From Isoptericola variabilis 225 (GTDB taxonomy: Bacteria > Actinomycetota > Actinomycetes > Actinomycetales > Cellulomonadaceae), in the NCBI RefSeq assembly GCF_000215105.1, contig NC_015588.1, positions 1,426,001-1,490,000 on the forward strand: 64,000 nucleotides of DNA, given 5' to 3'. The notes below the pieces were generated by a model, which saw nothing but the letters and a program-made list of their open reading frames with translations, was not told the origin of the DNA and made no database searches. Both the position numbers and the translations under genes were made by a program. The number at the start of each line of letters is the position of its first letter. Within the stretch, counting starts at the first letter, position 1. This document shows positions 1 to 64,000 of the stretch, piece after piece.

Positions 1-1
1 C

Positions 2-292
2 GAGGAGCTCGGCGTCGTCGTGCGGCCGGAGGACCTGCGCCCGCTCACGACCATGCACCGCGGGATGCCCGGCGGTCCGGCGCTCGAGCAGCGGGTCGAC
101 TTCTTCTTCGAGGCCGTGCGCTGGCAGGGCGAGCCCGCGCTGCGCGAGGCCAAGGCCGACGACCTGGGCTGGTTCCCGTTCGTCGCGCTGCCCGACCCGG
201 TGGTGCCGCACGAGCTGGTCGTGCTGCGCGCGATCCAGGACGGGCACGTGCCGCCGATCCTCGCGTACGGGTTCGGGTCGCCCGGTCAGTGA
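2..292 (+). CDS. NUDIX hydrolase, 3-prime end only
   Basis: This is the C-terminal part of a NUDIX family hydrolase whose start lies outside the window. The first visible residues, EELGVVV, match the end of the NUDIX box (REUXEEXGU), whose glutamates bind the metal that activates hydrolysis of nucleoside-diphosphate-X substrates. The tail (GWFPFVALPDPVVPHE) is the helix and loop usual after the box. About 96 residues are present, so roughly the N-terminal third is missing. The substrate cannot be told from this part. The stop overlaps the 3-prime end of the convergent DUF899 gene by 7 bp. Family membership is fairly sure; the specific function is not. Confidence 0.75.
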   Translation, partial: EELGVVVRPEDLRPLTTMHRGMPGGPALEQRVDFFFEAVRWQGEPALREAKADDLGWFPFVALPDPVVPHELVVLRAIQDGHVPPILAYGFGSPGQ

Positions 293-1034
293 TGGTGGTG
301 GGGCGTCACCGCCCCCGCGGGTGCGGCACCGGGGCGCGTCCACTGCGGCACCGGCCGGCCGTCGGCCTTCCACCAGGTCCCGGTGGGGTGCCGGGGCCAC
401 CCCTCGGGCGAGTCCTCCCACTCCTCCTGGCGCCCGTAGACCGTCATGTCGAGCAGCTGTGCCTGCGCCATGACGGCCTCGACGCCGCGGTACGTCGTCT
501 CGTTCGTGAGGAAGACCCGGTCGCCGACGCGCAGGTAGAACGACAGGAGCCCGCGGTCGTCGGACAGGCCGCCGCCGACCGCCTCGTCCGTGACGCCGAG
601 CATCGAGTACCACGGCACGGTGTACCCCATGAACTCGACGTAGGGAGCGACCTCGTCCCACGGTCCCTCGCAGAAGACCGCGAAGCTCACGCCGCGGTGA
701 TGGAGGTAGACCGCGTCCTGCAGGCTCCAGATGCTCGCCGTGCAGCCCTCGCACTGCCCCTCGATCCCGGCCCCGGGGTGCCACATGTGCTTGTACGCGA
801 CGAGCTGGTCGCGTCCCTCGAACACGTCGAGGAAGGAGACGGGGCCGTCTGGCCCGACGAGCGTCGCTCCGGCGTCGACCTCGGTCATCGGCAGGCGGCG
901 CCGGGCCGCCGCGATCGCGTTGCCCTCGCGGGTGTGGGCCTTCTCACGCGCAGCGCCTCCCGCGTGCGCTGCCAGGCCTCGCGGTCGACGACGGGCGGGA
1001 CCGCGCGGGCGGTGTCGTGGTGCAACGTGGTCAT
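286..1034 (-). pseudogene. DUF899 family thioredoxin-like protein, frameshifted near its N-terminus
   Basis: From about position 950 down to 286 the minus strand reads an intact DUF899 protein (thioredoxin-like fold, function poorly known): REKAHTREGNAIAAARRRLP, then MTEVDAGATL, the WHPGAG and QCEGC segments, and a His-rich end (PHHHH). The natural start appears to be ATG at 1034. It has a strong GAGGAGG site about 6 nt upstream and begins MTTLHHDTARAVPPVVDREA, the usual family N-terminus. That start is in another frame. The two frames meet around 945-955 (REALRV then REKAH), where loss of 4 nt from a GCGT direct repeat would explain the shift. It may be a true mutation or an assembly error. 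A shorter product from the internal ATG at MTEVDAG remains possible. Confidence 0.65.
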
Positions 1035-1130
1035 GGCGGCCTCCTCGTCCGGGCGCACGGCACGTCCCGTGCCGACATCCGTCCGACTGCGGGGGGTGCC
1101 CAGGAGTCATCGGTCGCCCGGGCGCGCACG

Positions 1131-1136
1131 TAGGCT
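1131..1136 (+). promoter_or_regulatory. -10 element TAGGCT, leaderless start of the PPOX gene
   Basis: TAGGCT fits the actinobacterial TANNNT -10 pattern and lies 6 nt before the GTG at 1143. Transcription would therefore start on or next to the start codon. No Shine-Dalgarno sequence is visible. No good -35 element was seen. Confidence 0.45.
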
Positions 1137-1142
1137 CGCCCC

Positions 1143-1547
1143 GTGATCCGCCTCAACCCCGAGCAGCTCGTCTTCGTCACCGAGCGACACCTGGCCACGC
1201 TCACGACGCTGCGCGCCGACGGCTCGCCGCACGTGGTTCCCGTGGCGTTCACCTGGGACGCCGACGCGGGCCTGCTGCGGATCACGACGAAGCGCGGCTC
1301 GGTCAAGGCCGCGAACGCGCGCCGACGGCTCCCCGACGGGTCGCCCCCGCGCGCGGCCGTGTGCCAGGTCGAGGGCGGCCGGTGGCTCACGCTCGAGGGC
1401 ACGATCGAGGTCAGCGAGGACCCCGACGAGGTGGCCGACGCCGTCGCGCGCTACGCCCGGCGGTACCGCCAGCTCGAGCACGACCCCGAGCGCGTCGTGC
1501 TGCGCCTCACGCCCGACCGCGTCATGGCGTCGGCGTACATGGCGTGA
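1143..1547 (+). CDS. PPOX-class (F420-dependent type) flavin/deazaflavin-binding protein
   Basis: The 134-residue protein has the split-barrel fold of the pyridoxamine-5-phosphate-oxidase-like superfamily. It shows the early LATLTTLRADGSPHVVPVAF strand pair and the LLRITTKRGSVKAANARR segment typical of the small actinobacterial PPOX proteins, many of which use cofactor F420. Typical length is 125-150 residues, so it looks complete. Substrate cannot be inferred. The GTG start is chosen because a TAGGCT -10 hexamer lies 6 nt upstream, pointing to a leaderless transcript. It is convergent with the HNH gene 33 bp downstream. Confidence 0.75.
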   Translation: MIRLNPEQLVFVTERHLATLTTLRADGSPHVVPVAFTWDADAGLLRITTKRGSVKAANARRRLPDGSPPRAAVCQVEGGRWLTLEGTIEVSEDPDEVADAVARYARRYRQLEHDPERVVLRLTPDRVMASAYMA

Positions 1548-1580
1548 AGCGCCCACGGCACGAGCCGCCGGGCCGATCCC

Positions 1581-3167
1581 TCAGAACGGGGGTGGGCCGG
1601 TCTGCTGTTCCGCCGTGCTGCCGGGTGGGCCTTCCTCGCGCGGTGGTCGGTGGGCGGGGTCGGCGATCGTGGGTGGTCGGTCGTGCTGGTGGCCGGTGGG
1701 TGCGGTCCATCGGGTGGTGCCGGTGGCCGGGTCGTGGGTGACGTGCCAGCCGCCGAGGGTCTTGGCGCGGTGGTGGGTGCGGCACAGGGCGTGGAGGTTG
1801 TCGCCGTGGGTCTGCGGGGCGTCCCGGTCCGGGTCGAACGGGTCGAGGTGGTCGAGGTCGGTGCGCCAGGCGGGCACGCGGCAGCCGGGGAAGGTGCAGG
1901 TGATGTCGCGGGCGATGACCGCGGCACGCAGTGCGGGGCTGGGCCGGTAGGACCGTGAGGACAGGTCGGTCAGGACGCCGGTGGCGGGGTCGGTGAGGAT
2001 CCGCCGCCAGGTGGCGTCGGGGTCGGCGGCCAGCGCCCGGGCGACCGCCGCGGGAACCGGTCCGTGGCCGGCGAGCAGGCCGGGCAGGTCGTCGGCGCCG
2101 AGCAGCGTGGAGGCGGCCACCGTGACCTGGACGCCGGGCCGGCGGCCGGTCGCCGGCCCGGTCGCGGAGCCGTGCACTGACCCGGTCGGGGTGAGGTCGC
2201 CCGTCACGAGGCCGACCAGGGCGTCGGCGCGGCACGCGTCGAGGCGGCGGGTCTCCCCGGGGGTGCGGTGCATCGGCACGGCGACCTGCTCGACCGCGGC
2301 CAGGACGCGGGCGGCGTCGTCGGCGGGCAGGTAGGCGGTGAGGTAGGCCATCGCGTCGTCCACCGGCTCCAGGCGCACGAACCGCTCGGAGCGGGCGGCG
2401 TGGTGCCGCCGTTCGGCGCCGTCCGGGTCGATGCGGATCTCGGCACGGCGCAGCCGCTCGCGCAGCTGCGGCACGGTGAGGCGCTCCGCCTCGGGCAGCA
2501 CCTCGCGCACCGCAGCCCGGCGCCGGTCGTCCGGCAGGCGGCCGGTAGCGATCAGCGTCTCGGCCTTGCGCCGGTCGATCCGGCCGGTCGCGAGGGCGTC
2601 GGCCACCTCGGGCAGCCCGGCGGTGCCGTGCGCGACGGTGACCAGCTGCGCGGCCGCGTGCCGCGTCATCCCGAGCCGGGCGGCCACCCCGTCGACCGTG
2701 AACTCGTGCTCGGCCGACCCGCGGGTGCGTTCCAGCAGCTCGGCCAGCGCCCGCGCCGACCCGGCCTGCGCCCACGCGGCGACCCGCTCCCACGCCGCCA
2801 GCACCTCCACGAGCGTGTGGTCGTCCAGGTCGGCCGGCTCCAGCGCGACCAGCCGTGACGCCAGCCCCGGACCCGGCAGCGCCGCGTCCAGCTCCGCCGC
2901 CAGGCTCGCGGCCGGTTCGACGGCGGCACGCGCACGATCGCCGTTGGCGAACCATGCGACGTCGGGCACGAACACCTCGTCGACCATCCGCGCGAGCTCA
3001 CGCTCCACCGCGGAGCCCAGCACCGCCTCGACGGGCGAGGGTGCGGGCGGTCCCGGCACGACCGGGGCACGGGCAGCGCCGGGACCGCCCGTCCGAGCGC
3101 GCGACACGCGGGCGGGATGGCTGCCGCCGTGCGCTGCATCGCTCCACTCGAACATGTGTTCGATCAT
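1581..3167 (-). CDS. DUF222 / HNH endonuclease domain protein (13E12-repeat type)
   Basis: This 528-residue protein has the DUF222 region over roughly residues 40-330 and a C-terminal HNH nuclease domain. The latter shows the CTFPGC cysteine pair, the DLDHLDPF motif and the LHALCRTHHRAKT segment (His/Asn/His plus a zinc cysteine). Such genes are abundant in actinobacteria (the 13E12 family of mycobacteria) and often vary in copy number, so it may have been mobile. The ATG at 3167 (MIEHMFEW) is preferred over an upstream one because GGAGG lies 8 nt before it. A perfect SOS-type half-site palindrome covers codons 2-7, suggesting LexA control. A Pro/Arg-rich linker follows the HNH domain. The biological role of the nuclease is unknown. 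Confidence 0.85.
   Translation of the reverse strand: MIEHMFEWSDAAHGGSHPARVSRARTGGPGAARAPVVPGPPAPSPVEAVLGSAVERELARMVDEVFVPDVAWFANGDRARAAVEPAASLAAELDAALPGPGLASRLVALEPADLDDHTLVEVLAAWERVAAWAQAGSARALAELLERTRGSAEHEFTVDGVAARLGMTRHAAAQLVTVAHGTAGLPEVADALATGRIDRRKAETLIATGRLPDDRRRAAVREVLPEAERLTVPQLRERLRRAEIRIDPDGAERRHHAARSERFVRLEPVDDAMAYLTAYLPADDAARVLAAVEQVAVPMHRTPGETRRLDACRADALVGLVTGDLTPTGSVHGSATGPATGRRPGVQVTVAASTLLGADDLPGLLAGHGPVPAAVARALAADPDATWRRILTDPATGVLTDLSSRSYRPSPALRAAVIARDITCTFPGCRVPAWRTDLDHLDPFDPDRDAPQTHGDNLHALCRTHHRAKTLGGWHVTHDPATGTTRWTAPTGHQHDRPPTIADPAHRPPREEGPPGSTAEQQTGPPPF
3148..3163. promoter_or_regulatory. Predicted LexA (SOS) box within the start of the HNH gene
   Basis: The 16-mer TCGAACATGTGTTCGA matches the actinobacterial SOS box TCGAAC-N4-GTTCGA with both 6-bp half-sites perfect. 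It lies just inside the coding start of the DUF222/HNH gene, overlapping codons 2-7. Mycobacterial 13E12-family genes are known members of the SOS response, which fits. LexA binding here would block transcription elongation or a promoter that ends at the start codon. Confidence 0.75.
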
Positions 3168-3280
3168 AGTGGAAGCCTCCGACACCGCGCATGGGGTGCA
3201 GAGCCCTGACCTCGGCCGACACCCGGACCCTGCCAGATGCCACCGGCACCGCGAGCGTTCGCCGCGCCCCCAGCGGAGCG

Positions 3281-3511
3281 TCAGGCGACGACCGCCGACT
3301 CGTCGCCCTGCGGCGTGGCGAGCGTCACGCGGTCGCCGCGGACGAGCTGACGCCCGCGCCGCGTCTCGACCTCGCCGTTGACGCGCACCTCGCCGTCGGC
3401 CACGAGGTCCCGGGCCTGCGTGCCCGACTCCGCGAGCCCGGCGAGCTTGAGGAACTGGCCCAGGCGGATGATGTCGTCGCGGATCGGGACCTCGATCGGG
3501 GGGTTCGTCAT
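3281..3511 (-). CDS. Small RNA-binding S4 domain protein
   Basis: The 76-residue protein is essentially a single S4 RNA-binding domain. Visible signatures are IRLGQFLKLAGLAESGTQAR, then GEVRVNGEVETRRGRQL, the usual helix-turn followed by the G-x-V-x-V-N-G strand. It resembles the YbcJ/YaaA-type stand-alone S4 proteins thought to bind structured RNA or the ribosome; the exact target is unknown. The ATG at 3511 matches the usual family length of 70-80 residues. The longer upstream reading is Arg-rich shadow sequence. It is divergent from hisD, with 59 bp between the start codons. Confidence 0.8.
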   Translation of the reverse strand: MTNPPIEVPIRDDIIRLGQFLKLAGLAESGTQARDLVADGEVRVNGEVETRRGRQLVRGDRVTLATPQGDESAVVA

Positions 3512-3558
3512 GCGCCCATTGTCCGGGACGGCCGGCGCGTCCGCCGGGGCCGCGGACC

Positions 3559-3564
3559 TAGACT
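3559..3564 (+). promoter_or_regulatory. -10 element TAGACT, leaderless hisD promoter
   Basis: TAGACT lies 6 nt before the GTG start of hisD at 3571, in the same arrangement as upstream of hisC (12513). No Shine-Dalgarno sequence precedes the GTG, so a leaderless mRNA is likely. The -35 region is not recognisable. Confidence 0.5.
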
Positions 3565-3570
3565 GGCCGC

Positions 3571-4896
3571 GTGATCCAGCGCATCGACCTTCGCGGCCGT
3601 CAGCTCTCGCGCAAGGAGCTGCTCGGCGTGCTCCCACGCGCCGAGGTCGGCGTCGACCAGGCGGTCGACGCCGTCGCCCCGATCCTCGAGGACGTCCGCC
3701 GTCGCGGCGCCGCCGCCCTGCGCGACGTCGCCGAGCGGTTCGACGGCGTGCGCCCGGCCGACCTGCGGGTTCCGGCCGCCGCGCTCGACGACGCCCTCGC
3801 GACACTCGACGCCGGCGTGCGGGCGGGGCTCGAGGAGGCGATCCGCCGCGTGCGGCGCGTGCACGCCGAGCAGCGGCCCGTCGAGCACACGACGACGCTC
3901 GCCGACGGCGCCCAGGTGCGCCAGCGCTGGATCCCCGTGCAGCGCGTGGGGCTCTACGCGCCCGGCGGGCTCGCGGTGTACCCGTCGTCGGTCGTCATGA
4001 ACGTGGTCGCGGCGCAGGAGGCGGGCGTGCCCGGCCTCGCCGTGGCGTCGCCGCCGCAGAAGGACAACGGCGGCCTGCCGCACCCGACGATCCTCGCGGC
4101 GTGCGCGCTGCTCGGCGTGGACGAGGTCTACGCGGTGGGCGGCGCCCAGGCGGTGGCCATGTTCGCCTACGGCGCCGACGGGAGCGAGCCGCAGGACGGC
4201 GAGGTGCTGTGCGAGCCGGTCGACGTCGTCACGGGTCCCGGCAACGTCTACGTCGCCGCCGCCAAGCGGCTCGTGCGCGGCGTCGTGGGCATCGACGCCG
4301 AGGCGGGCCCGACCGAGATCGCCGTGCTCGCGGACGACACGGCCGACGCCGGTCACGTCGCGCTCGACCTCATCAGCCAGGCGGAGCACGACCCCATGGC
4401 CGCCTCGGTGCTCGTGACGCCGTCGGTCGAGCTGGCGGCGGCCGTCGAGGCGCGGCTCGCCGACCTCGCGGACGCGACCAAGCACGCGGTGCGCGTGACC
4501 CAGGCGCTCGGCGGCCCGCAGTCGGCGGTCGTGCTGGTCGACGACGTCGAGCACGGCCTCGAGGTCGTCGACGCGTACGGCGCGGAGCACCTCGAGATCC
4601 AGACGGCGGACGCCGCGGCGCTCGCGGAGCGGGTTCGATCGGCCGGGGCGATCTTCGTCGGCCCGTGGTCCCCGGTGTCGCTCGGCGACTACATGGCCGG
4701 CTCGAACCACGTGCTGCCGACCGGCGGCTCGGCGCACTTCGCGAGCGGGCTCGGCGTGCACTCGTTCCTCAAGTCCGTGCAGGTCGTCGAGTACACGCGC
4801 GAGGCGCTCGAGGAGGTCGCCGACCGGATCGTCGCGGTGGCGAACGACGAGGACCTGCCCGCGCACGGCGAGGCCGTCCGGGGCCGGCTGCAGTAG
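3571..4896 (+). CDS. hisD: Histidinol dehydrogenase
   Basis: HisD performs the last two steps of histidine synthesis, the NAD-dependent oxidation of L-histidinol to L-histidine through the aldehyde, using zinc. The 441 residues match the family length. The SQAEHDP motif around residue 270 carries the zinc-binding Gln and His. [12 protein letters not shown] and [11 protein letters not shown] are family blocks, and the C-terminal [19 protein letters not shown] segment holds the catalytic region. The GTG start has a -10 hexamer 6 nt upstream. In mycobacteria hisD is followed directly by hisC; here a 7.6-kb helicase-bearing segment separates them. Confidence 0.95.
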
Positions 4897-4917
4897 CGCC
4901 GCGCGCCCGCGCGCCCC

Positions 4918-5673
4918 TCAGCCGAGCCCGACCTGATCGGCGAGGCGGGCCGCGGCGTCGGCCACGGCCCGGCTCTGCGCCGGCGGGACGACCTCGTCCC
5001 GGTCGCCGTGGACGACGGTCACCGGGACGTCGCTCACGGCGACGTGCTCGAGCACGTCGAAGCGGTCGCGCAGCAGCGCCCGCACGGGCAGGAACGGGTA
5101 GTGGTGGGCGCCGGCGTCGACGAGCGACGTGAACGGCGAGCGCAGCAGCAGGCCCGCCGGGGGCACCTGCTCCTGGAGCGCCGCCACGACCCCCGTCCCG
5201 AGCGACTCGCCGAGGTAGATCGTGCGGTCGGCCGGGTAGTCGCGATCGGCGAGCGCGCGCTGGGCGGCGAGCGCGTCGCGCAGGAGGCCGCGCTCCGACG
5301 GTCGGCCGGGTTTGCCGCCGTACCCGCGGTAGTCGAGCAGCAGCACCGCGAAGCCGCGCTCGGCGAGGAGCTCGGCGAGAGCCGCGCGTCCGAGCCGGTT
5401 GCCGCCGTTGCCGGGCGCCACGAGCACCGCCGCCCGGCGGTCCGCGGCGGTGGGCCGCACGAACCATGCCTGGAGCTCGAGCCCGTCGTCCGTCGTGAGC
5501 GTGACGTCCTCGCCGCCGTCGATCACGTCCGCCGTCGGGCCGGGGGAGCCCCGGTCGGGGTGGTAGACGAGCGCGTCCTGCGCGAGCCAGGCGGCGCCCA
5601 CCGCGAGCCCGGCGGTCAGCGCCACGACCGCGGCGACCGCAGCCGCGGCGCGCCCTCGCCTCACCTGGTCCAC
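4918..5673 (-). CDS. Membrane-anchored alpha/beta hydrolase, apparently lacking its catalytic histidine
   Basis: The product of about 251 residues has an N-terminal membrane anchor (AAAAVAAVVALTAGLAVGAA) followed by an alpha/beta hydrolase domain of the BEM46/YfhR type. The oxyanion region VLVAPGNGGNR, the nucleophile elbow YLGESLG (Ser) and the acid loop VHGDRDEVVP (Asp) are present. Family members continue about 30 more residues to a GH catalytic histidine, but this protein stops soon after the acid loop (ADQVGLG). It therefore looks C-terminally truncated, ending 21 bp from convergent hisD. Starts at GTG 5673 or GTG 5664 are both possible; neither has a good ribosome site. Activity is doubtful. 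Confidence 0.7.
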   Translation of the reverse strand: MDQVRRGRAAAAVAAVVALTAGLAVGAAWLAQDALVYHPDRGSPGPTADVIDGGEDVTLTTDDGLELQAWFVRPTAADRRAAVLVAPGNGGNRLGRAALAELLAERGFAVLLLDYRGYGGKPGRPSERGLLRDALAAQRALADRDYPADRTIYLGESLGTGVVAALQEQVPPAGLLLRSPFTSLVDAGAHHYPFLPVRALLRDRFDVLEHVAVSDVPVTVVHGDRDEVVPPAQSRAVADAAARLADQVGLG

Positions 5674-5785
5674 GGGTCCATCGTCGGTCCCGGCGGCCGT
5701 GCGCACGGCGGCGACCGAAATACTGTGCCAAGCAGTCACGACGTCGGCCCGCGGCCGTGTCCCCGGCCCGTGCGAGCATGGACCC

Positions 5786-8700
5786 ATGCCCGCCGCGCCG
5801 CCCCGCATCGACCCGGTCGCCGTCGGCGGCATCGTCGGCGCCGCGACGTTCCGGCGGGCGCAGGGATACGAGCGCGCGGGCATGGTCAGCACGTGGCGGT
5901 GGGACGCCGAGGGGCTGACGCTGACCGCGCGCGTCGCGGGGAGCGGCCCGCAGCCGTACACGTGCCACGTGTGGTTCACGGTGGGCGCGGACGGCCGGTA
6001 CGCGGTCGAGGCCTCGTCCTGCTCGTGCCCCGTCCGGGCCGACTGCAAGCACGTCGCGGCGACGCTGCTGCACGTGGGCCGGCACGGCCAGGAGGGACGC
6101 GGCCCCGAGCGGCCACGGGACGGCGGCTGGCGCGACGTGCTCGCGCCCGTCACGGCGGGCACGGACGGCCCGACGGCGGGGCCGGCGTCGGGCGGCGTGC
6201 TGCCGGTCGCGCTGCGCTTCCGGCTCGACGGTGCCTTCGGGGACCTGCGCCCCGAGCTCACCGTCCGCCCCGCGGTGCCCGCGCGCGGCGGCGGCTGGAA
6301 GGCCGCGCCCGAGGCGAGCTGGGACGCGCTCGCGACAGGCCTGTACGCGTTCGCGGAGACCCGTGCGGTACCCGCCCCCGAGGTGCGTCGCTGGTTCGCG
6401 GACCTGGGCGGCGTCCTGCGCGACCGGGTGGCGTTCGGCCGCGGCGGCGCGGCGTGGCGCCCGCTGTCGGCGGGCGGGCGCGCCGTCTGGCCGCTGCTCG
6501 CCGAGGCCGCCGAGCTCGGCATCCCGCTCGTCGGCCAGGGCACGCGCGACGAGGTCGTGCTGGCCGGCGCGGCGCTGCTGCGACTCGAGGCCGGCGCCAC
6601 GGCCGCGGGGGTGCGGCTCGCACCCGTCGTGGCGTTCGACGGCGTCGACGCGGACGCGAGCGCCCGGCTCGGCAGCGTGGGCGACACCGGTCTCTACGCG
6701 GCCGAGGTGCGCGAGGGCCGCACCGTGCTGCTCCTGGGCCCCGTGCCGCGGCGGCTGACCGGCGGCGCGCGCGAGCTCCTCACGGTCGGCCCCGTCGAGG
6801 TGCCGGACGCCGACGTGCCCGAGCTGCTCGCCGACCACCTTCCCGCGCTGCGCCGCGCGGCCACCGTGGTGTCCGACGGCACGCTCGAGCTGCCCGCGCC
6901 GCCCCGCCCGGTGCTCGTGGCCACCGCAGCCTTCTCCTCACCCGAGCACGCGGAGCTCTCCTGGGCCTGGGAGTACCCCCGGCACGACGGCACGCCGCGT
7001 ACCGTCGCGCTCGACGGTGCGCCCGCCGACCCGCTCCGCGACGCGGGCGCCGAGGCGGAGATCCGGGAGAAGGCGCAGGCCGCGGTGCGCGCGGTCCCGG
7101 GCTTCGAGCGCTTCGAGGTGGGTCTGCAGCACCGCTTCACCGGGCTCGACGCGCTCGACCTCGCCCACGGGGTGCTGCCCGCGCTCGAGGCGGCCGGCGA
7201 CGTGCGCGTCGACGCGACGGACGTCCCGGGCTACCTCCACCTGGACGCGGCGCCGCGCGTCGTCGTGGACGGCGCGCCGTCGGGCGACCTGGACTGGCTC
7301 GACCTCGGCATCACGGTGACGGTCGCGGGCAAGGAGATCCCCTTCTCGCGGCTGTTCACCGCGCTCGCCCGGGGCGACCGGCGCCTCCTGCTGGTCGACG
7401 GGTCGTGGATGCGGCTCGACCAGCCCGTCCTCGGCCGGCTCAAGGACCTCATCGACGAAGCGGCGGCGCTCAGCGACGTGCCCGGCCGGCCGCGGGTCAG
7501 CCGCTACGACGGCCACCTGTGGGCCGAGCTCGAGGACCTCGCCGACGTCGTCGAGGCGTCCGAGCGCTGGCGCCGCGCCGTCGCGGGGCTGCGCGACCTG
7601 GCCGACGGCGCGGCCGCGCACGAGCCGCTGCCCGCGCCCGCCGGGCTGCGCGCGGAGCTGCGGCCCTACCAGCACCAGGCGTTCGAGTGGCTCACGTTCC
7701 TGTGGCGGCACGGGCTCGGCGGGATCCTCGCGGACGACATGGGTCTCGGCAAGACGGTCGAGACCCTCGCGTTCCTCGCCCACGCGCGCGCCGTGGAGCC
7801 GGACGCGCCGCCGTTCCTCGTGGTCGCACCCGCGTCGGTGGTGGGCAACTGGGCCGACGAGGCCGCCCGCTTCACGCCGGGCCTGACGGTCCGCACGCTC
7901 ACGTCCACGGCGGGCAGGGCACGCACGACGGTCGACGCCCTCGTGGAGGGGGCCGACGTCGTCGTCACCTCGTACGCGGTGCACCGGCTCGAGCACGAGG
8001 CGCTCGGCGCGCGCGAGTGGGCCGGCCTCGTCCTCGACGAGGCGCAGTTCGTCAAGAACCACCGCACGCGTGCGCACCAGGTCGCACGGAGCGTCCGCGC
8101 GTCGTTCCGGCTCGCGATCACGGGCACGCCGCTCGAGAACGACCTGACGGAGCTGTGGGCGCTGCTCGCGATCGTCGCCCCCGGCCTGTTCCCGTCCGAG
8201 GCGCGGTTCCGCGCCGAGATCGTCCGGCCGGTCGGCGCCCGGGCGCTCACGGACGACCCGGCGGTGGTCGCCGCCGGCAACCGCGCGCTCGCCCGCCTCC
8301 GGCGCCGCCTGCGCACCGTCATGCTCCGTCGGACCAAGGAGCAGGTCGCGCCCGAGCTGCCCGAGCGGCAGGAGCAGGTGCTGCGCGTGCCCCTCGGCCG
8401 CGAGCACCGCAAGGTCTACGACACGCACCTGCAGCGCGAGCGTCGGCGTTTGCTCGGCCTGCTCGAGGACTTCGAGGCGAACCGCGTCGCGATCTTCCGG
8501 TCCCTGACGACGCTGCGCCGGCTCGCGCTCGACGCCTCGCTCGTCGACGCCGAGTACGCCCGCGTGCCGTCGGCCAAGCTCGACGTGCTCCTCGACCAGC
8601 TCGCCGAGCTCGCCGCCGAGGGGCACCGCGCGCTCGTCTTCTCCCAGTTCACGTCGTTCCTGCAGCGCGTCGCGCGACGCTGCGAGGACGCCGGCATCCG

Positions 8701-9079
8701 GGTCGCCTACCTCGACGGCGCGACGCGCCGCCGTGCCGACGTCGTCCGCGGCTTCAAGGACGGCGACGCGCCCGTCTTCCTCATCAGCCTCAAGGCGGGC
8801 GGCTTCGGGCTCAACCTCACCGAGGCCGACCACGTCTACCTGCTCGACCCCTGGTGGAACCCGGCCGCCGAGGCGCAGGCCGTGGACCGCACCCACCGCA
8901 TCGGCCAGACGCGCAACGTCGTCGTGACCCGCCTGGTCGCCGCGGACACGATCGAGGAGAAGGTCATGGCGCTCGCGCGGCGCAAGGCCGCGCTGTTCGA
9001 CGCCGTGGTCGACGACGAGCACGGCACGTTCGCGCGGGCGCTCGCCGCGGACGACGTGCGCGGCCTGCTCGACGCGTAG
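5786..9079 (+). CDS. SWIM zinc finger / SNF2-family DNA-dependent ATPase
   Basis: This 1097-residue protein is a bacterial Snf2 (RapA/HepA-related) ATPase. Near residue 80 a SWIM zinc finger is visible (SSCSCPVRADCKHVAATLLH: CxC...CxH). The helicase core starts near residue 620 (LRPYQHQAFEWL), with Walker A DDMGLGKT near 650, the DEAQ box (LDEAQFVKN) near 750, and motifs V-VI in FGLNLTEADHV and DRTHRIGQTR near 1035. Such enzymes translocate on duplex DNA to remodel nucleoprotein or displace polymerase; the target is unknown. The ATG at 5786 fits the start of conserved sequence. It is convergent with the RecQ gene, the two stops being 5 bp apart. Together they form the core of the segment splitting hisD from hisC. 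Confidence 0.9.
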   Translation: MPAAPPRIDPVAVGGIVGAATFRRAQGYERAGMVSTWRWDAEGLTLTARVAGSGPQPYTCHVWFTVGADGRYAVEASSCSCPVRADCKHVAATLLHVGRHGQEGRGPERPRDGGWRDVLAPVTAGTDGPTAGPASGGVLPVALRFRLDGAFGDLRPELTVRPAVPARGGGWKAAPEASWDALATGLYAFAETRAVPAPEVRRWFADLGGVLRDRVAFGRGGAAWRPLSAGGRAVWPLLAEAAELGIPLVGQGTRDEVVLAGAALLRLEAGATAAGVRLAPVVAFDGVDADASARLGSVGDTGLYAAEVREGRTVLLLGPVPRRLTGGARELLTVGPVEVPDADVPELLADHLPALRRAATVVSDGTLELPAPPRPVLVATAAFSSPEHAELSWAWEYPRHDGTPRTVALDGAPADPLRDAGAEAEIREKAQAAVRAVPGFERFEVGLQHRFTGLDALDLAHGVLPALEAAGDVRVDATDVPGYLHLDAAPRVVVDGAPSGDLDWLDLGITVTVAGKEIPFSRLFTALARGDRRLLLVDGSWMRLDQPVLGRLKDLIDEAAALSDVPGRPRVSRYDGHLWAELEDLADVVEASERWRRAVAGLRDLADGAAAHEPLPAPAGLRAELRPYQHQAFEWLTFLWRHGLGGILADDMGLGKTVETLAFLAHARAVEPDAPPFLVVAPASVVGNWADEAARFTPGLTVRTLTSTAGRARTTVDALVEGADVVVTSYAVHRLEHEALGAREWAGLVLDEAQFVKNHRTRAHQVARSVRASFRLAITGTPLENDLTELWALLAIVAPGLFPSEARFRAEIVRPVGARALTDDPAVVAAGNRALARLRRRLRTVMLRRTKEQVAPELPERQEQVLRVPLGREHRKVYDTHLQRERRRLLGLLEDFEANRVAIFRSLTTLRRLALDASLVDAEYARVPSAKLDVLLDQLAELAAEGHRALVFSQFTSFLQRVARRCEDAGIRVAYLDGATRRRADVVRGFKDGDAPVFLISLKAGGFGLNLTEADHVYLLDPWWNPAAEAQAVDRTHRIGQTRNVVVTRLVAADTIEEKVMALARRKAALFDAVVDDEHGTFARALAADDVRGLLDA

Positions 9080-9083
9080 GGCC

Positions 9084-11474
9084 TCAGCGGACCGCCAGGA
9101 CGAACGGGTGGACCGCGGCCGCGCCCGCCTGCCGCAGCAACCGGGCCGCCACGGTGAGCGTCCAGCCCGACTCGGTCCAGTCGTCGACGAGCAGCACCGT
9201 GCGGCCCGGGAGCCCCGCGAGCGCCGCCTCGCCGAGCTCGAGCCGTAGCCGCCGCGCGACGCCCGCGAGGCGCATCGCCGAGTTCACGTCGTGCCGCCCG
9301 GGCTCCTCGGCGCCCGGCGCGGGCCCGACCGACCCGATGAGCGGGACGCCCAGGTACGCGGCCAGCCCCGAGGCGAGGTGGTAGGTGAGCTGCGGGCGGG
9401 TCACCGAGCGGATCGCGACCACGCCCTCGACCGTGACCCGGCGCTCGTCGCCGTCGCCGGCGTGGACCGCGTCCCACGCCGCGAGCGTCCGGGCCGCGGC
9501 GTGACGCAGCGGCACGGGGACCTCGCCGTCGGGCGTGCCGGGAGCGAAGAGCTCGCGCAGGGGCACGGACCAGCCGAGGCCGTCGAGCCGCGCCACCGCG
9601 CGCCCCGGCTCGGCCTGCTCGTCGGCCGGGATGCGGCCCTTGAGCTCGAGGCCGAGCGTGGCGAGCCCCGTGGGCCACATCTTGCGCTGCTCGACCTCGA
9701 CGCCCGGCCGGTCCATCTCGGCGCGCGCCGCGGCCACGGCCTCGGCGTCGGGCGGGGCCGGCAGCGTGACGCCGTCGCACCGGTCGCAGCGACCGCACCG
9801 CCAGCCGTCGGCCAGCTCGGGGTCGTCGAGCTGGGCGCGCAGGAATGCCATGCGGCAGCCGGGCGTGGCGACGTAGTCGAGCATCGCCTGCTCCTCGGCG
9901 CGCCGCGTCTCGGTCACGCGCGCGTACCGGTCGGCGTCGTACACCCATTCGGCGCCCGTGGCGACCCAGCCGCCCTGCACCCGGCGGACCGCGCCGTCGA
10001 CGTCGAGCACCTTGAGCATGGTCTCCAGGCGCGAGCGCTTGAGGTCGACGTGCGTCTCGAGCGCGGCCGTCGACAGCGGCCCGTCGGCGGCCGAGAGCGC
10101 GCCGAGCGTCGCACGGACCTGCGCCTCGGCCGGGAACGCCTGGGAGGAGAACCAGTCCCAGATGGCCCTGTCCTCGTGGCCGGGCAGCAGCACGACCACC
10201 GCGTCGTCGACGCCGCGCCCGGCACGGCCGACCTGCTGGTAGTACGCGATGGGCGACGAGGGGGCGCCGAGATGCACGACGAACGCGAGGTCGGGCTTGT
10301 CGAAGCCCATGCCCAGCGCCGACGTCGCGACCAGCGCCTTGACGCGGTTCTCCTTGAGGTCCTCCTCGAGCTGGGCCCGCTGCGTCGGGTCGGTGCGTCC
10401 CGTGTACGCGGCGACGGCGAGCCCCGCGCCGCGCAGCTGCTCGGCGACCTGCTCGGCTGCCGAGACAGTGAGGCAGTAGACGATGCCGGACCCGTCGACG
10501 TCCTGGAGCGCCTCGACGAGCCAGGCGACGCGCGTCGGCTGGTCGGGCAGCTCGAGCACGGCCAGGTGGAGCGACTCGCGGTCGAGCCCGCCGCGCAGCA
10601 CGAGCACGTCGTCGGCCGGGGTGCCGTCGGCGTGCACCGCGAGCTGCTCGGCGACGTCGGCGGTCACGCGCGCGTTCGCGGTCGCGGTCGTCGCGAGCAC
10701 GGGGATGCCGGGCGGCAGGTCGGCGAGGAGAGTGCGGATGCGCCGGTAGTCGGGACGGAAGTCGTGGCCCCAGTCCGAGATGCAGTGCGCCTCGTCGACC
10801 ACCACGAGGCCCGCGTCGGCCGCGAGCCGGGGGAGGACCTCGTCCCGGAAGCCCGGGTTGTTGAGCCGCTCGGGCGAGCACAGCAGGACGTCGACCTCGC
10901 CCGCCGCGATGCTCCGGTGGATCTCGTCCCACTCGGTGACGTTCGCCGAGTTGATGGTCACGGCCCGGATGCCGGCCCGCTCGGCGGCGGCGATCTGGTC
11001 GCGCATGAGCGCGAGCAGCGGCGAGACGATGACCGTCGGCCCGGCGCCGCGCGAGCGCAGCAGCGACGTCGCGACGAAGTACACGGCGGACTTGCCCCAT
11101 CCGGTGCGCTGCACGACGAGCGCGCGCCGGCGGAACGCCACGAGCGCCTCGATCGCGCGCCACTGGTCGTCGCGCAGCGCCGCGTCGTCGCGCCCGACGA
11201 GCGCCCGCAGCGCCTCCTCGGCCTGCTCGCGCAGCGTGCCGCCGCCCTCGCCCGCCGAGTCGAGGAGCCCGCGCAACATCGCGAGCTTCGCGCGCCGCGC
11301 GGCCTCGTCGGGCGCCGGAGGCGGTGCGGACGGTCCCGGGGTGCCCGACGGCGGCACCGGAGCCGCGACGTCGGCCCACCCGTCCGGCTCGGGCGGCAGG
11401 TCGTCCGGCGGGGGAGCGTCGTCGTCCGACGGGACGAGCTCGAGGTCGGCGTACGGGTCGTCGGGGTGGCTCAC
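9084..11474 (-). CDS. RecQ-family DNA helicase with C-terminal phosphoribosyltransferase-like domain
   Basis: The 796-residue protein starts with an acidic Pro-rich tail of about 70 residues. A RecQ helicase core follows: Walker A QRTGWGKS near residue 125, VDEAHCISDWGHDFRP (DEAH plus the RecQ aromatic-rich loop) near 225, GMGFDKPD and QQVGRAGRG (motif VI). Zinc-binding cysteines follow in WRCGRCDRC. RecQ unwinds duplex and branched DNA 3-prime to 5-prime. After a linker, the last 110 residues resemble a type I phosphoribosyltransferase, with the PRPP-loop-like VLLVDDWTESGWTLT at the end and SGLAAYLGVPLIG before it. No typical HRDC domain was recognised. Start GTG at 11474 (VSHPDDPYADLE) is the best choice. 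The role of the extra domain is unknown. Confidence 0.88.
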   Translation of the reverse strand: MSHPDDPYADLELVPSDDDAPPPDDLPPEPDGWADVAAPVPPSGTPGPSAPPPAPDEAARRAKLAMLRGLLDSAGEGGGTLREQAEEALRALVGRDDAALRDDQWRAIEALVAFRRRALVVQRTGWGKSAVYFVATSLLRSRGAGPTVIVSPLLALMRDQIAAAERAGIRAVTINSANVTEWDEIHRSIAAGEVDVLLCSPERLNNPGFRDEVLPRLAADAGLVVVDEAHCISDWGHDFRPDYRRIRTLLADLPPGIPVLATTATANARVTADVAEQLAVHADGTPADDVLVLRGGLDRESLHLAVLELPDQPTRVAWLVEALQDVDGSGIVYCLTVSAAEQVAEQLRGAGLAVAAYTGRTDPTQRAQLEEDLKENRVKALVATSALGMGFDKPDLAFVVHLGAPSSPIAYYQQVGRAGRGVDDAVVVLLPGHEDRAIWDWFSSQAFPAEAQVRATLGALSAADGPLSTAALETHVDLKRSRLETMLKVLDVDGAVRRVQGGWVATGAEWVYDADRYARVTETRRAEEQAMLDYVATPGCRMAFLRAQLDDPELADGWRCGRCDRCDGVTLPAPPDAEAVAAARAEMDRPGVEVEQRKMWPTGLATLGLELKGRIPADEQAEPGRAVARLDGLGWSVPLRELFAPGTPDGEVPVPLRHAAARTLAAWDAVHAGDGDERRVTVEGVVAIRSVTRPQLTYHLASGLAAYLGVPLIGSVGPAPGAEEPGRHDVNSAMRLAGVARRLRLELGEAALAGLPGRTVLLVDDWTESGWTLTVAARLLRQAGAAAVHPFVLAVR

Positions 11475-11553
11475 CCGGTCGATCGTAGGCGCAGGGGCCG
11501 ACGCCCGTGCGCGCTCCTCCACAGGCACCGGCCGGGCCGTCGGCGCGTGGCGG

Positions 11554-11973
11554 TCAGTGCGCGTGCTCGCGCACGAGCGCGACGGCCGACGCGACGACCG
11601 CCACGCACTCGGCCGCGGCGGCCACGAACTCGTTGACCCCCGTGAACGTCGCGTGGACCCCGTAGAGGCCCACCGTCGCCGAGAGCACGAACGCGACGAG
11701 GGTCGCGGCCCCGAAGCCGATCCCGCCCACGAGCGGGAGCCAGTGGCGCCAGGCGACGAGCAGCACCGAGAGGACGGCGCCGCCCAGGGCGTTGAGCAGG
11801 AAGAGCGGACCGACCACGGGGATGTCGGCGTACCCGTGCACCCACAGGACGAGGTGCACCACCGCGGAGACGAGGACGCCCACGGCGGCGACCCAGCGCC
11901 ACGCCCGGGCGACCGGGTGCGCGGTGGCACCGCGCCCGTGGGAGGGTGGCGTCGACGAGGGCGAGCCGCTCAT
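11554..11973 (-). CDS. Small four-helix integral membrane protein of unknown function
   Basis: This 139-residue protein has a short Ser/Pro-rich N-terminus and about four hydrophobic segments (around WVAAVGVLVSAVVHLVLW, VVGPLFLLNALGGAVLSVLL, GFGAATLVAFVLS, FVAAAAECVAVVASAVAL). A His in the first helix (VVHLVLW) and a charged RHW between helices 2 and 3 recall small actinobacterial membrane proteins of unknown function. ATGs at 11973 and 11982 are both usable; ribosome sites are weak. It lies 79 bp upstream of recQ on the same strand and is divergent from the Rieske gene, so a shared control region of about 70 bp is possible. Confidence 0.65.
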   Translation of the reverse strand: MSGSPSSTPPSHGRGATAHPVARAWRWVAAVGVLVSAVVHLVLWVHGYADIPVVGPLFLLNALGGAVLSVLLVAWRHWLPLVGGIGFGAATLVAFVLSATVGLYGVHATFTGVNEFVAAAAECVAVVASAVALVREHAH

Positions 11974-12046
11974 GCTGGACATGCTGCCAGGTTTGCCGGC
12001 CGGAGGACACGGGGCGCCGCGCCCCGCCGACACGTTGGAGGAGCGC

Positions 12047-12505
12047 ATGACCGCACCGACCCCGCCCGCGCCGTGCTGCGGGCCGACCCGTCGCCAGCTG
12101 TTCCGGGGCGCCGGCGCCGCGGCGGGCGCCGTGGTCGGGGCGTCCGTGCTCGGGGCGTGCGCCGAGAGCACGGACCCGGGGGAGTCCGCGGCGTCCGTGA
12201 GCTCGGCCGGCGCCGGCACCGTCGTCATCGCGCTCGCCGAGGTCCCCGTGGGCGGGGCGGCCAGCGCCGAGGTCGGCGGTCAGCCGGTCCTGGTGACGCA
12301 GCCCGTGGAGGGCGAGGTGCACGTGTTCAGCGCGGTCTGCACGCACCAGGGCTGCACCGTCGTCCCGGGCGACGGCGAGCTCGAGTGCCCGTGCCATCGC
12401 TCGCGCTTCACGCTCGAGGACGCCGCGGTGCTGGGCGGTCCCGCGTCCGAGCCGCTCGGCGAGGTGTCCGTCACAGTCGTGGACGGCGACGTCGTGCTGG
12501 CCTGA
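12047..12505 (+). CDS. Rieske [2Fe-2S] protein, Tat-exported lipoprotein
   Basis: The 152-residue protein begins with a twin-arginine signal ([17 protein letters not shown]) that ends in a lipobox (SVLGAC), so it should be exported folded and lipid-anchored outside the membrane. The mature part is a Rieske domain: CTHQGC (Cys-x-His) and CPCHRSRF (Cys-x-x-His) supply the two Cys and two His ligands of the 2Fe-2S cluster. It is shorter than the QcrA subunit of the bc complex and has only the signal as membrane segment, so it is more likely a stand-alone electron-transfer protein. Start ATG has GGAGG 7 nt upstream. The redox partner is unknown. Confidence 0.88.
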   Translation: MTAPTPPAPCCGPTRRQLFRGAGAAAGAVVGASVLGACAESTDPGESAASVSSAGAGTVVIALAEVPVGGAASAEVGGQPVLVTQPVEGEVHVFSAVCTHQGCTVVPGDGELECPCHRSRFTLEDAAVLGGPASEPLGEVSVTVVDGDVVLA

Positions 12506-12512
12506 CGATTCG

Positions 12513-12518
12513 TAGACT
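12513..12518 (+). promoter_or_regulatory. -10 element TAGACT, leaderless hisC promoter
   Basis: TAGACT is placed 6 nt before the GTG of hisC (12525), identical in sequence and spacing to the hisD promoter. The hisC-to-sseB genes therefore seem to have their own promoter, which makes sense because they are cut off from hisD. Confidence 0.5.
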
Positions 12519-12524
12519 GGGCGG

Positions 12525-13676
12525 GTGACGACCCCCGCAGACACGTCCACGAGCCGTGCCCGGACGGTGCTGCCGCTGCGCCCCGAGCTCGCGGACGAGG
12601 TGCCGTACGGCGCCCCGCAGCTCGACGTGCCCGTGCTGCTCAACGTCAACGAGAACCCGTACCCGCCGTCGGACGCGGTCGTCGCGACGATCGCGCGCGA
12701 GGTCGCGGCCGCCGCGGCGGGCCTGAACCGGTACCCCGACCGCGACTTCCCCGCGCTGCGCGCCGACCTTGCCGACTACCTCGCGGTCGAGTCCGGCGTG
12801 CGCGTGGCGCCGGAGCAGGTGTGGGCGGCCAACGGCTCGAACGAGGTCATGCTGCACGTCCTGCAGGCGTTCGGGGGCCCCGGTCGCACCGCGCTGTCGT
12901 TCGCGCCGACGTACTCGATGTACCCCGAGTACGCGCGCGACACCCACACGCGCTGGGTCACGGGCCGGCGCGCCGAGGACTTCACGCTCGACGTCGACCA
13001 CGCGGTCGCGACGATCGCCGAGGTCCGTCCGTCGGTGATCCTGCTCGCGAGCCCGAACAACCCGACGGGCACCGCGCTGCCGCGCGCCGTCGTCGAGGCG
13101 GTCCTCGACGCCGCGGCCGCGATCCCCGCGGTCGTCGTGGTCGACGAGGCCTACGCCGAGTTCCGCCGTGCGGGGACGCCGTCGGCGCTCGAGCTGCTCG
13201 CCGACCACCCGCACCTGGCCGTCACGCGCACGATGTCCAAGGCGTTCGCGGCCGCGGGCCTGCGCCTGGGGTACCTCGCGGCGTCGACGGAGCTCGTCGA
13301 CGCGCTGCGGGTCGTGCGCCTGCCGTACCACCTGTCGGCGGTCACCCAGGCGGCGGCGCGGGCCGCCCTCGCGCACCGCACCGAGCTGCTGGCGCAGGTC
13401 GACGCGCTGCGGGCCGAGCGCGACGCGCTCGTCGACTGGCTGCGCGCGCAGCACCACGCCGGCCGGCCGCTGCAGGTGGCCGAGACCGACGCGAACTTCG
13501 TGCTGTTCGGCACGTTCGCCGACCGGCACGCCGTCTGGCAGGGGCTCCTCGACCGGGGCGTCCTGATCCGCGAGACCGGCCCCGACGGCTGGCTGCGCGT
13601 GTCGGTCGGCACCCCCGCCGAGACCGCCGCGTTCAAGGACGCGCTCACCGACGTGATGAGAGAGCAGGAGAGCTGA
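12525..13676 (+). CDS. hisC: Histidinol-phosphate aminotransferase
   Basis: HisC is a PLP enzyme that transfers an amino group from glutamate to imidazole-acetol phosphate. The 383 residues match fold-type I aminotransferases: [10 protein letters not shown] at the substrate-binding N-terminus, [18 protein letters not shown] (PLP-contacting Asp and Tyr), and [15 protein letters not shown] with the Schiff-base Lys around residue 245. The GTG start has a -10 hexamer 6 nt before it and no ribosome site, so the mRNA is probably leaderless. It overlaps hisB by 1 nt (TGATG). Confidence 0.95.
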
Positions 13677-14278
13677 TGGCAGCCCGCACCGCGCGCGTGG
13701 AGCGCACGACGAGCGAGTCGAGCGTCGTCGTCGAGCTGGACCTCGACGGCACCGGCCGCACCGACGTCTCCACGACCGTGCCGTTCTACGACCACATGCT
13801 GACCGCGCTGGGCAAGCACTCGCTCATCGACCTCACGGTCAAGGCCACCGGCGACACCCACATCGACGCCCACCACACCGTCGAGGACGTCGCGATCGTG
13901 ATCGGGGAGGCGCTCAAGGTCGCTCTCGGCGACAAGCGCGGCATCTCGCGCTTCGGCGACGCGCTCGTGCCGCTCGACGAGGCGCTCGCGCAGGCCGTCG
14001 TCGACGTGTCCGGTCGCCCGTACCTCGTGCACGACGGCGAGCCGGCCGGCCAGGAGTACCACCTCATCGGCGGGCACTTCACCGGGTCGCTCACGCGGCA
14101 CGTGCTCGAGTCGATCGCCCACCACGCCGGCATCTGCCTGCACGTGCGGGTCCTCGCGGGCCGCGACCCGCACCACGTCGTGGAGGCCCAGTTCAAGGCG
14201 CTCGCGCGCGCGCTGCGCGCGGCCGTCGCCCTCGACCCGCGCGTCGAGGGCGTCCCGTCGACCAAGGGAGCGTTGTAG
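13676..14278 (+). CDS. hisB: Imidazoleglycerol-phosphate dehydratase
   Basis: This is the monofunctional 200-residue HisB, which dehydrates imidazoleglycerol phosphate to imidazole-acetol phosphate with manganese bound by His and Glu clusters. The metal-binding motifs [12 protein letters not shown] and [12 protein letters not shown] are visible, with [12 protein letters not shown] and [12 protein letters not shown] at the expected places. The histidinol-phosphate phosphatase domain found in enterobacterial HisB is absent, as usual in actinobacteria. Start ATG overlaps the hisC stop by 1 nt. Confidence 0.95.
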
Positions 14279-14803
14279 GTGCCCGATCGTCCCGAACCCG
14301 ACCTGCCCGCGGACCTGCCCGAGATCGAGATCCCGGACGACCTGTCGAGCCTGACCGAGCCCACGCACGACCCGGAGCTCGCCGTCCTCATCACCCAGAT
14401 CGCGGGCGCCGAGCCGCTCGCGGCCGCGTGCTCGCTCGCGCAGATCGACGTCGACGCCGTCGCCACGCCCGTCGGGGCGCTCGCCGTCCTGCGCGACCGC
14501 TCGGGCGACGCGCCCGACCGCGCCGCGTCGGCCATCTCGCAGCTCGTCAGGGGTGTGCCGCTCGTGCTCGCCACGCGCCGCGGCGAGCAGCTCACCTGCG
14601 TGCGCTACCAGGACGGCGCCAGCGAGGGCACGCTGCCCCCGGGCCTCGTGCTCGGCGGTGCCCCGGAGGAGCTCGAGGACCTGCTCACGGGCCAGGTCCG
14701 GGTGGGCGACCTGCCCGGCGTCGTGCCGTCGTCGAGCATCAGCCGGCTCAAGGCCATGCGGCTGCTCACGGGCGCGGCGCGCAAGGCCCGGAAGAAGAGG
14801 TGA
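14279..14803 (+). CDS. Uncharacterised his-operon protein between hisB and hisH
   Basis: I do not recognise a named domain in this 174-residue protein. The first 35 residues are acidic and Pro-rich ([16 protein letters not shown]). A mixed alpha/beta region follows with [17 protein letters not shown] and [16 protein letters not shown]. It ends in a basic tail (ARKARKKR). No signal peptide or membrane helix is seen. The GTG start directly abuts the hisB stop and it ends 4 bp before hisH, so it is surely cotranscribed with the his genes. Its layout loosely recalls the SseB-like protein at the end of this operon. A role linked to histidine synthesis or its regulation is inference from position only. 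Confidence 0.75.
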
Positions 14804-14807
14804 CCCG

Positions 14808-15560
14808 ATGAGCGAGCAGGTGCCCGAGCTCCTGCCCGACGGCGGTGCCGCGGCCGAGCTCAACGCCCGGCCGGCGGCGCGCTCCGGCAGGTCCGCAGGC
14901 ACGGGCCGGCCGCGCGTCGTCGTCCTCGACTACGGCTTCGGCAACGTCCGGTCGGCCGTGCGCGCGCTCGAGCGCGTCGGCGCGGACGTCGAGCTCACGG
15001 CCGACCACGCGGCCGCGACCGAGGCCGACGGCCTGGTGGTGCCCGGGGTCGGCGCGTTCGCGGCGTGCATGGCGGGCCTGCGCGCGGTGCGCGGAGACCA
15101 GGTCGTCGACCGGCGCCTCGCGGGCAACCGCCCGGTGCTCGGCATCTGCGTCGGCATGCAGGTCATGTTCGACGCGGGCGTCGAGCACGGCGTGCGCGCC
15201 GACGGGCTGGGGGAGTGGCGCGGCGTCGTCGACCGGATCGACGCGCCCGTCGTGCCCCACATGGGCTGGTCACCCGTCGAGGTGCCGCCCGGCACGACGC
15301 TGTTCCGCGGCGTGGAGCACGAGCGCTTCTACTTCGTGCACTCGTACGCCGCCCAGCAGTTCACGCAGGGCCACGACGAGCACGCCGACCCGCGCTTCAC
15401 GCCCCCGCTCGTCACCTGGGCGCGGCACGGTTCCGACGGCCGCGAGGTGCGGTTCGTCGCCGCGGTCGAGGACGGTCCGCTGTCCGCCACGCAGTTCCAC
15501 CCCGAGAAGTCCGGCGACGCCGGCGCGACCCTGCTCGAGAACTGGGTCAAGTCCCTCTGA
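14808..15560 (+). CDS. hisH: Imidazole glycerol phosphate synthase, glutaminase subunit
   Basis: HisH hydrolyses glutamine and passes ammonia to HisF for the ring-forming step. The class I amidotransferase triad is visible: the nucleophile Cys in [11 protein letters not shown], and the His/Glu pair in [22 protein letters not shown] and VVPGVGAF are the usual N-terminal blocks. At 250 residues it is about 35 longer than typical because of an Ala/Arg-rich N-terminal extension before the first strand. An alternative later start cannot be excluded. hisF is not in this window, so its partner is encoded elsewhere. Confidence 0.95.
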
Positions 15561-15577
15561 GTCTGGAGACACCCCGC

Positions 15578-16309
15578 ATGACCGATCGCCTCGTCCTGCT
15601 GCCCGCCGTCGACGTCGCCGACGGCCAGGCCGTCCGTCTCGTCCAGGGCGAGGCAGGGTCCGAGACCTCCTACGGCGACCCGCTCGCCGCCGCGCTCGAC
15701 TGGCAGGCCGGCGGCGCCGAGTGGATCCACCTCGTCGACCTCGACGCCGCGTTCGGCCGCGGGTCGAACGCCGACCTGCTGGCCCGGGTGGTCGCCGAGG
15801 TCGACGTGCAGGTCGAGCTGTCGGGCGGCATCCGCGACGACGCGTCGCTCGAGCGCGCGCTGGCCACCGGCGCACGCCGCGTCAACATCGGCACGGCCGC
15901 GCTCGAGGACCCCGAGTGGACCGCCAAGGTCATCGCCGAGCACGGGGACGCCGTGGCCGTCGGGCTCGACGTGCGCGGTACCACGCTCGCGGCCCGCGGG
16001 TGGACCAAGGAGGGCGGCGACCTGTGGGAGGTCCTCGGCCGCCTCGACGAGGCCGGCTGCGCCCGGTACGTCGTGACCGACGTGACCAAGGACGGCACGC
16101 TGCGCGGCCCCAACGTCGAGCTGCTGCGCGAGGTCGCCTCGCGCACGCCCGCGAAGGTCGTCGCCTCGGGCGGCATCTCGTCGCTCGCCGACCTCGAGGC
16201 GCTGCGCGCCCTGGTGCCGCACGGCGTCGAGGGCGCCGTCGTCGGCAAGGCCCTGTACGCGGGTGCGTTCACGCTGCCCGAGGCGCTCGACGTCGCCGGC
16301 CGCCCGTGA
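15578..16309 (+). CDS. priA: Phosphoribosyl isomerase A (HisA/TrpF bifunctional type)
   Basis: The 243-residue TIM-barrel enzyme isomerises ProFAR in histidine synthesis. In actinobacteria the same enzyme (PriA) usually also acts as phosphoribosylanthranilate isomerase in tryptophan synthesis. Seen are [15 protein letters not shown] with the first catalytic Asp, [34 protein letters not shown] with the second catalytic Asp, and [11 protein letters not shown] for phosphate binding. Dual use is inference from the family; absence of trpF in the genome would support it. The start ATG follows GGAG by 11 nt. The stop overlaps the next gene by 4 nt. Confidence 0.92.
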
Positions 16310-17079
16310 CCGCCGACGACGGCCGGGCGCTGCCGGGCCACCTGCGCTCGATCCAGCCGACGTCGCAGTTCGCCGGCGACGACGGCTCGGCCGACCCTGA
16401 GCTCGCCGCGCTGCTCGAGGGCTACGCCGCCGGCGCCACGCCGCTGCGCGACGTCGTCGCACGGCTCGCGGCGACGCGCGTGCTGGTGCCGGTGCTGGCC
16501 GAGGTCGAGGCGACCGGCACGGTCGAGCACGAGGGCGCCGAGCTCCACGTCGACAAGGAGGCGTCGGCGGGCGTGGTCGCGCTCCAGGCGCCCGACGGCC
16601 GCCGCGCGCTGCCCGTGTTCACCTCGGTCGACGCGATGCGCGCGTGGCGCGCCGACGCCCGTCCGGTGCCCGTCGAGGCGCCGCGCGCCGCGCTGTCCGC
16701 GGTGAGCGAGGACTGGGCGCTGCTCGTCGTCGACCCGGCCGGCCCGGTGACGGCGCTCGTCCCGCGCCCGGCCGTGTGGGCGCTCGCCCAGGGGCAGCAG
16801 TGGCGCCCGGCGCTCGAGCCCACGGCGGACGGGCTCACGGTCGAGGCGGAGGTCGCGGCGGCGGTGGCCGACGCCGCCGCACCCGTCCAGCACGTCGTGC
16901 GGGCGCACGCCGAGCCGGGCCGCACGGCCGAGGTCGCGGTCGTGCTCGCGCTCGACCCGGGCCTGGACCGCGCGGGTCTCGACCGGGTGCTGGCACAGGT
17001 CAACGCGCGGCTCGGCGCGTCGAAGGTCGTCTCCGAGCGCGTCGACTCGCTCGAGCTGCGCATCGCCGCGGCCCGCTGA
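16306..17079 (+). CDS. SseB family protein
   Basis: The 257-residue protein has an SseB N-terminal-type domain over about residues 25-150 ([46 protein letters not shown]). A C-terminal part with beta-alpha pattern follows ([20 protein letters not shown]). SseB-like proteins are widespread in actinobacterial his operons, but their function is not established. It starts with GTG in a GTGA overlap with the priA stop, so it is translationally coupled. It ends 18 bp from the convergent protease gene. Confidence 0.8.
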
Positions 17080-17097
17080 CGCCGCGGCGCGCGGGCC

Positions 17098-17823
17098 TCA
17101 GGAGCAGGGCGGCAGCGCCGAGAACGAGGCCTCGTCGCCGAGCAGCTGCCGCACCGTCGACAGCGGGATGAGCATCGAGCGCCCGTCCGACGTCTTGGCG
17201 TAGACGACGCCGATGACGCGGCCCGTCCCGTCGAGCGCCGCGGACCCCGACGACCCGGGCTCGACGGGGGCGTCGGTCACGAGCACCTCGCCGAGGTTCT
17301 CGTTGAGCGGGTCGGTCGTGCGGCCGATGACCTCGCCCTGGGTGACCGTGAGCGCCCCGCCCTCGGGGTAGCCGACCACGGTGACCGGGTCGCCGGCCTC
17401 GGGGTCGGCCGTGCCCAGCTCGGGGTAGGACGGCAGGGGGTCGTCGGTGCGCACGACGGCGAGGTCCGCGAGGGCGGCCGTGCTCGCGGCGGTGACCTCG
17501 ATGTCGCGCCCGTCGTAGGTGCTCACCTGGAGCACCTCGGAGTCGGCCACGACGTGCCGGTTGGTGATGAGCGTGTGCTCGTCGATCGCGAAGCCCGAGC
17601 CGGTCGACAGCCCCGTGCAGCCGACGTTGCGGATGCGCACGGCCATGCGGCGGACGGCGTCGAAGCCGTCGGGCGAGAGGTTCTCCCCGCCGTGGGCGAC
17701 CAGGCTCGGGGCGGCCGTGGGGGTGATGTCGTCCGGGACGGCGTCGGGCAGCTCGGGCAGCACCCCGCAGCCCGCGACGAGCGCGAGCGAGGAGACGACC
17801 ACGAGCGTGCGCCGCGCCCTCAC
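17098..17823 (-). CDS. Trypsin-like serine protease, lipoprotein
   Basis: The 241-residue product starts with a lipoprotein signal (RRTLVVVSSLALVAGC), so Cys19 is the likely lipid-anchored residue outside the membrane. The rest is a chymotrypsin-fold protease with all three catalytic positions in context: His in LITNRHVVAD, Asp in AALADLAVVRTD, Ser in PVEPGSSGSAAL. No PDZ domain follows, unlike HtrA. The GTG start lies in a GTGA overlap with the stop of the upstream coiled-coil gene, so the two are translationally coupled and may act together at the membrane. The substrate is unknown. Confidence 0.88.
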   Translation of the reverse strand: MRARRTLVVVSSLALVAGCGVLPELPDAVPDDITPTAAPSLVAHGGENLSPDGFDAVRRMAVRIRNVGCTGLSTGSGFAIDEHTLITNRHVVADSEVLQVSTYDGRDIEVTAASTAALADLAVVRTDDPLPSYPELGTADPEAGDPVTVVGYPEGGALTVTQGEVIGRTTDPLNENLGEVLVTDAPVEPGSSGSAALDGTGRVIGVVYAKTSDGRSMLIPLSTVRQLLGDEASFSALPPCS

Positions 17824-18425
17824 TGCCGCAGCTCCTGCTGCAGCTGCTCGTTGGCCCGGTTGGCCTCGTCGCACAGCGCCCTCACGTCGCCGGCGAAGCG
17901 CTCGAGGTCGGCCGGGTCGTACGCCTCGCGGTTCTCGAGGTACCCGATGAGCAGCGACTGCGCCTCGATGCACTGGCCGAGCGCGGTCGCGACGACCCCG
18001 GCGGCCTCGCTCACGCGCGTCTGGTAGTCGATGTAGCGCTGGGCCGCGACCGTCTCGTCGCCCAGCCGAGCCTTCTCGTCCGCGAGCGCGGTGATGCGCT
18101 CGGTCGCCGTGGCGAGCTGCTCGCGCGCGGCGACGAGCTCGGCGTTGACGCCCGCGAGCTCGGTCTCCAGCGAGAGCGCCCGCTCGGCCTGCTCGCGCGC
18201 GTGCTGCTCCCACGCCGCACTGTCCTCCTGCCAGCGGACCGTCGTCAGCCACAGGTACGCCGCGACGCCGAGCGCGGCCAGCAGCAGCACGACGAGCACG
18301 ACGACGGCCGCGCGCGACCCCCGGCGACGCCTCGCCGGGGCGGGTGCGGGCGCCGGGTGCGCGGGCAGGTGCTGCGGTGGCGGGCCGGGCGGCTGCCACG
18401 CGGGCGGCTGCGGCGGGTGGCTCAT
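17820..18425 (-). CDS. Membrane-anchored coiled-coil protein of unknown function
   Basis: This 201-residue protein has a Pro-rich cytoplasmic N-terminus (HPPQPPAWQPPGPPPQHLP), a basic stretch, and one transmembrane helix at about residues 39-60 (AAVVVLVVLLLAALGVAAYL). A long extracytoplasmic coiled coil runs from about 70 to 135 (QAERALSLETELAGVNAELV), followed by a helical tail with two cysteines that could form a disulfide. No enzyme domain is seen. It is translationally coupled to the lipoprotein protease downstream and starts 1 bp after DUF1844. It could scaffold or regulate that protease; this is inference from position. Confidence 0.75.
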   Translation of the reverse strand: MSHPPQPPAWQPPGPPPQHLPAHPAPAPAPARRRRGSRAAVVVLVVLLLAALGVAAYLWLTTVRWQEDSAAWEQHAREQAERALSLETELAGVNAELVAAREQLATATERITALADEKARLGDETVAAQRYIDYQTRVSEAAGVVATALGQCIEAQSLLIGYLENREAYDPADLERFAGDVRALCDEANRANEQLQQELRQ

Positions 18426-18426
18426 G

Positions 18427-18789
18427 TCAGACGACGGACCCCGTGTACTTCTCGCCCGGGCCCTCGCCCGGCGGGTCGGGGATGACCGAGGCCTCGCGGA
18501 ACGCGAGCTGGAGCGAGCGCAGCCCGTCGCGCAGCGAGCGGGCGTGCTGGTTGCCGATGTCCGGGGCGCTCGCGGTGACGAGCGCCGCGAGCGCGGTGAT
18601 GAGCTTGCGCGCCTCGTCGAGGTCGAGGTGGCCCGCCTGCTCGGCGTCCTCCGCGAGACCGCACTTGACGGCGGCGGCGCTCATGAGGTGGACGGCGGCG
18701 GTCGTGATGACCTCGACGGCGGCGACGTCCGCGATGTCGCGCGTCGCGTCGTCGACGAAGCCTGCGCCGGGATCGGTGGGGGTGCTCAT
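18427..18789 (-). CDS. DUF1844 domain protein
   Basis: The 120-residue protein is a DUF1844 member, a small helical family of unknown function common in actinobacteria, often encoded near infC as here. Seen are VEVITTAAVHLMSAAAVKCG, DLDEARKLITALAALV and a C-terminal LRDGLRSLQLAFREAS helix. No signal or catalytic motif is visible. ATG at 18789 (MSTPTD) is chosen; an in-frame ATG 9 nt upstream is an alternative. It leads the operon DUF1844 - coiled coil - protease. Confidence 0.82.
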   Translation of the reverse strand: MSTPTDPGAGFVDDATRDIADVAAVEVITTAAVHLMSAAAVKCGLAEDAEQAGHLDLDEARKLITALAALVTASAPDIGNQHARSLRDGLRSLQLAFREASVIPDPPGEGPGEKYTGSVV

Positions 18790-18830
18790 GCGGACCATCT
18801 TCCCATCTGCGGGGCGGGCCACGGGGACGG

Positions 18831-18865
18831 CCGAGGCCGGGCCCCCGCGGGGGACCCGGCCTCGG
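18831..18865 (-). terminator. Hairpin terminator after katA
   Basis: A perfect 11-bp stem (CCGAGGCCGGG / CCCGGCCTCGG) encloses a second perfect palindrome (CCCCCGCGGGGG). It lies 22 bp beyond the katA stop and before DUF1844. There is no T-tract, as is common in this high-GC group. It should end fur-katA transcription. Confidence 0.65.
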
Positions 18866-18886
18866 ACCGATGCGGTGCGGTGCGGC

Positions 18887-20395
18887 TCAGAAGCCGACGG
18901 GCTCGACGTCGGGGCCGGTACCGGCCGCGACGGGCTCGGGCGCCGGGCCGCCGGCGACCTCGGAGCGCAGCTTGGCGCCGAGCTCGGCGTCGACGTTGCT
19001 CCAGTACCAGAAGAACCGCTCACGGATCGCGTCGACCGTGATGGCCTTGCCCTGGCCCGTGAGGGTCTCGAGGAAGCGGGCCTTGGCCGCGTCGTCGAAC
19101 ACCTCGCGGTACAGCGTGCCGGCCTGGCCGAAGTCGTCGTCCTCGGCGTGCAGCGTCGCGGCGGCGCGCACGAGCGCGCCGTCGGACTCCCACGAGCCCT
19201 CGGCGGCGCGCGACGGGTCCGCGACCGGGCCGCCGAACGAGTTCGGCGCGTACACGGGGACCGACGGGTCGTTGAAGTGGTGCCGCTGGGCGCCGTCCTG
19301 CGAGTAGTTGTGGACCGGCGCCGCGTGCGGCGTGTTGACCGGCAGCTGCTGGTAGTTGGTGCCCACGCGGTAGCGCTGCGCGTCCGGGTAGGAGAAGACG
19401 CGCGCCATGAGCATCTTGTCGGGCGAGATGTCCGTGCCGGGGACCTGGTTGGCCGGCGACAGCGCGATCTGCTCGATCTCCGCGAAGAAGTTGCGCGGGT
19501 TGCGGTTGAGCGTGAAGTGCCCGACGTGGATCAGCGGGTAGTCGCCGTGCGGCCAGACCTTGGTCAGGTCGAACGGGTTGAAGCGGTAGGTCTTGGCGTC
19601 CTCGTACGGCATGACCTGGACCTTGATGTCCCACGTCGGGTGCTCGCCGCGCTCGATCGCCTCGTACAGGTCGCGGCGGTAGAAGTCGGCGTCCGCGCCC
19701 GCGAGCTTCTCGGCGTCCTCGTTCGTGATCGTGTGCACGCCCTGGCGCGAGATGAAGTGGTACTTGACCCAGAAGCGCTCGCCGGCCGCGTTGATCCACT
19801 GGTAGGTGTGCGAGCCGTAGCCGTTGACCTCGCGCCACGAGCGCGGCAGGCCGCGGTCGCCCATGAGGTAGGTGACCTGGTGGGCCGACTCGGGCGAGAG
19901 CGTCCAGAAGTCCCACTGCATGTCCGCGTCGCGCAGGCCTGAGCCGGGCAGGCGCTTCTGCGAGTGGATGAAGTCGGGGAACTTGATGGCGTCGCGGATG
20001 AAGAACACCGGCGTGTTGTTGCCGACGACGTCGAGGTTGCCCTCGGTCGTGTAGAAACGCAGCGCGAAGCCGCGCACGTCGCGCCAGGTGTCGGGGGAGC
20101 CCTGCTCGCCCGCGACCGACGAGAAGCGCAGCGCGACCTCGCCCTTCGCGCCGGGCTGGAAGACGGCGGCGCGCGTGTACGCCGAGACGTCGCCGGTGAT
20201 CTCCCACTCGCCGAAGGCGCCGCCGCCCTTGGCGTGCACGATCCGCTCGGGGATCCGCTCGCGGTTGAACTGGGCGAGCTTCTCGACCAGGTACCGGTCG
20301 TGCAGGACGGTGGGGCCGTCCGCACCCACCGTGAGCGAGTGCGCGTCGCTCGTGACCGGCGTGCCGGTCTGCGTGGTGGTGAACGGGGTCGTCAT
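18887..20395 (-). CDS. katA: Monofunctional heme catalase
   Basis: The 502-residue protein is a small-subunit heme catalase that disproportionates hydrogen peroxide in the cytoplasm. The distal-side His is in [13 protein letters not shown], the catalytic Asn region in [20 protein letters not shown], and the proximal heme Tyr in [14 protein letters not shown]. Length and motif order match clade 3 catalases. The start ATG is preceded by AAAGGACG. It lies 40 bp downstream of a Fur-family gene on the same strand, an arrangement like furA-katG of mycobacteria, so peroxide- or iron-dependent control by that regulator is likely. Confidence 0.95.
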
Positions 20396-20435
20396 GTCTC
20401 GACGTCCTTTCTTCGGGGTTGGCGTGGGAGGGAGG

Positions 20436-20852
20436 TCAGCGGCTCGCCGCGCACGCGGGGCACAGGCCCCAGAACGTCACCTCGGCGAGGTCGATGGTGA
20501 AGCCGTGCGTCGCGCTCGGCGTGAGGCACGGCGCCTGGCCGACCGTGCAGTCGACGTCGGCCACCGCGCCGCACGCGCGGCACACCACGTGGTGGTGGTT
20601 GTCGCCCACGCGCCGCTCGTACCGGGCGGGGTGGCCCGCCGGCTCCATGCGCCGCAGGAGGCCGGCGTCGGTCAGCGCGTGGAGCGTGTCGTACACGGCC
20701 TGGACGGACGCCGACCCGAGCTCCTCGCGCACGGCCTGCACGACGTCGTCGGCGGTGGCGTGCGGGAGGCGGTCGAGCGTCCGGAGCACACCGAGCCGCA
20801 CGCCGGTGACGCGCAGCCCCGCGTCGCGCAGCAGCTCCTGGTGGTTGCCCAT
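20436..20852 (-). CDS. Fur-family transcriptional regulator (FurA/PerR type)
   Basis: The 138-residue protein has the winged-helix DNA-binding domain ([39 protein letters not shown]) and a C-terminal metal-binding dimerisation domain. The latter shows DNHHHVVC with the metal-binding His cluster and the two structural zinc pairs CRACG and CPACA. It sits directly upstream of katA, matching peroxide-sensing FurA/CatR/PerR regulators of catalase genes. A TGGAA-N3-TTCCA palindrome 22 bp upstream of its start suggests autoregulation. Iron versus peroxide sensing cannot be decided from sequence alone. Confidence 0.9.
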
Positions 20853-20874
20853 GGCGACGACCCTAGGCCTTTTC

Positions 20875-20887
20875 TGGAACGATTCCA
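20875..20887. promoter_or_regulatory. Predicted Fur/PerR-type operator upstream of fur-katA
   Basis: The perfect inverted repeat TGGAACGATTCCA sits in an unusually AT-rich patch (TTTCTGGAACGATTCCAAGT) 22 bp before the fur start codon. Spacing and AT content fit a self-binding site of a Fur-family repressor. The exact consensus of this regulator is not known to me. Confidence 0.5.
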
Positions 20888-21254
20888 AGTTGCGTCCGCG
20901 AGGCGGTCGGTGGTGCGGTGCTGTCGCGCGGGTCACGTCCGCCGAGGCCGTCGCGGCCTGTCGTGGCCGGGCGGGCTCGTGCTAGCCTTGTGCGCTGACC
21001 GACCCGGACGCCGCGAGGCGGACGGGTGCATCAAGTGGAGTCCATCCCACCCGAGCACCGACGCGCCGCCCACGGCGGCCGACAGGAGCCGGGTCCCGGT
21101 CGGGGCGAGGCGCTCTCGCGGCGCGTCGTCCTGCCCCCGGTCGTCGGCGCACCCGTGCGCCCGGCGTCGGACCGACGGCCTCCACCTGGTGCTCAGGGCG
21201 GGGGCCGTTCCTCGTTCCTGGCGGTCGTTCCGACGAGTTCCTAGGAGCATCACC
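20888..21254 (+). promoter_or_regulatory. Long infC leader region
   Basis: About 370 bp between the fur operator and the infC start codon contains no convincing gene. TAGCCT at 20984-20989 could be a -10 element, giving a 5-prime leader of about 250 nt. Within it, GAGCACC (21053-21059) can pair with GGTGCTC (21188-21194), and CTCGT/ACGAG flank a loop just before the ribosome site AGGAG (21243-21247). Regulated infC leaders exist in Firmicutes (L20 leader) and enterobacteria. Whether this one responds to L20 or IF3 is unknown. Confidence 0.4.
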
Positions 21255-22073
21255 ATCAGCGAGCCTCGCATCAACGACCGGATCCGCGTCCCCGAGGTCC
21301 GGCTCATCGGCCCGGGCGGGGAGCAGGTCGGCGTGGTTGCCACGGCGGTCGCCCTGAAGCTTGCCCAGGACGCCGACCTCGACCTCGTCGAGGTCGCACC
21401 GGACGCCCGCCCGCCCGTCGCCAAGCTCATGGACTACGGCAAGTTCAAGTACGAGTCCGACATGAAGGCGCGCGAGGCGCGGCGGAACCAGGCGAACACG
21501 GTCCTCAAGGAGATCCGGTTCCGCCTCAAGATCGACCCGCACGACTACGCCACCAAGAGGGGGCACGTCGAGCGGTTCCTCTCGGCCGGCGACAAGGTCA
21601 AGGTCATGATCATGTTCCGCGGCCGCGAGCAGTCGCGCCCCGAGATGGGCGTGCGTCTGCTGCAGCGCCTCGCGGACGACGTGTCGGAGCTCGGCTTCGT
21701 CGAGTCGATGCCGAAGCAGGACGGCCGCAACATGACCATGGTCCTCGCGCCGGTCAAGAAGAAGGCCGACGCCAAGAGCGAGCAGCGCCGGCGCTCCGCC
21801 GAGGTCAACGCCCAGCGCAAGACCAAGTCGGAGGTCAAGGCCGAGGCGCGCGCCCGCGCGACCCAGGACGAGCAGCCCGCGCAGGCCGCTCCCGAGACCG
21901 AGGCCCCCGCCGAGCCCGCGGAGCAGCCGCAGCAGCCGCAGGCCCAGGCCGAGCCCCAGGCGCCCGCCCGGGACGCGGCCCCGGCCCCGGCCCCGGCCGC
22001 CGCGCCCGCGCCGCCGCGGCCCCGCCCGGCAGCACCGCGGCCCGCGCCGCGCCCCGGCCCGCGCGCGAGCTGA
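21255..22073 (+). CDS. infC: Translation initiation factor IF-3, apparent AUC start codon
   Basis: IF-3 keeps ribosomal subunits apart and checks start-codon and initiator-tRNA pairing. The N-domain begins [18 protein letters not shown], the linker helix and C-domain follow ([38 protein letters not shown]). No ATG or GTG lies at the conserved N-terminus. An AGGAG site at 21243-21247 stands 7 nt before an in-frame ATC at 21255, so an AUC start is most likely. Rare start codons are a known feature of infC and allow IF-3 to repress itself. The protein is about 272 residues, some 80 longer than usual, with a Lys/Arg then Pro/Ala/Gln-rich tail. Confidence 0.93.
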
Positions 22074-22083
22074 GGCCGGCACA

Positions 22084-22120
22084 GACCATTTGGCACCGGG
22101 CCGGCCCACCGGCCATGGTC
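22084..22120 (+). promoter_or_regulatory. Two-part hairpin between infC and rpmI
   Basis: GACCAT (22084-22089) pairs with ATGGTC (22115-22120), enclosing an inner stem GGCCGG/CCGGCC (22099-22104 and 22109-22114) with a 4-nt loop. A 9-nt bulge lies on the 5-prime side. It sits in the 102-bp gap before rpmI and could be an attenuator, an RNA-processing site or a ribosomal-protein binding site. No T-tract follows, so a simple terminator is less likely. Confidence 0.35.
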
Positions 22121-22175
22121 CGCACCACGTCGCCCGTCACCCGGCGGGCGACCGACACGAGGAGAGACGGCAGTC

Positions 22176-22370
22176 ATGCCGAAGAACAAGACGCACTCCG
22201 GCGCCAAGAAGCGCTTCCGGGTCACCGGCAGCGGCAAGGTCATGCGGGAGCAGGCGAACCGCCGCCACCTGTTCGAGCACAAGCCGACCACCCGCACGCG
22301 CCGCCTCGCGATGGACCAGGAGGTCTCGCAGGCCGACGTCAAGAAGATCAAGAAGCTGCTCGGCAAGTGA
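22176..22370 (+). CDS. rpmI: Large-subunit ribosomal protein bL35
   Basis: The 64-residue basic protein matches bL35 along its whole length: [20 protein letters not shown] at the start, [12 protein letters not shown] in the middle, [10 protein letters not shown] at the end. It sits in the universal infC-rpmI-rplT order. The ATG has GAGGAGA upstream. The only oddity is the hairpin in the gap after infC. Confidence 0.98.
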
Positions 22371-22432
22371 GCCACCCCGGCGGGTGACGTCCTGCCGGAC
22401 CCACTTCCGACCCGAACTGCAAGGAGCATCAC

Positions 22433-22816
22433 GTGGCACGCGTGAAGCGGGCGGTCAACGCCCACAAGAAGCGCCGTACGACCCTCGAGCGCGCCAGCGG
22501 CTACCGCGGCCAGCGCTCGCGCCTCTACCGCAAGGCGAAGGAGCAGGTCACCCACTCGCTCGTCTACGCCTACCGCGACCGCAAGGCGAAGAAGGGCGAC
22601 TTCCGCAAGCTGTGGATCCAGCGCATCAACGCTGCGTCCCGCGCGCAGGGCCTGACCTACAACCGCCTCATCCAGGGCCTCAAGGCCGCGGGTGTGGAGG
22701 TCGACCGCCGCATGCTCGCCGAGCTCGCGGTCAACGACGTGGCGGCGTTCAACGCGCTCGTCCAGGTCGCCAAGGACGCGCTGCCCTCGGACGTCAACGC
22801 GCCGAAGGCCGCCTGA
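22433..22816 (+). CDS. rplT: Large-subunit ribosomal protein bL20
   Basis: bL20 is an early assembly protein of the 50S subunit and in some bacteria represses its own operon. The 127 residues include the basic N-terminal extension ([20 protein letters not shown]) and the globular part ([20 protein letters not shown]). The start is GTG, supported by AAGGAG 9 nt upstream and the universal start sequence. It lies 62 bp after rpmI. Confidence 0.98.
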
Positions 22817-22860
22817 GCCCGGCTCAGCACCCCAGGACGCCCGGACACCCCGACCTGTCG

Positions 22861-23709
22861 ATGCACCGCATCCCCGACGTGACGCTCGCGAACCCGCGTG
22901 CGGACCGGGTCAAGCAGGTCAGGGCGCTGTCCGGGCGTCCTGCGCGTTCCCGGCACGGGCAGTTCCTCGTCGAGGGGCCGCAGGGCGTGCGCGAGGCCGT
23001 GCGCCACGCGCCCGGCGCCGTCCGGGACGTCTACCTCACACCGGCGACGGCCGAGCGGTACGCCGAGATCCTCGACGCCGCGCTCGCCGCGGGTCTCTAC
23101 GTGCACCTGGGCACGCGCGAGGTGCTCGAGGCCATGAGTCCCGACGCGCAGGGCGTGCTGGCCGTCGTGCGCACGCAGGAGCCGTCGCTCGACGCCGCGC
23201 TGCGCGAGGCGGCCGGCGCCCGGCCGCTGCTCGTCGCGGTCCTGGCGACCGTGCGCGACCCGGGCAACGCCGGCACCGTGATCCGGGCGGCCGACGCCGC
23301 GGGCGCCGACCTCGTCGTCCTCGCGGGCGAGAGCGTCGATATGTACAACCCCAAGGTCGTCCGCTCGACCGCCGGCTCGATGTTCCACCTGCCCGTCGTC
23401 ACCGACGTGGGACTCGCCGAGACCGTCGAGGCGCTGCGCGGCGCGGGCTGCACGGTGCTCGCCGCCGACGGCGGGGGCGACCTCGACCTCGACGACCTCC
23501 TCGACGCCGCGGGCACGCCCGGCGCCTCGCCCGACCTCGCGCGCTCGACCGCGTGGGTCTTCGGCAACGAGGCCTGGGGCCTGCCGGAGGCGGACCGCGC
23601 GCTCGCCGACGCCGTCGTGCGCGTGCCGATCCGGGGCAGGGCGGAGTCGCTCAACCTCGCGACCGCCGCGACCGTCTGCCTCTACGCCAGCGGCCGCGCG
23701 CAGCGCTGA
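22861..23709 (+). CDS. SpoU/TrmH-type rRNA 2-O-ribose methyltransferase (TsnR-like)
   Basis: The 282-residue SPOUT-class enzyme has an N-terminal RNA-binding domain of the L30e type (RHGQFLVEGPQGVREAV) and a C-terminal knotted SAM domain. The three SpoU motifs are seen: RDPGNAGTVIRAADAAG, VFGNEAWGLP and IPIRGRAESLNLATAAT. It occupies the place of tsnR between rplT and pheS in mycobacteria, so 23S rRNA 2-O-ribose methylation is the likely reaction, but the target nucleotide is not known. The ATG start lacks a strong ribosome site; 44 bp separate it from rplT. Confidence 0.88.
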   Translation: MHRIPDVTLANPRADRVKQVRALSGRPARSRHGQFLVEGPQGVREAVRHAPGAVRDVYLTPATAERYAEILDAALAAGLYVHLGTREVLEAMSPDAQGVLAVVRTQEPSLDAALREAAGARPLLVAVLATVRDPGNAGTVIRAADAAGADLVVLAGESVDMYNPKVVRSTAGSMFHLPVVTDVGLAETVEALRGAGCTVLAADGGGDLDLDDLLDAAGTPGASPDLARSTAWVFGNEAWGLPEADRALADAVVRVPIRGRAESLNLATAATVCLYASGRAQR

Positions 23710-23715
23710 CCCCGC

Positions 23716-23721
23716 TAGCAT
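23716..23721 (+). promoter_or_regulatory. -10 element TAGCAT, leaderless start of the phosphodiesterase gene
   Basis: TAGCAT lies 7 nt before the GTG at 23729 in a gap of only 19 bp. This again suggests a leaderless mRNA. The gene could also be read through from the methyltransferase gene. Confidence 0.4.
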
Positions 23722-23728
23722 CCCGAGG

Positions 23729-24367
23729 GTGCGACTCTTCACCGCCGTGTACCCGTCGGCCGCGGCGTCGGCGCACCTCGACCTCGCCCTCGGCGGCGTC
23801 GGCGGGGCCGCCGTCGCCGACCCGGGCGCCGGCCTGCGCTGGGTGCCCAAGGAGCAGCGGCACGTCACGCTCGCGTTCCACGGCGAGGTGCCCGACGGCG
23901 CGGTGCCCGGCTACGTCGACGCGCTGACCGCCGCGCTCGCCGGCACCCGCGCGTTCGAGCTCGAGCTCGCGGGCGGCGGGTCCTTCGGCGGGCGCACCCT
24001 CTGGGTCGGCGTCACCGGGGCGCTCGACGCGCTGCGGAGCCTCGCGGCGCTCGTGGAGGAGGCCGCCGCCGACGCCGGCCTGCCCGCGGACGACCGCGCC
24101 GGCGGCCGCCCGCACCTCACGGTCGCCCGGGCGTCGGCGTCCCGGGCAGGACGCGCCGGCAGGACGGGGGAGCGGGGCTCGCGCCGCCCGCGCGGCCGGA
24201 GCGACGACGCGGCGTCGCCGCTCGCGCACTGGGCTCGCGCGCTCGCGGTCTACCGTGGGCCCGCCTGGCCCGTCGAGGCCGTGCACGTCGTCGCCTCCGA
24301 GCTCGGCGCCGGCCGGTCGGGCGGCCCGCTGCACGACGACGTCGCCGTCGTCCGCCTCGCGCGCTGA
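23729..24367 (+). CDS. thpR: RNA 2',3'-cyclic phosphodiesterase (2H family)
   Basis: The 212-residue protein belongs to the 2H phosphoesterases. The two catalytic HxT motifs are present as RHVTLAFHGE near residue 50 and PHLTVARASA near residue 130. The N-terminal MRLFTAVYP strand is typical of ThpR (old name 2-prime-5-prime RNA ligase). Such enzymes open 2',3'-cyclic phosphates on RNA ends. An Arg/Gly-rich insertion follows the second motif (RAGRAGRTGERGSRRPRGR) and is not typical. GTG is chosen by the family N-terminus and the -10 element just upstream. Confidence 0.85.
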   Translation: MRLFTAVYPSAAASAHLDLALGGVGGAAVADPGAGLRWVPKEQRHVTLAFHGEVPDGAVPGYVDALTAALAGTRAFELELAGGGSFGGRTLWVGVTGALDALRSLAALVEEAAADAGLPADDRAGGRPHLTVARASASRAGRAGRTGERGSRRPRGRSDDAASPLAHWARALAVYRGPAWPVEAVHVVASELGAGRSGGPLHDDVAVVRLAR

Positions 24368-24408
24368 GGGCGGGCGAAAAGCACGTCCGGGGCGTCCGCG
24401 CGGACACA

Positions 24409-25511
<1,103 letters not shown>

Positions 25512-25512
<1 letters not shown>

Positions 25513-28079
25513 TGCCCCGCATCGTCATGGACTGGCTCGCCGACCACGTCGAGCTCCCCGCCGACCTCACCGCCGAGCGCCTCGCGGCCGACCTCGTGCG
25601 CGTCGGTCTCGAGGAGGAGGCGATCCACGGCGCGGCCGTGACCGGCCCGCTCGTCGTGGGCCGCGTGCTCGAGCTGACCCCCGAGCCGCAGAAGAACGGC
25701 AAGACGATCAACTGGTGCCAGGTCGACGTCGGCGAGCACAACGCCGAGGGCGGCTCGCGCGGCATCGTGTGCGGCGCGCACAACTTCGGCGCGGGCGACC
25801 TCGTCGTCGTCGCACTGCCCGGCGCGGTGCTGCCGGGCGGCTTCGCGATCGCGAGCCGCAAGACGTACGGCCACGTCTCGGACGGCATGATCTGCTCGGT
25901 GCGCGAGCTCGGGATCGGCGACGACCACGACGGCATCATGGTGCTGACGCGGCACGGCTTCGCCGCGGACGACCTGACGCCCGGGCAGGACGCCGTCGCG
26001 CTGCTCGGCCTGGGCGACGAGGTGCTCGAGATCAACGTGACGCCCGACCGCGGGTACGCGTTCAGCTACCGCGGCGTGGCGCGCGAGTACGCGCACTCGA
26101 CCGGGGCGGCCTTCACCGACCGCGGGCTGCCGGAGGCGCTGCCGACGCCGCCGCCCGCGGCCACGCCGGACGGGTTCGTTGTCGAGGTGGACGACGCCGC
26201 GCCGATCGACGGCCAGGTCGGCTGCGACCGCTTCGTCACGCGCGTCGTGCGCGGGATCGACCCGTCCGCCCCGACGCCGGGCTGGATGAGGCGCCGCCTC
26301 GTGGGATCGGGCATGCGCTCGATCTCGCTCGCCGTGGACGTCACCAACTACGTCATGCTCGACCTCGGTCAGCCGCTGCACGCGTACGACCTCGAGAAGG
26401 TTGCCGCGCCGATCGTCGTGCGGCGTGCGGCGCCGGGCGAGCGGCTGACGACGCTCGACGGCGTCGAGCGCGCGCTCGACGCCGAGGACCTGCTCATCAC
26501 CGACTCGCCCTCGGGCGCGCGCGGCTCGCGCGTGCTCGGCCTGGCCGGCGTCATGGGCGGGGCGTCGTCCGAGGTGAGCGCCACGACGACGGACGTGCTC
26601 GTCGAGGCCGCCCACTTCGACCCCGTCTCGGTCGCCCGGACCGCGCGGCGCCACAAGCTGCCGTCGGAGGCCGCCAAGCGCTTCGAGCGCGGCGTCGACC
26701 CGAGGCTGCCGGCGGTCGCCGCCCAGCGCGTGGTCGACCTGCTCGTCGAGCTCGGAGGCGGCAAGGCCGACCCCGCCGTGGGCGACCTCGACACCACGAC
26801 GCCGCCCGCGGCCGTCGCGTTCGACGTGACGCTGGCCGCGCGGCTCGCGGGCGTGCCGTACACGCGCGAGCAGGTCGTGAGCACGCTCGAGCAGATCGGA
26901 TGCACGGTCGCCGAGCCCGTGGACGGCTCGACCGACGTCCTCGTGACCCCGCCGACGTGGCGCCCCGACCTCACGGAGCCCGCCGCGCTCGTCGAGGAGG
27001 TCGTGCGCATCCAGGGCTACGACCAGGTGCCGTCGGTGCTGCCGGCGGCGCCGGGCGGGCGCGGGCTCACGGCCGAGCAGCGCACGCGCCGCTCGGTGGC
27101 GCGGGCCCTCGCGGAGGCCGGCCTCGTCGAGGTGCTGTCGTACCCGTTCGTCGGCACGGCGGACCTCGACGCGCTCGGCCTGCCCGCCGACGACGAGCGC
27201 CGCACGGCGCTGCGCCTGCTCAACCCGCTCGCCGACGACCGGCCGCTCCTGCGCACCCACCTGCTGGTGACGCTGCTCGAGACCGCGCGCCGCAACGTGG
27301 CCCGCGGCCTGGACGACTTCGGGGTGTTCGAGCTCGGCCTCGTCACGCGCCCCACGCCGGGCGCGCCCGCCGCGCCGCAGCTGCCCGTCGGCGTCCGGCC
27401 GTCCGACGCGGACCTCGAGGTGCTCGCCCGTGCGGTGCCGCACCAGCCGCGCCACGTGGCCGGCGTGTTCGTGGGGCGCGCCGCGCCGGCCGGATGGTGG
27501 GGCGCCGGCCGCCGCGCGGACTGGGCCGACGCCGTCGAGGCGGCGCAGCTCGTCGCGCGCCGGGTGGGCGTCCGGCTGACCCCGGCCGCCGACGCCACCA
27601 CCATGCCGTGGCACCCCGGACGCTGCGCGTCGCTCGCGCTCGCGGACGGCACCGTCGTCGGGCACGCGGGCGAGCTGCACCCCACGGTCGTCGAGCGCCT
27701 CGGCCTGCCCGCGCGCGCGTCGGCGTTCGAGCTCGACCTCTCCGCGATGGTCGACGCCGCGAGCGACGAGCCCGTCGCGGCGACGCCCATCTCGGCGTTC
27801 CCCGCGGCCAAGGAGGACTTCGCCTTCGTCGTCGACGCGGACGTCCCCGCGGCCGACGTCCACGCGGCGATCGTCGCGGGCGCCGGCGAGCTGCTCGAGG
27901 AGGCGCACCTGTTCGACGTCTTCACGGGCGAGCAGGTGGGCGAGGGCAAGAAGTCGCTCGCGTACTCCCTGCGGCTGCGCGCGGCGGACCGGACGCTCAC
28001 GGCCGACGAGGTGCGGGCGGTGCGCGAGGGCGTCGTCGCGGCCGCGGCCGAGCGGGTGGGGGCGGTCCTGCGTGGCTGA
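25512..28079 (+). CDS. pheT: Phenylalanine-tRNA ligase beta subunit
   Basis: PheT is the structural and editing subunit (855 residues). Order of domains: an OB-fold tRNA-binding EMAP-type domain near residues 40-150 (VVGRVLELTPEPQ, VCGAHNFGAGD), the B3/B4 editing domain (LAVDVTNYVMLDLGQPLHAY), B5 (YDQVPSVLP region), a catalytic-like core and the C-terminal FDX-ACB anticodon domain (AFPAAKEDFAFVVD). Length is typical. The stop overlaps the SDR start by 8 nt. In mycobacteria argC follows nearby; here 6.3 kb of other genes intervene. Confidence 0.97.
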
Positions 28080-28914
28080 GCCCGCACCGGACCCGGCCCC
28101 GGCGCGGACCGCCCTCGTCACGGGCGCGAGCCGCGGCATCGGCCGCGCGGTCGCGCTCGGCCTGCGGGACGCCGGGCTCGACGTCGCGCTGCTCGCGCGG
28201 GACGCCGACCGGCTCGCCGACGTGGCCGCCGAGGTGCGCGAGCGGGGCCGGACGGCCGTGGTGCTGCCCGCCGACGTCACCAACGCGCGGGCCGTGGCCG
28301 GCGCCGTCGCGCGCGCCGAGGCCGAGCTGGGGTCGGTCGACCTCCTCGTCAACAACGCGGGCCGCATCGACGCCGAGGTGCCGCTGTGGGAGGCGGACGC
28401 CGACGAGTGGTGGCAGGTCCTCGAGACGAACGTCCGCGGGCCGTTCCTGCTCGCGCGCCACGTGCTGCCCGGGATGCTCGCGCGCGGCGGGGGCCGCGTC
28501 GTCGACCTCAACAGCGGCTCCGGCTCGCACGACATGACGGTCGCGAGCGCCTACAACCTCAGCAAGACGGCGCTCATGCGGCTCGGCCACCACCTCCACG
28601 CCGCGGGCCACGCCCACGGCCTGCGCGTGCTCGAGGTGGCGCCCGGCGTCGTGCAGACCGACATGACGGGGTCGATGCGCATGCACGCCGACCGCAGCGA
28701 GTGGACGCCCGTCGAGCGCACCGTGGAGGTCGTGACGGCGTTCGCGCGCGGCGAGCTCGACGCGTGCTCGGGCTGGTTCGTGCGCGTCTCCGACGACACG
28801 CCGGAGTCGCTGCGGCGGCTCGCCGGCGAGGCGACGGCCGCCGCGCCGCGGCACCTGCGCGTCCTGCCGGCCGGCGGGACCGACCCGCTCGCCGAAGGGC
28901 TCACGGGCCGCTGA
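28072..28914 (+). CDS. Short-chain dehydrogenase/reductase
   Basis: The 280-residue protein is a classical SDR. The NAD(P)-binding glycine motif is in ALVTGASRGIGRA, the NNAG motif in LLVNNAGRID, and the catalytic Ser-Tyr-Lys set in LNSGSGSHD and AYNLSKTA. The C-terminal 60 residues (VSDDTPESLRRLAGEATAA) are longer than the core fold needs. The GTG start overlaps the end of pheT by 8 nt, so it is probably cotranscribed with pheST, though it has no link to tRNA charging. The substrate is unknown. It begins the accessory interval before argC. Confidence 0.85.
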   Translation: MAEPAPDPAPARTALVTGASRGIGRAVALGLRDAGLDVALLARDADRLADVAAEVRERGRTAVVLPADVTNARAVAGAVARAEAELGSVDLLVNNAGRIDAEVPLWEADADEWWQVLETNVRGPFLLARHVLPGMLARGGGRVVDLNSGSGSHDMTVASAYNLSKTALMRLGHHLHAAGHAHGLRVLEVAPGVVQTDMTGSMRMHADRSEWTPVERTVEVVTAFARGELDACSGWFVRVSDDTPESLRRLAGEATAAAPRHLRVLPAGGTDPLAEGLTGR

Positions 28915-28923
28915 CGGCCCGGC

Positions 28924-29709
28924 TCAGCGCCGGTCGTCGCGCCAGGCGACCCACTCCTTGGCGAGCGTGAGGTCGTAGTCGGGGCCGTTCATGCCGAGCG
29001 TCAGGAGCGTCGCGCCCGCGGCCGTGATGGCGTCGCCCACCTCGGACGGCGGCCCCGTGACCTCGACCGACCGCTCGACGAGGCGTGCCGTGTCGCGGCC
29101 GACGGCGGCGCCGTGCTGGTCGAGGATCGCGGACTTGCGCCGCAGCACCTCGGGGTCGCCGAACGAGTGCCAGATGTCGGCGTGCTCGGCGACGACGCGC
29201 AGCGTCTTCTTCTCCCCGCCACCGCCGAGGAGGATCGGGATGTGCCGGGTCGGCGACGGGTTGCCCGCCGCGAGCCTCGCCCGGATCCGCGGCATCGCGG
29301 CGGCGAGCGCGGCGATGCGCGAGCCCGCCGTGCCGAACTCGTAGCCGAACTCCTCGTAGTCCTTGCGGTTCCACCCGGCCCCGATGCCGAGGATCAGGCG
29401 GCCGCCCGAGATGTGGTCGACCGTGCGGGCCATGTCCGCGAGCAGGTCGGGGTTGCGGTAGCCGTTGCCCGTGACGAGCGCGCCGATCTCGACGCGCTCG
29501 GTCTGCTCGGCCCACGCGCCGAGCATCGTCCAGCACTCGAAGTGCTTGCCGTTCTCGTCGCCGCGCAGCGGGAAGAAGTGGTCCCAGTTGAAGACGGCGT
29601 CGACGCCGAGGTCCTCGGCGCGCAGCACGGCGTCGCGGATGTCGGCGTACTCGGCGTGCTGCGGGTGCAGCTGGACGGCGATGCGGAGCGGGCGCGGCGG
29701 CGAGGTCAT
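28924..29709 (-). CDS. LLM-class (F420-dependent type) oxidoreductase
   Basis: The 261-residue protein is a luciferase-like monooxygenase fold TIM barrel of the actinobacterial F420-dependent group. Seen are RIAVQLHPQHAEYADIRDAV at the start, NWDHFFPL, ALVTGNGYRNPDLLADMART, ISGGRLILGIGAGWNRKDYEEFG and the phosphate-binding ILLGGGGEKKTLR. Cofactor F420 rather than FMN is inference from family similarity. It is convergent with the SDR gene (9 bp apart) and lies 9 bp after the methyltransferase gene on the same strand, so those two likely form an operon. Confidence 0.85.
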   Translation of the reverse strand: MTSPPRPLRIAVQLHPQHAEYADIRDAVLRAEDLGVDAVFNWDHFFPLRGDENGKHFECWTMLGAWAEQTERVEIGALVTGNGYRNPDLLADMARTVDHISGGRLILGIGAGWNRKDYEEFGYEFGTAGSRIAALAAAMPRIRARLAAGNPSPTRHIPILLGGGGEKKTLRVVAEHADIWHSFGDPEVLRRKSAILDQHGAAVGRDTARLVERSVEVTGPPSEVGDAITAAGATLLTLGMNGPDYDLTLAKEWVAWRDDRR

Positions 29710-29718
29710 GCCTCCAGG

Positions 29719-30525
29719 CTACGTGCCCCGGGCGTCGGTCTCGCGCGTCGCCACGGCGAAGACCCGGCGGAACGCGAACGGCGTGCCGTACGCGCGGCGT
29801 GGGTAGGCCTCGCGCAGCGCGGCGCCGTACTCGGCGTCGAAGCGGGCGCGCAGCCCGGTCCCGTGCTCGCGGTCGTGCGCGTCGAGCGCGTGGAGGACCG
29901 GCTGGGCACCCGTCGCCGACACCCAGCGCAGCACCGGGTCCTCGCCGTCGAGCACGTGCACGTACGTGGTCTCCCAGGCGTCGACCGTCCACCCGGAGCG
30001 CGCGAGCACGTCGAGGTACTCGGCGGGGTCCGCCGTCGCGCGCCGCTCGACCGGGCCGACGACGTCGGCGAACGGCGGCCGCGACGCGACCTCGCGCAGC
30101 AGCACGTGGCTGGGCGCGTCGTGGTTGCCCGGCACCGAGAACGCGAACGTCCGCCGCGCGCGGTCGGCGAGGCGGGGGAGCAGCTCGAGGTGCCCGGGGA
30201 CCCACTGGAGCGTCGCGTTGCTGACCACGAGGTCCGCGTCGTCGACGCCCGAGCGCCCGTCCGCGTGGTCGCGCAGGTCCCCGAGGACGTAGGTCCCGCC
30301 GGGGTCGGTGGCCCGCGCCCGCTCGATCATCGCGGGGGATGCGTCGAGCCCGACGACCGACGCGCCAGGCCAGCGCTCGCGCAGCACCGCGGTGAGGTGG
30401 CCGGGCCCGCAGCCGAGGTCCACGACGGTCGACGGCACGCGCCGGACGCGGGCGAGCAGCTCGCCGAACGGGCGCGAGCGCTCGTCGGTGTAGCGGAGGT
30501 AGGCGGTCGGGGACCAGTCGGCCAC
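29719..30525 (-). CDS. tam: Trans-aconitate 2-methyltransferase-like SAM methyltransferase
   Basis: The 268-residue protein matches Tam along its length: the N-terminal WSPTAYLRYTDERSRPFGEL, the SAM-binding motif I VVDLGCGPGHLTAVL, DASPAMIERAR, LVVSNATLQWVPGH and the late ETTYVHVLDGEDPVLRWVSA. Tam methylates trans-aconitate, a spontaneous by-product that inhibits aconitase. GTG at 30525 is supported by AAGGA 6 nt upstream. An AT-rich palindromic element just upstream (30536-30570) suggests a dedicated repressor. It is probably cotranscribed with the LLM gene. Confidence 0.82.
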   Translation of the reverse strand: MADWSPTAYLRYTDERSRPFGELLARVRRVPSTVVDLGCGPGHLTAVLRERWPGASVVGLDASPAMIERARATDPGGTYVLGDLRDHADGRSGVDDADLVVSNATLQWVPGHLELLPRLADRARRTFAFSVPGNHDAPSHVLLREVASRPPFADVVGPVERRATADPAEYLDVLARSGWTVDAWETTYVHVLDGEDPVLRWVSATGAQPVLHALDAHDREHGTGLRARFDAEYGAALREAYPRRAYGTPFAFRRVFAVATRETDARGT

Positions 30526-30535
30526 GGCGGTTCCT

Positions 30536-30570
30536 TATCTCTCGACGTCGAGTATCTCGACATCAAGATA
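30536..30570. promoter_or_regulatory. Predicted palindromic operator upstream of tam (MarR-like)
   Basis: Two adjacent palindromes stand out in GC-rich surroundings: CTCGACGTCGAG (30541-30552, perfect) and TATCTCGACATCAAGATA (30553-30570, half-sites TATCTCGA/TCAAGATA with one mismatch). Each is preceded by TATC(T). The ATCTNGA...TCNAGAT form is of the kind bound by MarR-family dimers. The site lies 11-45 bp before the tam start. No MarR gene is in this window, so the regulator would be encoded elsewhere. Confidence 0.45.
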
Positions 30571-30572
30571 TC

Positions 30573-31475
30573 ACTGGAGCCCCGACTCGTACGCCCAGCG
30601 GGCGACCTCGACGCGGCAGCGCCGCGCGCTCGGCCATCCCGGGCAGCCCGTACCCGGTGCCGGGGTGGCCCGCGGGCGTGCCGTCGTCGTGCACCCGTAG
30701 CCGGACCGCGCCGTCCGCGCGGTCCACCGTGACGTCGACGCGCGACGCCCCGCGGGCGTGCCGGCGGGCGTTGGTGACGGCCTCCTGCGCCGTGCGGAAC
30801 ACGGCGGCGGCCGTGGCGGGCTCGAGCGGCCGGAGGTCGTCGGACACGTGCACCCGGACCTCGGGCGGGCCGGCGGCGGCGAGGCCCGCGACCGCGTCGA
30901 GCGGGTCGAGGCCGCCGAGGTCGGCACCCGGCCAGGTGTCGTCGCGCAGCACGTGCACGAGCGAGCGCATCTCGCCCAGGGTGCGCCTCGCCTCGGCCTC
31001 GATGACGCGCAGCGCGTCGACGGCGGCGTCCGGCGCGGCGGCGACCTGCCCGGCCTGCGCCCGCACGGCGATGGCCGTCACGTGGTGGGCGACCGCGCCT
31101 CGGCGGCGATCCGTTCGCGCGCGGCGGCGCGCTGGCGGGTCGTCTCGCCGAGCGCCATGGCGAGCAGCAGCACGACCGCGCCCCCGACCGCGTCCGGCAC
31201 GCTCCCGCCGCCCGTGGCGACCGAGACCGCGACGCCCGCTCCGAGCGCGAGCGTGCCGGCCGCGATGGCCCGCCCCGAGCCCCACCGGTACAGGGCGTAC
31301 GGCACGAGGACGAGGGCGCCCGCGGTGAACAGGCCGGTGGGGGTGCGCCCGGTCGCGGCCTGGGCCAGCTCGAGCGCGCTCCCGGGGACGGTCACGGCCA
31401 GGGTCACGGCGCGCGGGTGCGTGCGGTGCCAGGGCAGCAGCGCCAGGAGGCCGACGGCGACGGCGGTCGAGGCCC
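30573..31475 (-). pseudogene. Remnant of a two-component sensor histidine kinase
   Basis: The minus strand encodes pieces of a NarL-type sensor kinase in different frames. A membrane part (LLALLPWHRTHPRAVTLAVT, then ALYRWGSGRAIAAGTLALGA) runs into ETTRQRAAARERIAAEAR and then a stop near 31080. The next frame continues AHHVTAIAVRAQAGQ, REMRSL-like dimerisation helix and the ATPase part EAVTNARRHARGAS with RVHDDGTPAG and GTGYGLPGM. The E-L-H-D phospho-acceptor segment between the pieces is missing, so the kinase cannot autophosphorylate. The extreme C-terminus is shifted as well. No response regulator lies next to it. This is a dead gene. Confidence 0.75.
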
Positions 31476-31911
31476 GGCCACGCCAGGTCGCGCAGGAGCG
31501 CGCCCTCGGCGACCGCGACCGCGACCAGCGCGGAGACGAGCGCCCAGTGCCCGCGCCCATGCCGAGCGCGTACGCGCGGGTCATCCACGCGCCGTGGGAG
31601 CGGTAGTCGTGGCGCACGAGCGCGGCCACGGCGAGGCCGAGCTGGACGAGCATCGCCGCTCCGACCCCGTAGCGCAGGGCGGCGAGCGCGGCGTCGTCGT
31701 GCGCCGGCAGCTCGTAGGTCGCGGTCACGCTCGTCGCCGCGAGCGGTGTCTGGATGACGACGTGCGTGACGATCGGGACGGGGTCGGTGACGAACCGGGC
31801 GTTGTCGGGCGTGAGCTCGCCCAGGTCCGTGAGCCGGAAGGCCCCGGCGGCGACCGGGACCGCGGCGAGCACGAGCAGGCCGGCGACGGCGAGGCGGTTG
31901 CGGGTGGTCAT
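31476..31911 (-). pseudogene. Remnant of a DUF2306-type membrane protein
   Basis: From ATG 31911 the minus strand reads a multi-pass membrane protein of DUF2306 type: TRNRLAVAGLLVLAAVPVA, ELTPDNARFVTDPVPIVTHV, and DYRSHGAWMTRAYALGMGAG. After this last conserved block the frame breaks near 31550. A hydrophobic continuation (ALVSALVAVAVAEGALLRDL) is in another frame, and the sequence then runs into the sensor-kinase remnant. At most the first 120 residues could be made. The two remnants seem joined by deletion and frameshift. Function of DUF2306 proteins is not established. Confidence 0.65.
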
Positions 31912-32026
31912 GGACCCACGGTGCGCGACGGGCCACGCCGGGCACATCGGCCGTTCGGCCGGACCTGGCCGGCCGACCGGCCGGAGCGTGCCGACCCGCA
32001 GGCCGGCGTCCGACCCGCCGGCCGAC

Positions 32027-33010
32027 TCAGGGCACGAGCAGCACCTTGCCGGTCGTCCGGCGGGCCTCGAGCGCGGCGTGCGCCTCGGCGGCCTCGGCGA
32101 GCGGGTAGGCCGCGCCCACGCGCACCTCGAGGTCCCCGGCCGCCGCGGCGCCCAGCACCTCGCCCGCCCGCCACTCGAGCTCGGCACGCGTCGCGGTGTA
32201 GTGCGCGAGCGTGGGGCGCGTGAGGTAGAGCGACCCGCCCGAGTTCAGGCGCTGCGGGTCGAAGGGTGGGACCTGCCCGGACGCGCCGCCGAAGAGCACG
32301 AGCGTCCCGCGCCGGCGCAGCGACGCGAGCGACGCGTCGAACGTGGCCCGCCCGACGCCGTCGTACGCCACGTGCACGCCCTCGCCGTCGGTGAGGTCGC
32401 GCACGACGGCGGGCAGCTCGGACGTGATGTCGTCCATCGCCGCGTAGTCGATCGTGTGCGCCGCCCCGGCCTGCGCCGACAGGGCCGCCTTCTCGGGCGA
32501 CGAGACGGTCGTGAGCACGCGCGCGCCGCGCGCGACGGCGAGCTGCGTGGCGAGCAGCCCCACCCCGCCGGCACCGGCGGTGAGCAGCACGTCATGGCCG
32601 TAGCCGACCTCGAACGTCGAGGCCACGAGGTAGTGCGCCGTCATGCCCTGCAGCGGCAGCGCCGCCGCGGTCCGCAGGTCGAGTCCCGCCGGAACGCGCA
32701 CGGCCTGCGCCGCGGGGACCGCGACGAGCTCGGCGTACGAGCCGTGGGTGTCGTGCCACGCGACCTCGTCGCCGACCGCGAAGGTCGTGACGCCCTCGCC
32801 GACGGCCTCCACGACGCCCGCGCCCTCGACGCCGACGACGTGGGGGTACTCCATGGGGTACACGCCGCCGCGCCGGTAGGTGTCGATGAAGTTGACGCCC
32901 GCCGCGGCGACCCGCACGAGGACCTCGCCGGGGCCGGGCGAGGGGTCGGGGAGCTCGACGAGTGCCAGGACCTCGGGACCGCCCGCCTCGCGGGCCACGA
33001 CTGCACGCAT
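32027..33010 (-). CDS. NADPH:quinone oxidoreductase (zinc-independent MDR family)
   Basis: The 327-residue medium-chain reductase matches quinone oxidoreductases of the QOR type. It has the GroES-like N-domain (GPGEVLVRVAAAGVNFIDTY, YPHVVGVEGAGVVEAVGEGV) and the NADPH-binding Rossmann domain with the AxxGxxG motif in LLTAGAGGVGLLATQLA. Structural and catalytic zinc ligands of alcohol dehydrogenases are absent. It would reduce quinones with NADPH in the cytoplasm. Its ribosome site AGGAG lies 6 nt before the ATG and directly after the stop of the IS110 transposase, so the element sits where its promoter would be expected. It may now depend on read-through from the transposase. Confidence 0.88.
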   Translation of the reverse strand: MRAVVAREAGGPEVLALVELPDPSPGPGEVLVRVAAAGVNFIDTYRRGGVYPMEYPHVVGVEGAGVVEAVGEGVTTFAVGDEVAWHDTHGSYAELVAVPAAQAVRVPAGLDLRTAAALPLQGMTAHYLVASTFEVGYGHDVLLTAGAGGVGLLATQLAVARGARVLTTVSSPEKAALSAQAGAAHTIDYAAMDDITSELPAVVRDLTDGEGVHVAYDGVGRATFDASLASLRRRGTLVLFGGASGQVPPFDPQRLNSGGSLYLTRPTLAHYTATRAELEWRAGEVLGAAAAGDLEVRVGAAYPLAEAAEAHAALEARRTTGKVLLVP

Positions 33011-33024
33011 GCGTTTCTCCTATG

Positions 33025-34080
33025 TCAAGCCGCTGTCGCGTACTGTGCTGCGGCGGCAGCTTGCTGGGCGTTCTTGAGGGTGTTGAACACGACTCGGGCG
33101 AGTCGGCGTTTGAGGCAGCGCAGGGCTTCGGTCTTCGAGTCGCCGGCCGCGAGCCGCTTGTCGTAGTAGGCCTTGCCGAGCCCCCCGAGGCGGATCTGGG
33201 TGACGGCGATGCGGTGCAGGGCCGCATTGAGCTGCCGGTTGCCCGACTTGTTGAGGCGGACCTTGCCGGCGGTGCGTCCGGACCAGACCGGGATCGGCGC
33301 GACGCCGGCGTGCATGGCGTACTTGGCCTCGTGGGCGAACCGGCCGATCCCGGCGGTCTCGCCGAGGATCTTGGCCGCAGTCAGCGGCCCGCAGCCGGGC
33401 AGCTCGAGCAGCTCGGGCGCGAGCTGGTCAGCCAGCTGGGCAATCTCCTTGGCCAGCGCGTCCGCCCGCGCCGTGAGCGCGGCGACGTCGTCGAGCAGCT
33501 CGCGGGCCAGGCGGGCATCGATGCCTTCGATGCCGGTGAGGAACTCCGCCAGCCGGGCCCGTGTGGACGCCCGGTCCAACGACTGGGGCGCCGGGTCCAG
33601 GGCCGGGTCGATCCGGTGCAGGTGCCAGCGCAGCCGGTTGATGATCGCGGTGCGCTGCCGCACCAGGTCCTCGCGGTGGTCGACCAGCAGCTTGACCTCC
33701 CGCGACGCCTCGTCATGGGACGCGGCGGGCAGGTCGGGCTCGCGCAGCACCGCACGGGCCACGGCCAGGGCGTCGATCGGGTCCGACTTGCCCCGGGTGC
33801 GGGCGACCCGGCGCTGCTCGGCCATCATCTTCGGCGGCACCCGCACCACCTGCTGCCCGGCGTCCAGCAGGTCCAGCTCCAGGCGGGCCGACAGGTGCCG
33901 GCAGTCCTCGACGCCCCACCGCAGGTCAGTCCCGAACGTCGACTCGGCCCAGCGCACCGCCTTGTCATGACCCTGGGCATCGGCCTTCACCGTCATCTGG
34001 CCGAGCCGGCGGCCGGCCGGGTCGACCGCGACGAACGTGTGTGAACGCTTGTGGACATCGGCACCGACAACGACAACCAT
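33025..34080 (-). CDS. IS110-family transposase (DEDD recombinase)
   Basis: The 351-residue protein has the IS110 layout. The N-terminal RuvC-like DEDD domain shows VVGADVHKRSHTFVAVD (first Asp), WGVEDCRHL, and RTRGKSDPIDALAVARA (late Asp pair). A coiled coil follows around residues 130-160. The C-terminal Transposase_20 domain shows ELPGCGPLTAAKILGETAG and the conserved serine region in VRLNKSGNRQLNAALHRIA. It looks complete. The IS621 member of this family is guided by a bridge RNA from the non-coding end. ATG at 34080 has GAGGAGG 8 nt upstream. It probably still works, but the host genes around it are partly decayed. Confidence 0.95.
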   Translation of the reverse strand: MVVVVGADVHKRSHTFVAVDPAGRRLGQMTVKADAQGHDKAVRWAESTFGTDLRWGVEDCRHLSARLELDLLDAGQQVVRVPPKMMAEQRRVARTRGKSDPIDALAVARAVLREPDLPAASHDEASREVKLLVDHREDLVRQRTAIINRLRWHLHRIDPALDPAPQSLDRASTRARLAEFLTGIEGIDARLARELLDDVAALTARADALAKEIAQLADQLAPELLELPGCGPLTAAKILGETAGIGRFAHEAKYAMHAGVAPIPVWSGRTAGKVRLNKSGNRQLNAALHRIAVTQIRLGGLGKAYYDKRLAAGDSKTEALRCLKRRLARVVFNTLKNAQQAAAAAQYATAA

Positions 34081-34084
34081 GGTG

Positions 34085-34385
34085 GTTGCCTCCTCTCACC
34101 TGATCAGTGACGGGGACGGTCGGACCGGCCGGCGGACACATCTCAGTGGGGGCGACGCCACGCTCCTATCAAGTCACGCCGGCCGGTCCCTTCACACCCG
34201 GCGCCGGCACAACGCATGCAGGTCAGGCCACAGGCCGACACCGAGGCTATGAGCCAGGCACCAGACGTGAAGGGATCCAACCACCGCAACCGCGGCACAT
34301 CCACCCTCACACTGACCCGAGACTATGCGAGGGTCGATGCGACGCAGGCCCTGCGGTGCCCGCATGCCGGACGGCGCCACGAGCG
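34085..34385 (-). ncRNA. Candidate IS110 bridge RNA locus
   Basis: This stretch upstream of the transposase has no plausible gene. It is where IS110-group elements encode the bridge RNA, in the same sense as the transposase. A perfect 13-bp stem (34122-34134 with 34177-34189) closes a 42-nt loop. In the loop, CTCCTATCAAG on the plus strand (34163-34173) resembles CTCCTATGTCAAG at the element/qor junction (33017-33029). Guide loops that pair with the DNA ends or target are the hallmark of these RNAs. RNA ends and loop assignment are not determinable here. Confidence 0.5.
34122..34189. repeat. 13-bp perfect inverted repeat in the IS110 non-coding end
   Basis: GGACCGGCCGGCG at 34122-34134 is the exact reverse complement of CGCCGGCCGGTCC at 34177-34189. 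The 42-nt loop is less GC-rich than the stem. A stem this long outside a terminator context is best explained as RNA structure of the element. Confidence 0.8.
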
Positions 34386-34386
34386 C

Positions 34387-34413
34387 TGCATAGGTATGTA
34401 TAGTTCTGCATAT
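34387..34413 (+). promoter_or_regulatory. argC promoter overlapping a predicted ArgR (ARG) box
   Basis: The AT-rich tract TGCATAGGTATGTA (34387-34400), then TAGTTCTGCATA, contains two TGCATA half-sites and an imperfect TGCATA-N2-TATGNA palindrome like known ARG boxes. TATAGT at 34399-34404 is a good -10 hexamer 7 nt before the argC ATG (34412). Transcription would start at the ATG, making the mRNA leaderless, and ArgR bound here would cover the -10 site. argR is the sixth gene of the cluster. Confidence 0.55.
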
Positions 34414-35494
34414 GGTCAGCAACCAGGTCTCCGGCGGGACCCGTCTCCGGGTCGCCGTCGCCGGCGCGTCCGGGTACGCGGGAGGCGAGTTCCTCCGGCT
34501 CGCGGCGCGCCACCCGCACCTCGAGGTGGGCACGCTCACGGCGCACTCGAACGCCGGCGCCCGTCTCGGCGACCTCCAGCCGCACCTGCGCTCGCTCGCC
34601 GACCGCGTGCTCGAGCCGACGTCGGCCGAGGCGCTCGCGGGCCACGACGTCGTCGTGCTCGGCCTGCCGCACGGCGCCTCGGGCGAGATCGCGGCGCAGC
34701 TGCCCGACGACGTGCTCGTGCTCGACCTCGGCGCCGACCACCGCCTCGCCTCGCCCGCCGACTGGGAGGCCTTCTACGGCTCGGCCCACGCGGGCACGTG
34801 GCCCTACGGCCTGCCCGAGCTCCTGCACGACGACGGCACCCGCCAGCGCGAGACGCTTGCCGGCGCGCGGCGCGTCGCCGTGCCCGGCTGCAACGTCACG
34901 GCCGTGACGCTCGGCATCCAGCCGGGCGTCGCCGCCGGTCTCGTGAGCCCGGTCGACCTCGTGGCCGTCCTGGCCAACGGGTACTCGGGCGCCGGCAAGG
35001 CGCTCAAGCCGCACCTGCTCGCGAGCGAGGCCCTCGGCGCGGCCGCGCCGTACGCCGTCGGCGGCACGCACCGGCACATCCCCGAGATCGCGCAGAACCT
35101 GCGCGCCGCGGGCGCGACCGACGTCTCGATCAGCTTCACGCCCACGCTCGTGCCCATGGCGCGCGGCATCCTCGCCACGGTCACCGCCCGGCTCGCGCCC
35201 GGCCACGAGGAGGCGACCGACGCGCAGGTCCGCGCCGCCTGGGAGGCCGCGTACGCCGACGAGCCGTTCGTCGAGCTGCTGCCCGAGGGTCGCTGGCCCT
35301 CGACCGCCGCGACGCTCGGGGCCAACACGGCCCTGGTCCAGGTCGCCGTCGACCGCGCCGCCGGCCGCGTCGTGACGGTCACCGCGATCGACAACCTCGT
35401 CAAGGGCACCGCGGGGCAGGCCGTGCAGGCCATGAACGTCGCGCTGGGCCTGCCCGAGACCGCCGGTCTCGTCACCGAAGGAGTCGCACCATGA
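34412..35494 (+). CDS. argC: N-acetyl-gamma-glutamyl-phosphate reductase
   Basis: ArgC reduces N-acetylglutamyl phosphate to the semialdehyde with NADPH, the third step of arginine synthesis. The 360 residues show the NADP-binding [38 protein letters not shown], the active-site Cys in [14 protein letters not shown], and the catalytic His region [10 protein letters not shown]. The chosen ATG has a -10 hexamer 7 nt upstream and no ribosome site. It overlaps argJ by 4 nt (ATGA). Confidence 0.96.
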
Positions 35495-36684
35495 CGGGCA
35501 TCACGACCCCGCAGGGCTTCCGGGCCGCCGGCGTCGCCGCGGGCCTGAAGTCCACCGGCGCGCGCGACGTCGCGCTCGTCGTCAACGACGGGCCCCTGCG
35601 CACCGCGGCCGCGGTCCTCACGAGCAACCGGGTGCAGGCCGCGCCCGTGCTGTGGACGCGCCAGGCGGTGTCCGACGGCGCGGCCCGCGCGGTCGTGCTC
35701 AACTCCGGCGGCGCCAACGCCTGCACCGGGCCCGAGGGCTTCGCCGACACCCACCGCACCGCCGAGCACGTCGCGGCCACGCTCTCGGCGTCGGCCGCCA
35801 CGCCCGAGGACGAGGTCGGCGCGGCCGACGTCCTCGTGTGCAGCACCGGGCTCATCGGCGTCCGCCTGCCCATGGACGCGCTGCTGGCCGGCGTCGACGC
35901 CGCGGCCGGCGCGCTCTCGCCCGACGGCGGCGACGCCGCGGCGCACGCGATCATGACGACCGACACGGTCGCCAAGCAGGCCGAGCAGGTTCGCGACGGC
36001 TGGGCCGTGGGCGGCATGGCCAAGGGTGCCGGCATGCTCGCGCCCGGCCTGGCGACGATGCTGAGCGTCGTCACGACCGACGCCGTCGTCGACGCCGCGA
36101 CCGCCGACGCCGCCCTGCGCGCCGCGACGCGCACGACGTTCGACCGCGTGGACTCCGACGGCTGCATGTCGACGAACGACACCGTGATCCTGCTGGCGAG
36201 CGGCGCCTCGGGCGTCACGCCGACGGCCGAGGAGCTCACCGAGGCCGTCACCGCCGTCTGCGCCGACCTCGCGCGCCGGCTCGTCGCCGACGCCGAGGGC
36301 GCCAGCCACGACATCGCGGTGACCGTGACCCACGCCTCCGACGAGGACGCCGCCGTCGCCGTCGCGCGCGCCGTGACCCGCTCCAACCTGTTCAAGGCCG
36401 CGATCTTCGGCAACGACCCCAACTGGGGCCGCGTCGTCGCGGCCGCGGGCACCGTGCCGGAGGACGTCGCCCCGTTCGACCCGCTCGCGATCGACGTGAC
36501 GATCAACGGCGTCCAGGTGTGCCGGGCCGGGGGAGTGGGCGAGCCCCGCGAGCTCGTCGACCTCGCCGCCGGGCGCGAGGTGCGGGTCGAGATCGACCTG
36601 CACGCGGGCGACGCCACGGCGACCGTCTGGACCAACGACCTCACGCACGACTACGTCCACGAGAACAGCGCGTACTCCTCATGA
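35491..36684 (+). CDS. argJ: Glutamate N-acetyltransferase / ornithine acetyltransferase
   Basis: ArgJ transfers the acetyl group from N-acetylornithine to glutamate, closing the acetyl cycle. The bifunctional form also uses acetyl-CoA. The 397-residue precursor is self-cleaved into two chains: the cleavage motif [14 protein letters not shown] (between Ala and the nucleophile Thr) is intact near residue 190. N-terminal [15 protein letters not shown] and C-terminal [11 protein letters not shown] are family marks. Whether it is mono- or bifunctional depends on the presence of argA, not seen here. Start and stop overlap the neighbours by 4 nt. Confidence 0.96.
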
Positions 36685-37627
36685 GCACCTCGAACGAGCT
36701 CGACGTCACCGACCTGCGGCCCGAGCAGAAGGCCGAGGTCCTCCTCGAGGCGCTGCCGTGGCTGCAGGAGTTCGCCGGTGCCCTCGTCGTCGTCAAGTAC
36801 GGCGGCAACGCCATGGTCGACGACACCCTCAAGGCCGCCTTCGCGCAGGACATGGTCTTCCTGCGCCAGGTGGGCCTGCGCCCCGTGGTCGTGCACGGCG
36901 GCGGCCCGCAGATCAACGCGATGCTCGACCGGCTCGACATCCGCAGCGAGTTCCGCGGCGGCCTGCGCGTGACCACGCCCGAGGCCATGGACGTCGTGCG
37001 CATGGTCCTCGTCGGTCAGGTCTCGCGCGAGCTCGTCGGGCTCATCAACGCGCACGGCCCGCGCGCCGTCGGCCTCTCGGGCGAGGACGGCGGCCTGTTC
37101 GGCGCCGCACGCCGGCACGCCGTCGTCGACGGCGAGCCGGTCGACGTCGGGCTCGTCGGCGACGTCGTCGAGGTCCACCCGTCCGCCGTCCAGGACCTGC
37201 TCGACGCCGGCCGCATCCCCGTGGTCTCCACGGTCGCGCCCGACGTCGACGACCCCACGCAGGTGCTCAACGTCAACGCGGACACGGCCGCGGCGGCGCT
37301 CGCGGTCGCGCTCGGCGCCAAGAAGCTCATCGTCCTGACCGACGTCGAGGGCCTGTACACGAGCTGGCCCGACCGCTCGTCGCTCGTCGAGAAGATCAGC
37401 GCGTCCGACCTGGCCGCGCTGCTGCCGTCGCTGTCGGCCGGCATGGTGCCCAAGATGGAGGCGTGCCTGCGGGCCGTGCGGGGCGGCGTGCCCCGCGCGA
37501 CCGTCATCGACGGGCGCCAGCCGCACTCGGTGCTGCTCGAGGTGTTCACCACGCGGGGCAACGGGACGATGGTGGTCCCCGACGCGACGCCCGCCGCGAC
37601 CCTGCCGTCCGCGACGGAGGCCCCGGC

Positions 37628-37631
<4 letters not shown>
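36681..37631 (+). CDS. argB: Acetylglutamate kinase
   Basis: ArgB phosphorylates N-acetylglutamate and is normally the arginine-inhibited step. The 316 residues have the amino-acid-kinase fold: [16 protein letters not shown], the glycine loop [48 protein letters not shown] and DVEGLYTSW. The N-terminal helix typical of the arginine-sensitive hexameric form is present ([20 protein letters not shown]), so feedback inhibition is likely. ATGA overlaps on both sides point to coupled translation. Confidence 0.96.
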
Positions 37632-40442
<2,811 letters not shown>

Positions 40443-40492
40443 GCCGGCCTGCCAGACTTGACCCACACCGGAACGCAAGAAAGAGAAGATTC

Positions 40493-43155
<2,663 letters not shown>

Positions 43156-43159
43156 CGGT

Positions 43160-43762
43160 GTGACCGTCCCGCCACCGGTGCTCGACCGGCTGGTGCGGCG
43201 CGTGCACGACGCCGCGCCGCGCCTGCCCGGTCCGGGTGCGCCCGAGCCGTGGCGCCGCACGCGCCTCGTGTGCGTCGACGGGCCGGCCGGGTCGGGCAAG
43301 TCCACGCTCGCGACCCAGCTCGCCGTCGCGTTCGCGTGCCCGGTCGTGCACCTCGACGACCTGTACGAGGGCTGGGAGGCCGGTCCCGACGGGGGCGCGG
43401 CCCGGCTGCGCGAGTGGGTGCTCGAGCCGCTCGCGGCCGGGCGCCCCGGTCGCTACCGGCGCTACGACTGGCACGCCGGCGCGTACGCCGAGGAGCACGT
43501 CGTGGAGCGCGCCCCCGTGCTCGTCGTCGAGGGGTGCGGCGCGGCGGCGCGCCAGGTCGACCCCTGGGCGTCGCTGCGGGTCTGGGTCGAGGCCGACGAC
43601 ACCGAGCGGCTGCGCCGCGGGCTCGCGCGCGACGGCGAGGCGGCGCGCGGCCACTGGCTGCGGTGGATGGCCGACGAGGCCGCCCACTACGCTCGCGAGC
43701 AGACCAGGGCCCGGGCCGACGTCCACCTGGACGGGTTCGGCGAGGAGGTGAGTGCGTGGTGA
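43160..43762 (+). CDS. P-loop kinase-like protein (uridine-kinase-like fold)
   Basis: The 200-residue protein begins with a helix, then a clear Walker A motif (VCVDGPAGSGKSTLATQL). It continues with VVHLDDLYEGWE, in the place of the substrate-binding DD(F/L)Y region of uridine and pantothenate kinase-like enzymes. The VLVVEGCGAAARQ strand is also typical, and the RLRRGLARDGEAARGHWLRW lid region is Arg-rich. The substrate is unknown. GTG start 4 bp after argH; its stop overlaps the glycosylase start by 4 nt (GTGA), tying it to the mpg gene. Confidence 0.75.
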   Translation: MTVPPPVLDRLVRRVHDAAPRLPGPGAPEPWRRTRLVCVDGPAGSGKSTLATQLAVAFACPVVHLDDLYEGWEAGPDGGAARLREWVLEPLAAGRPGRYRRYDWHAGAYAEEHVVERAPVLVVEGCGAAARQVDPWASLRVWVEADDTERLRRGLARDGEAARGHWLRWMADEAAHYAREQTRARADVHLDGFGEEVSAW

Positions 43763-44427
43763 GCGCCGCGGTCCCCGAGGAGACGCCCACGCCCTGGCAG
43801 GTCCCGGGCCGCGCCTGGTACGTCCGCGACGTGCACGACGTCGCCCGCGACCTGCTCGGCGCGTACGTCACGCGCCGCACCGCCCAGGGCGACGTCACGC
43901 TGCGCCTGACCGAGGTCGAGGCCTACGCCGGCGCGGTCGACCCGGCGTCGCACGCCTACCGCGGCCGCACCGAGCGCAACAGGTCGATGTTCGGCGAGCC
44001 CGGGCGGCTCTACGTCTACCGCCACCTCGGCCTGCACCACTGCGTCAACGTCGTGTGCGGACCGCCCGGCACGGCCTCGGCCGTGCTGCTGCGCGCCGGC
44101 GAGGTCGTCGACGGCGTCGAGCTCGCGCGCGGCCGGCGCACCGCGAGCGGCCGGTGCGACTCCGACCGCCAGATCGCGCGCGGCCCCGCGCGGCTCACCG
44201 TCGCGCTCGCGATCGACCGGGACGACGACGGCGCCGACGTCACCGACGTCGCGGGGGCCGTCGTCGTGCACCTGCCGGTCGCCCCGCTGCTGCGCACGAT
44301 CGCGCAGGGGCCGCGCGTCGGCGTGAGCGGGCCCGGCGCGAGCGCCGAGGAGTACCCGTGGCGCTACTGGCTCGTCGGCGAGCCGACCGTCTCGGCGTAC
44401 CGGCCGGTGGCCCGCCGGGTGCGCTGA
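43759..44427 (+). CDS. mpg: DNA-3-methyladenine glycosylase (AAG/MPG family)
   Basis: The 222-residue enzyme removes alkylated purines from DNA to start base-excision repair. MPG family marks: RDLLGAYVTRR, LRLTEVEAYAGAVDPASHAY (with the catalytic Glu), RTERNRSMFGEPGRLYVYRH, and HHCVNVVC, with AVLLRAGEV and the C-terminal YPWRYWLVGEPTVS. It corresponds to Rv1688-type mpg just before tyrS in mycobacteria. GTG at 43759 is chosen because of the GTGA overlap with the preceding stop. Confidence 0.92.
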   Translation: MSAAVPEETPTPWQVPGRAWYVRDVHDVARDLLGAYVTRRTAQGDVTLRLTEVEAYAGAVDPASHAYRGRTERNRSMFGEPGRLYVYRHLGLHHCVNVVCGPPGTASAVLLRAGEVVDGVELARGRRTASGRCDSDRQIARGPARLTVALAIDRDDDGADVTDVAGAVVVHLPVAPLLRTIAQGPRVGVSGPGASAEEYPWRYWLVGEPTVSAYRPVARRVR

Positions 44428-44477
44428 GGCGCGGAGCACCGGTCCGGCCGGCGTGCGCCGTCGGGCAGACTAGGACG

Positions 44478-44497
44478 CGCGGCCCGTCCGGGCCGCG
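44478..44497 (+). terminator. Hairpin between mpg and tyrS
   Basis: CGCGGCCC and GGGCCGCG form a perfect 8-bp stem with a GTCC loop, 27 nt before the tyrS start. It could be a weak terminator for mpg or part of the tyrS leader. No T-tract follows and no T-box elements are visible. Confidence 0.35.
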
Positions 44498-44524
44498 ACG
44501 CGACCCACGCGAGGGAGTACCACG

Positions 44525-45784
44525 GTGACCGACGTTCTCGACGAGCTGCACTGGCGAGGCCTGGTGGCGCAGACCACCGACGAGGCCGCGCTGCGCGACG
44601 CGCTCTCGGAGGGCCCGGTCACCTATTACGCGGGCTTCGACCCGACCGCCCAGAGCCTGCACGTCGGCCACCTCGTCCAGCTGCTCAACATGCGGCGCGT
44701 CCAGATGGCCGGGCACAAGCCGCTCGCGCTCGTCGGCGGGGCCACCGGTCTCATCGGCGACCCCCGCCCGACGACCGAGCGGTCGATGCAGTCGCGCGAC
44801 GTCGTCGCGGGCTGGGTCGAGCGCATCCGGGCCCAGATCGAGCCGTTCCTCGACTTCGAGGGCCCGTACGCGGCGCGCATGGTCAACAACCTGGACTGGA
44901 CCGGCGAGATGTCGGCGATCGACTTCCTGCGCGACGTCGGCAAGCACTTCCGGGTCGGCACGATGATCTCGAAGGACATCGTGGCGCGCCGCCTGCGCTC
45001 GGACGAGGGCATCAGCTACACCGAGTTCAGCTACCAGGTCCTGCAGGGCATGGACTTCCGCGAGTTGTACACGCGGTTCGGCTGCACGCTGCAGATGGGC
45101 GGCAACGACCAGTGGGGCAACCTGCTGGCCGGCGTCGAGCTCATCCGCAAGACCGAGGGCGTCGCGGCCCACGCGCTGACGTCGCCGCTCATCACCAAGG
45201 CGGACGGCTCGAAGATGGGCAAGTCGGAGGGCGGGGCGGTCTGGCTCGACCCCGAGCTCACGAGCCCGTACGCCTTCTACCAGTTCTGGCTCAACACCGC
45301 CGACGCCGACGTGGTGCGGTACCTCAAGGTGTTCACGTTCCGCACGCGCGACGAGATCGCCGAGCTCGAGCAGGCGGTCGCAGAGCGCCCGTTCGCCCGC
45401 GAGGCGCAGCGCACGCTCGCGTCGGACGTGACGACGCTCGTCCACGGCCAGGGCGCGACCGACGCCGTCATCGCGGCGAGCCAGGCGCTCTTCGGACGGG
45501 GCGACCTCGGCTCGCTCGACGCCCGCACGCTCGGCGCGGCGGTCGCGGAGCTGCCGCGGACGACGGCGAAGGCCGGCGACCTCGTCGTCGACGCGTTCGT
45601 CGGCTCGGGCCTCGTCGCCTCGAAGGCGGCGGCGCGGCGCGCGATCGCCGAGGGGGGCGCGTACGTGAACAACGTCAAGGTCACCTCGGAGGAGCAGGTC
45701 CTCGAGCCCGACGACCTGCTGCACGGCCGCTACGCCGTGCTGCGCCGCGGGAAGAAGACGCTCGCGGTGGCCGTCGCCGAGTGA
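44525..45784 (+). CDS. tyrS: Tyrosine-tRNA ligase
   Basis: TyrS charges tRNA-Tyr. The 419-residue class I synthetase shows the tyrosine pocket YYAGFDPTAQSLHVGHLVQL with the HIGH-type HVGH, QMGGNDQWGN, and the KMSKS-type KMGKS in DGSKMGKSEGG. A C-terminal S4 domain binds tRNA (GLVASKAAARRAIAEGGAYV). The GTG start is preceded by GAGGGAG. A long hairpin terminator follows 12 bp after the stop, so it ends its transcription unit just before the rrn operon. Confidence 0.97.
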   Translation: MTDVLDELHWRGLVAQTTDEAALRDALSEGPVTYYAGFDPTAQSLHVGHLVQLLNMRRVQMAGHKPLALVGGATGLIGDPRPTTERSMQSRDVVAGWVERIRAQIEPFLDFEGPYAARMVNNLDWTGEMSAIDFLRDVGKHFRVGTMISKDIVARRLRSDEGISYTEFSYQVLQGMDFRELYTRFGCTLQMGGNDQWGNLLAGVELIRKTEGVAAHALTSPLITKADGSKMGKSEGGAVWLDPELTSPYAFYQFWLNTADADVVRYLKVFTFRTRDEIAELEQAVAERPFAREAQRTLASDVTTLVHGQGATDAVIAASQALFGRGDLGSLDARTLGAAVAELPRTTAKAGDLVVDAFVGSGLVASKAAARRAIAEGGAYVNNVKVTSEEQVLEPDDLLHGRYAVLRRGKKTLAVAVAE

Positions 45785-45796
45785 CGGGCCATCGCC

Positions 45797-45841
45797 GACG
45801 CCGCAGGACCCCGGTGCGCCGCGCTGGGGTCCTGCGGCGTC
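45797..45841 (+). terminator. Strong hairpin terminator after tyrS
   Basis: A perfect 16-bp stem (45797-45812 with 45826-45841, starting GACGCCGCAGGACCCC) with a 13-nt loop starts 12 bp after the tyrS stop. It separates tyrS from the rRNA promoters. No T-tract follows, which is normal in this group. Confidence 0.8.
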
Positions 45842-45873
45842 TCCGGCCCGAAAACACCGCCTGACCTGCGGAG

Positions 45874-45903
45874 TTGTGCGCCCGGCGAGCGTGTGTGTAA
45901 TGT
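45874..45903 (+). promoter_or_regulatory. rrn promoter, upstream copy (P1)
   Basis: TTGTGC (45874-45879) and TAATGT (45898-45903) are separated by 18 bp. This is the first promoter-like pair after the tyrS terminator and would give a long rRNA leader. Confidence 0.45.
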
Positions 45904-46063
45904 TCTCGTCGTTCAGCCGGCAGGGAGGAACGGACACCGAGGAGACAGCCGCGAGGCTGGGTACCGGTGGTCGGTCCCGCCGCGAACCACCCCCCGGATC
46001 TCGACACCGAGGACGTCTCGTGCGCCCTCGGTCGGGGAGCTCACGACCTCGTTCGGACGGCTT

Positions 46064-46092
46064 TTGACGCCGGGCGGGGGAGCGGGTAAGTT
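46064..46092 (+). promoter_or_regulatory. rrn main promoter (P2)
   Basis: TTGACG (46064-46069) and TAAGTT (46087-46092) are separated by exactly 17 bp, close to the housekeeping sigma consensus. The predicted start is about 46100, some 250 nt before mature 16S rRNA. This is the best promoter in the window. Confidence 0.75.
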
Positions 46093-46155
46093 TGGGAGTC
46101 CGCCCCGGACGGGGTCGGAGCCTTGGGGGGTTTCGGCCTGGATGGTGTGCGTCGG

Positions 46156-46180
46156 TTGTTTGAGAACTCAACAGTGTGCT
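46156..46180 (+). promoter_or_regulatory. rrn antitermination region (boxA-like)
   Basis: TTGTTTGAGAACTCAACAGT and the following GTGCT match the leader element that precedes 16S rRNA in many actinobacteria and contains the NusB/S10 boxA. A related copy (TTGAGAACTGCACAGTGG) lies in the 16S-23S spacer at 48248-48265. It keeps rRNA transcription from terminating early. Confidence 0.65.
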
Positions 46181-46350
46181 TGATAGTCAATGCCAAGTAT
46201 TTTTGAACCCTGTCCGGGTTGCCGCGCCTTTTGGGTGTGGTGGTCTGGTGGGATTCCTTTGGATGGACTGAGCTAGTGATAGTTTGGTCTGGCCAGTATC
46301 GATCAAGCGCCCGGTCGTGCCTTTGTGGTGCGTGGGTGTTTGTTTTCTCT

Positions 46351-51502
<5,152 letters not shown>

Positions 51503-51616
51503 ACCCACTCCTTCAATGCACGCGTCCACTGTGCGGTTCCCGAGCAACGGGCACCACCCCCACCACCACACCACCAGGTGCGGCGGCACCGGGGGCACCC
51601 CGAACAGCTCCATACA

Positions 51617-51735
51617 GTTACGGCGGTCATAGCGAAGGGGAAACGCCCGGTCCCATTCCGAACCCGGAAGCTCAGCCCTTCAGCGCCGATGGTACTGCCC
51701 CCGCCAGGGGGTGGGAGAGTAGGACGCCGCCGGAC
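51617..51735 (+). rRNA. rrf: 5S ribosomal RNA
   Basis: About 119 nt starting GTTACGGCGGTCATAGCGAA, with the conserved CGCCCGGTCCCATTCCGAAC loop and GGGTGGGAGAGTAGGACGCC near the end. It follows 23S by 114 bp and precedes a strong terminator, completing the rrn operon. Ends are estimated from the helix I pairing. Confidence 0.95.
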
Positions 51736-51744
51736 ACCCTTTCA

Positions 51745-51778
51745 CGAAGGCCCCGCACCACCCGGTGCGGGGCCTTCG
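51745..51778 (+). terminator. rrn operon terminator
   Basis: A perfect 15-bp stem (CGAAGGCCCCGCACC / GGTGCGGGGCCTTCG) with loop ACCC starts 10 bp after 5S rRNA and is followed by CTGTTTCTC. It is the expected end of the rRNA transcript. Confidence 0.9.
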
Positions 51779-51870
51779 CTGTTTCTCACACCGTCCACGG
51801 AGGACCCGGCACAGGTCTGACCGCGGTGCCGTGGGAGAATGGGCGGCGCATCTGCCAGGAAGGGAACACC

Positions 51871-53010
51871 GTGAACGATTCGCCCCGTGACCAGGGACGG
51901 GACCGCCCGCAGCGGGACGGTCAGCGTCGCGCCGGCGGGCGCCCGCAGGGACCGCAGCGCGACGGCGACCGGAGGTTCGGCGGTCCTCGCCGCGACGGCG
52001 AGCGTCGTGAGGGCGAGCGTCGTACGGGTGGTCCGCGTCGTGACGACGAGCGCCGCACCGACGCTCCGCGGGGTCCGCGACGTGACGAGGAGCGTCGCAC
52101 CGGTGGCCCCCGGGGTCCGCGTCGTGACGACGAGCGTCGCACCGGTGGGCCTCGCGGCCCGCGTCGCGACGGTGACCGGCGCACCGGCGGTCCTCGTCGG
52201 GACGGACAGCAGCGGCCGCCGCGCGAGGAGCGCACCCCGCGCATCCCGGAGCCCGAGATCGCCGAGGACGTCACGCTGTCCCAGCTGAGCAAGGAGGCTC
52301 GTGCGCGGCTGCGCGGGCTCTCGAAGGACAACGCGGAGCGTGTGGGCCTGCACCTGGTCATGGCCGGGCGGCTGCTCGACGTCGACCCCGAGCGCGCCTA
52401 CGAGCACGCCCAGGCGGCCGTCCGCCGTGGCGGCCGCATCGACGTCGTCCGCGAGGCCGCGGGCCTGGCTGCCTACCGGACGGGGCGTTACGCCGAGGCG
52501 CTGCGCGAGCTGCGCACCGTGCGCCGGCTCAGCGGGTCGTCCGAGCACCTGCCGCTCATGGCCGACGCCGAGCGTGGTCTCGGCCGGCCCGAGCGCGCGA
52601 TCGCGCTGGCGGCGAGCGAGGAGGCGCGGACGCTCGACGCCACGGGGCGCACCGAGCTCGCGATCGTCGTCTCCGGTGCGCGGTCCGACCTGGGCGAGCA
52701 CGACGCCGCCATCGCCGTCCTCGACAAGATCCCGGCCGCCGAGCGGCAGGGTGACCTCGGGCTGCGGGTGCTGCAGGCCAAGGCGGTCGCGCTCGAGGCC
52801 GCCGGCCGCGTCGCCGAGGCCGAGGAGCTCCTCGCCGGCGTCGACCCCGCCGAGCTCGAGCGTGTCTCCGGAGTCTCGCCGGTCGACGACGACGTCGTCG
52901 TGTACGACGTCTACGACGAGGACGCCGACCTCGAGGACGAGGCTGAGGACGCCGCTGCCGATGACGCCGCCGCCGATGACGCCGCCGCTGCCGAGGAGGA
53001 GACGGAGTGA
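51871..53010 (+). CDS. TPR-type protein with Arg/Gly/Asp-rich tandem-repeat N-terminus
   Basis: The 379-residue protein has two halves. Residues 1-125 are an Arg/Gly/Asp/Pro-rich disordered region with four 14-residue repeats of PRRDDERRTGGPRG type. Residues 140-340 form helical TPR-like pairs (ERAYEHAQAAVRRGGRIDVV, AAYRTGRYAEALRELRTV, AVALEAAGRVAEAEELLAGV). An acidic Asp/Glu/Ala tail follows. It sits at the place of the mycobacterial Rv1691-type TPR gene. The RGG-like part suggests RNA or ribosome binding, which is inference. GTG at 51871 is preferred over an upstream ATG because of AGGAAGGGA before it. Coupled by a GTGA overlap to the HAD gene. Confidence 0.85.
   Translation: MNDSPRDQGRDRPQRDGQRRAGGRPQGPQRDGDRRFGGPRRDGERREGERRTGGPRRDDERRTDAPRGPRRDEERRTGGPRGPRRDDERRTGGPRGPRRDGDRRTGGPRRDGQQRPPREERTPRIPEPEIAEDVTLSQLSKEARARLRGLSKDNAERVGLHLVMAGRLLDVDPERAYEHAQAAVRRGGRIDVVREAAGLAAYRTGRYAEALRELRTVRRLSGSSEHLPLMADAERGLGRPERAIALAASEEARTLDATGRTELAIVVSGARSDLGEHDAAIAVLDKIPAAERQGDLGLRVLQAKAVALEAAGRVAEAEELLAGVDPAELERVSGVSPVDDDVVVYDVYDEDADLEDEAEDAAADDAAADDAAAAEEETE
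52033..52200 (+). repeat. Four in-frame 42-bp repeats in the TPR gene
   Basis: Residues 55-110 consist of four 14-residue units of the PRRDDERRTGGPRG type ([56 protein letters not shown]). More diverged units (RRDGERREGERRTGG) precede them. The unit is 42 bp, so copy changes keep the frame. DNA of the units is very similar (CGTCGTGACGACGAGCG). Confidence 0.9.
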
Positions 53011-54020
53011 GGGCCACGCTGCGCGCCTCGGACCGTCCGCTGGCCGAGGAGTTCGACCTCGCGCTCGTCGACCTGGACGGCGTCGCGTACCGGGGCCACC
53101 TGCCGATCGAGCACGCCGCCGAGAGCCTCGGCGCGGCGCGCGCCGCGGGGATGCGCCTGGTGTTCGTCACCAACAACGCCTCCCGCGAGCCCGAGGACGT
53201 CGCGGGCCAGCTCACCGGACTGGACATCCCGGCGTCGCCCGAGGAGGTCATGACGGCGGCCCAGGCGTGCGCGGCGCTGCTGCGCACGCGCCTCGAGCCC
53301 GGCGCGCGCGTGCTCGTCGTCGGCGGTCGCGGGCTCGTGACCGCGGTGGAGGCGCAGGGCTTCGAGGTCGTGACCTCCGCCGACGACCGGCCCGACGCGG
53401 TCGCCCAGGGGTACGCGCCCGAGGTGGCGTGGCCCCAGCTCGCCGAGGCGGCGTACGCGGTCGAGGCCGGCGCGTGGCACGTGGCGAGCAACCTCGACCT
53501 GTCGCTTCCCACGGCGCGCGGGTTCGCGCCCGGCAACGGTGCCCTGGTGGGTGCCGTGGTCGCGGCCACGGGCGTCACCCCCGACAGCGCGGGCAAGCCG
53601 TCGCCCACGATGTACCGGCTCGCGGTGGAGCGGGTCGGCGCCCGGCGCCCGCTCGTCGTCGGCGACCGCCTCGACACGGACCTCGCCGGCGCTCGCGCCG
53701 GCAGCTACCCCGGCCTGCACGTCCTGACCGGGGTGTCGAGCGCACGCGACGCCGTCCTCGCCGAGCCCGGGCTCCGCCCCGACTTCGTCGGCGCGGACCT
53801 GCGGGCCCTGCACGAGGTGCACCCCGTCCCGGTCGAGGGACCGGACGGCTGGTGGGAGTGCCGGGGCCGCGCGGCGCGCGTCGTCGACGGCACGCTGGAG
53901 CTCGACCGCGAGGGGCAGCACGGGATCGACGTCGTGCGCGCCGCGTGCGCCGCGGCCTGGGCCGCGGTCGATGAGGGCACGGCTCTCGACCCGGACCGCG
54001 TCCCCGAGCTCTCCGCCTGA
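53007..54020 (+). CDS. HAD-IIA family phosphatase (NagD/PgpP-like)
   Basis: The 337-residue protein is a HAD-superfamily subclass IIA hydrolase: motif I VDLDGVAYRG (nucleophile and acid Asp), motif II VFVTNNASRE, motif III around GKPSPTMYRLAVE and motif IV VVGDRLDTDLAGARA. A C2-type cap lies between motifs II and III. The mycobacterial ortholog position (Rv1692) encodes a glycerol-3-phosphate phosphatase involved in lipid polar-head recycling; the same role here is possible but not shown. GTG start overlaps the TPR gene by 4 nt. Confidence 0.88.
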   Translation: MRATLRASDRPLAEEFDLALVDLDGVAYRGHLPIEHAAESLGAARAAGMRLVFVTNNASREPEDVAGQLTGLDIPASPEEVMTAAQACAALLRTRLEPGARVLVVGGRGLVTAVEAQGFEVVTSADDRPDAVAQGYAPEVAWPQLAEAAYAVEAGAWHVASNLDLSLPTARGFAPGNGALVGAVVAATGVTPDSAGKPSPTMYRLAVERVGARRPLVVGDRLDTDLAGARAGSYPGLHVLTGVSSARDAVLAEPGLRPDFVGADLRALHEVHPVPVEGPDGWWECRGRAARVVDGTLELDREGQHGIDVVRAACAAAWAAVDEGTALDPDRVPELSA

Positions 54021-54102
54021 CGTCGTCCGCGCCTGTGCGCCGCCGCCGGAGCGTGGGTGGCACCGGGTAGCGTTGAGCCGGCGAGAACCGAGGGGAGGCA
54101 CC

Positions 54103-54276
54103 ATGTCGCTGGACGCTGGGACCGGCGGGACGGCACGAGAGCCGCTCGCCCCGCTGGAGGGCCTCGACGGCCTGCCCGTGCACGACCACGTCTCCCGGTT
54201 CGAGGCCGTCCACGGGGCGCTCGTCGCACGGCTCGAGGGTGCCGACGGGTCTGCGACGGGCGAGGCGGAGGCCTGA
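54103..54276 (+). CDS. Small conserved-position protein of unknown function
   Basis: This 57-residue, acidic, soluble protein (LAPLEGLDGLPVHDHVSRFE, AVHGALVARLEGA) has no recognisable domain. It is likely real: GGGGAGG lies 5 nt before the ATG, and its stop overlaps the tlyA start by 1 nt. A similarly small gene occupies the same position in mycobacteria (Rv1693). The VHDHVSRFEAVHGAL helix recalls short proteins with a single amphipathic helix. The function is unknown. Confidence 0.75.
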   Translation: MSLDAGTGGTAREPLAPLEGLDGLPVHDHVSRFEAVHGALVARLEGADGSATGEAEA

Positions 54277-55196
54277 TGCCCGACGCCCGGACGGACGTCG
54301 AGCTCGTGCGCCGCGGCCTCGCCCGGTCGCGCCGGCACGCTGCCCAGCTCGTGGCGGCGGGTCGCGTGCGGGTCGACGGCGCGGTCGTCGCCAAGCCCGC
54401 CGCGCCCGTGCCCGAGGGCGCGGCGCTCGACGTCGCGCCCGACCCGGCCGACCCCGGCTACGCGTCGCGCGCGGGCGGGAAGCTCGCCGGCGCGCTCGAC
54501 GCGCTCGCCGCCGACCCCGCGGGCCGCGCGGTCGTGCAGGCCGTCGCGGGCGCCTGGTGCCTGGACCTCGGCGCGTCGACCGGCGGCTTCACCGACGTCC
54601 TGCTGCGCCGCGGGGCGGAGCACGTCGTCGCGCTCGACGTCGGGCACGACCAGCTCGTGCCCGTCCTGCGCGAGGACGAACGCGTCACGGTCGTCGAGGG
54701 CTTCAACGTCCGGGACCTGGGCCCCGCCGACCTGGAGCGCGCGCCCGACCTCGTGGTCGGGGACCTGTCGTTCATCTCGCTCACGCTCGTGCTGCCCGCG
54801 GTGGCCGCGGTGCTGCCGCCCGGCGCGCCGGCGCTGCTGCTCGTCAAGCCCCAGTTCGAGGTGGGCCGCGAGCGCCTGGGCAGCGGCGGCGTCGTGCGCG
54901 ACCCCGCGCTGCACGCCGACGCCGTCCGCGCGGTCCTGCGCGCCGCGGTCGGGCACGGGCTGGTGCCCCGCGCCGTCGTCCCGAGCCCCCTGCCCGGGCC
55001 GAGCGGGAACCGCGAGTTCTTCTGCTGGTTCGAGCGGGCCGGTGCGGGGACGCCGCCCGCGCGGACGACGGACGGGGCGGCGCTCGACGCCGCGGTCGCC
55101 CGCGCCGTCGCGTGGTCGCCGCCCGCCGAGGCGTCCGCCGAGCCCCCGCCCGTCGTCGCCCTGACCGCCGCCCCGACCTCCCGAGGAGCACCGTGA
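54276..55196 (+). CDS. tlyA: TlyA-type 16S/23S rRNA 2-O-methyltransferase
   Basis: TlyA methylates the ribose of a cytidine in 23S and, in many actinobacteria, also in 16S rRNA; it sets sensitivity to capreomycin. The 306 residues have an N-terminal S4 domain (RRGLARSRRHAAQLVAAGRV) and an FtsJ-like SAM domain. The latter shows YASRAGGKLAGALDAL, CLDLGASTGGFTDVLL, VGDLSFISLTLVLP and LLVKPQFEVGRE. An Ala/Pro-rich C-terminal tail of about 45 residues is extra. Overlaps: 1 nt with the small gene, 4 nt (GTGA) with nadK. Confidence 0.93.
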   Translation: MPDARTDVELVRRGLARSRRHAAQLVAAGRVRVDGAVVAKPAAPVPEGAALDVAPDPADPGYASRAGGKLAGALDALAADPAGRAVVQAVAGAWCLDLGASTGGFTDVLLRRGAEHVVALDVGHDQLVPVLREDERVTVVEGFNVRDLGPADLERAPDLVVGDLSFISLTLVLPAVAAVLPPGAPALLLVKPQFEVGRERLGSGGVVRDPALHADAVRAVLRAAVGHGLVPRAVVPSPLPGPSGNREFFCWFERAGAGTPPARTTDGAALDAAVARAVAWSPPAEASAEPPPVVALTAAPTSRGAP

Positions 55197-56104
55197 CCCG
55201 CAGAGTCCTGATCGTCACGCACGGCGGCCGGCCCGAGGCCGTCGCGGCGCTGACCGAGGCGATGCGCGAGCTGACCGCCGCGGGCTTCGAGGTCGCGCTG
55301 CACGACGACGACCTCGCCGAGTCGTTCGGCGACCACATGTCGGCCGTGCGGGCGCGCGAGGGCGTCACGGACTCCGAGGTCGTCATGGTGCTCGGCGGGG
55401 ACGGCACGATCCTGCGTGCCGCCGAGCTCACGCACGGAACCAGGGTGCCGCTGCTCGGGGTCAACCTGGGCCACGTCGGCTTCCTCGCGGAGTCCGAGCG
55501 CGAGGACCTGCACCTGGCGGTGCAGCGCCTCGCGGAGCGCGACTACGTCGTCGAGGAGCGCTCCGTGGTCGACGTCCACGTGCACCGGCCGGGCGAGGAC
55601 GAGCCGGTGACCGGCTGGGCGCTCAACGAGGCCACGGTCGAGAAGGCGCGGCGCGAGCGCGTGATCGAGGTCGCGATCGGTGTCGACGGCCGCCCGCTGT
55701 CCTCGTTCGGCTGCGACGGCGTGGTGCTCTCGACGTCGACCGGGTCCACGGCGCACGCCTTCTCGGCGGGCGGCCCGGTCATGTGGCCCGACGTCGACGG
55801 TGTGCTGCTCGTGCCCCTGTCGGCGCACGCGCTGTTCGCCCGGCCGCTCGTCATCGGGCCCGGGTCCGCGTACACGGTCAAGGTGCTCGAGCGCAGCCCG
55901 ATGCCCGGCATCCTCACGTGCGACGGCCGCCGCAGCATCGAGCTGCCGGTCGGGTCGCGCGTCGAGGTCCGCCGCGGCTCGACGCCGCTGCGCTTCGCAC
56001 GGCTCTCGCCGGCCCCGTTCACGGACCGGCTCGTGTCCAAGTTCTCGCTGCCCGTCGTGGGCTGGCGCGAGGCGGCGTCGGCCCGCGACGAGAAGGAGGG
56101 GTGA
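55193..56104 (+). CDS. nadK: NAD kinase
   Basis: NadK phosphorylates NAD to NADP. The 303 residues show the GGDG motif in VVMVLGGDGTILRAAEL, LLGVNLGHVGFLAE, the conserved WALNEATVEK, CDGVVLSTSTGSTAHAFSAG and the C-terminal ILTCDGRRSIELP. Length and motif order are typical. The GTG start in a GTGA overlap couples it to tlyA. recN follows after 1 bp. Confidence 0.96.
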   Translation: MTRRVLIVTHGGRPEAVAALTEAMRELTAAGFEVALHDDDLAESFGDHMSAVRAREGVTDSEVVMVLGGDGTILRAAELTHGTRVPLLGVNLGHVGFLAESEREDLHLAVQRLAERDYVVEERSVVDVHVHRPGEDEPVTGWALNEATVEKARRERVIEVAIGVDGRPLSSFGCDGVVLSTSTGSTAHAFSAGGPVMWPDVDGVLLVPLSAHALFARPLVIGPGSAYTVKVLERSPMPGILTCDGRRSIELPVGSRVEVRRGSTPLRFARLSPAPFTDRLVSKFSLPVVGWREAASARDEKEG

Positions 56105-56105
56105 G

Positions 56106-57827
56106 GTGCTCGAGGAGATCGCGATCGAGAACCTGGGGGTCATCCGCGCCGCGCGCGTGCCCCTGTCCGACGGCCTGACGGTCATCACGGGCGAGACAGG
56201 GGCCGGCAAGACCATGGTGCTCACCGGCCTCGGGCTGCTCATGGGCGGCAAGGCCGACGCCGGGGCGGTGCGCCCGGGTGCGACCGGGGCCGTCGTCGAG
56301 GGCCGGCTGCGCGTCGCCGGGCACCCGGCCGTCGTCCGGCGCGTCGACGACGCCGGCGGCGAGGTCGACGACGACGGCACGGTCGTCGTGGTGCGCACGG
56401 TCGCGGCCGAGGGGCGCTCGCGGGCGCACCTCGGCGGGCGCAGCGTGCCGCAGGGTGTGCTGGCCGAGATCGCGGACGAGCTCGTCACGGTCCACGGCCA
56501 GGCCGACCAGCTGCGCCTGCGCACGCCCGCCAAGCAGCGCGCCGCGCTCGACGCGTTCGCGGGGCACGCGCACCTGGAGCTGCTCGAGCGCTACCGCGCG
56601 GCCTGGCAGGAACGGGCCGCGCTGCTCGCCGAGATCGACGACCTCACCGCCCGGGCCGCCGAGCGGGCGCGAGAGGCGGAGCTGCTGCGGCTCGGGCTCG
56701 CGGAGGTCGAGCGGGTCGACCCCAGGCCGGGGGAGGACGCCGAGCTCACCGCGCTCGTCGCTCGCCTCGGCAACGCCGAGGCGCTGCGGCAGGCGGCCCA
56801 GCAGGCGCACGACGCGGTCGCGGGCGACGACCTCGAGACCGCGGGCAGCGCCGTCGACGCGGTCGAGCGCGCGCGCCGCGCGCTCGAGGCCGTCGCCGGC
56901 GACGACCCCGCGCTCGGGGAGCACGCGACGCGGCTCGCCGAGGCCGGCTATTTGCTCGCGGACGTCGCGACGGACCTCGCGGCGTACGTCGACGACCTGC
57001 AGGCCGACCCGGCGGGGCTCGAGACGGCGCACGCGCGGCTCGCGGAGCTGACCACCCTCACGCGCAGCTACGGCGAGACGATCGACGACGTCCTGCGGTG
57101 GGCGAGCGAGGCCGGGCTGCGCCTGCTCGACCTCGACGACGGCGGCGAGCGGCTGCGCGGCATGACCGAGCGCACCGGCGAGCTCGACGAGCAGCTCGCC
57201 GCGCTCGCCGCCGAGATCACGGCGGGCCGCACCGCGGCCGCCGGGCGGCTCGCCGACGCGGTGACGGCCGAGCTCGCCGGCCTGGCGATGCGCGGCGCGC
57301 GCCTCGTGGTCGACGTCGCGGCGGCCGACGAGCCGGGCCCCTACGGCGCCGACCAGGTCACCTTCTCGCTCGTGCCGCACCCGGGCGCGCCCGCCCGGCC
57401 GCTCGGCAAGGGCGCCTCGGGCGGCGAGCTCTCGCGCGTCATGCTCGCGGTCGAGGTCGCGCTCGCGACGGCGGCGGTCGAGTCGGACGACGGCGCCGCG
57501 CCGCTGCCGACGTTCGTCTTCGACGAGGTCGACGCGGGCGTGGGCGGACGGGCGGCCGTGGAGGTCGGACGCCGCCTCGCGTCGCTGGCTCGCCGCACCC
57601 AGGTCGTCGTCGTGACCCACCTGGCGCAGGTCGCCGCGTTCGCCGACGCGCACCTCGTCGTGACGAAGTCGGCCGCCGACGGTGACGTGACGGTCACGGG
57701 TGTGCGCGAGGTCACCGGCGACGAGCGCGTCCGCGAGCTCGCGCGCATGCTCTCGGGCCAGGAGGAGTCCGAGGCGGCCCGGCAGCACGCCGTCGAGCTT
57801 CTCGAGACGTCCACCGTGGGACGATAG
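56106..57827 (+). CDS. recN: DNA repair protein RecN
   Basis: RecN is an SMC-like ATPase acting in double-strand-break repair. The 573 residues show the N-terminal IENLGVIRAARVPL, Walker A VITGETGAGKTMVLTGL, a long coiled-coil centre with Arg/Glu/Ala heptads, the ABC signature KGASGGELSRVMLAVE, Walker B FVFDEVDAGVGGRAAVEV and the H-loop VVVVTHLAQVAAFADAH. The GTG start has AAGGAGGGG upstream. I saw no SOS box in front of it, so it may be constitutive as part of this operon. Confidence 0.96.
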   Translation: MLEEIAIENLGVIRAARVPLSDGLTVITGETGAGKTMVLTGLGLLMGGKADAGAVRPGATGAVVEGRLRVAGHPAVVRRVDDAGGEVDDDGTVVVVRTVAAEGRSRAHLGGRSVPQGVLAEIADELVTVHGQADQLRLRTPAKQRAALDAFAGHAHLELLERYRAAWQERAALLAEIDDLTARAAERAREAELLRLGLAEVERVDPRPGEDAELTALVARLGNAEALRQAAQQAHDAVAGDDLETAGSAVDAVERARRALEAVAGDDPALGEHATRLAEAGYLLADVATDLAAYVDDLQADPAGLETAHARLAELTTLTRSYGETIDDVLRWASEAGLRLLDLDDGGERLRGMTERTGELDEQLAALAAEITAGRTAAAGRLADAVTAELAGLAMRGARLVVDVAAADEPGPYGADQVTFSLVPHPGAPARPLGKGASGGELSRVMLAVEVALATAAVESDDGAAPLPTFVFDEVDAGVGGRAAVEVGRRLASLARRTQVVVVTHLAQVAAFADAHLVVTKSAADGDVTVTGVREVTGDERVRELARMLSGQEESEAARQHAVELLETSTVGR

Positions 57828-57832
57828 GGCCG

Positions 57833-59026
57833 ATGAGATCGATCCTGCGCAAGACCGACGGCACCGGCGCGCCCGAGACCGAGGGCTACGAGGTGCGCGG
57901 GCCGGCCCGTGTCGGCACGCGGACCAAGGACCTCACGAAGCGGCTGCGCCCCGGCGACGTCGCCGTCATCGACCACGTCGACATCGACCGCGTGGCGGCC
58001 GAGGCGCTCGTCGCCGCCCAGCCGGCCGCCGTGCTCAACGCCGCCCGCTCGACGTCGGGCCGGTACCCGAACGCGGGCCCGGGGATCCTGCTCGAGGCGG
58101 GCATCGTGCTGGTCGACGACCTGGGCCCGGGCGTGATGTCGCTCGCCGACGGCACGATCGTCGGCATCGACGAGGGGACGGTGCACGTCGACGGCGAGGT
58201 GTTCGCCGAGGGGACGCGCCAGACGGACCGGACCGTCGCCGAGAGCCTGGCCCTGGCCCGCGAGGGACTCTCGGCCGAGATCGAGAGCTTCGCCGAGAAC
58301 ACGATGACGTACCTGCGCCGCGAGCGGGACCTCCTGCTCGACGGCGTCGGCGTGCCCGACGTGCGCACGCGCTTCGAGGACCGCCACGTGCTCATCGTGG
58401 TGCGCGGCTACCACTACCGCGAGGACCTCGCGATGCTGCGCTCGTACATCGCCGAGAACCGGCCGGTGCTCGTGGGCGTCGACGGCGGCGCCGACGCGAT
58501 CCTCGACGCCGGGTGGAAGCCCGACATGATCGTGGGCGACATGGACTCGGTGTCCGACAAGGCCCTGTCGTCGGGAGCCGAGATCGTCGTGCACGCGTAC
58601 CGCGACGGCAAGGCGCCGGGACTCGACCGGGTGCGCGCGCTGGGCGTCGAGCCCGTCGTGTTCCCGGCCACCGGCACGAGCGAGGACATCGCGATGCTGC
58701 TCGCCGACGACAAGGGGGCCGAGCTCATCGTCGCGGTCGGCACCCACGCGACGCTCGTGGAGTTCCTCGACAAGGGGCGCGCCGGCATGGCGAGCACCTT
58801 CCTCACGCGCCTGCGCGTCGGCGGCAAGCTCGTCGACGCCAAGGGCGTCTCGCGCCTGTACCGGACCCGGATCTCCAACCTCCAGCTCACGCTGCTCTCG
58901 CTCGCGGGCATCGCGGCCGTCCTGGCGGCCCTGTGGTCGACGTCCGCGGGCCAGACGGCGTTCGGGCTCGTCGGGGCGCGTGTCGACGACCTCGTCTCCT
59001 GGGTCGGTAGTCTCTTCGGCGGCTGA
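57833..59026 (+). CDS. steA: SteA-like cell-division membrane protein
   Basis: The 397-residue protein matches SteA (Rv1697-like). A thiamin-pyrophosphokinase-like/cytosolic domain is visible, with RTKDLTKRLRPGDVAVIDHV, AVLNAARSTSGRYPNAGPG, VVRGYHYREDLAMLRSYI, VGVDGGADAILDAGWKPDMI and VGDMDSVSDKAL. A single transmembrane helix lies near the C-terminus (LQLTLLSLAGIAAVLAALWS). In corynebacteria SteA and SteB act together at the division septum. It is 5 bp after recN and 69 bp before steB. Confidence 0.88.
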   Translation: MRSILRKTDGTGAPETEGYEVRGPARVGTRTKDLTKRLRPGDVAVIDHVDIDRVAAEALVAAQPAAVLNAARSTSGRYPNAGPGILLEAGIVLVDDLGPGVMSLADGTIVGIDEGTVHVDGEVFAEGTRQTDRTVAESLALAREGLSAEIESFAENTMTYLRRERDLLLDGVGVPDVRTRFEDRHVLIVVRGYHYREDLAMLRSYIAENRPVLVGVDGGADAILDAGWKPDMIVGDMDSVSDKALSSGAEIVVHAYRDGKAPGLDRVRALGVEPVVFPATGTSEDIAMLLADDKGAELIVAVGTHATLVEFLDKGRAGMASTFLTRLRVGGKLVDAKGVSRLYRTRISNLQLTLLSLAGIAAVLAALWSTSAGQTAFGLVGARVDDLVSWVGSLFGG

Positions 59027-59095
59027 CCGCGCGGCCCCGTGCTGCGGCCCGCGCCCGACCGACCCCTCGACCGACCGAAGGAACCCCAGCCGACC

Positions 59096-60157
59096 GTGAT
59101 CGACTTCCGGTACCACCTCGTCTCCCTCATCTCCGTGTTCCTGGCCCTCGCGGTCGGGATCATCCTGGGCGCGGGCCCGCTCCAGGGCGCGATCGGGGAC
59201 CAGCTCACCGACCAGGTCGAGGCCCTGCGCACCGAGCGCAACGGCCTGCGCGAGGAGCTCGACGAGGCCCAGAGCCGGCTGTCGGAGCAGGAGCGGTTCG
59301 CCGCAGCCGCGGGCGAGGCGCTCGTCGCCGAGTCGCTCACGGGGACGAACGTCGCGGTGGTCGACGTCGACGGCGTGGGCGACGGCGTCGAGCAGGAGGT
59401 CCTGGACCAGCTCGAGAACGCCGGGGCGACCGTCGTCGCGCACGAGACGCTCACCGAGTCGTGGACCGCAGCGGACGAGGCGACGCTGCGCGCCACCGTG
59501 GCCAACGGCCAGCGCGAGCCGCTCCTGGCGGACCTGCCCACCGTCCTGACCGAGGAGTCCGGCACCTCCGAGCTGCTCGGCGCGGCCCTCGCGCTGTCCC
59601 TCACCGCCGCCGACGAGTCCGACACCGGTGCGCTCGGCGAGCGCGCCACCGAGCTGCAGCAGCTCCTCGTCCGCGTCGGGCTCGTGGAGGAGCAGGCGGC
59701 GCCCAGCGCGCCGGCCGACGTCGTGCTGCTGCTCTCCTCCGGCGTGACGCAGGAGGAGGTGGCCGGGGCCGAGACGGCGACCGAGGACGTCGAGCCCGCC
59801 GAGACCGGCGTCGCCGCGCTCGCGACGACGGCCGGGGTCGTCGCGGACGTCACGGCCGCGGTCGTCGTGGCCGGCCCGACGACGGCCACGGGCGACCTGG
59901 TGTCGACCGTGCGGGCCGAGGAGGGCCTCGCCGAGCGTGTCAGCACCGTGAGCGGCACCGACCAGGAGACGGGCCGGCTCGTGGTCGCGCTCGCGCTCGC
60001 GGCCCAGGCGGCCGGCCACGTCGGCCAGTACGGCTTCGAGGACGGTGCGTCCGTCCTGCCGCCGATCGTCGAGCCGACGCCCGAGGAGGTCCCCGACGCC
60101 GGCACGACGGTCGACCAGCCGAGCGAGTCGGACCAGGCGGCGGAGGGCGAGGGCTGA
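59096..60157 (+). CDS. steB: SteB / MctB-family membrane coiled-coil protein
   Basis: The 353-residue protein belongs to the copper transporter MctB family (Rv1698). It starts with a signal-anchor helix (VSLISVFLALAVGIILGAGP), then a short coiled coil (EALRTERNGLREELDEAQSR), and an extracytoplasmic domain ending in a Pro/Glu/Asp-rich tail. MctB has been proposed to move copper, whereas the corynebacterial ortholog SteB supports septal peptidoglycan synthesis with SteA. The SteA neighbour favours the cell-division role here. The GTG start is placed by the family N-terminus (IDFRYHLVSLI). It overlaps the next gene by 1 nt. Confidence 0.87.
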   Translation: MIDFRYHLVSLISVFLALAVGIILGAGPLQGAIGDQLTDQVEALRTERNGLREELDEAQSRLSEQERFAAAAGEALVAESLTGTNVAVVDVDGVGDGVEQEVLDQLENAGATVVAHETLTESWTAADEATLRATVANGQREPLLADLPTVLTEESGTSELLGAALALSLTAADESDTGALGERATELQQLLVRVGLVEEQAAPSAPADVVLLLSSGVTQEEVAGAETATEDVEPAETGVAALATTAGVVADVTAAVVVAGPTTATGDLVSTVRAEEGLAERVSTVSGTDQETGRLVVALALAAQAAGHVGQYGFEDGASVLPPIVEPTPEEVPDAGTTVDQPSESDQAAEGEG

Positions 60158-61026
60158 TGGGCCTCGCACGCGTGCTCGGGGCGGCGGCGCTCGCGGCCGG
60201 CGCGACCGCCGGCGTGCGCCGGCTGCTCGACCTCGACCCGCCGGGGGGTGCGGCGCGCTGGACGCGCACCAACCACCGGGGCGAGCCCGTCTCGCTGCTC
60301 GAGGGGCCCGCGGTCGCGGCCGGCCTCGCCGCCGGCGCGCTCGCGTCCTCGGGCGATCCCCGCGCCCGGACCGCCGCGGCGATCGCCACGGCGGGCGCCG
60401 GGGCGTTCGGCCTCGTCGACGACCTCGCCGAGGACACGTCGGTGCGCACCAAGGGCCTGCGCGGGCACCTCGGCGCGCTCGCGCGCGGCCGGGTGACCAC
60501 GGGCGGCCTCAAGGTGCTCGGCATCGGCGCGACGTCGCTGCTCGCGGCCGCCGTCGGCACGCCGCGCCGGGGGAGCGCGGCCGGGCACGCGCTCGACGTC
60601 GCGGTCAACGGCGCGCTCGTCGCGGGCACGGCCAACCTCGTCAACCTGCTCGACCTGCGCCCCGGGCGGGCGCTCAAGGCCTCCGCGGCGCTCAGCGTGC
60701 TCGCGGCCGGCGGCCCGCTGGGCGGCGCGACCGGCGCCGTGCTCGGGGCGGCGGCCGTGGCCGCGCCGGGCGACCTCGGCGAGCGCGACATGCTCGGCGA
60801 CGGCGGCGCGAACGCGCTGGGCGCGCTCGTGGGCACGCAGTGGGCGCTCGGCGCACCGCGGCCCGTGCGCCTCGCCGCGCTCGCGGGCGTGGTGGGCCTG
60901 ACGCTCGCCTCGGAGCGCGTGAGCTTCTCGGCCGTGATCGACCGCACGCCGTGGCTGCGCCGGGTCGACGAGCTCGGGCGCCGGCCCGCGAACGGCCCGG
61001 CCGGCGGCGAGGACACGACCGCTTGA
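60157..61026 (+). CDS. MraY/WecA-like phospho-sugar transferase, shortened
   Basis: The 289-residue membrane protein resembles the MraY/WecA superfamily that moves phospho-sugars onto a polyprenyl phosphate. The Asp pair appears in FGLVDDLAEDTSVRTKGLRG, the N-x-x-x-D motif in NLVNLLDLRPGRALK, and the late GDxG motif in RDMLGDGGANALGAL. It also has ARWTRTNHRGEPVSLLEGPA near the start, like the MraY N-terminus. It is shorter than MraY (about 360), with fewer membrane helices. It lies between steB and murJ and overlaps both, so a role in cell-wall polymer or lipid-linked precursor synthesis is likely. The substrate is unknown. Confidence 0.75.
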   Translation: MGLARVLGAAALAAGATAGVRRLLDLDPPGGAARWTRTNHRGEPVSLLEGPAVAAGLAAGALASSGDPRARTAAAIATAGAGAFGLVDDLAEDTSVRTKGLRGHLGALARGRVTTGGLKVLGIGATSLLAAAVGTPRRGSAAGHALDVAVNGALVAGTANLVNLLDLRPGRALKASAALSVLAAGGPLGGATGAVLGAAAVAAPGDLGERDMLGDGGANALGALVGTQWALGAPRPVRLAALAGVVGLTLASERVSFSAVIDRTPWLRRVDELGRRPANGPAGGEDTTA

Positions 61027-62717
61027 CCACGCCCGCGCGCCCCGACCGCGCCCGCGCCGTCCAGACCCTCGCCGGCGCGGCGGTGCTCATCACGGTCGTC
61101 ACGCTCGCGAGCCGCGTCGTCGGGTTCGGCCGCTGGCTCGCGCAGGCCAGCTACCTGGGGACCGGCGGCGTCGACGCGCCGTTCAACTCGGCCAACCTCC
61201 TGCCCAACGTCCTGTTCGAGATCGCGGCCGGCGGGGCGCTCGCGGGCGCCGTCGTCCCGCTGCTGTCGGGCTTCCTGGTCCGGGGCGACCGCGAGCGTGC
61301 GTCGCGCACCGCGTCGGCGCTGCTCGGCTGGACCCTCGTGGTGCTCGTCCCGCTCGGCGCGCTCATGGCGCTGCTCGCCGAGCCGGTCGCCGGGTTGCTG
61401 CGGTTGCGCGAACCGGCGCACGTGGCGGTCGCGGCCGACTTCCTGCGGGTCTTCGCTGTCCAGGTGCCGCTCTACGGGGTCGCGGTCGTGCTCGGCGGTG
61501 TGCTCCAGGCGCACCGGCGGTTCTTCTGGCCGGCGTTCGCCCCGCTCGTCTCGAGCCTCGTCGTGATCGCCGTCTACGCGGTCTTCGGGTCGCTCGCCGA
61601 CGGCCGGCAGCAGGACGTCGCGGCGCTGTCGTCGCAGGCGCTGGGCTGGCTCGCGTGGGGTACGACGGCGGGCGTGGCCTTCCTCGCGCTGCCCCTCCTG
61701 GTCCCCACGGCGCGCACGGGCCTGCGCCTGCGGCCGACCCTGCGGTTCCCGGACGGCGAGGGACGCCGCGCGGCGCGCCTGGCGTTCGCGGGCGTCGGCG
61801 CGCTCGTGGCCCAGCAGCTGTCCCTGCTCGCGATCATGGGGGCGTCCAACGAGGCCGGCGACGCCGGGACCTTCACCGTCTACCTCTACGCGCAGCAGGT
61901 GTACCTGCTGCCGTACGCGGTGCTCGCGTTCCCCATCGCGACCAGCGCCTTCCCGCGGTTCTCCGAGCACGCGGCCGAGGGGCGGTGGGACGCCCTCGCC
62001 CGGCTGGTCTCGTCGACGACGCGCACGCTCGTCGTGGCCGTCACGGCCGGGGTCGCCGCGCTGCTCGCCGCCGCGCCGGCCGTCGAGGACGTCTTCGACC
62101 TCGTCGTCGCGGCCGGGGACGCCGCGGGGCTCGCGTCGGCGCTCACGTGGATGGCGCCGGGGCTCGTGGGCTACGCGCTCGTCCTGCAGCTCTCGCGCGC
62201 GCTCTACGCGGTCGACGCCGGGCGCCCGGCCGTGGTCGCGACCGCGACCGGCTGGGCCGTCGTCGCGCTCGGCGCGGGCGTGACGGTGCTCGCCTTCGCC
62301 GGGCACGACACGCCGACGGCGGGCACGCGCGCCGCCGTCCTGGCCTGGCTCGGCGGGGCGGTCACGGTCGGGATGGTCGTCGCCGGCGTCGGGCTGCTGC
62401 TCGCGGTCCGCCGCCGGCTCGGCGCGGCGGCGCTGCGCGGCGTCGTGCGCACGGTCGCGGTCTCGGCGGTCGCCGCGGCGGCCGGCGCCGTGCTCGCCCG
62501 GTGGGCCGTGCCCGCCGTGCGCCCGGCGGCGGACGCCCCGTTCGACCTCGGCGTGTTCTCGGCGACGGCCGGCCTCGGCCTGCTCGCCGGCCTGCTCGCG
62601 GCGGCGGTCGTGGTCGTGGCCGGCGCCCTCGCGGACGCCGACGTGCGGGCCCGGCTGGCGACGCTCGCGCGGCGGACGCGCGGCACGACGCCGTCCGACA
62701 CGCCGTCGTCGCGCTGA
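61023..62717 (+). CDS. murJ: MurJ/MviN-family lipid II flippase
   Basis: The 564-residue protein is a MOP-superfamily member with about 14 membrane helices: [60 protein letters not shown] and [20 protein letters not shown]. MurJ moves lipid II to the outer face for peptidoglycan synthesis. A TTG start at 61023 overlaps the previous stop (TTGA); a start farther upstream is less likely because the N-terminus matches here. A second MurJ paralog is common in actinobacteria, so this may be the accessory copy. Its neighbours SteA/SteB suggest septal work. Confidence 0.88.
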
Positions 62718-62812
62718 TCTTCCGCGCACGCGCTCCCAGCGCGCACACTGGCCGACGAGCGCCGGAGCGCCGCTGTGCCCAGTCACACAGCGCCGGGCCA
62801 CCCCCGCTGAGT

Positions 62813-62818
62813 TAGGAT
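62813..62818 (+). promoter_or_regulatory. -10 element TAGGAT, near-leaderless pyrG promoter
   Basis: TAGGAT ends 8 nt before the pyrG GTG at 62827. Transcription would begin at or within 1-2 nt of the start codon. GGAG at 62819-62822 could also act as a close Shine-Dalgarno if transcription starts farther upstream. The 109-bp gap after murJ fits an independent promoter. Confidence 0.45.
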
Positions 62819-62826
62819 GGAGTTCC

Positions 62827-64000
<1,174 letters not shown>

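Follow-up and report, generated by a model that had tools for sequence, protein, structure and literature searches.

A predicted bridge RNA in an IS110-group insertion sequence of Isoptericola variabilis 225, with a target-binding loop complementary to a leaderless-type gene start

Insertion sequences of the IS621 type encode a recombinase with the domains PF01548 and PF02371 and carry, in the left end, an RNA composed of a 5' stem-loop, a target loop and a donor loop (PMC11208160, PMC11208158). According to the available parts of these accounts, the left guide reads the bottom strand and the right guide the top strand, the handshake bases are paired with the other DNA once exchange has taken place, IS621 and its kin have a CT core common to target and donor, and a promoter lies at the circle junction. 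The catalytic serine of IS621 is S241 (PMC11208158). The element described here resembles IS621 in its domains, in the placement and build of its predicted RNA and in the way the guides and handshake bases are read, and differs in its target: the IS110 targets named in the accessible text of PMC11208160 are REP elements, whereas here a leaderless-type gene start is used.

Three further members of the IS110 family are comparable. ISEc21, with its seekRNA, likewise has an upstream non-coding RNA with two target-matching stretches and makes no target duplication, and ISMch6 is reported alongside it as a natural case of redirection, again similar to what is found here; in contrast, ISEc21 targets IS3-family transposase genes, and a junction promoter was shown for it (PMC11187229, as far as its available text goes). 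ISKrh6 from Kocuria rhizophila is an actinobacterial IS110-family element whose seekRNA region was assigned by analogy in the accessible part of the report (PMC12500396); that part gives neither exact ends nor a target for it, and it is likened here by description, not by sequence. IS900 of Mycobacterium avium subsp. paratuberculosis targets translation start signals (PMC8141618), similar to the NN(A/G)TG found at the right flank of 38 of the 44 elements compared below. The motif reported for it, CATGNNNNNNTCTCCTT, represents a start codon with the Shine-Dalgarno sequence on the other strand, and only three genes were reported as disrupted in the part of that paper available (PMC8141618). IS900 parts the Shine-Dalgarno sequence from the start codon, while the present element parts the -10 box from it. 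The hed frame opposite the IS900 transposase is said to gain (PMC8141618), whereas our recombinase runs in the direction of the host gene; the IS900 orientation was deduced from the description of hed. IS900 is the nearest reported IS110 case at translation signals, but its motif differs and its orientation, going by the description, is opposite.

Leaderless bacterial genes, which make up over twenty percent in Actinobacteria, have a TANNNT motif about 12 bp upstream of the start (PMC3160421). The motif is centred 7-12 bp before the transcription start, and starts are purines, commonly with C at -1 and T at +2 (PMC3898074; both sources as far as available). The titles and abstract openings listed in a search of the open-licence literature, with subscription papers and preprints outside its scope, did not describe IS110 elements at leaderless promoters.

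Element, ends and recombinase

The insertion sequence lies in the window, i.e. the whole stretch of 64,000 nucleotides that was analysed, and its features are listed in Table 1. An rRNA operon (16S, 23S, 5S) occupies 46351-51735 of the same window.

Table 1. Coordinates of the element, its predicted RNA and its host target in the window
Feature	Position	Strand	Remarks
IS110-group insertion sequence	33013-34315	minus	1,303 bp; ends 5' TCAGTGTGAG ... ATAGGAGAAAC 3'
DEDD-serine recombinase	33025-34080	minus	351 aa
Left non-coding end	34081-34315	minus	235 nt
Right end	33013-33024	minus	12 nt, with donor site ATAGGAG-AAAC including Shine-Dalgarno-like AGGAG
Left half of host target, ATAGTCTCGGG	34316-34326	minus	-10-like TAGTCT at 34320-34325
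Right half of host target, GC-ATG	33008-33012	minus	ATG is the start codon of a zinc-type dehydrogenase (32027-33010)
Predicted target and donor			target TAGCCTCGG-N-GCATG; donor ATAGGAGAAACTCAGTG
Bridge RNA (predicted extent)	34118-34315	minus	5' end probably near 34313, 3' end placed at the last consensus helix
5' stem-loop CCGC-GGTT-GCGG	34284-34295	minus	consensus helix holds only its two inner pairs
Target-binding loop with closing stem and inner hairpin	34195-34267	minus	stem arms 34253-34267 and 34195-34208; hairpin 34222-34239
Left target guide ATAGCCTCGG	34241-34250	minus	one difference from left flank
Right target guide GCATGC	34214-34219	minus	complementary to GCATGC at start codon
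Handshake guide GTTG	34210-34213	minus	would pair with donor AAAC after strand exchange, one mismatch
Donor-loop stem, 5' arm	34177-34189	minus	
Left donor guide ATAGGAG	34163-34169	minus	same letters in the element's right end
Right donor guide CACTGA	34143-34148	minus	complementary to TCAGTG at left end
Donor-loop stem, 3' arm	34122-34134	minus	

The ends were determined by alignment of the copies in the own genome and from repeat targets that relatives had split without loss or duplication. Four copies, 99.3-100% identical across the element, share a sequence that starts with TCAGTGT and finishes with AGGAGAAAC; in one of them (L004), the recombinase is frameshifted by a 1-nt insertion and the non-coding end carries a 2-nt insertion. 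Among the relatives from the genome collection, the left end was the same in 16, and the right end in 13 and three broken copies. Three elements of genome G669 split repeats of the type GTGTGCARACAC^GCACGCTCGCGG (GTGTAC in one), and a pattern search there returned 25 element-free places, of which 24 equal the joined flanks in length and one is shorter. In genome G407, a repeat is split by two elements, and its 3 unbroken copies read GCCCAAACCGACGTTTGG, identical to the joined flanks of one. At these exactly checkable junctions, no target bases were lost and none duplicated. The element begins at 34315; therefore, the interval of the preliminary description overshoots by 70 nt. What that description had observed of the stem and a full-length recombinase stands, while the end of its interval (34316-34385) is host DNA.

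Both recombinase domains scored above the cut-off, PF01548 (DEDD_Tnp_IS110) with 101.7 bits and PF02371 (Transposase_20) with 72 bits, in agreement with the full-length DEDD-serine recombinase proposed earlier. The protein matches the solved ISCro4 and IS621 proteins, chiefly across the C-terminal part; the alignment of the RuvC part falls short of significance by itself (i-Evalue 5.8 to IS621, 0.033 to ISCro4). D8, E58, D100, D103 and S267 align with IS621 (chain 8wt6), and we take the first four to be the residues after which DEDD is named. The left non-coding end, which holds the predicted RNA, is far longer than the right one. Judged by the domains, the DEDD and serine residues, the lengths of the ends and the lack of a target duplication, the insertion sequence, which is intact, is a member of the IS110 family, IS110 group. 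The circle junction would read ATAGGAGAAAC-TCAGTG.

The element is not common, because 18 of 396 genomes in the order and 15 of 394 in the class, with the own genome counted, hold relatives at E <= 1e-90. Altogether, 64 loci matched the recombinase, and both end motifs were found at the expected distances in 47. The other 17 are L068-L076, L080, L093, L094, L095, L103, L106, L078 and L088; the last two have a visible right end but no left motif. Removal of L067, which is the same element as L026, and of L060, which lacks a left flank, gave 45 elements, and L104, a nested copy, was left out of the guide comparisons, which comprise 44. L062 has a tandem duplication of the initial 24 bases of its left end, and its left flank was read at the outer of the two.

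Fold of the predicted bridge RNA

A perfect 13-bp stem with a 42-nt loop had been reported at this end of the element and was confirmed to the base (Table 1, donor-loop stem). Perfect inverted repeats that are 13 bp or longer and enclose a loop of 3-60 nt occur 4 times in the GC-rich window, and at least one was present in 26 of 50 dinucleotide shuffles of it; the stem as proof on its own was rejected for this frequency of chance stems. Folding of 34081-34400, which includes 85 nt of host DNA, gave z = -4.0 against shuffles, none of 100 being as good.

Twenty-eight non-coding ends (the window copy and 27 relatives) were aligned out of 34 rows; L003, L004, L022, L082, L090 and L096 were left out, L090 being one of the elements with another target. 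The consensus comprises 48 pairs, and 98.9% of 1,331 cells were paired, a figure favoured by the derivation of the structure from the same 28 rows; slid alignments paired at 28-47%, and the shuffled controls were far off as well. Compensatory changes on both sides were present in 14 pairs, compared to 6.1 in shuffles, and in 51 cells, compared to 12.4, with none of 500 shuffles as high. In helices 4 and 5, which belong to the target loop, 12 of the 21 pairs are changed on both sides. The features of a bridge RNA, i.e. a conserved fold, a 5' stem-loop and two internal loops, are present in this structure, which comes from the same alignment.

The 13-bp stem closes the donor loop. That it is kept among copies was borne out for 8 of its 13 pairs, which are formed in all 28 rows and lie within the consensus helix; three of the remaining pairs are kept in 25-28 rows and two in 4 and 7 rows, and the whole set of 13 is found in only 3 of 28. 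Among these 28 rows, the stem is thus conserved in an interrupted form, with two interruptions in most rows. Its 8 constant pairs are conservation, not covariation; the covariation sits in the target-loop stem and the inner hairpin.

At the gathering threshold, Rfam returned rRNAs only and no IS110 RNA family. Since Rfam had no match, a covariance model was built from 20 relatives, none of them from this genome, and it located the window RNA at 34124-34282 on the minus strand (151 bits, E = 1.3e-33). A structural match, the absence of which had been named as evidence against a bridge RNA, was thereby found. Two weaker matches, at 34084-34187 on the plus strand (E 0.0024) and 25814-25930 on the minus strand (E 0.032), were taken for noise.

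The stem might instead terminate or attenuate transcription of the recombinase gene and be no part of a guide RNA. A GC-rich hairpin does precede the gene; nevertheless, no T-run follows the 3' arm, guide sequences lie in both internal loops, and the stem is part of a larger conserved fold, and we consider this explanation extremely improbable.

Guides and targets at leaderless-type gene starts

In the first internal loop, the left guide ATAGCCTCGG is close to the left flank ATAGTCTCGG. One element was taken for each distinct left guide (29 guides), and the left guides matched their own flanks at 238 of 261 positions, compared to 148 +/- 6 after permutation and none of 100,000 permutations as high; permutation does not remove the kinship of the elements. 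The cognate flank was the best or tied best for 27 of the 29. The right guides matched their own flanks at 130 of 145 positions, compared to 107 when permuted. The target sites of related elements lie at different genes. The donor guides ATAGGAG and CACTGA in the second loop are complementary to the element ends and nearly invariant, which amounts to complementarity alone, without covariation. The covariation of guides and targets is explained by a bridge or seek RNA and by nothing else that was considered. The reading as a bridge RNA offered by the preliminary description is therefore supported by the covariance-model match, by the conservation of the stem and by the match of the 29 distinct left guides to their own flanks.

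The exact ends of the element and the apparent aiming of the RNA at a promoter plus start codon go beyond that description. As judged from its letters, the target-binding loop complements a gene start of the leaderless type, and the element sits between the -10 box and the start codon. The left guide covers the box together with the bases that follow it, and the right guide covers the sequence surrounding the start codon. Of the 29 left guides, 23 keep T1, A2 and T6 unchanged, and the N positions vary.

A TANNNT motif, i.e. a -10 promoter box, was present in the left flank of 34 of 44 elements. The right flank reads NN(A/G)TG, with ATG or GTG two bases past the right end, in 38 elements, including all 34 with the box; four have the start codon without TANNNT, and six have other targets. 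When the flank lengths were added, the spacer between box and start codon was 6 nt in 27 of the 34, 7 nt in 5, 5 nt in 1 and 8 nt in 1. This spacing at the predicted target sites is what leaderless genes show.

Frames downstream of 39 of the 45 elements (L104 included) had a median of 255 codons and reached at least 60 codons in 34 cases; four closed before 60 codons and one was cut by the end of the contig. Control starts in other frames (n = 246) had a median of 46 codons, and 42% reached 60 in this GC-rich DNA. For the perfect-target pattern TAGCCTCG-N1-5-CRTG, the own genome has 4 matches and the backwards control has 1.

Empty sites were inspected in 17 other genomes of the genus, where 17, 5, 15 and 14 genes matched the one behind each own copy. 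TANNNT, a spacer of 6-7 nt and a start codon were found at 17/17, 5/5, 10/15 and 10/14 of the orthologous sites, i.e. at 42 of 51. The nine sites without the motif include some that look operon-internal, some with a Shine-Dalgarno-like GGGAGG and some from a match that started inside the gene. One miss (L156) has TAGCCT-N7-ATG slightly further upstream, which was left uncounted.

All four copies of the own genome precede open frames of 89-327 codons. This would also be expected if the element were selected rather than aimed, with random insertions of which the harmless ones ahead of start codons survived. In contrast to such an origin, the guide matches its site and changes with it across the 29 guides, and repeat targets are split at one fixed point. 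Selection of this kind is thus very unlikely to account for the pattern on its own.

Several loci have guides or targets of another kind. L089, L099 and L102, as well as L101 and L105, are near relatives that split palindrome-like repeats, with guides matching. L104 is inserted directly after the left-guide DNA of another copy, as if the guide gene served as half a target; its right flank would be explained by later recombination. L068-L076 and L080 form a branch with about 50% identity and different left ends, in which the guide has again been redirected naturally. Their surroundings read, as we assume, like the orfA/orfB region of IS3-type transposase genes.

Handshake bases and a proposed mechanism with promoter capture

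The four bases directly after the right guide are GTTT, GTAT, GTTG or GTAG and tend to vary together with the element's final four bases (AAAC, ATAC, CAAC or CAAT, CTAT). GTTT occurs with AAAC in 29 of 44 elements. Three elements, the window copy included, depart from the pattern with GTTG against AAAC, two with GTTT against CAAT and one with GTTT against TAAC; within the own genome, GTTG is found in the window copy and one sister copy and GTTT in the other two. Over the guide set, 109 of 116 handshake bases matched, compared to 99 when permuted. With wobbles counted, pairing with the donor is possible at 170 of 176 positions, and pairing with their own target at 98 of 176. For the covariation, the informative elements are the 15 of 44 other than GTTT-AAAC, 3 of which have GTTG against AAAC. 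In the IS621 structures, cleavage of the top strands follows position 9, and the strand coming in is paired by the other loop (PMC11208158, as far as its available text describes). The pairing counts fit these structures and are natural evidence that handshake pairing involves four positions.

Unlike the common CT core of IS621, positions 8-9 of target and donor, set by analogy with IS621, agree in only 2 of 44 elements. Core dinucleotides common to both ends (CT, CG, TA, TC and TG) were sought by eye, and none fits all elements. It seems from this that elements of this branch can do without a core dinucleotide common to target and donor, a point of relevance for the reprogramming of bridge recombinases.

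By inference from IS621, the recombinase and the bridge RNA would bring the excised circle to a leaderless-type start. Cleavage of the top strands there would separate position 9 from position 10, and the four GTTT-type bases that follow the right guide would pair with the incoming donor (AAAC type). After insertion, the third base of the element, the A of TCAG, occupies the place of the first base of the start codon; therefore, the leaderless promoter should start the bridge RNA there. Going by this spacing, the captured host promoter would initiate transcription at about that base and yield both the recombinase message and the bridge RNA. At this putative start, C at -1 and A at +1 fit, while G at +2 departs from the pattern. 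Since the left guide copies the -10 box, such an element carries one internally.

At the other end, the recombinase stop codon ends 14 nt ahead of the host start codon, and AGGAG lies six bases ahead of it. The transcript would run on into the host gene, which would be translated from the AGGAG of the element end, and after excision the gene would again be leaderless, as it was originally. The AGGAG motif is conserved in elements away from gene starts as well, and its putative role in ribosome binding may be a by-product of the donor site.

Alternatively, the RNA could be an ordinary IS110 bridge RNA whose target is a conserved motif by coincidence, with no role of the host promoter in expression and with transcription from a circle promoter as in IS621. 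Six of the 44 elements have the same architecture at palindrome-like or other targets, and IS621 and ISEc21 were reported with a junction promoter (PMC11208160, PMC11187229, in the text available of each). A circle promoter was considered for the present element: a -35-like TTGACA is found at the right end, but it spans the recombinase stop codon, and in a motif scan no TANNNT follows at any of the 45 joined ends, in which the element differs from IS621. Furthermore, T1, A2 and T6 are kept in 23 of 29 guides while the rest varies, and A3 of the element replaces the first base of the start codon. We regard this alternative as rather doubtful.

The best overall explanation, which we hold with good confidence, is an IS110-group bridge RNA aimed at a leaderless-type start, with presumed guided insertion, capture of the promoter and donation of AGGAG to the host gene. 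The group as a whole does not need promoter capture, because six of 44 elements have other targets, four lack TANNNT and the branch of about 50% identity lies elsewhere. A broader proposal, to which we lean with some reserve, is a lineage of IS110 elements in Actinomycetes with bridge RNAs naturally programmed to leaderless promoters, in which the integrated copy and not the circle is expressed, the bridge RNA starts at A3 from the host -10 box, the host gene is repaid with a Shine-Dalgarno sequence and becomes the last cistron of an operon with bridge RNA and recombinase, and a four-base handshake replaces the shared core. It makes a clear prediction on which form of the element is transcribed.

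A further locus, outside the counts, was observed on a plasmid of Mycobacterium intracellulare (L130, NZ_CP015268.1); it has the same architecture, with TACCGT in the left flank, the guide GTACCGTCGG and the right flank GT-GTG.
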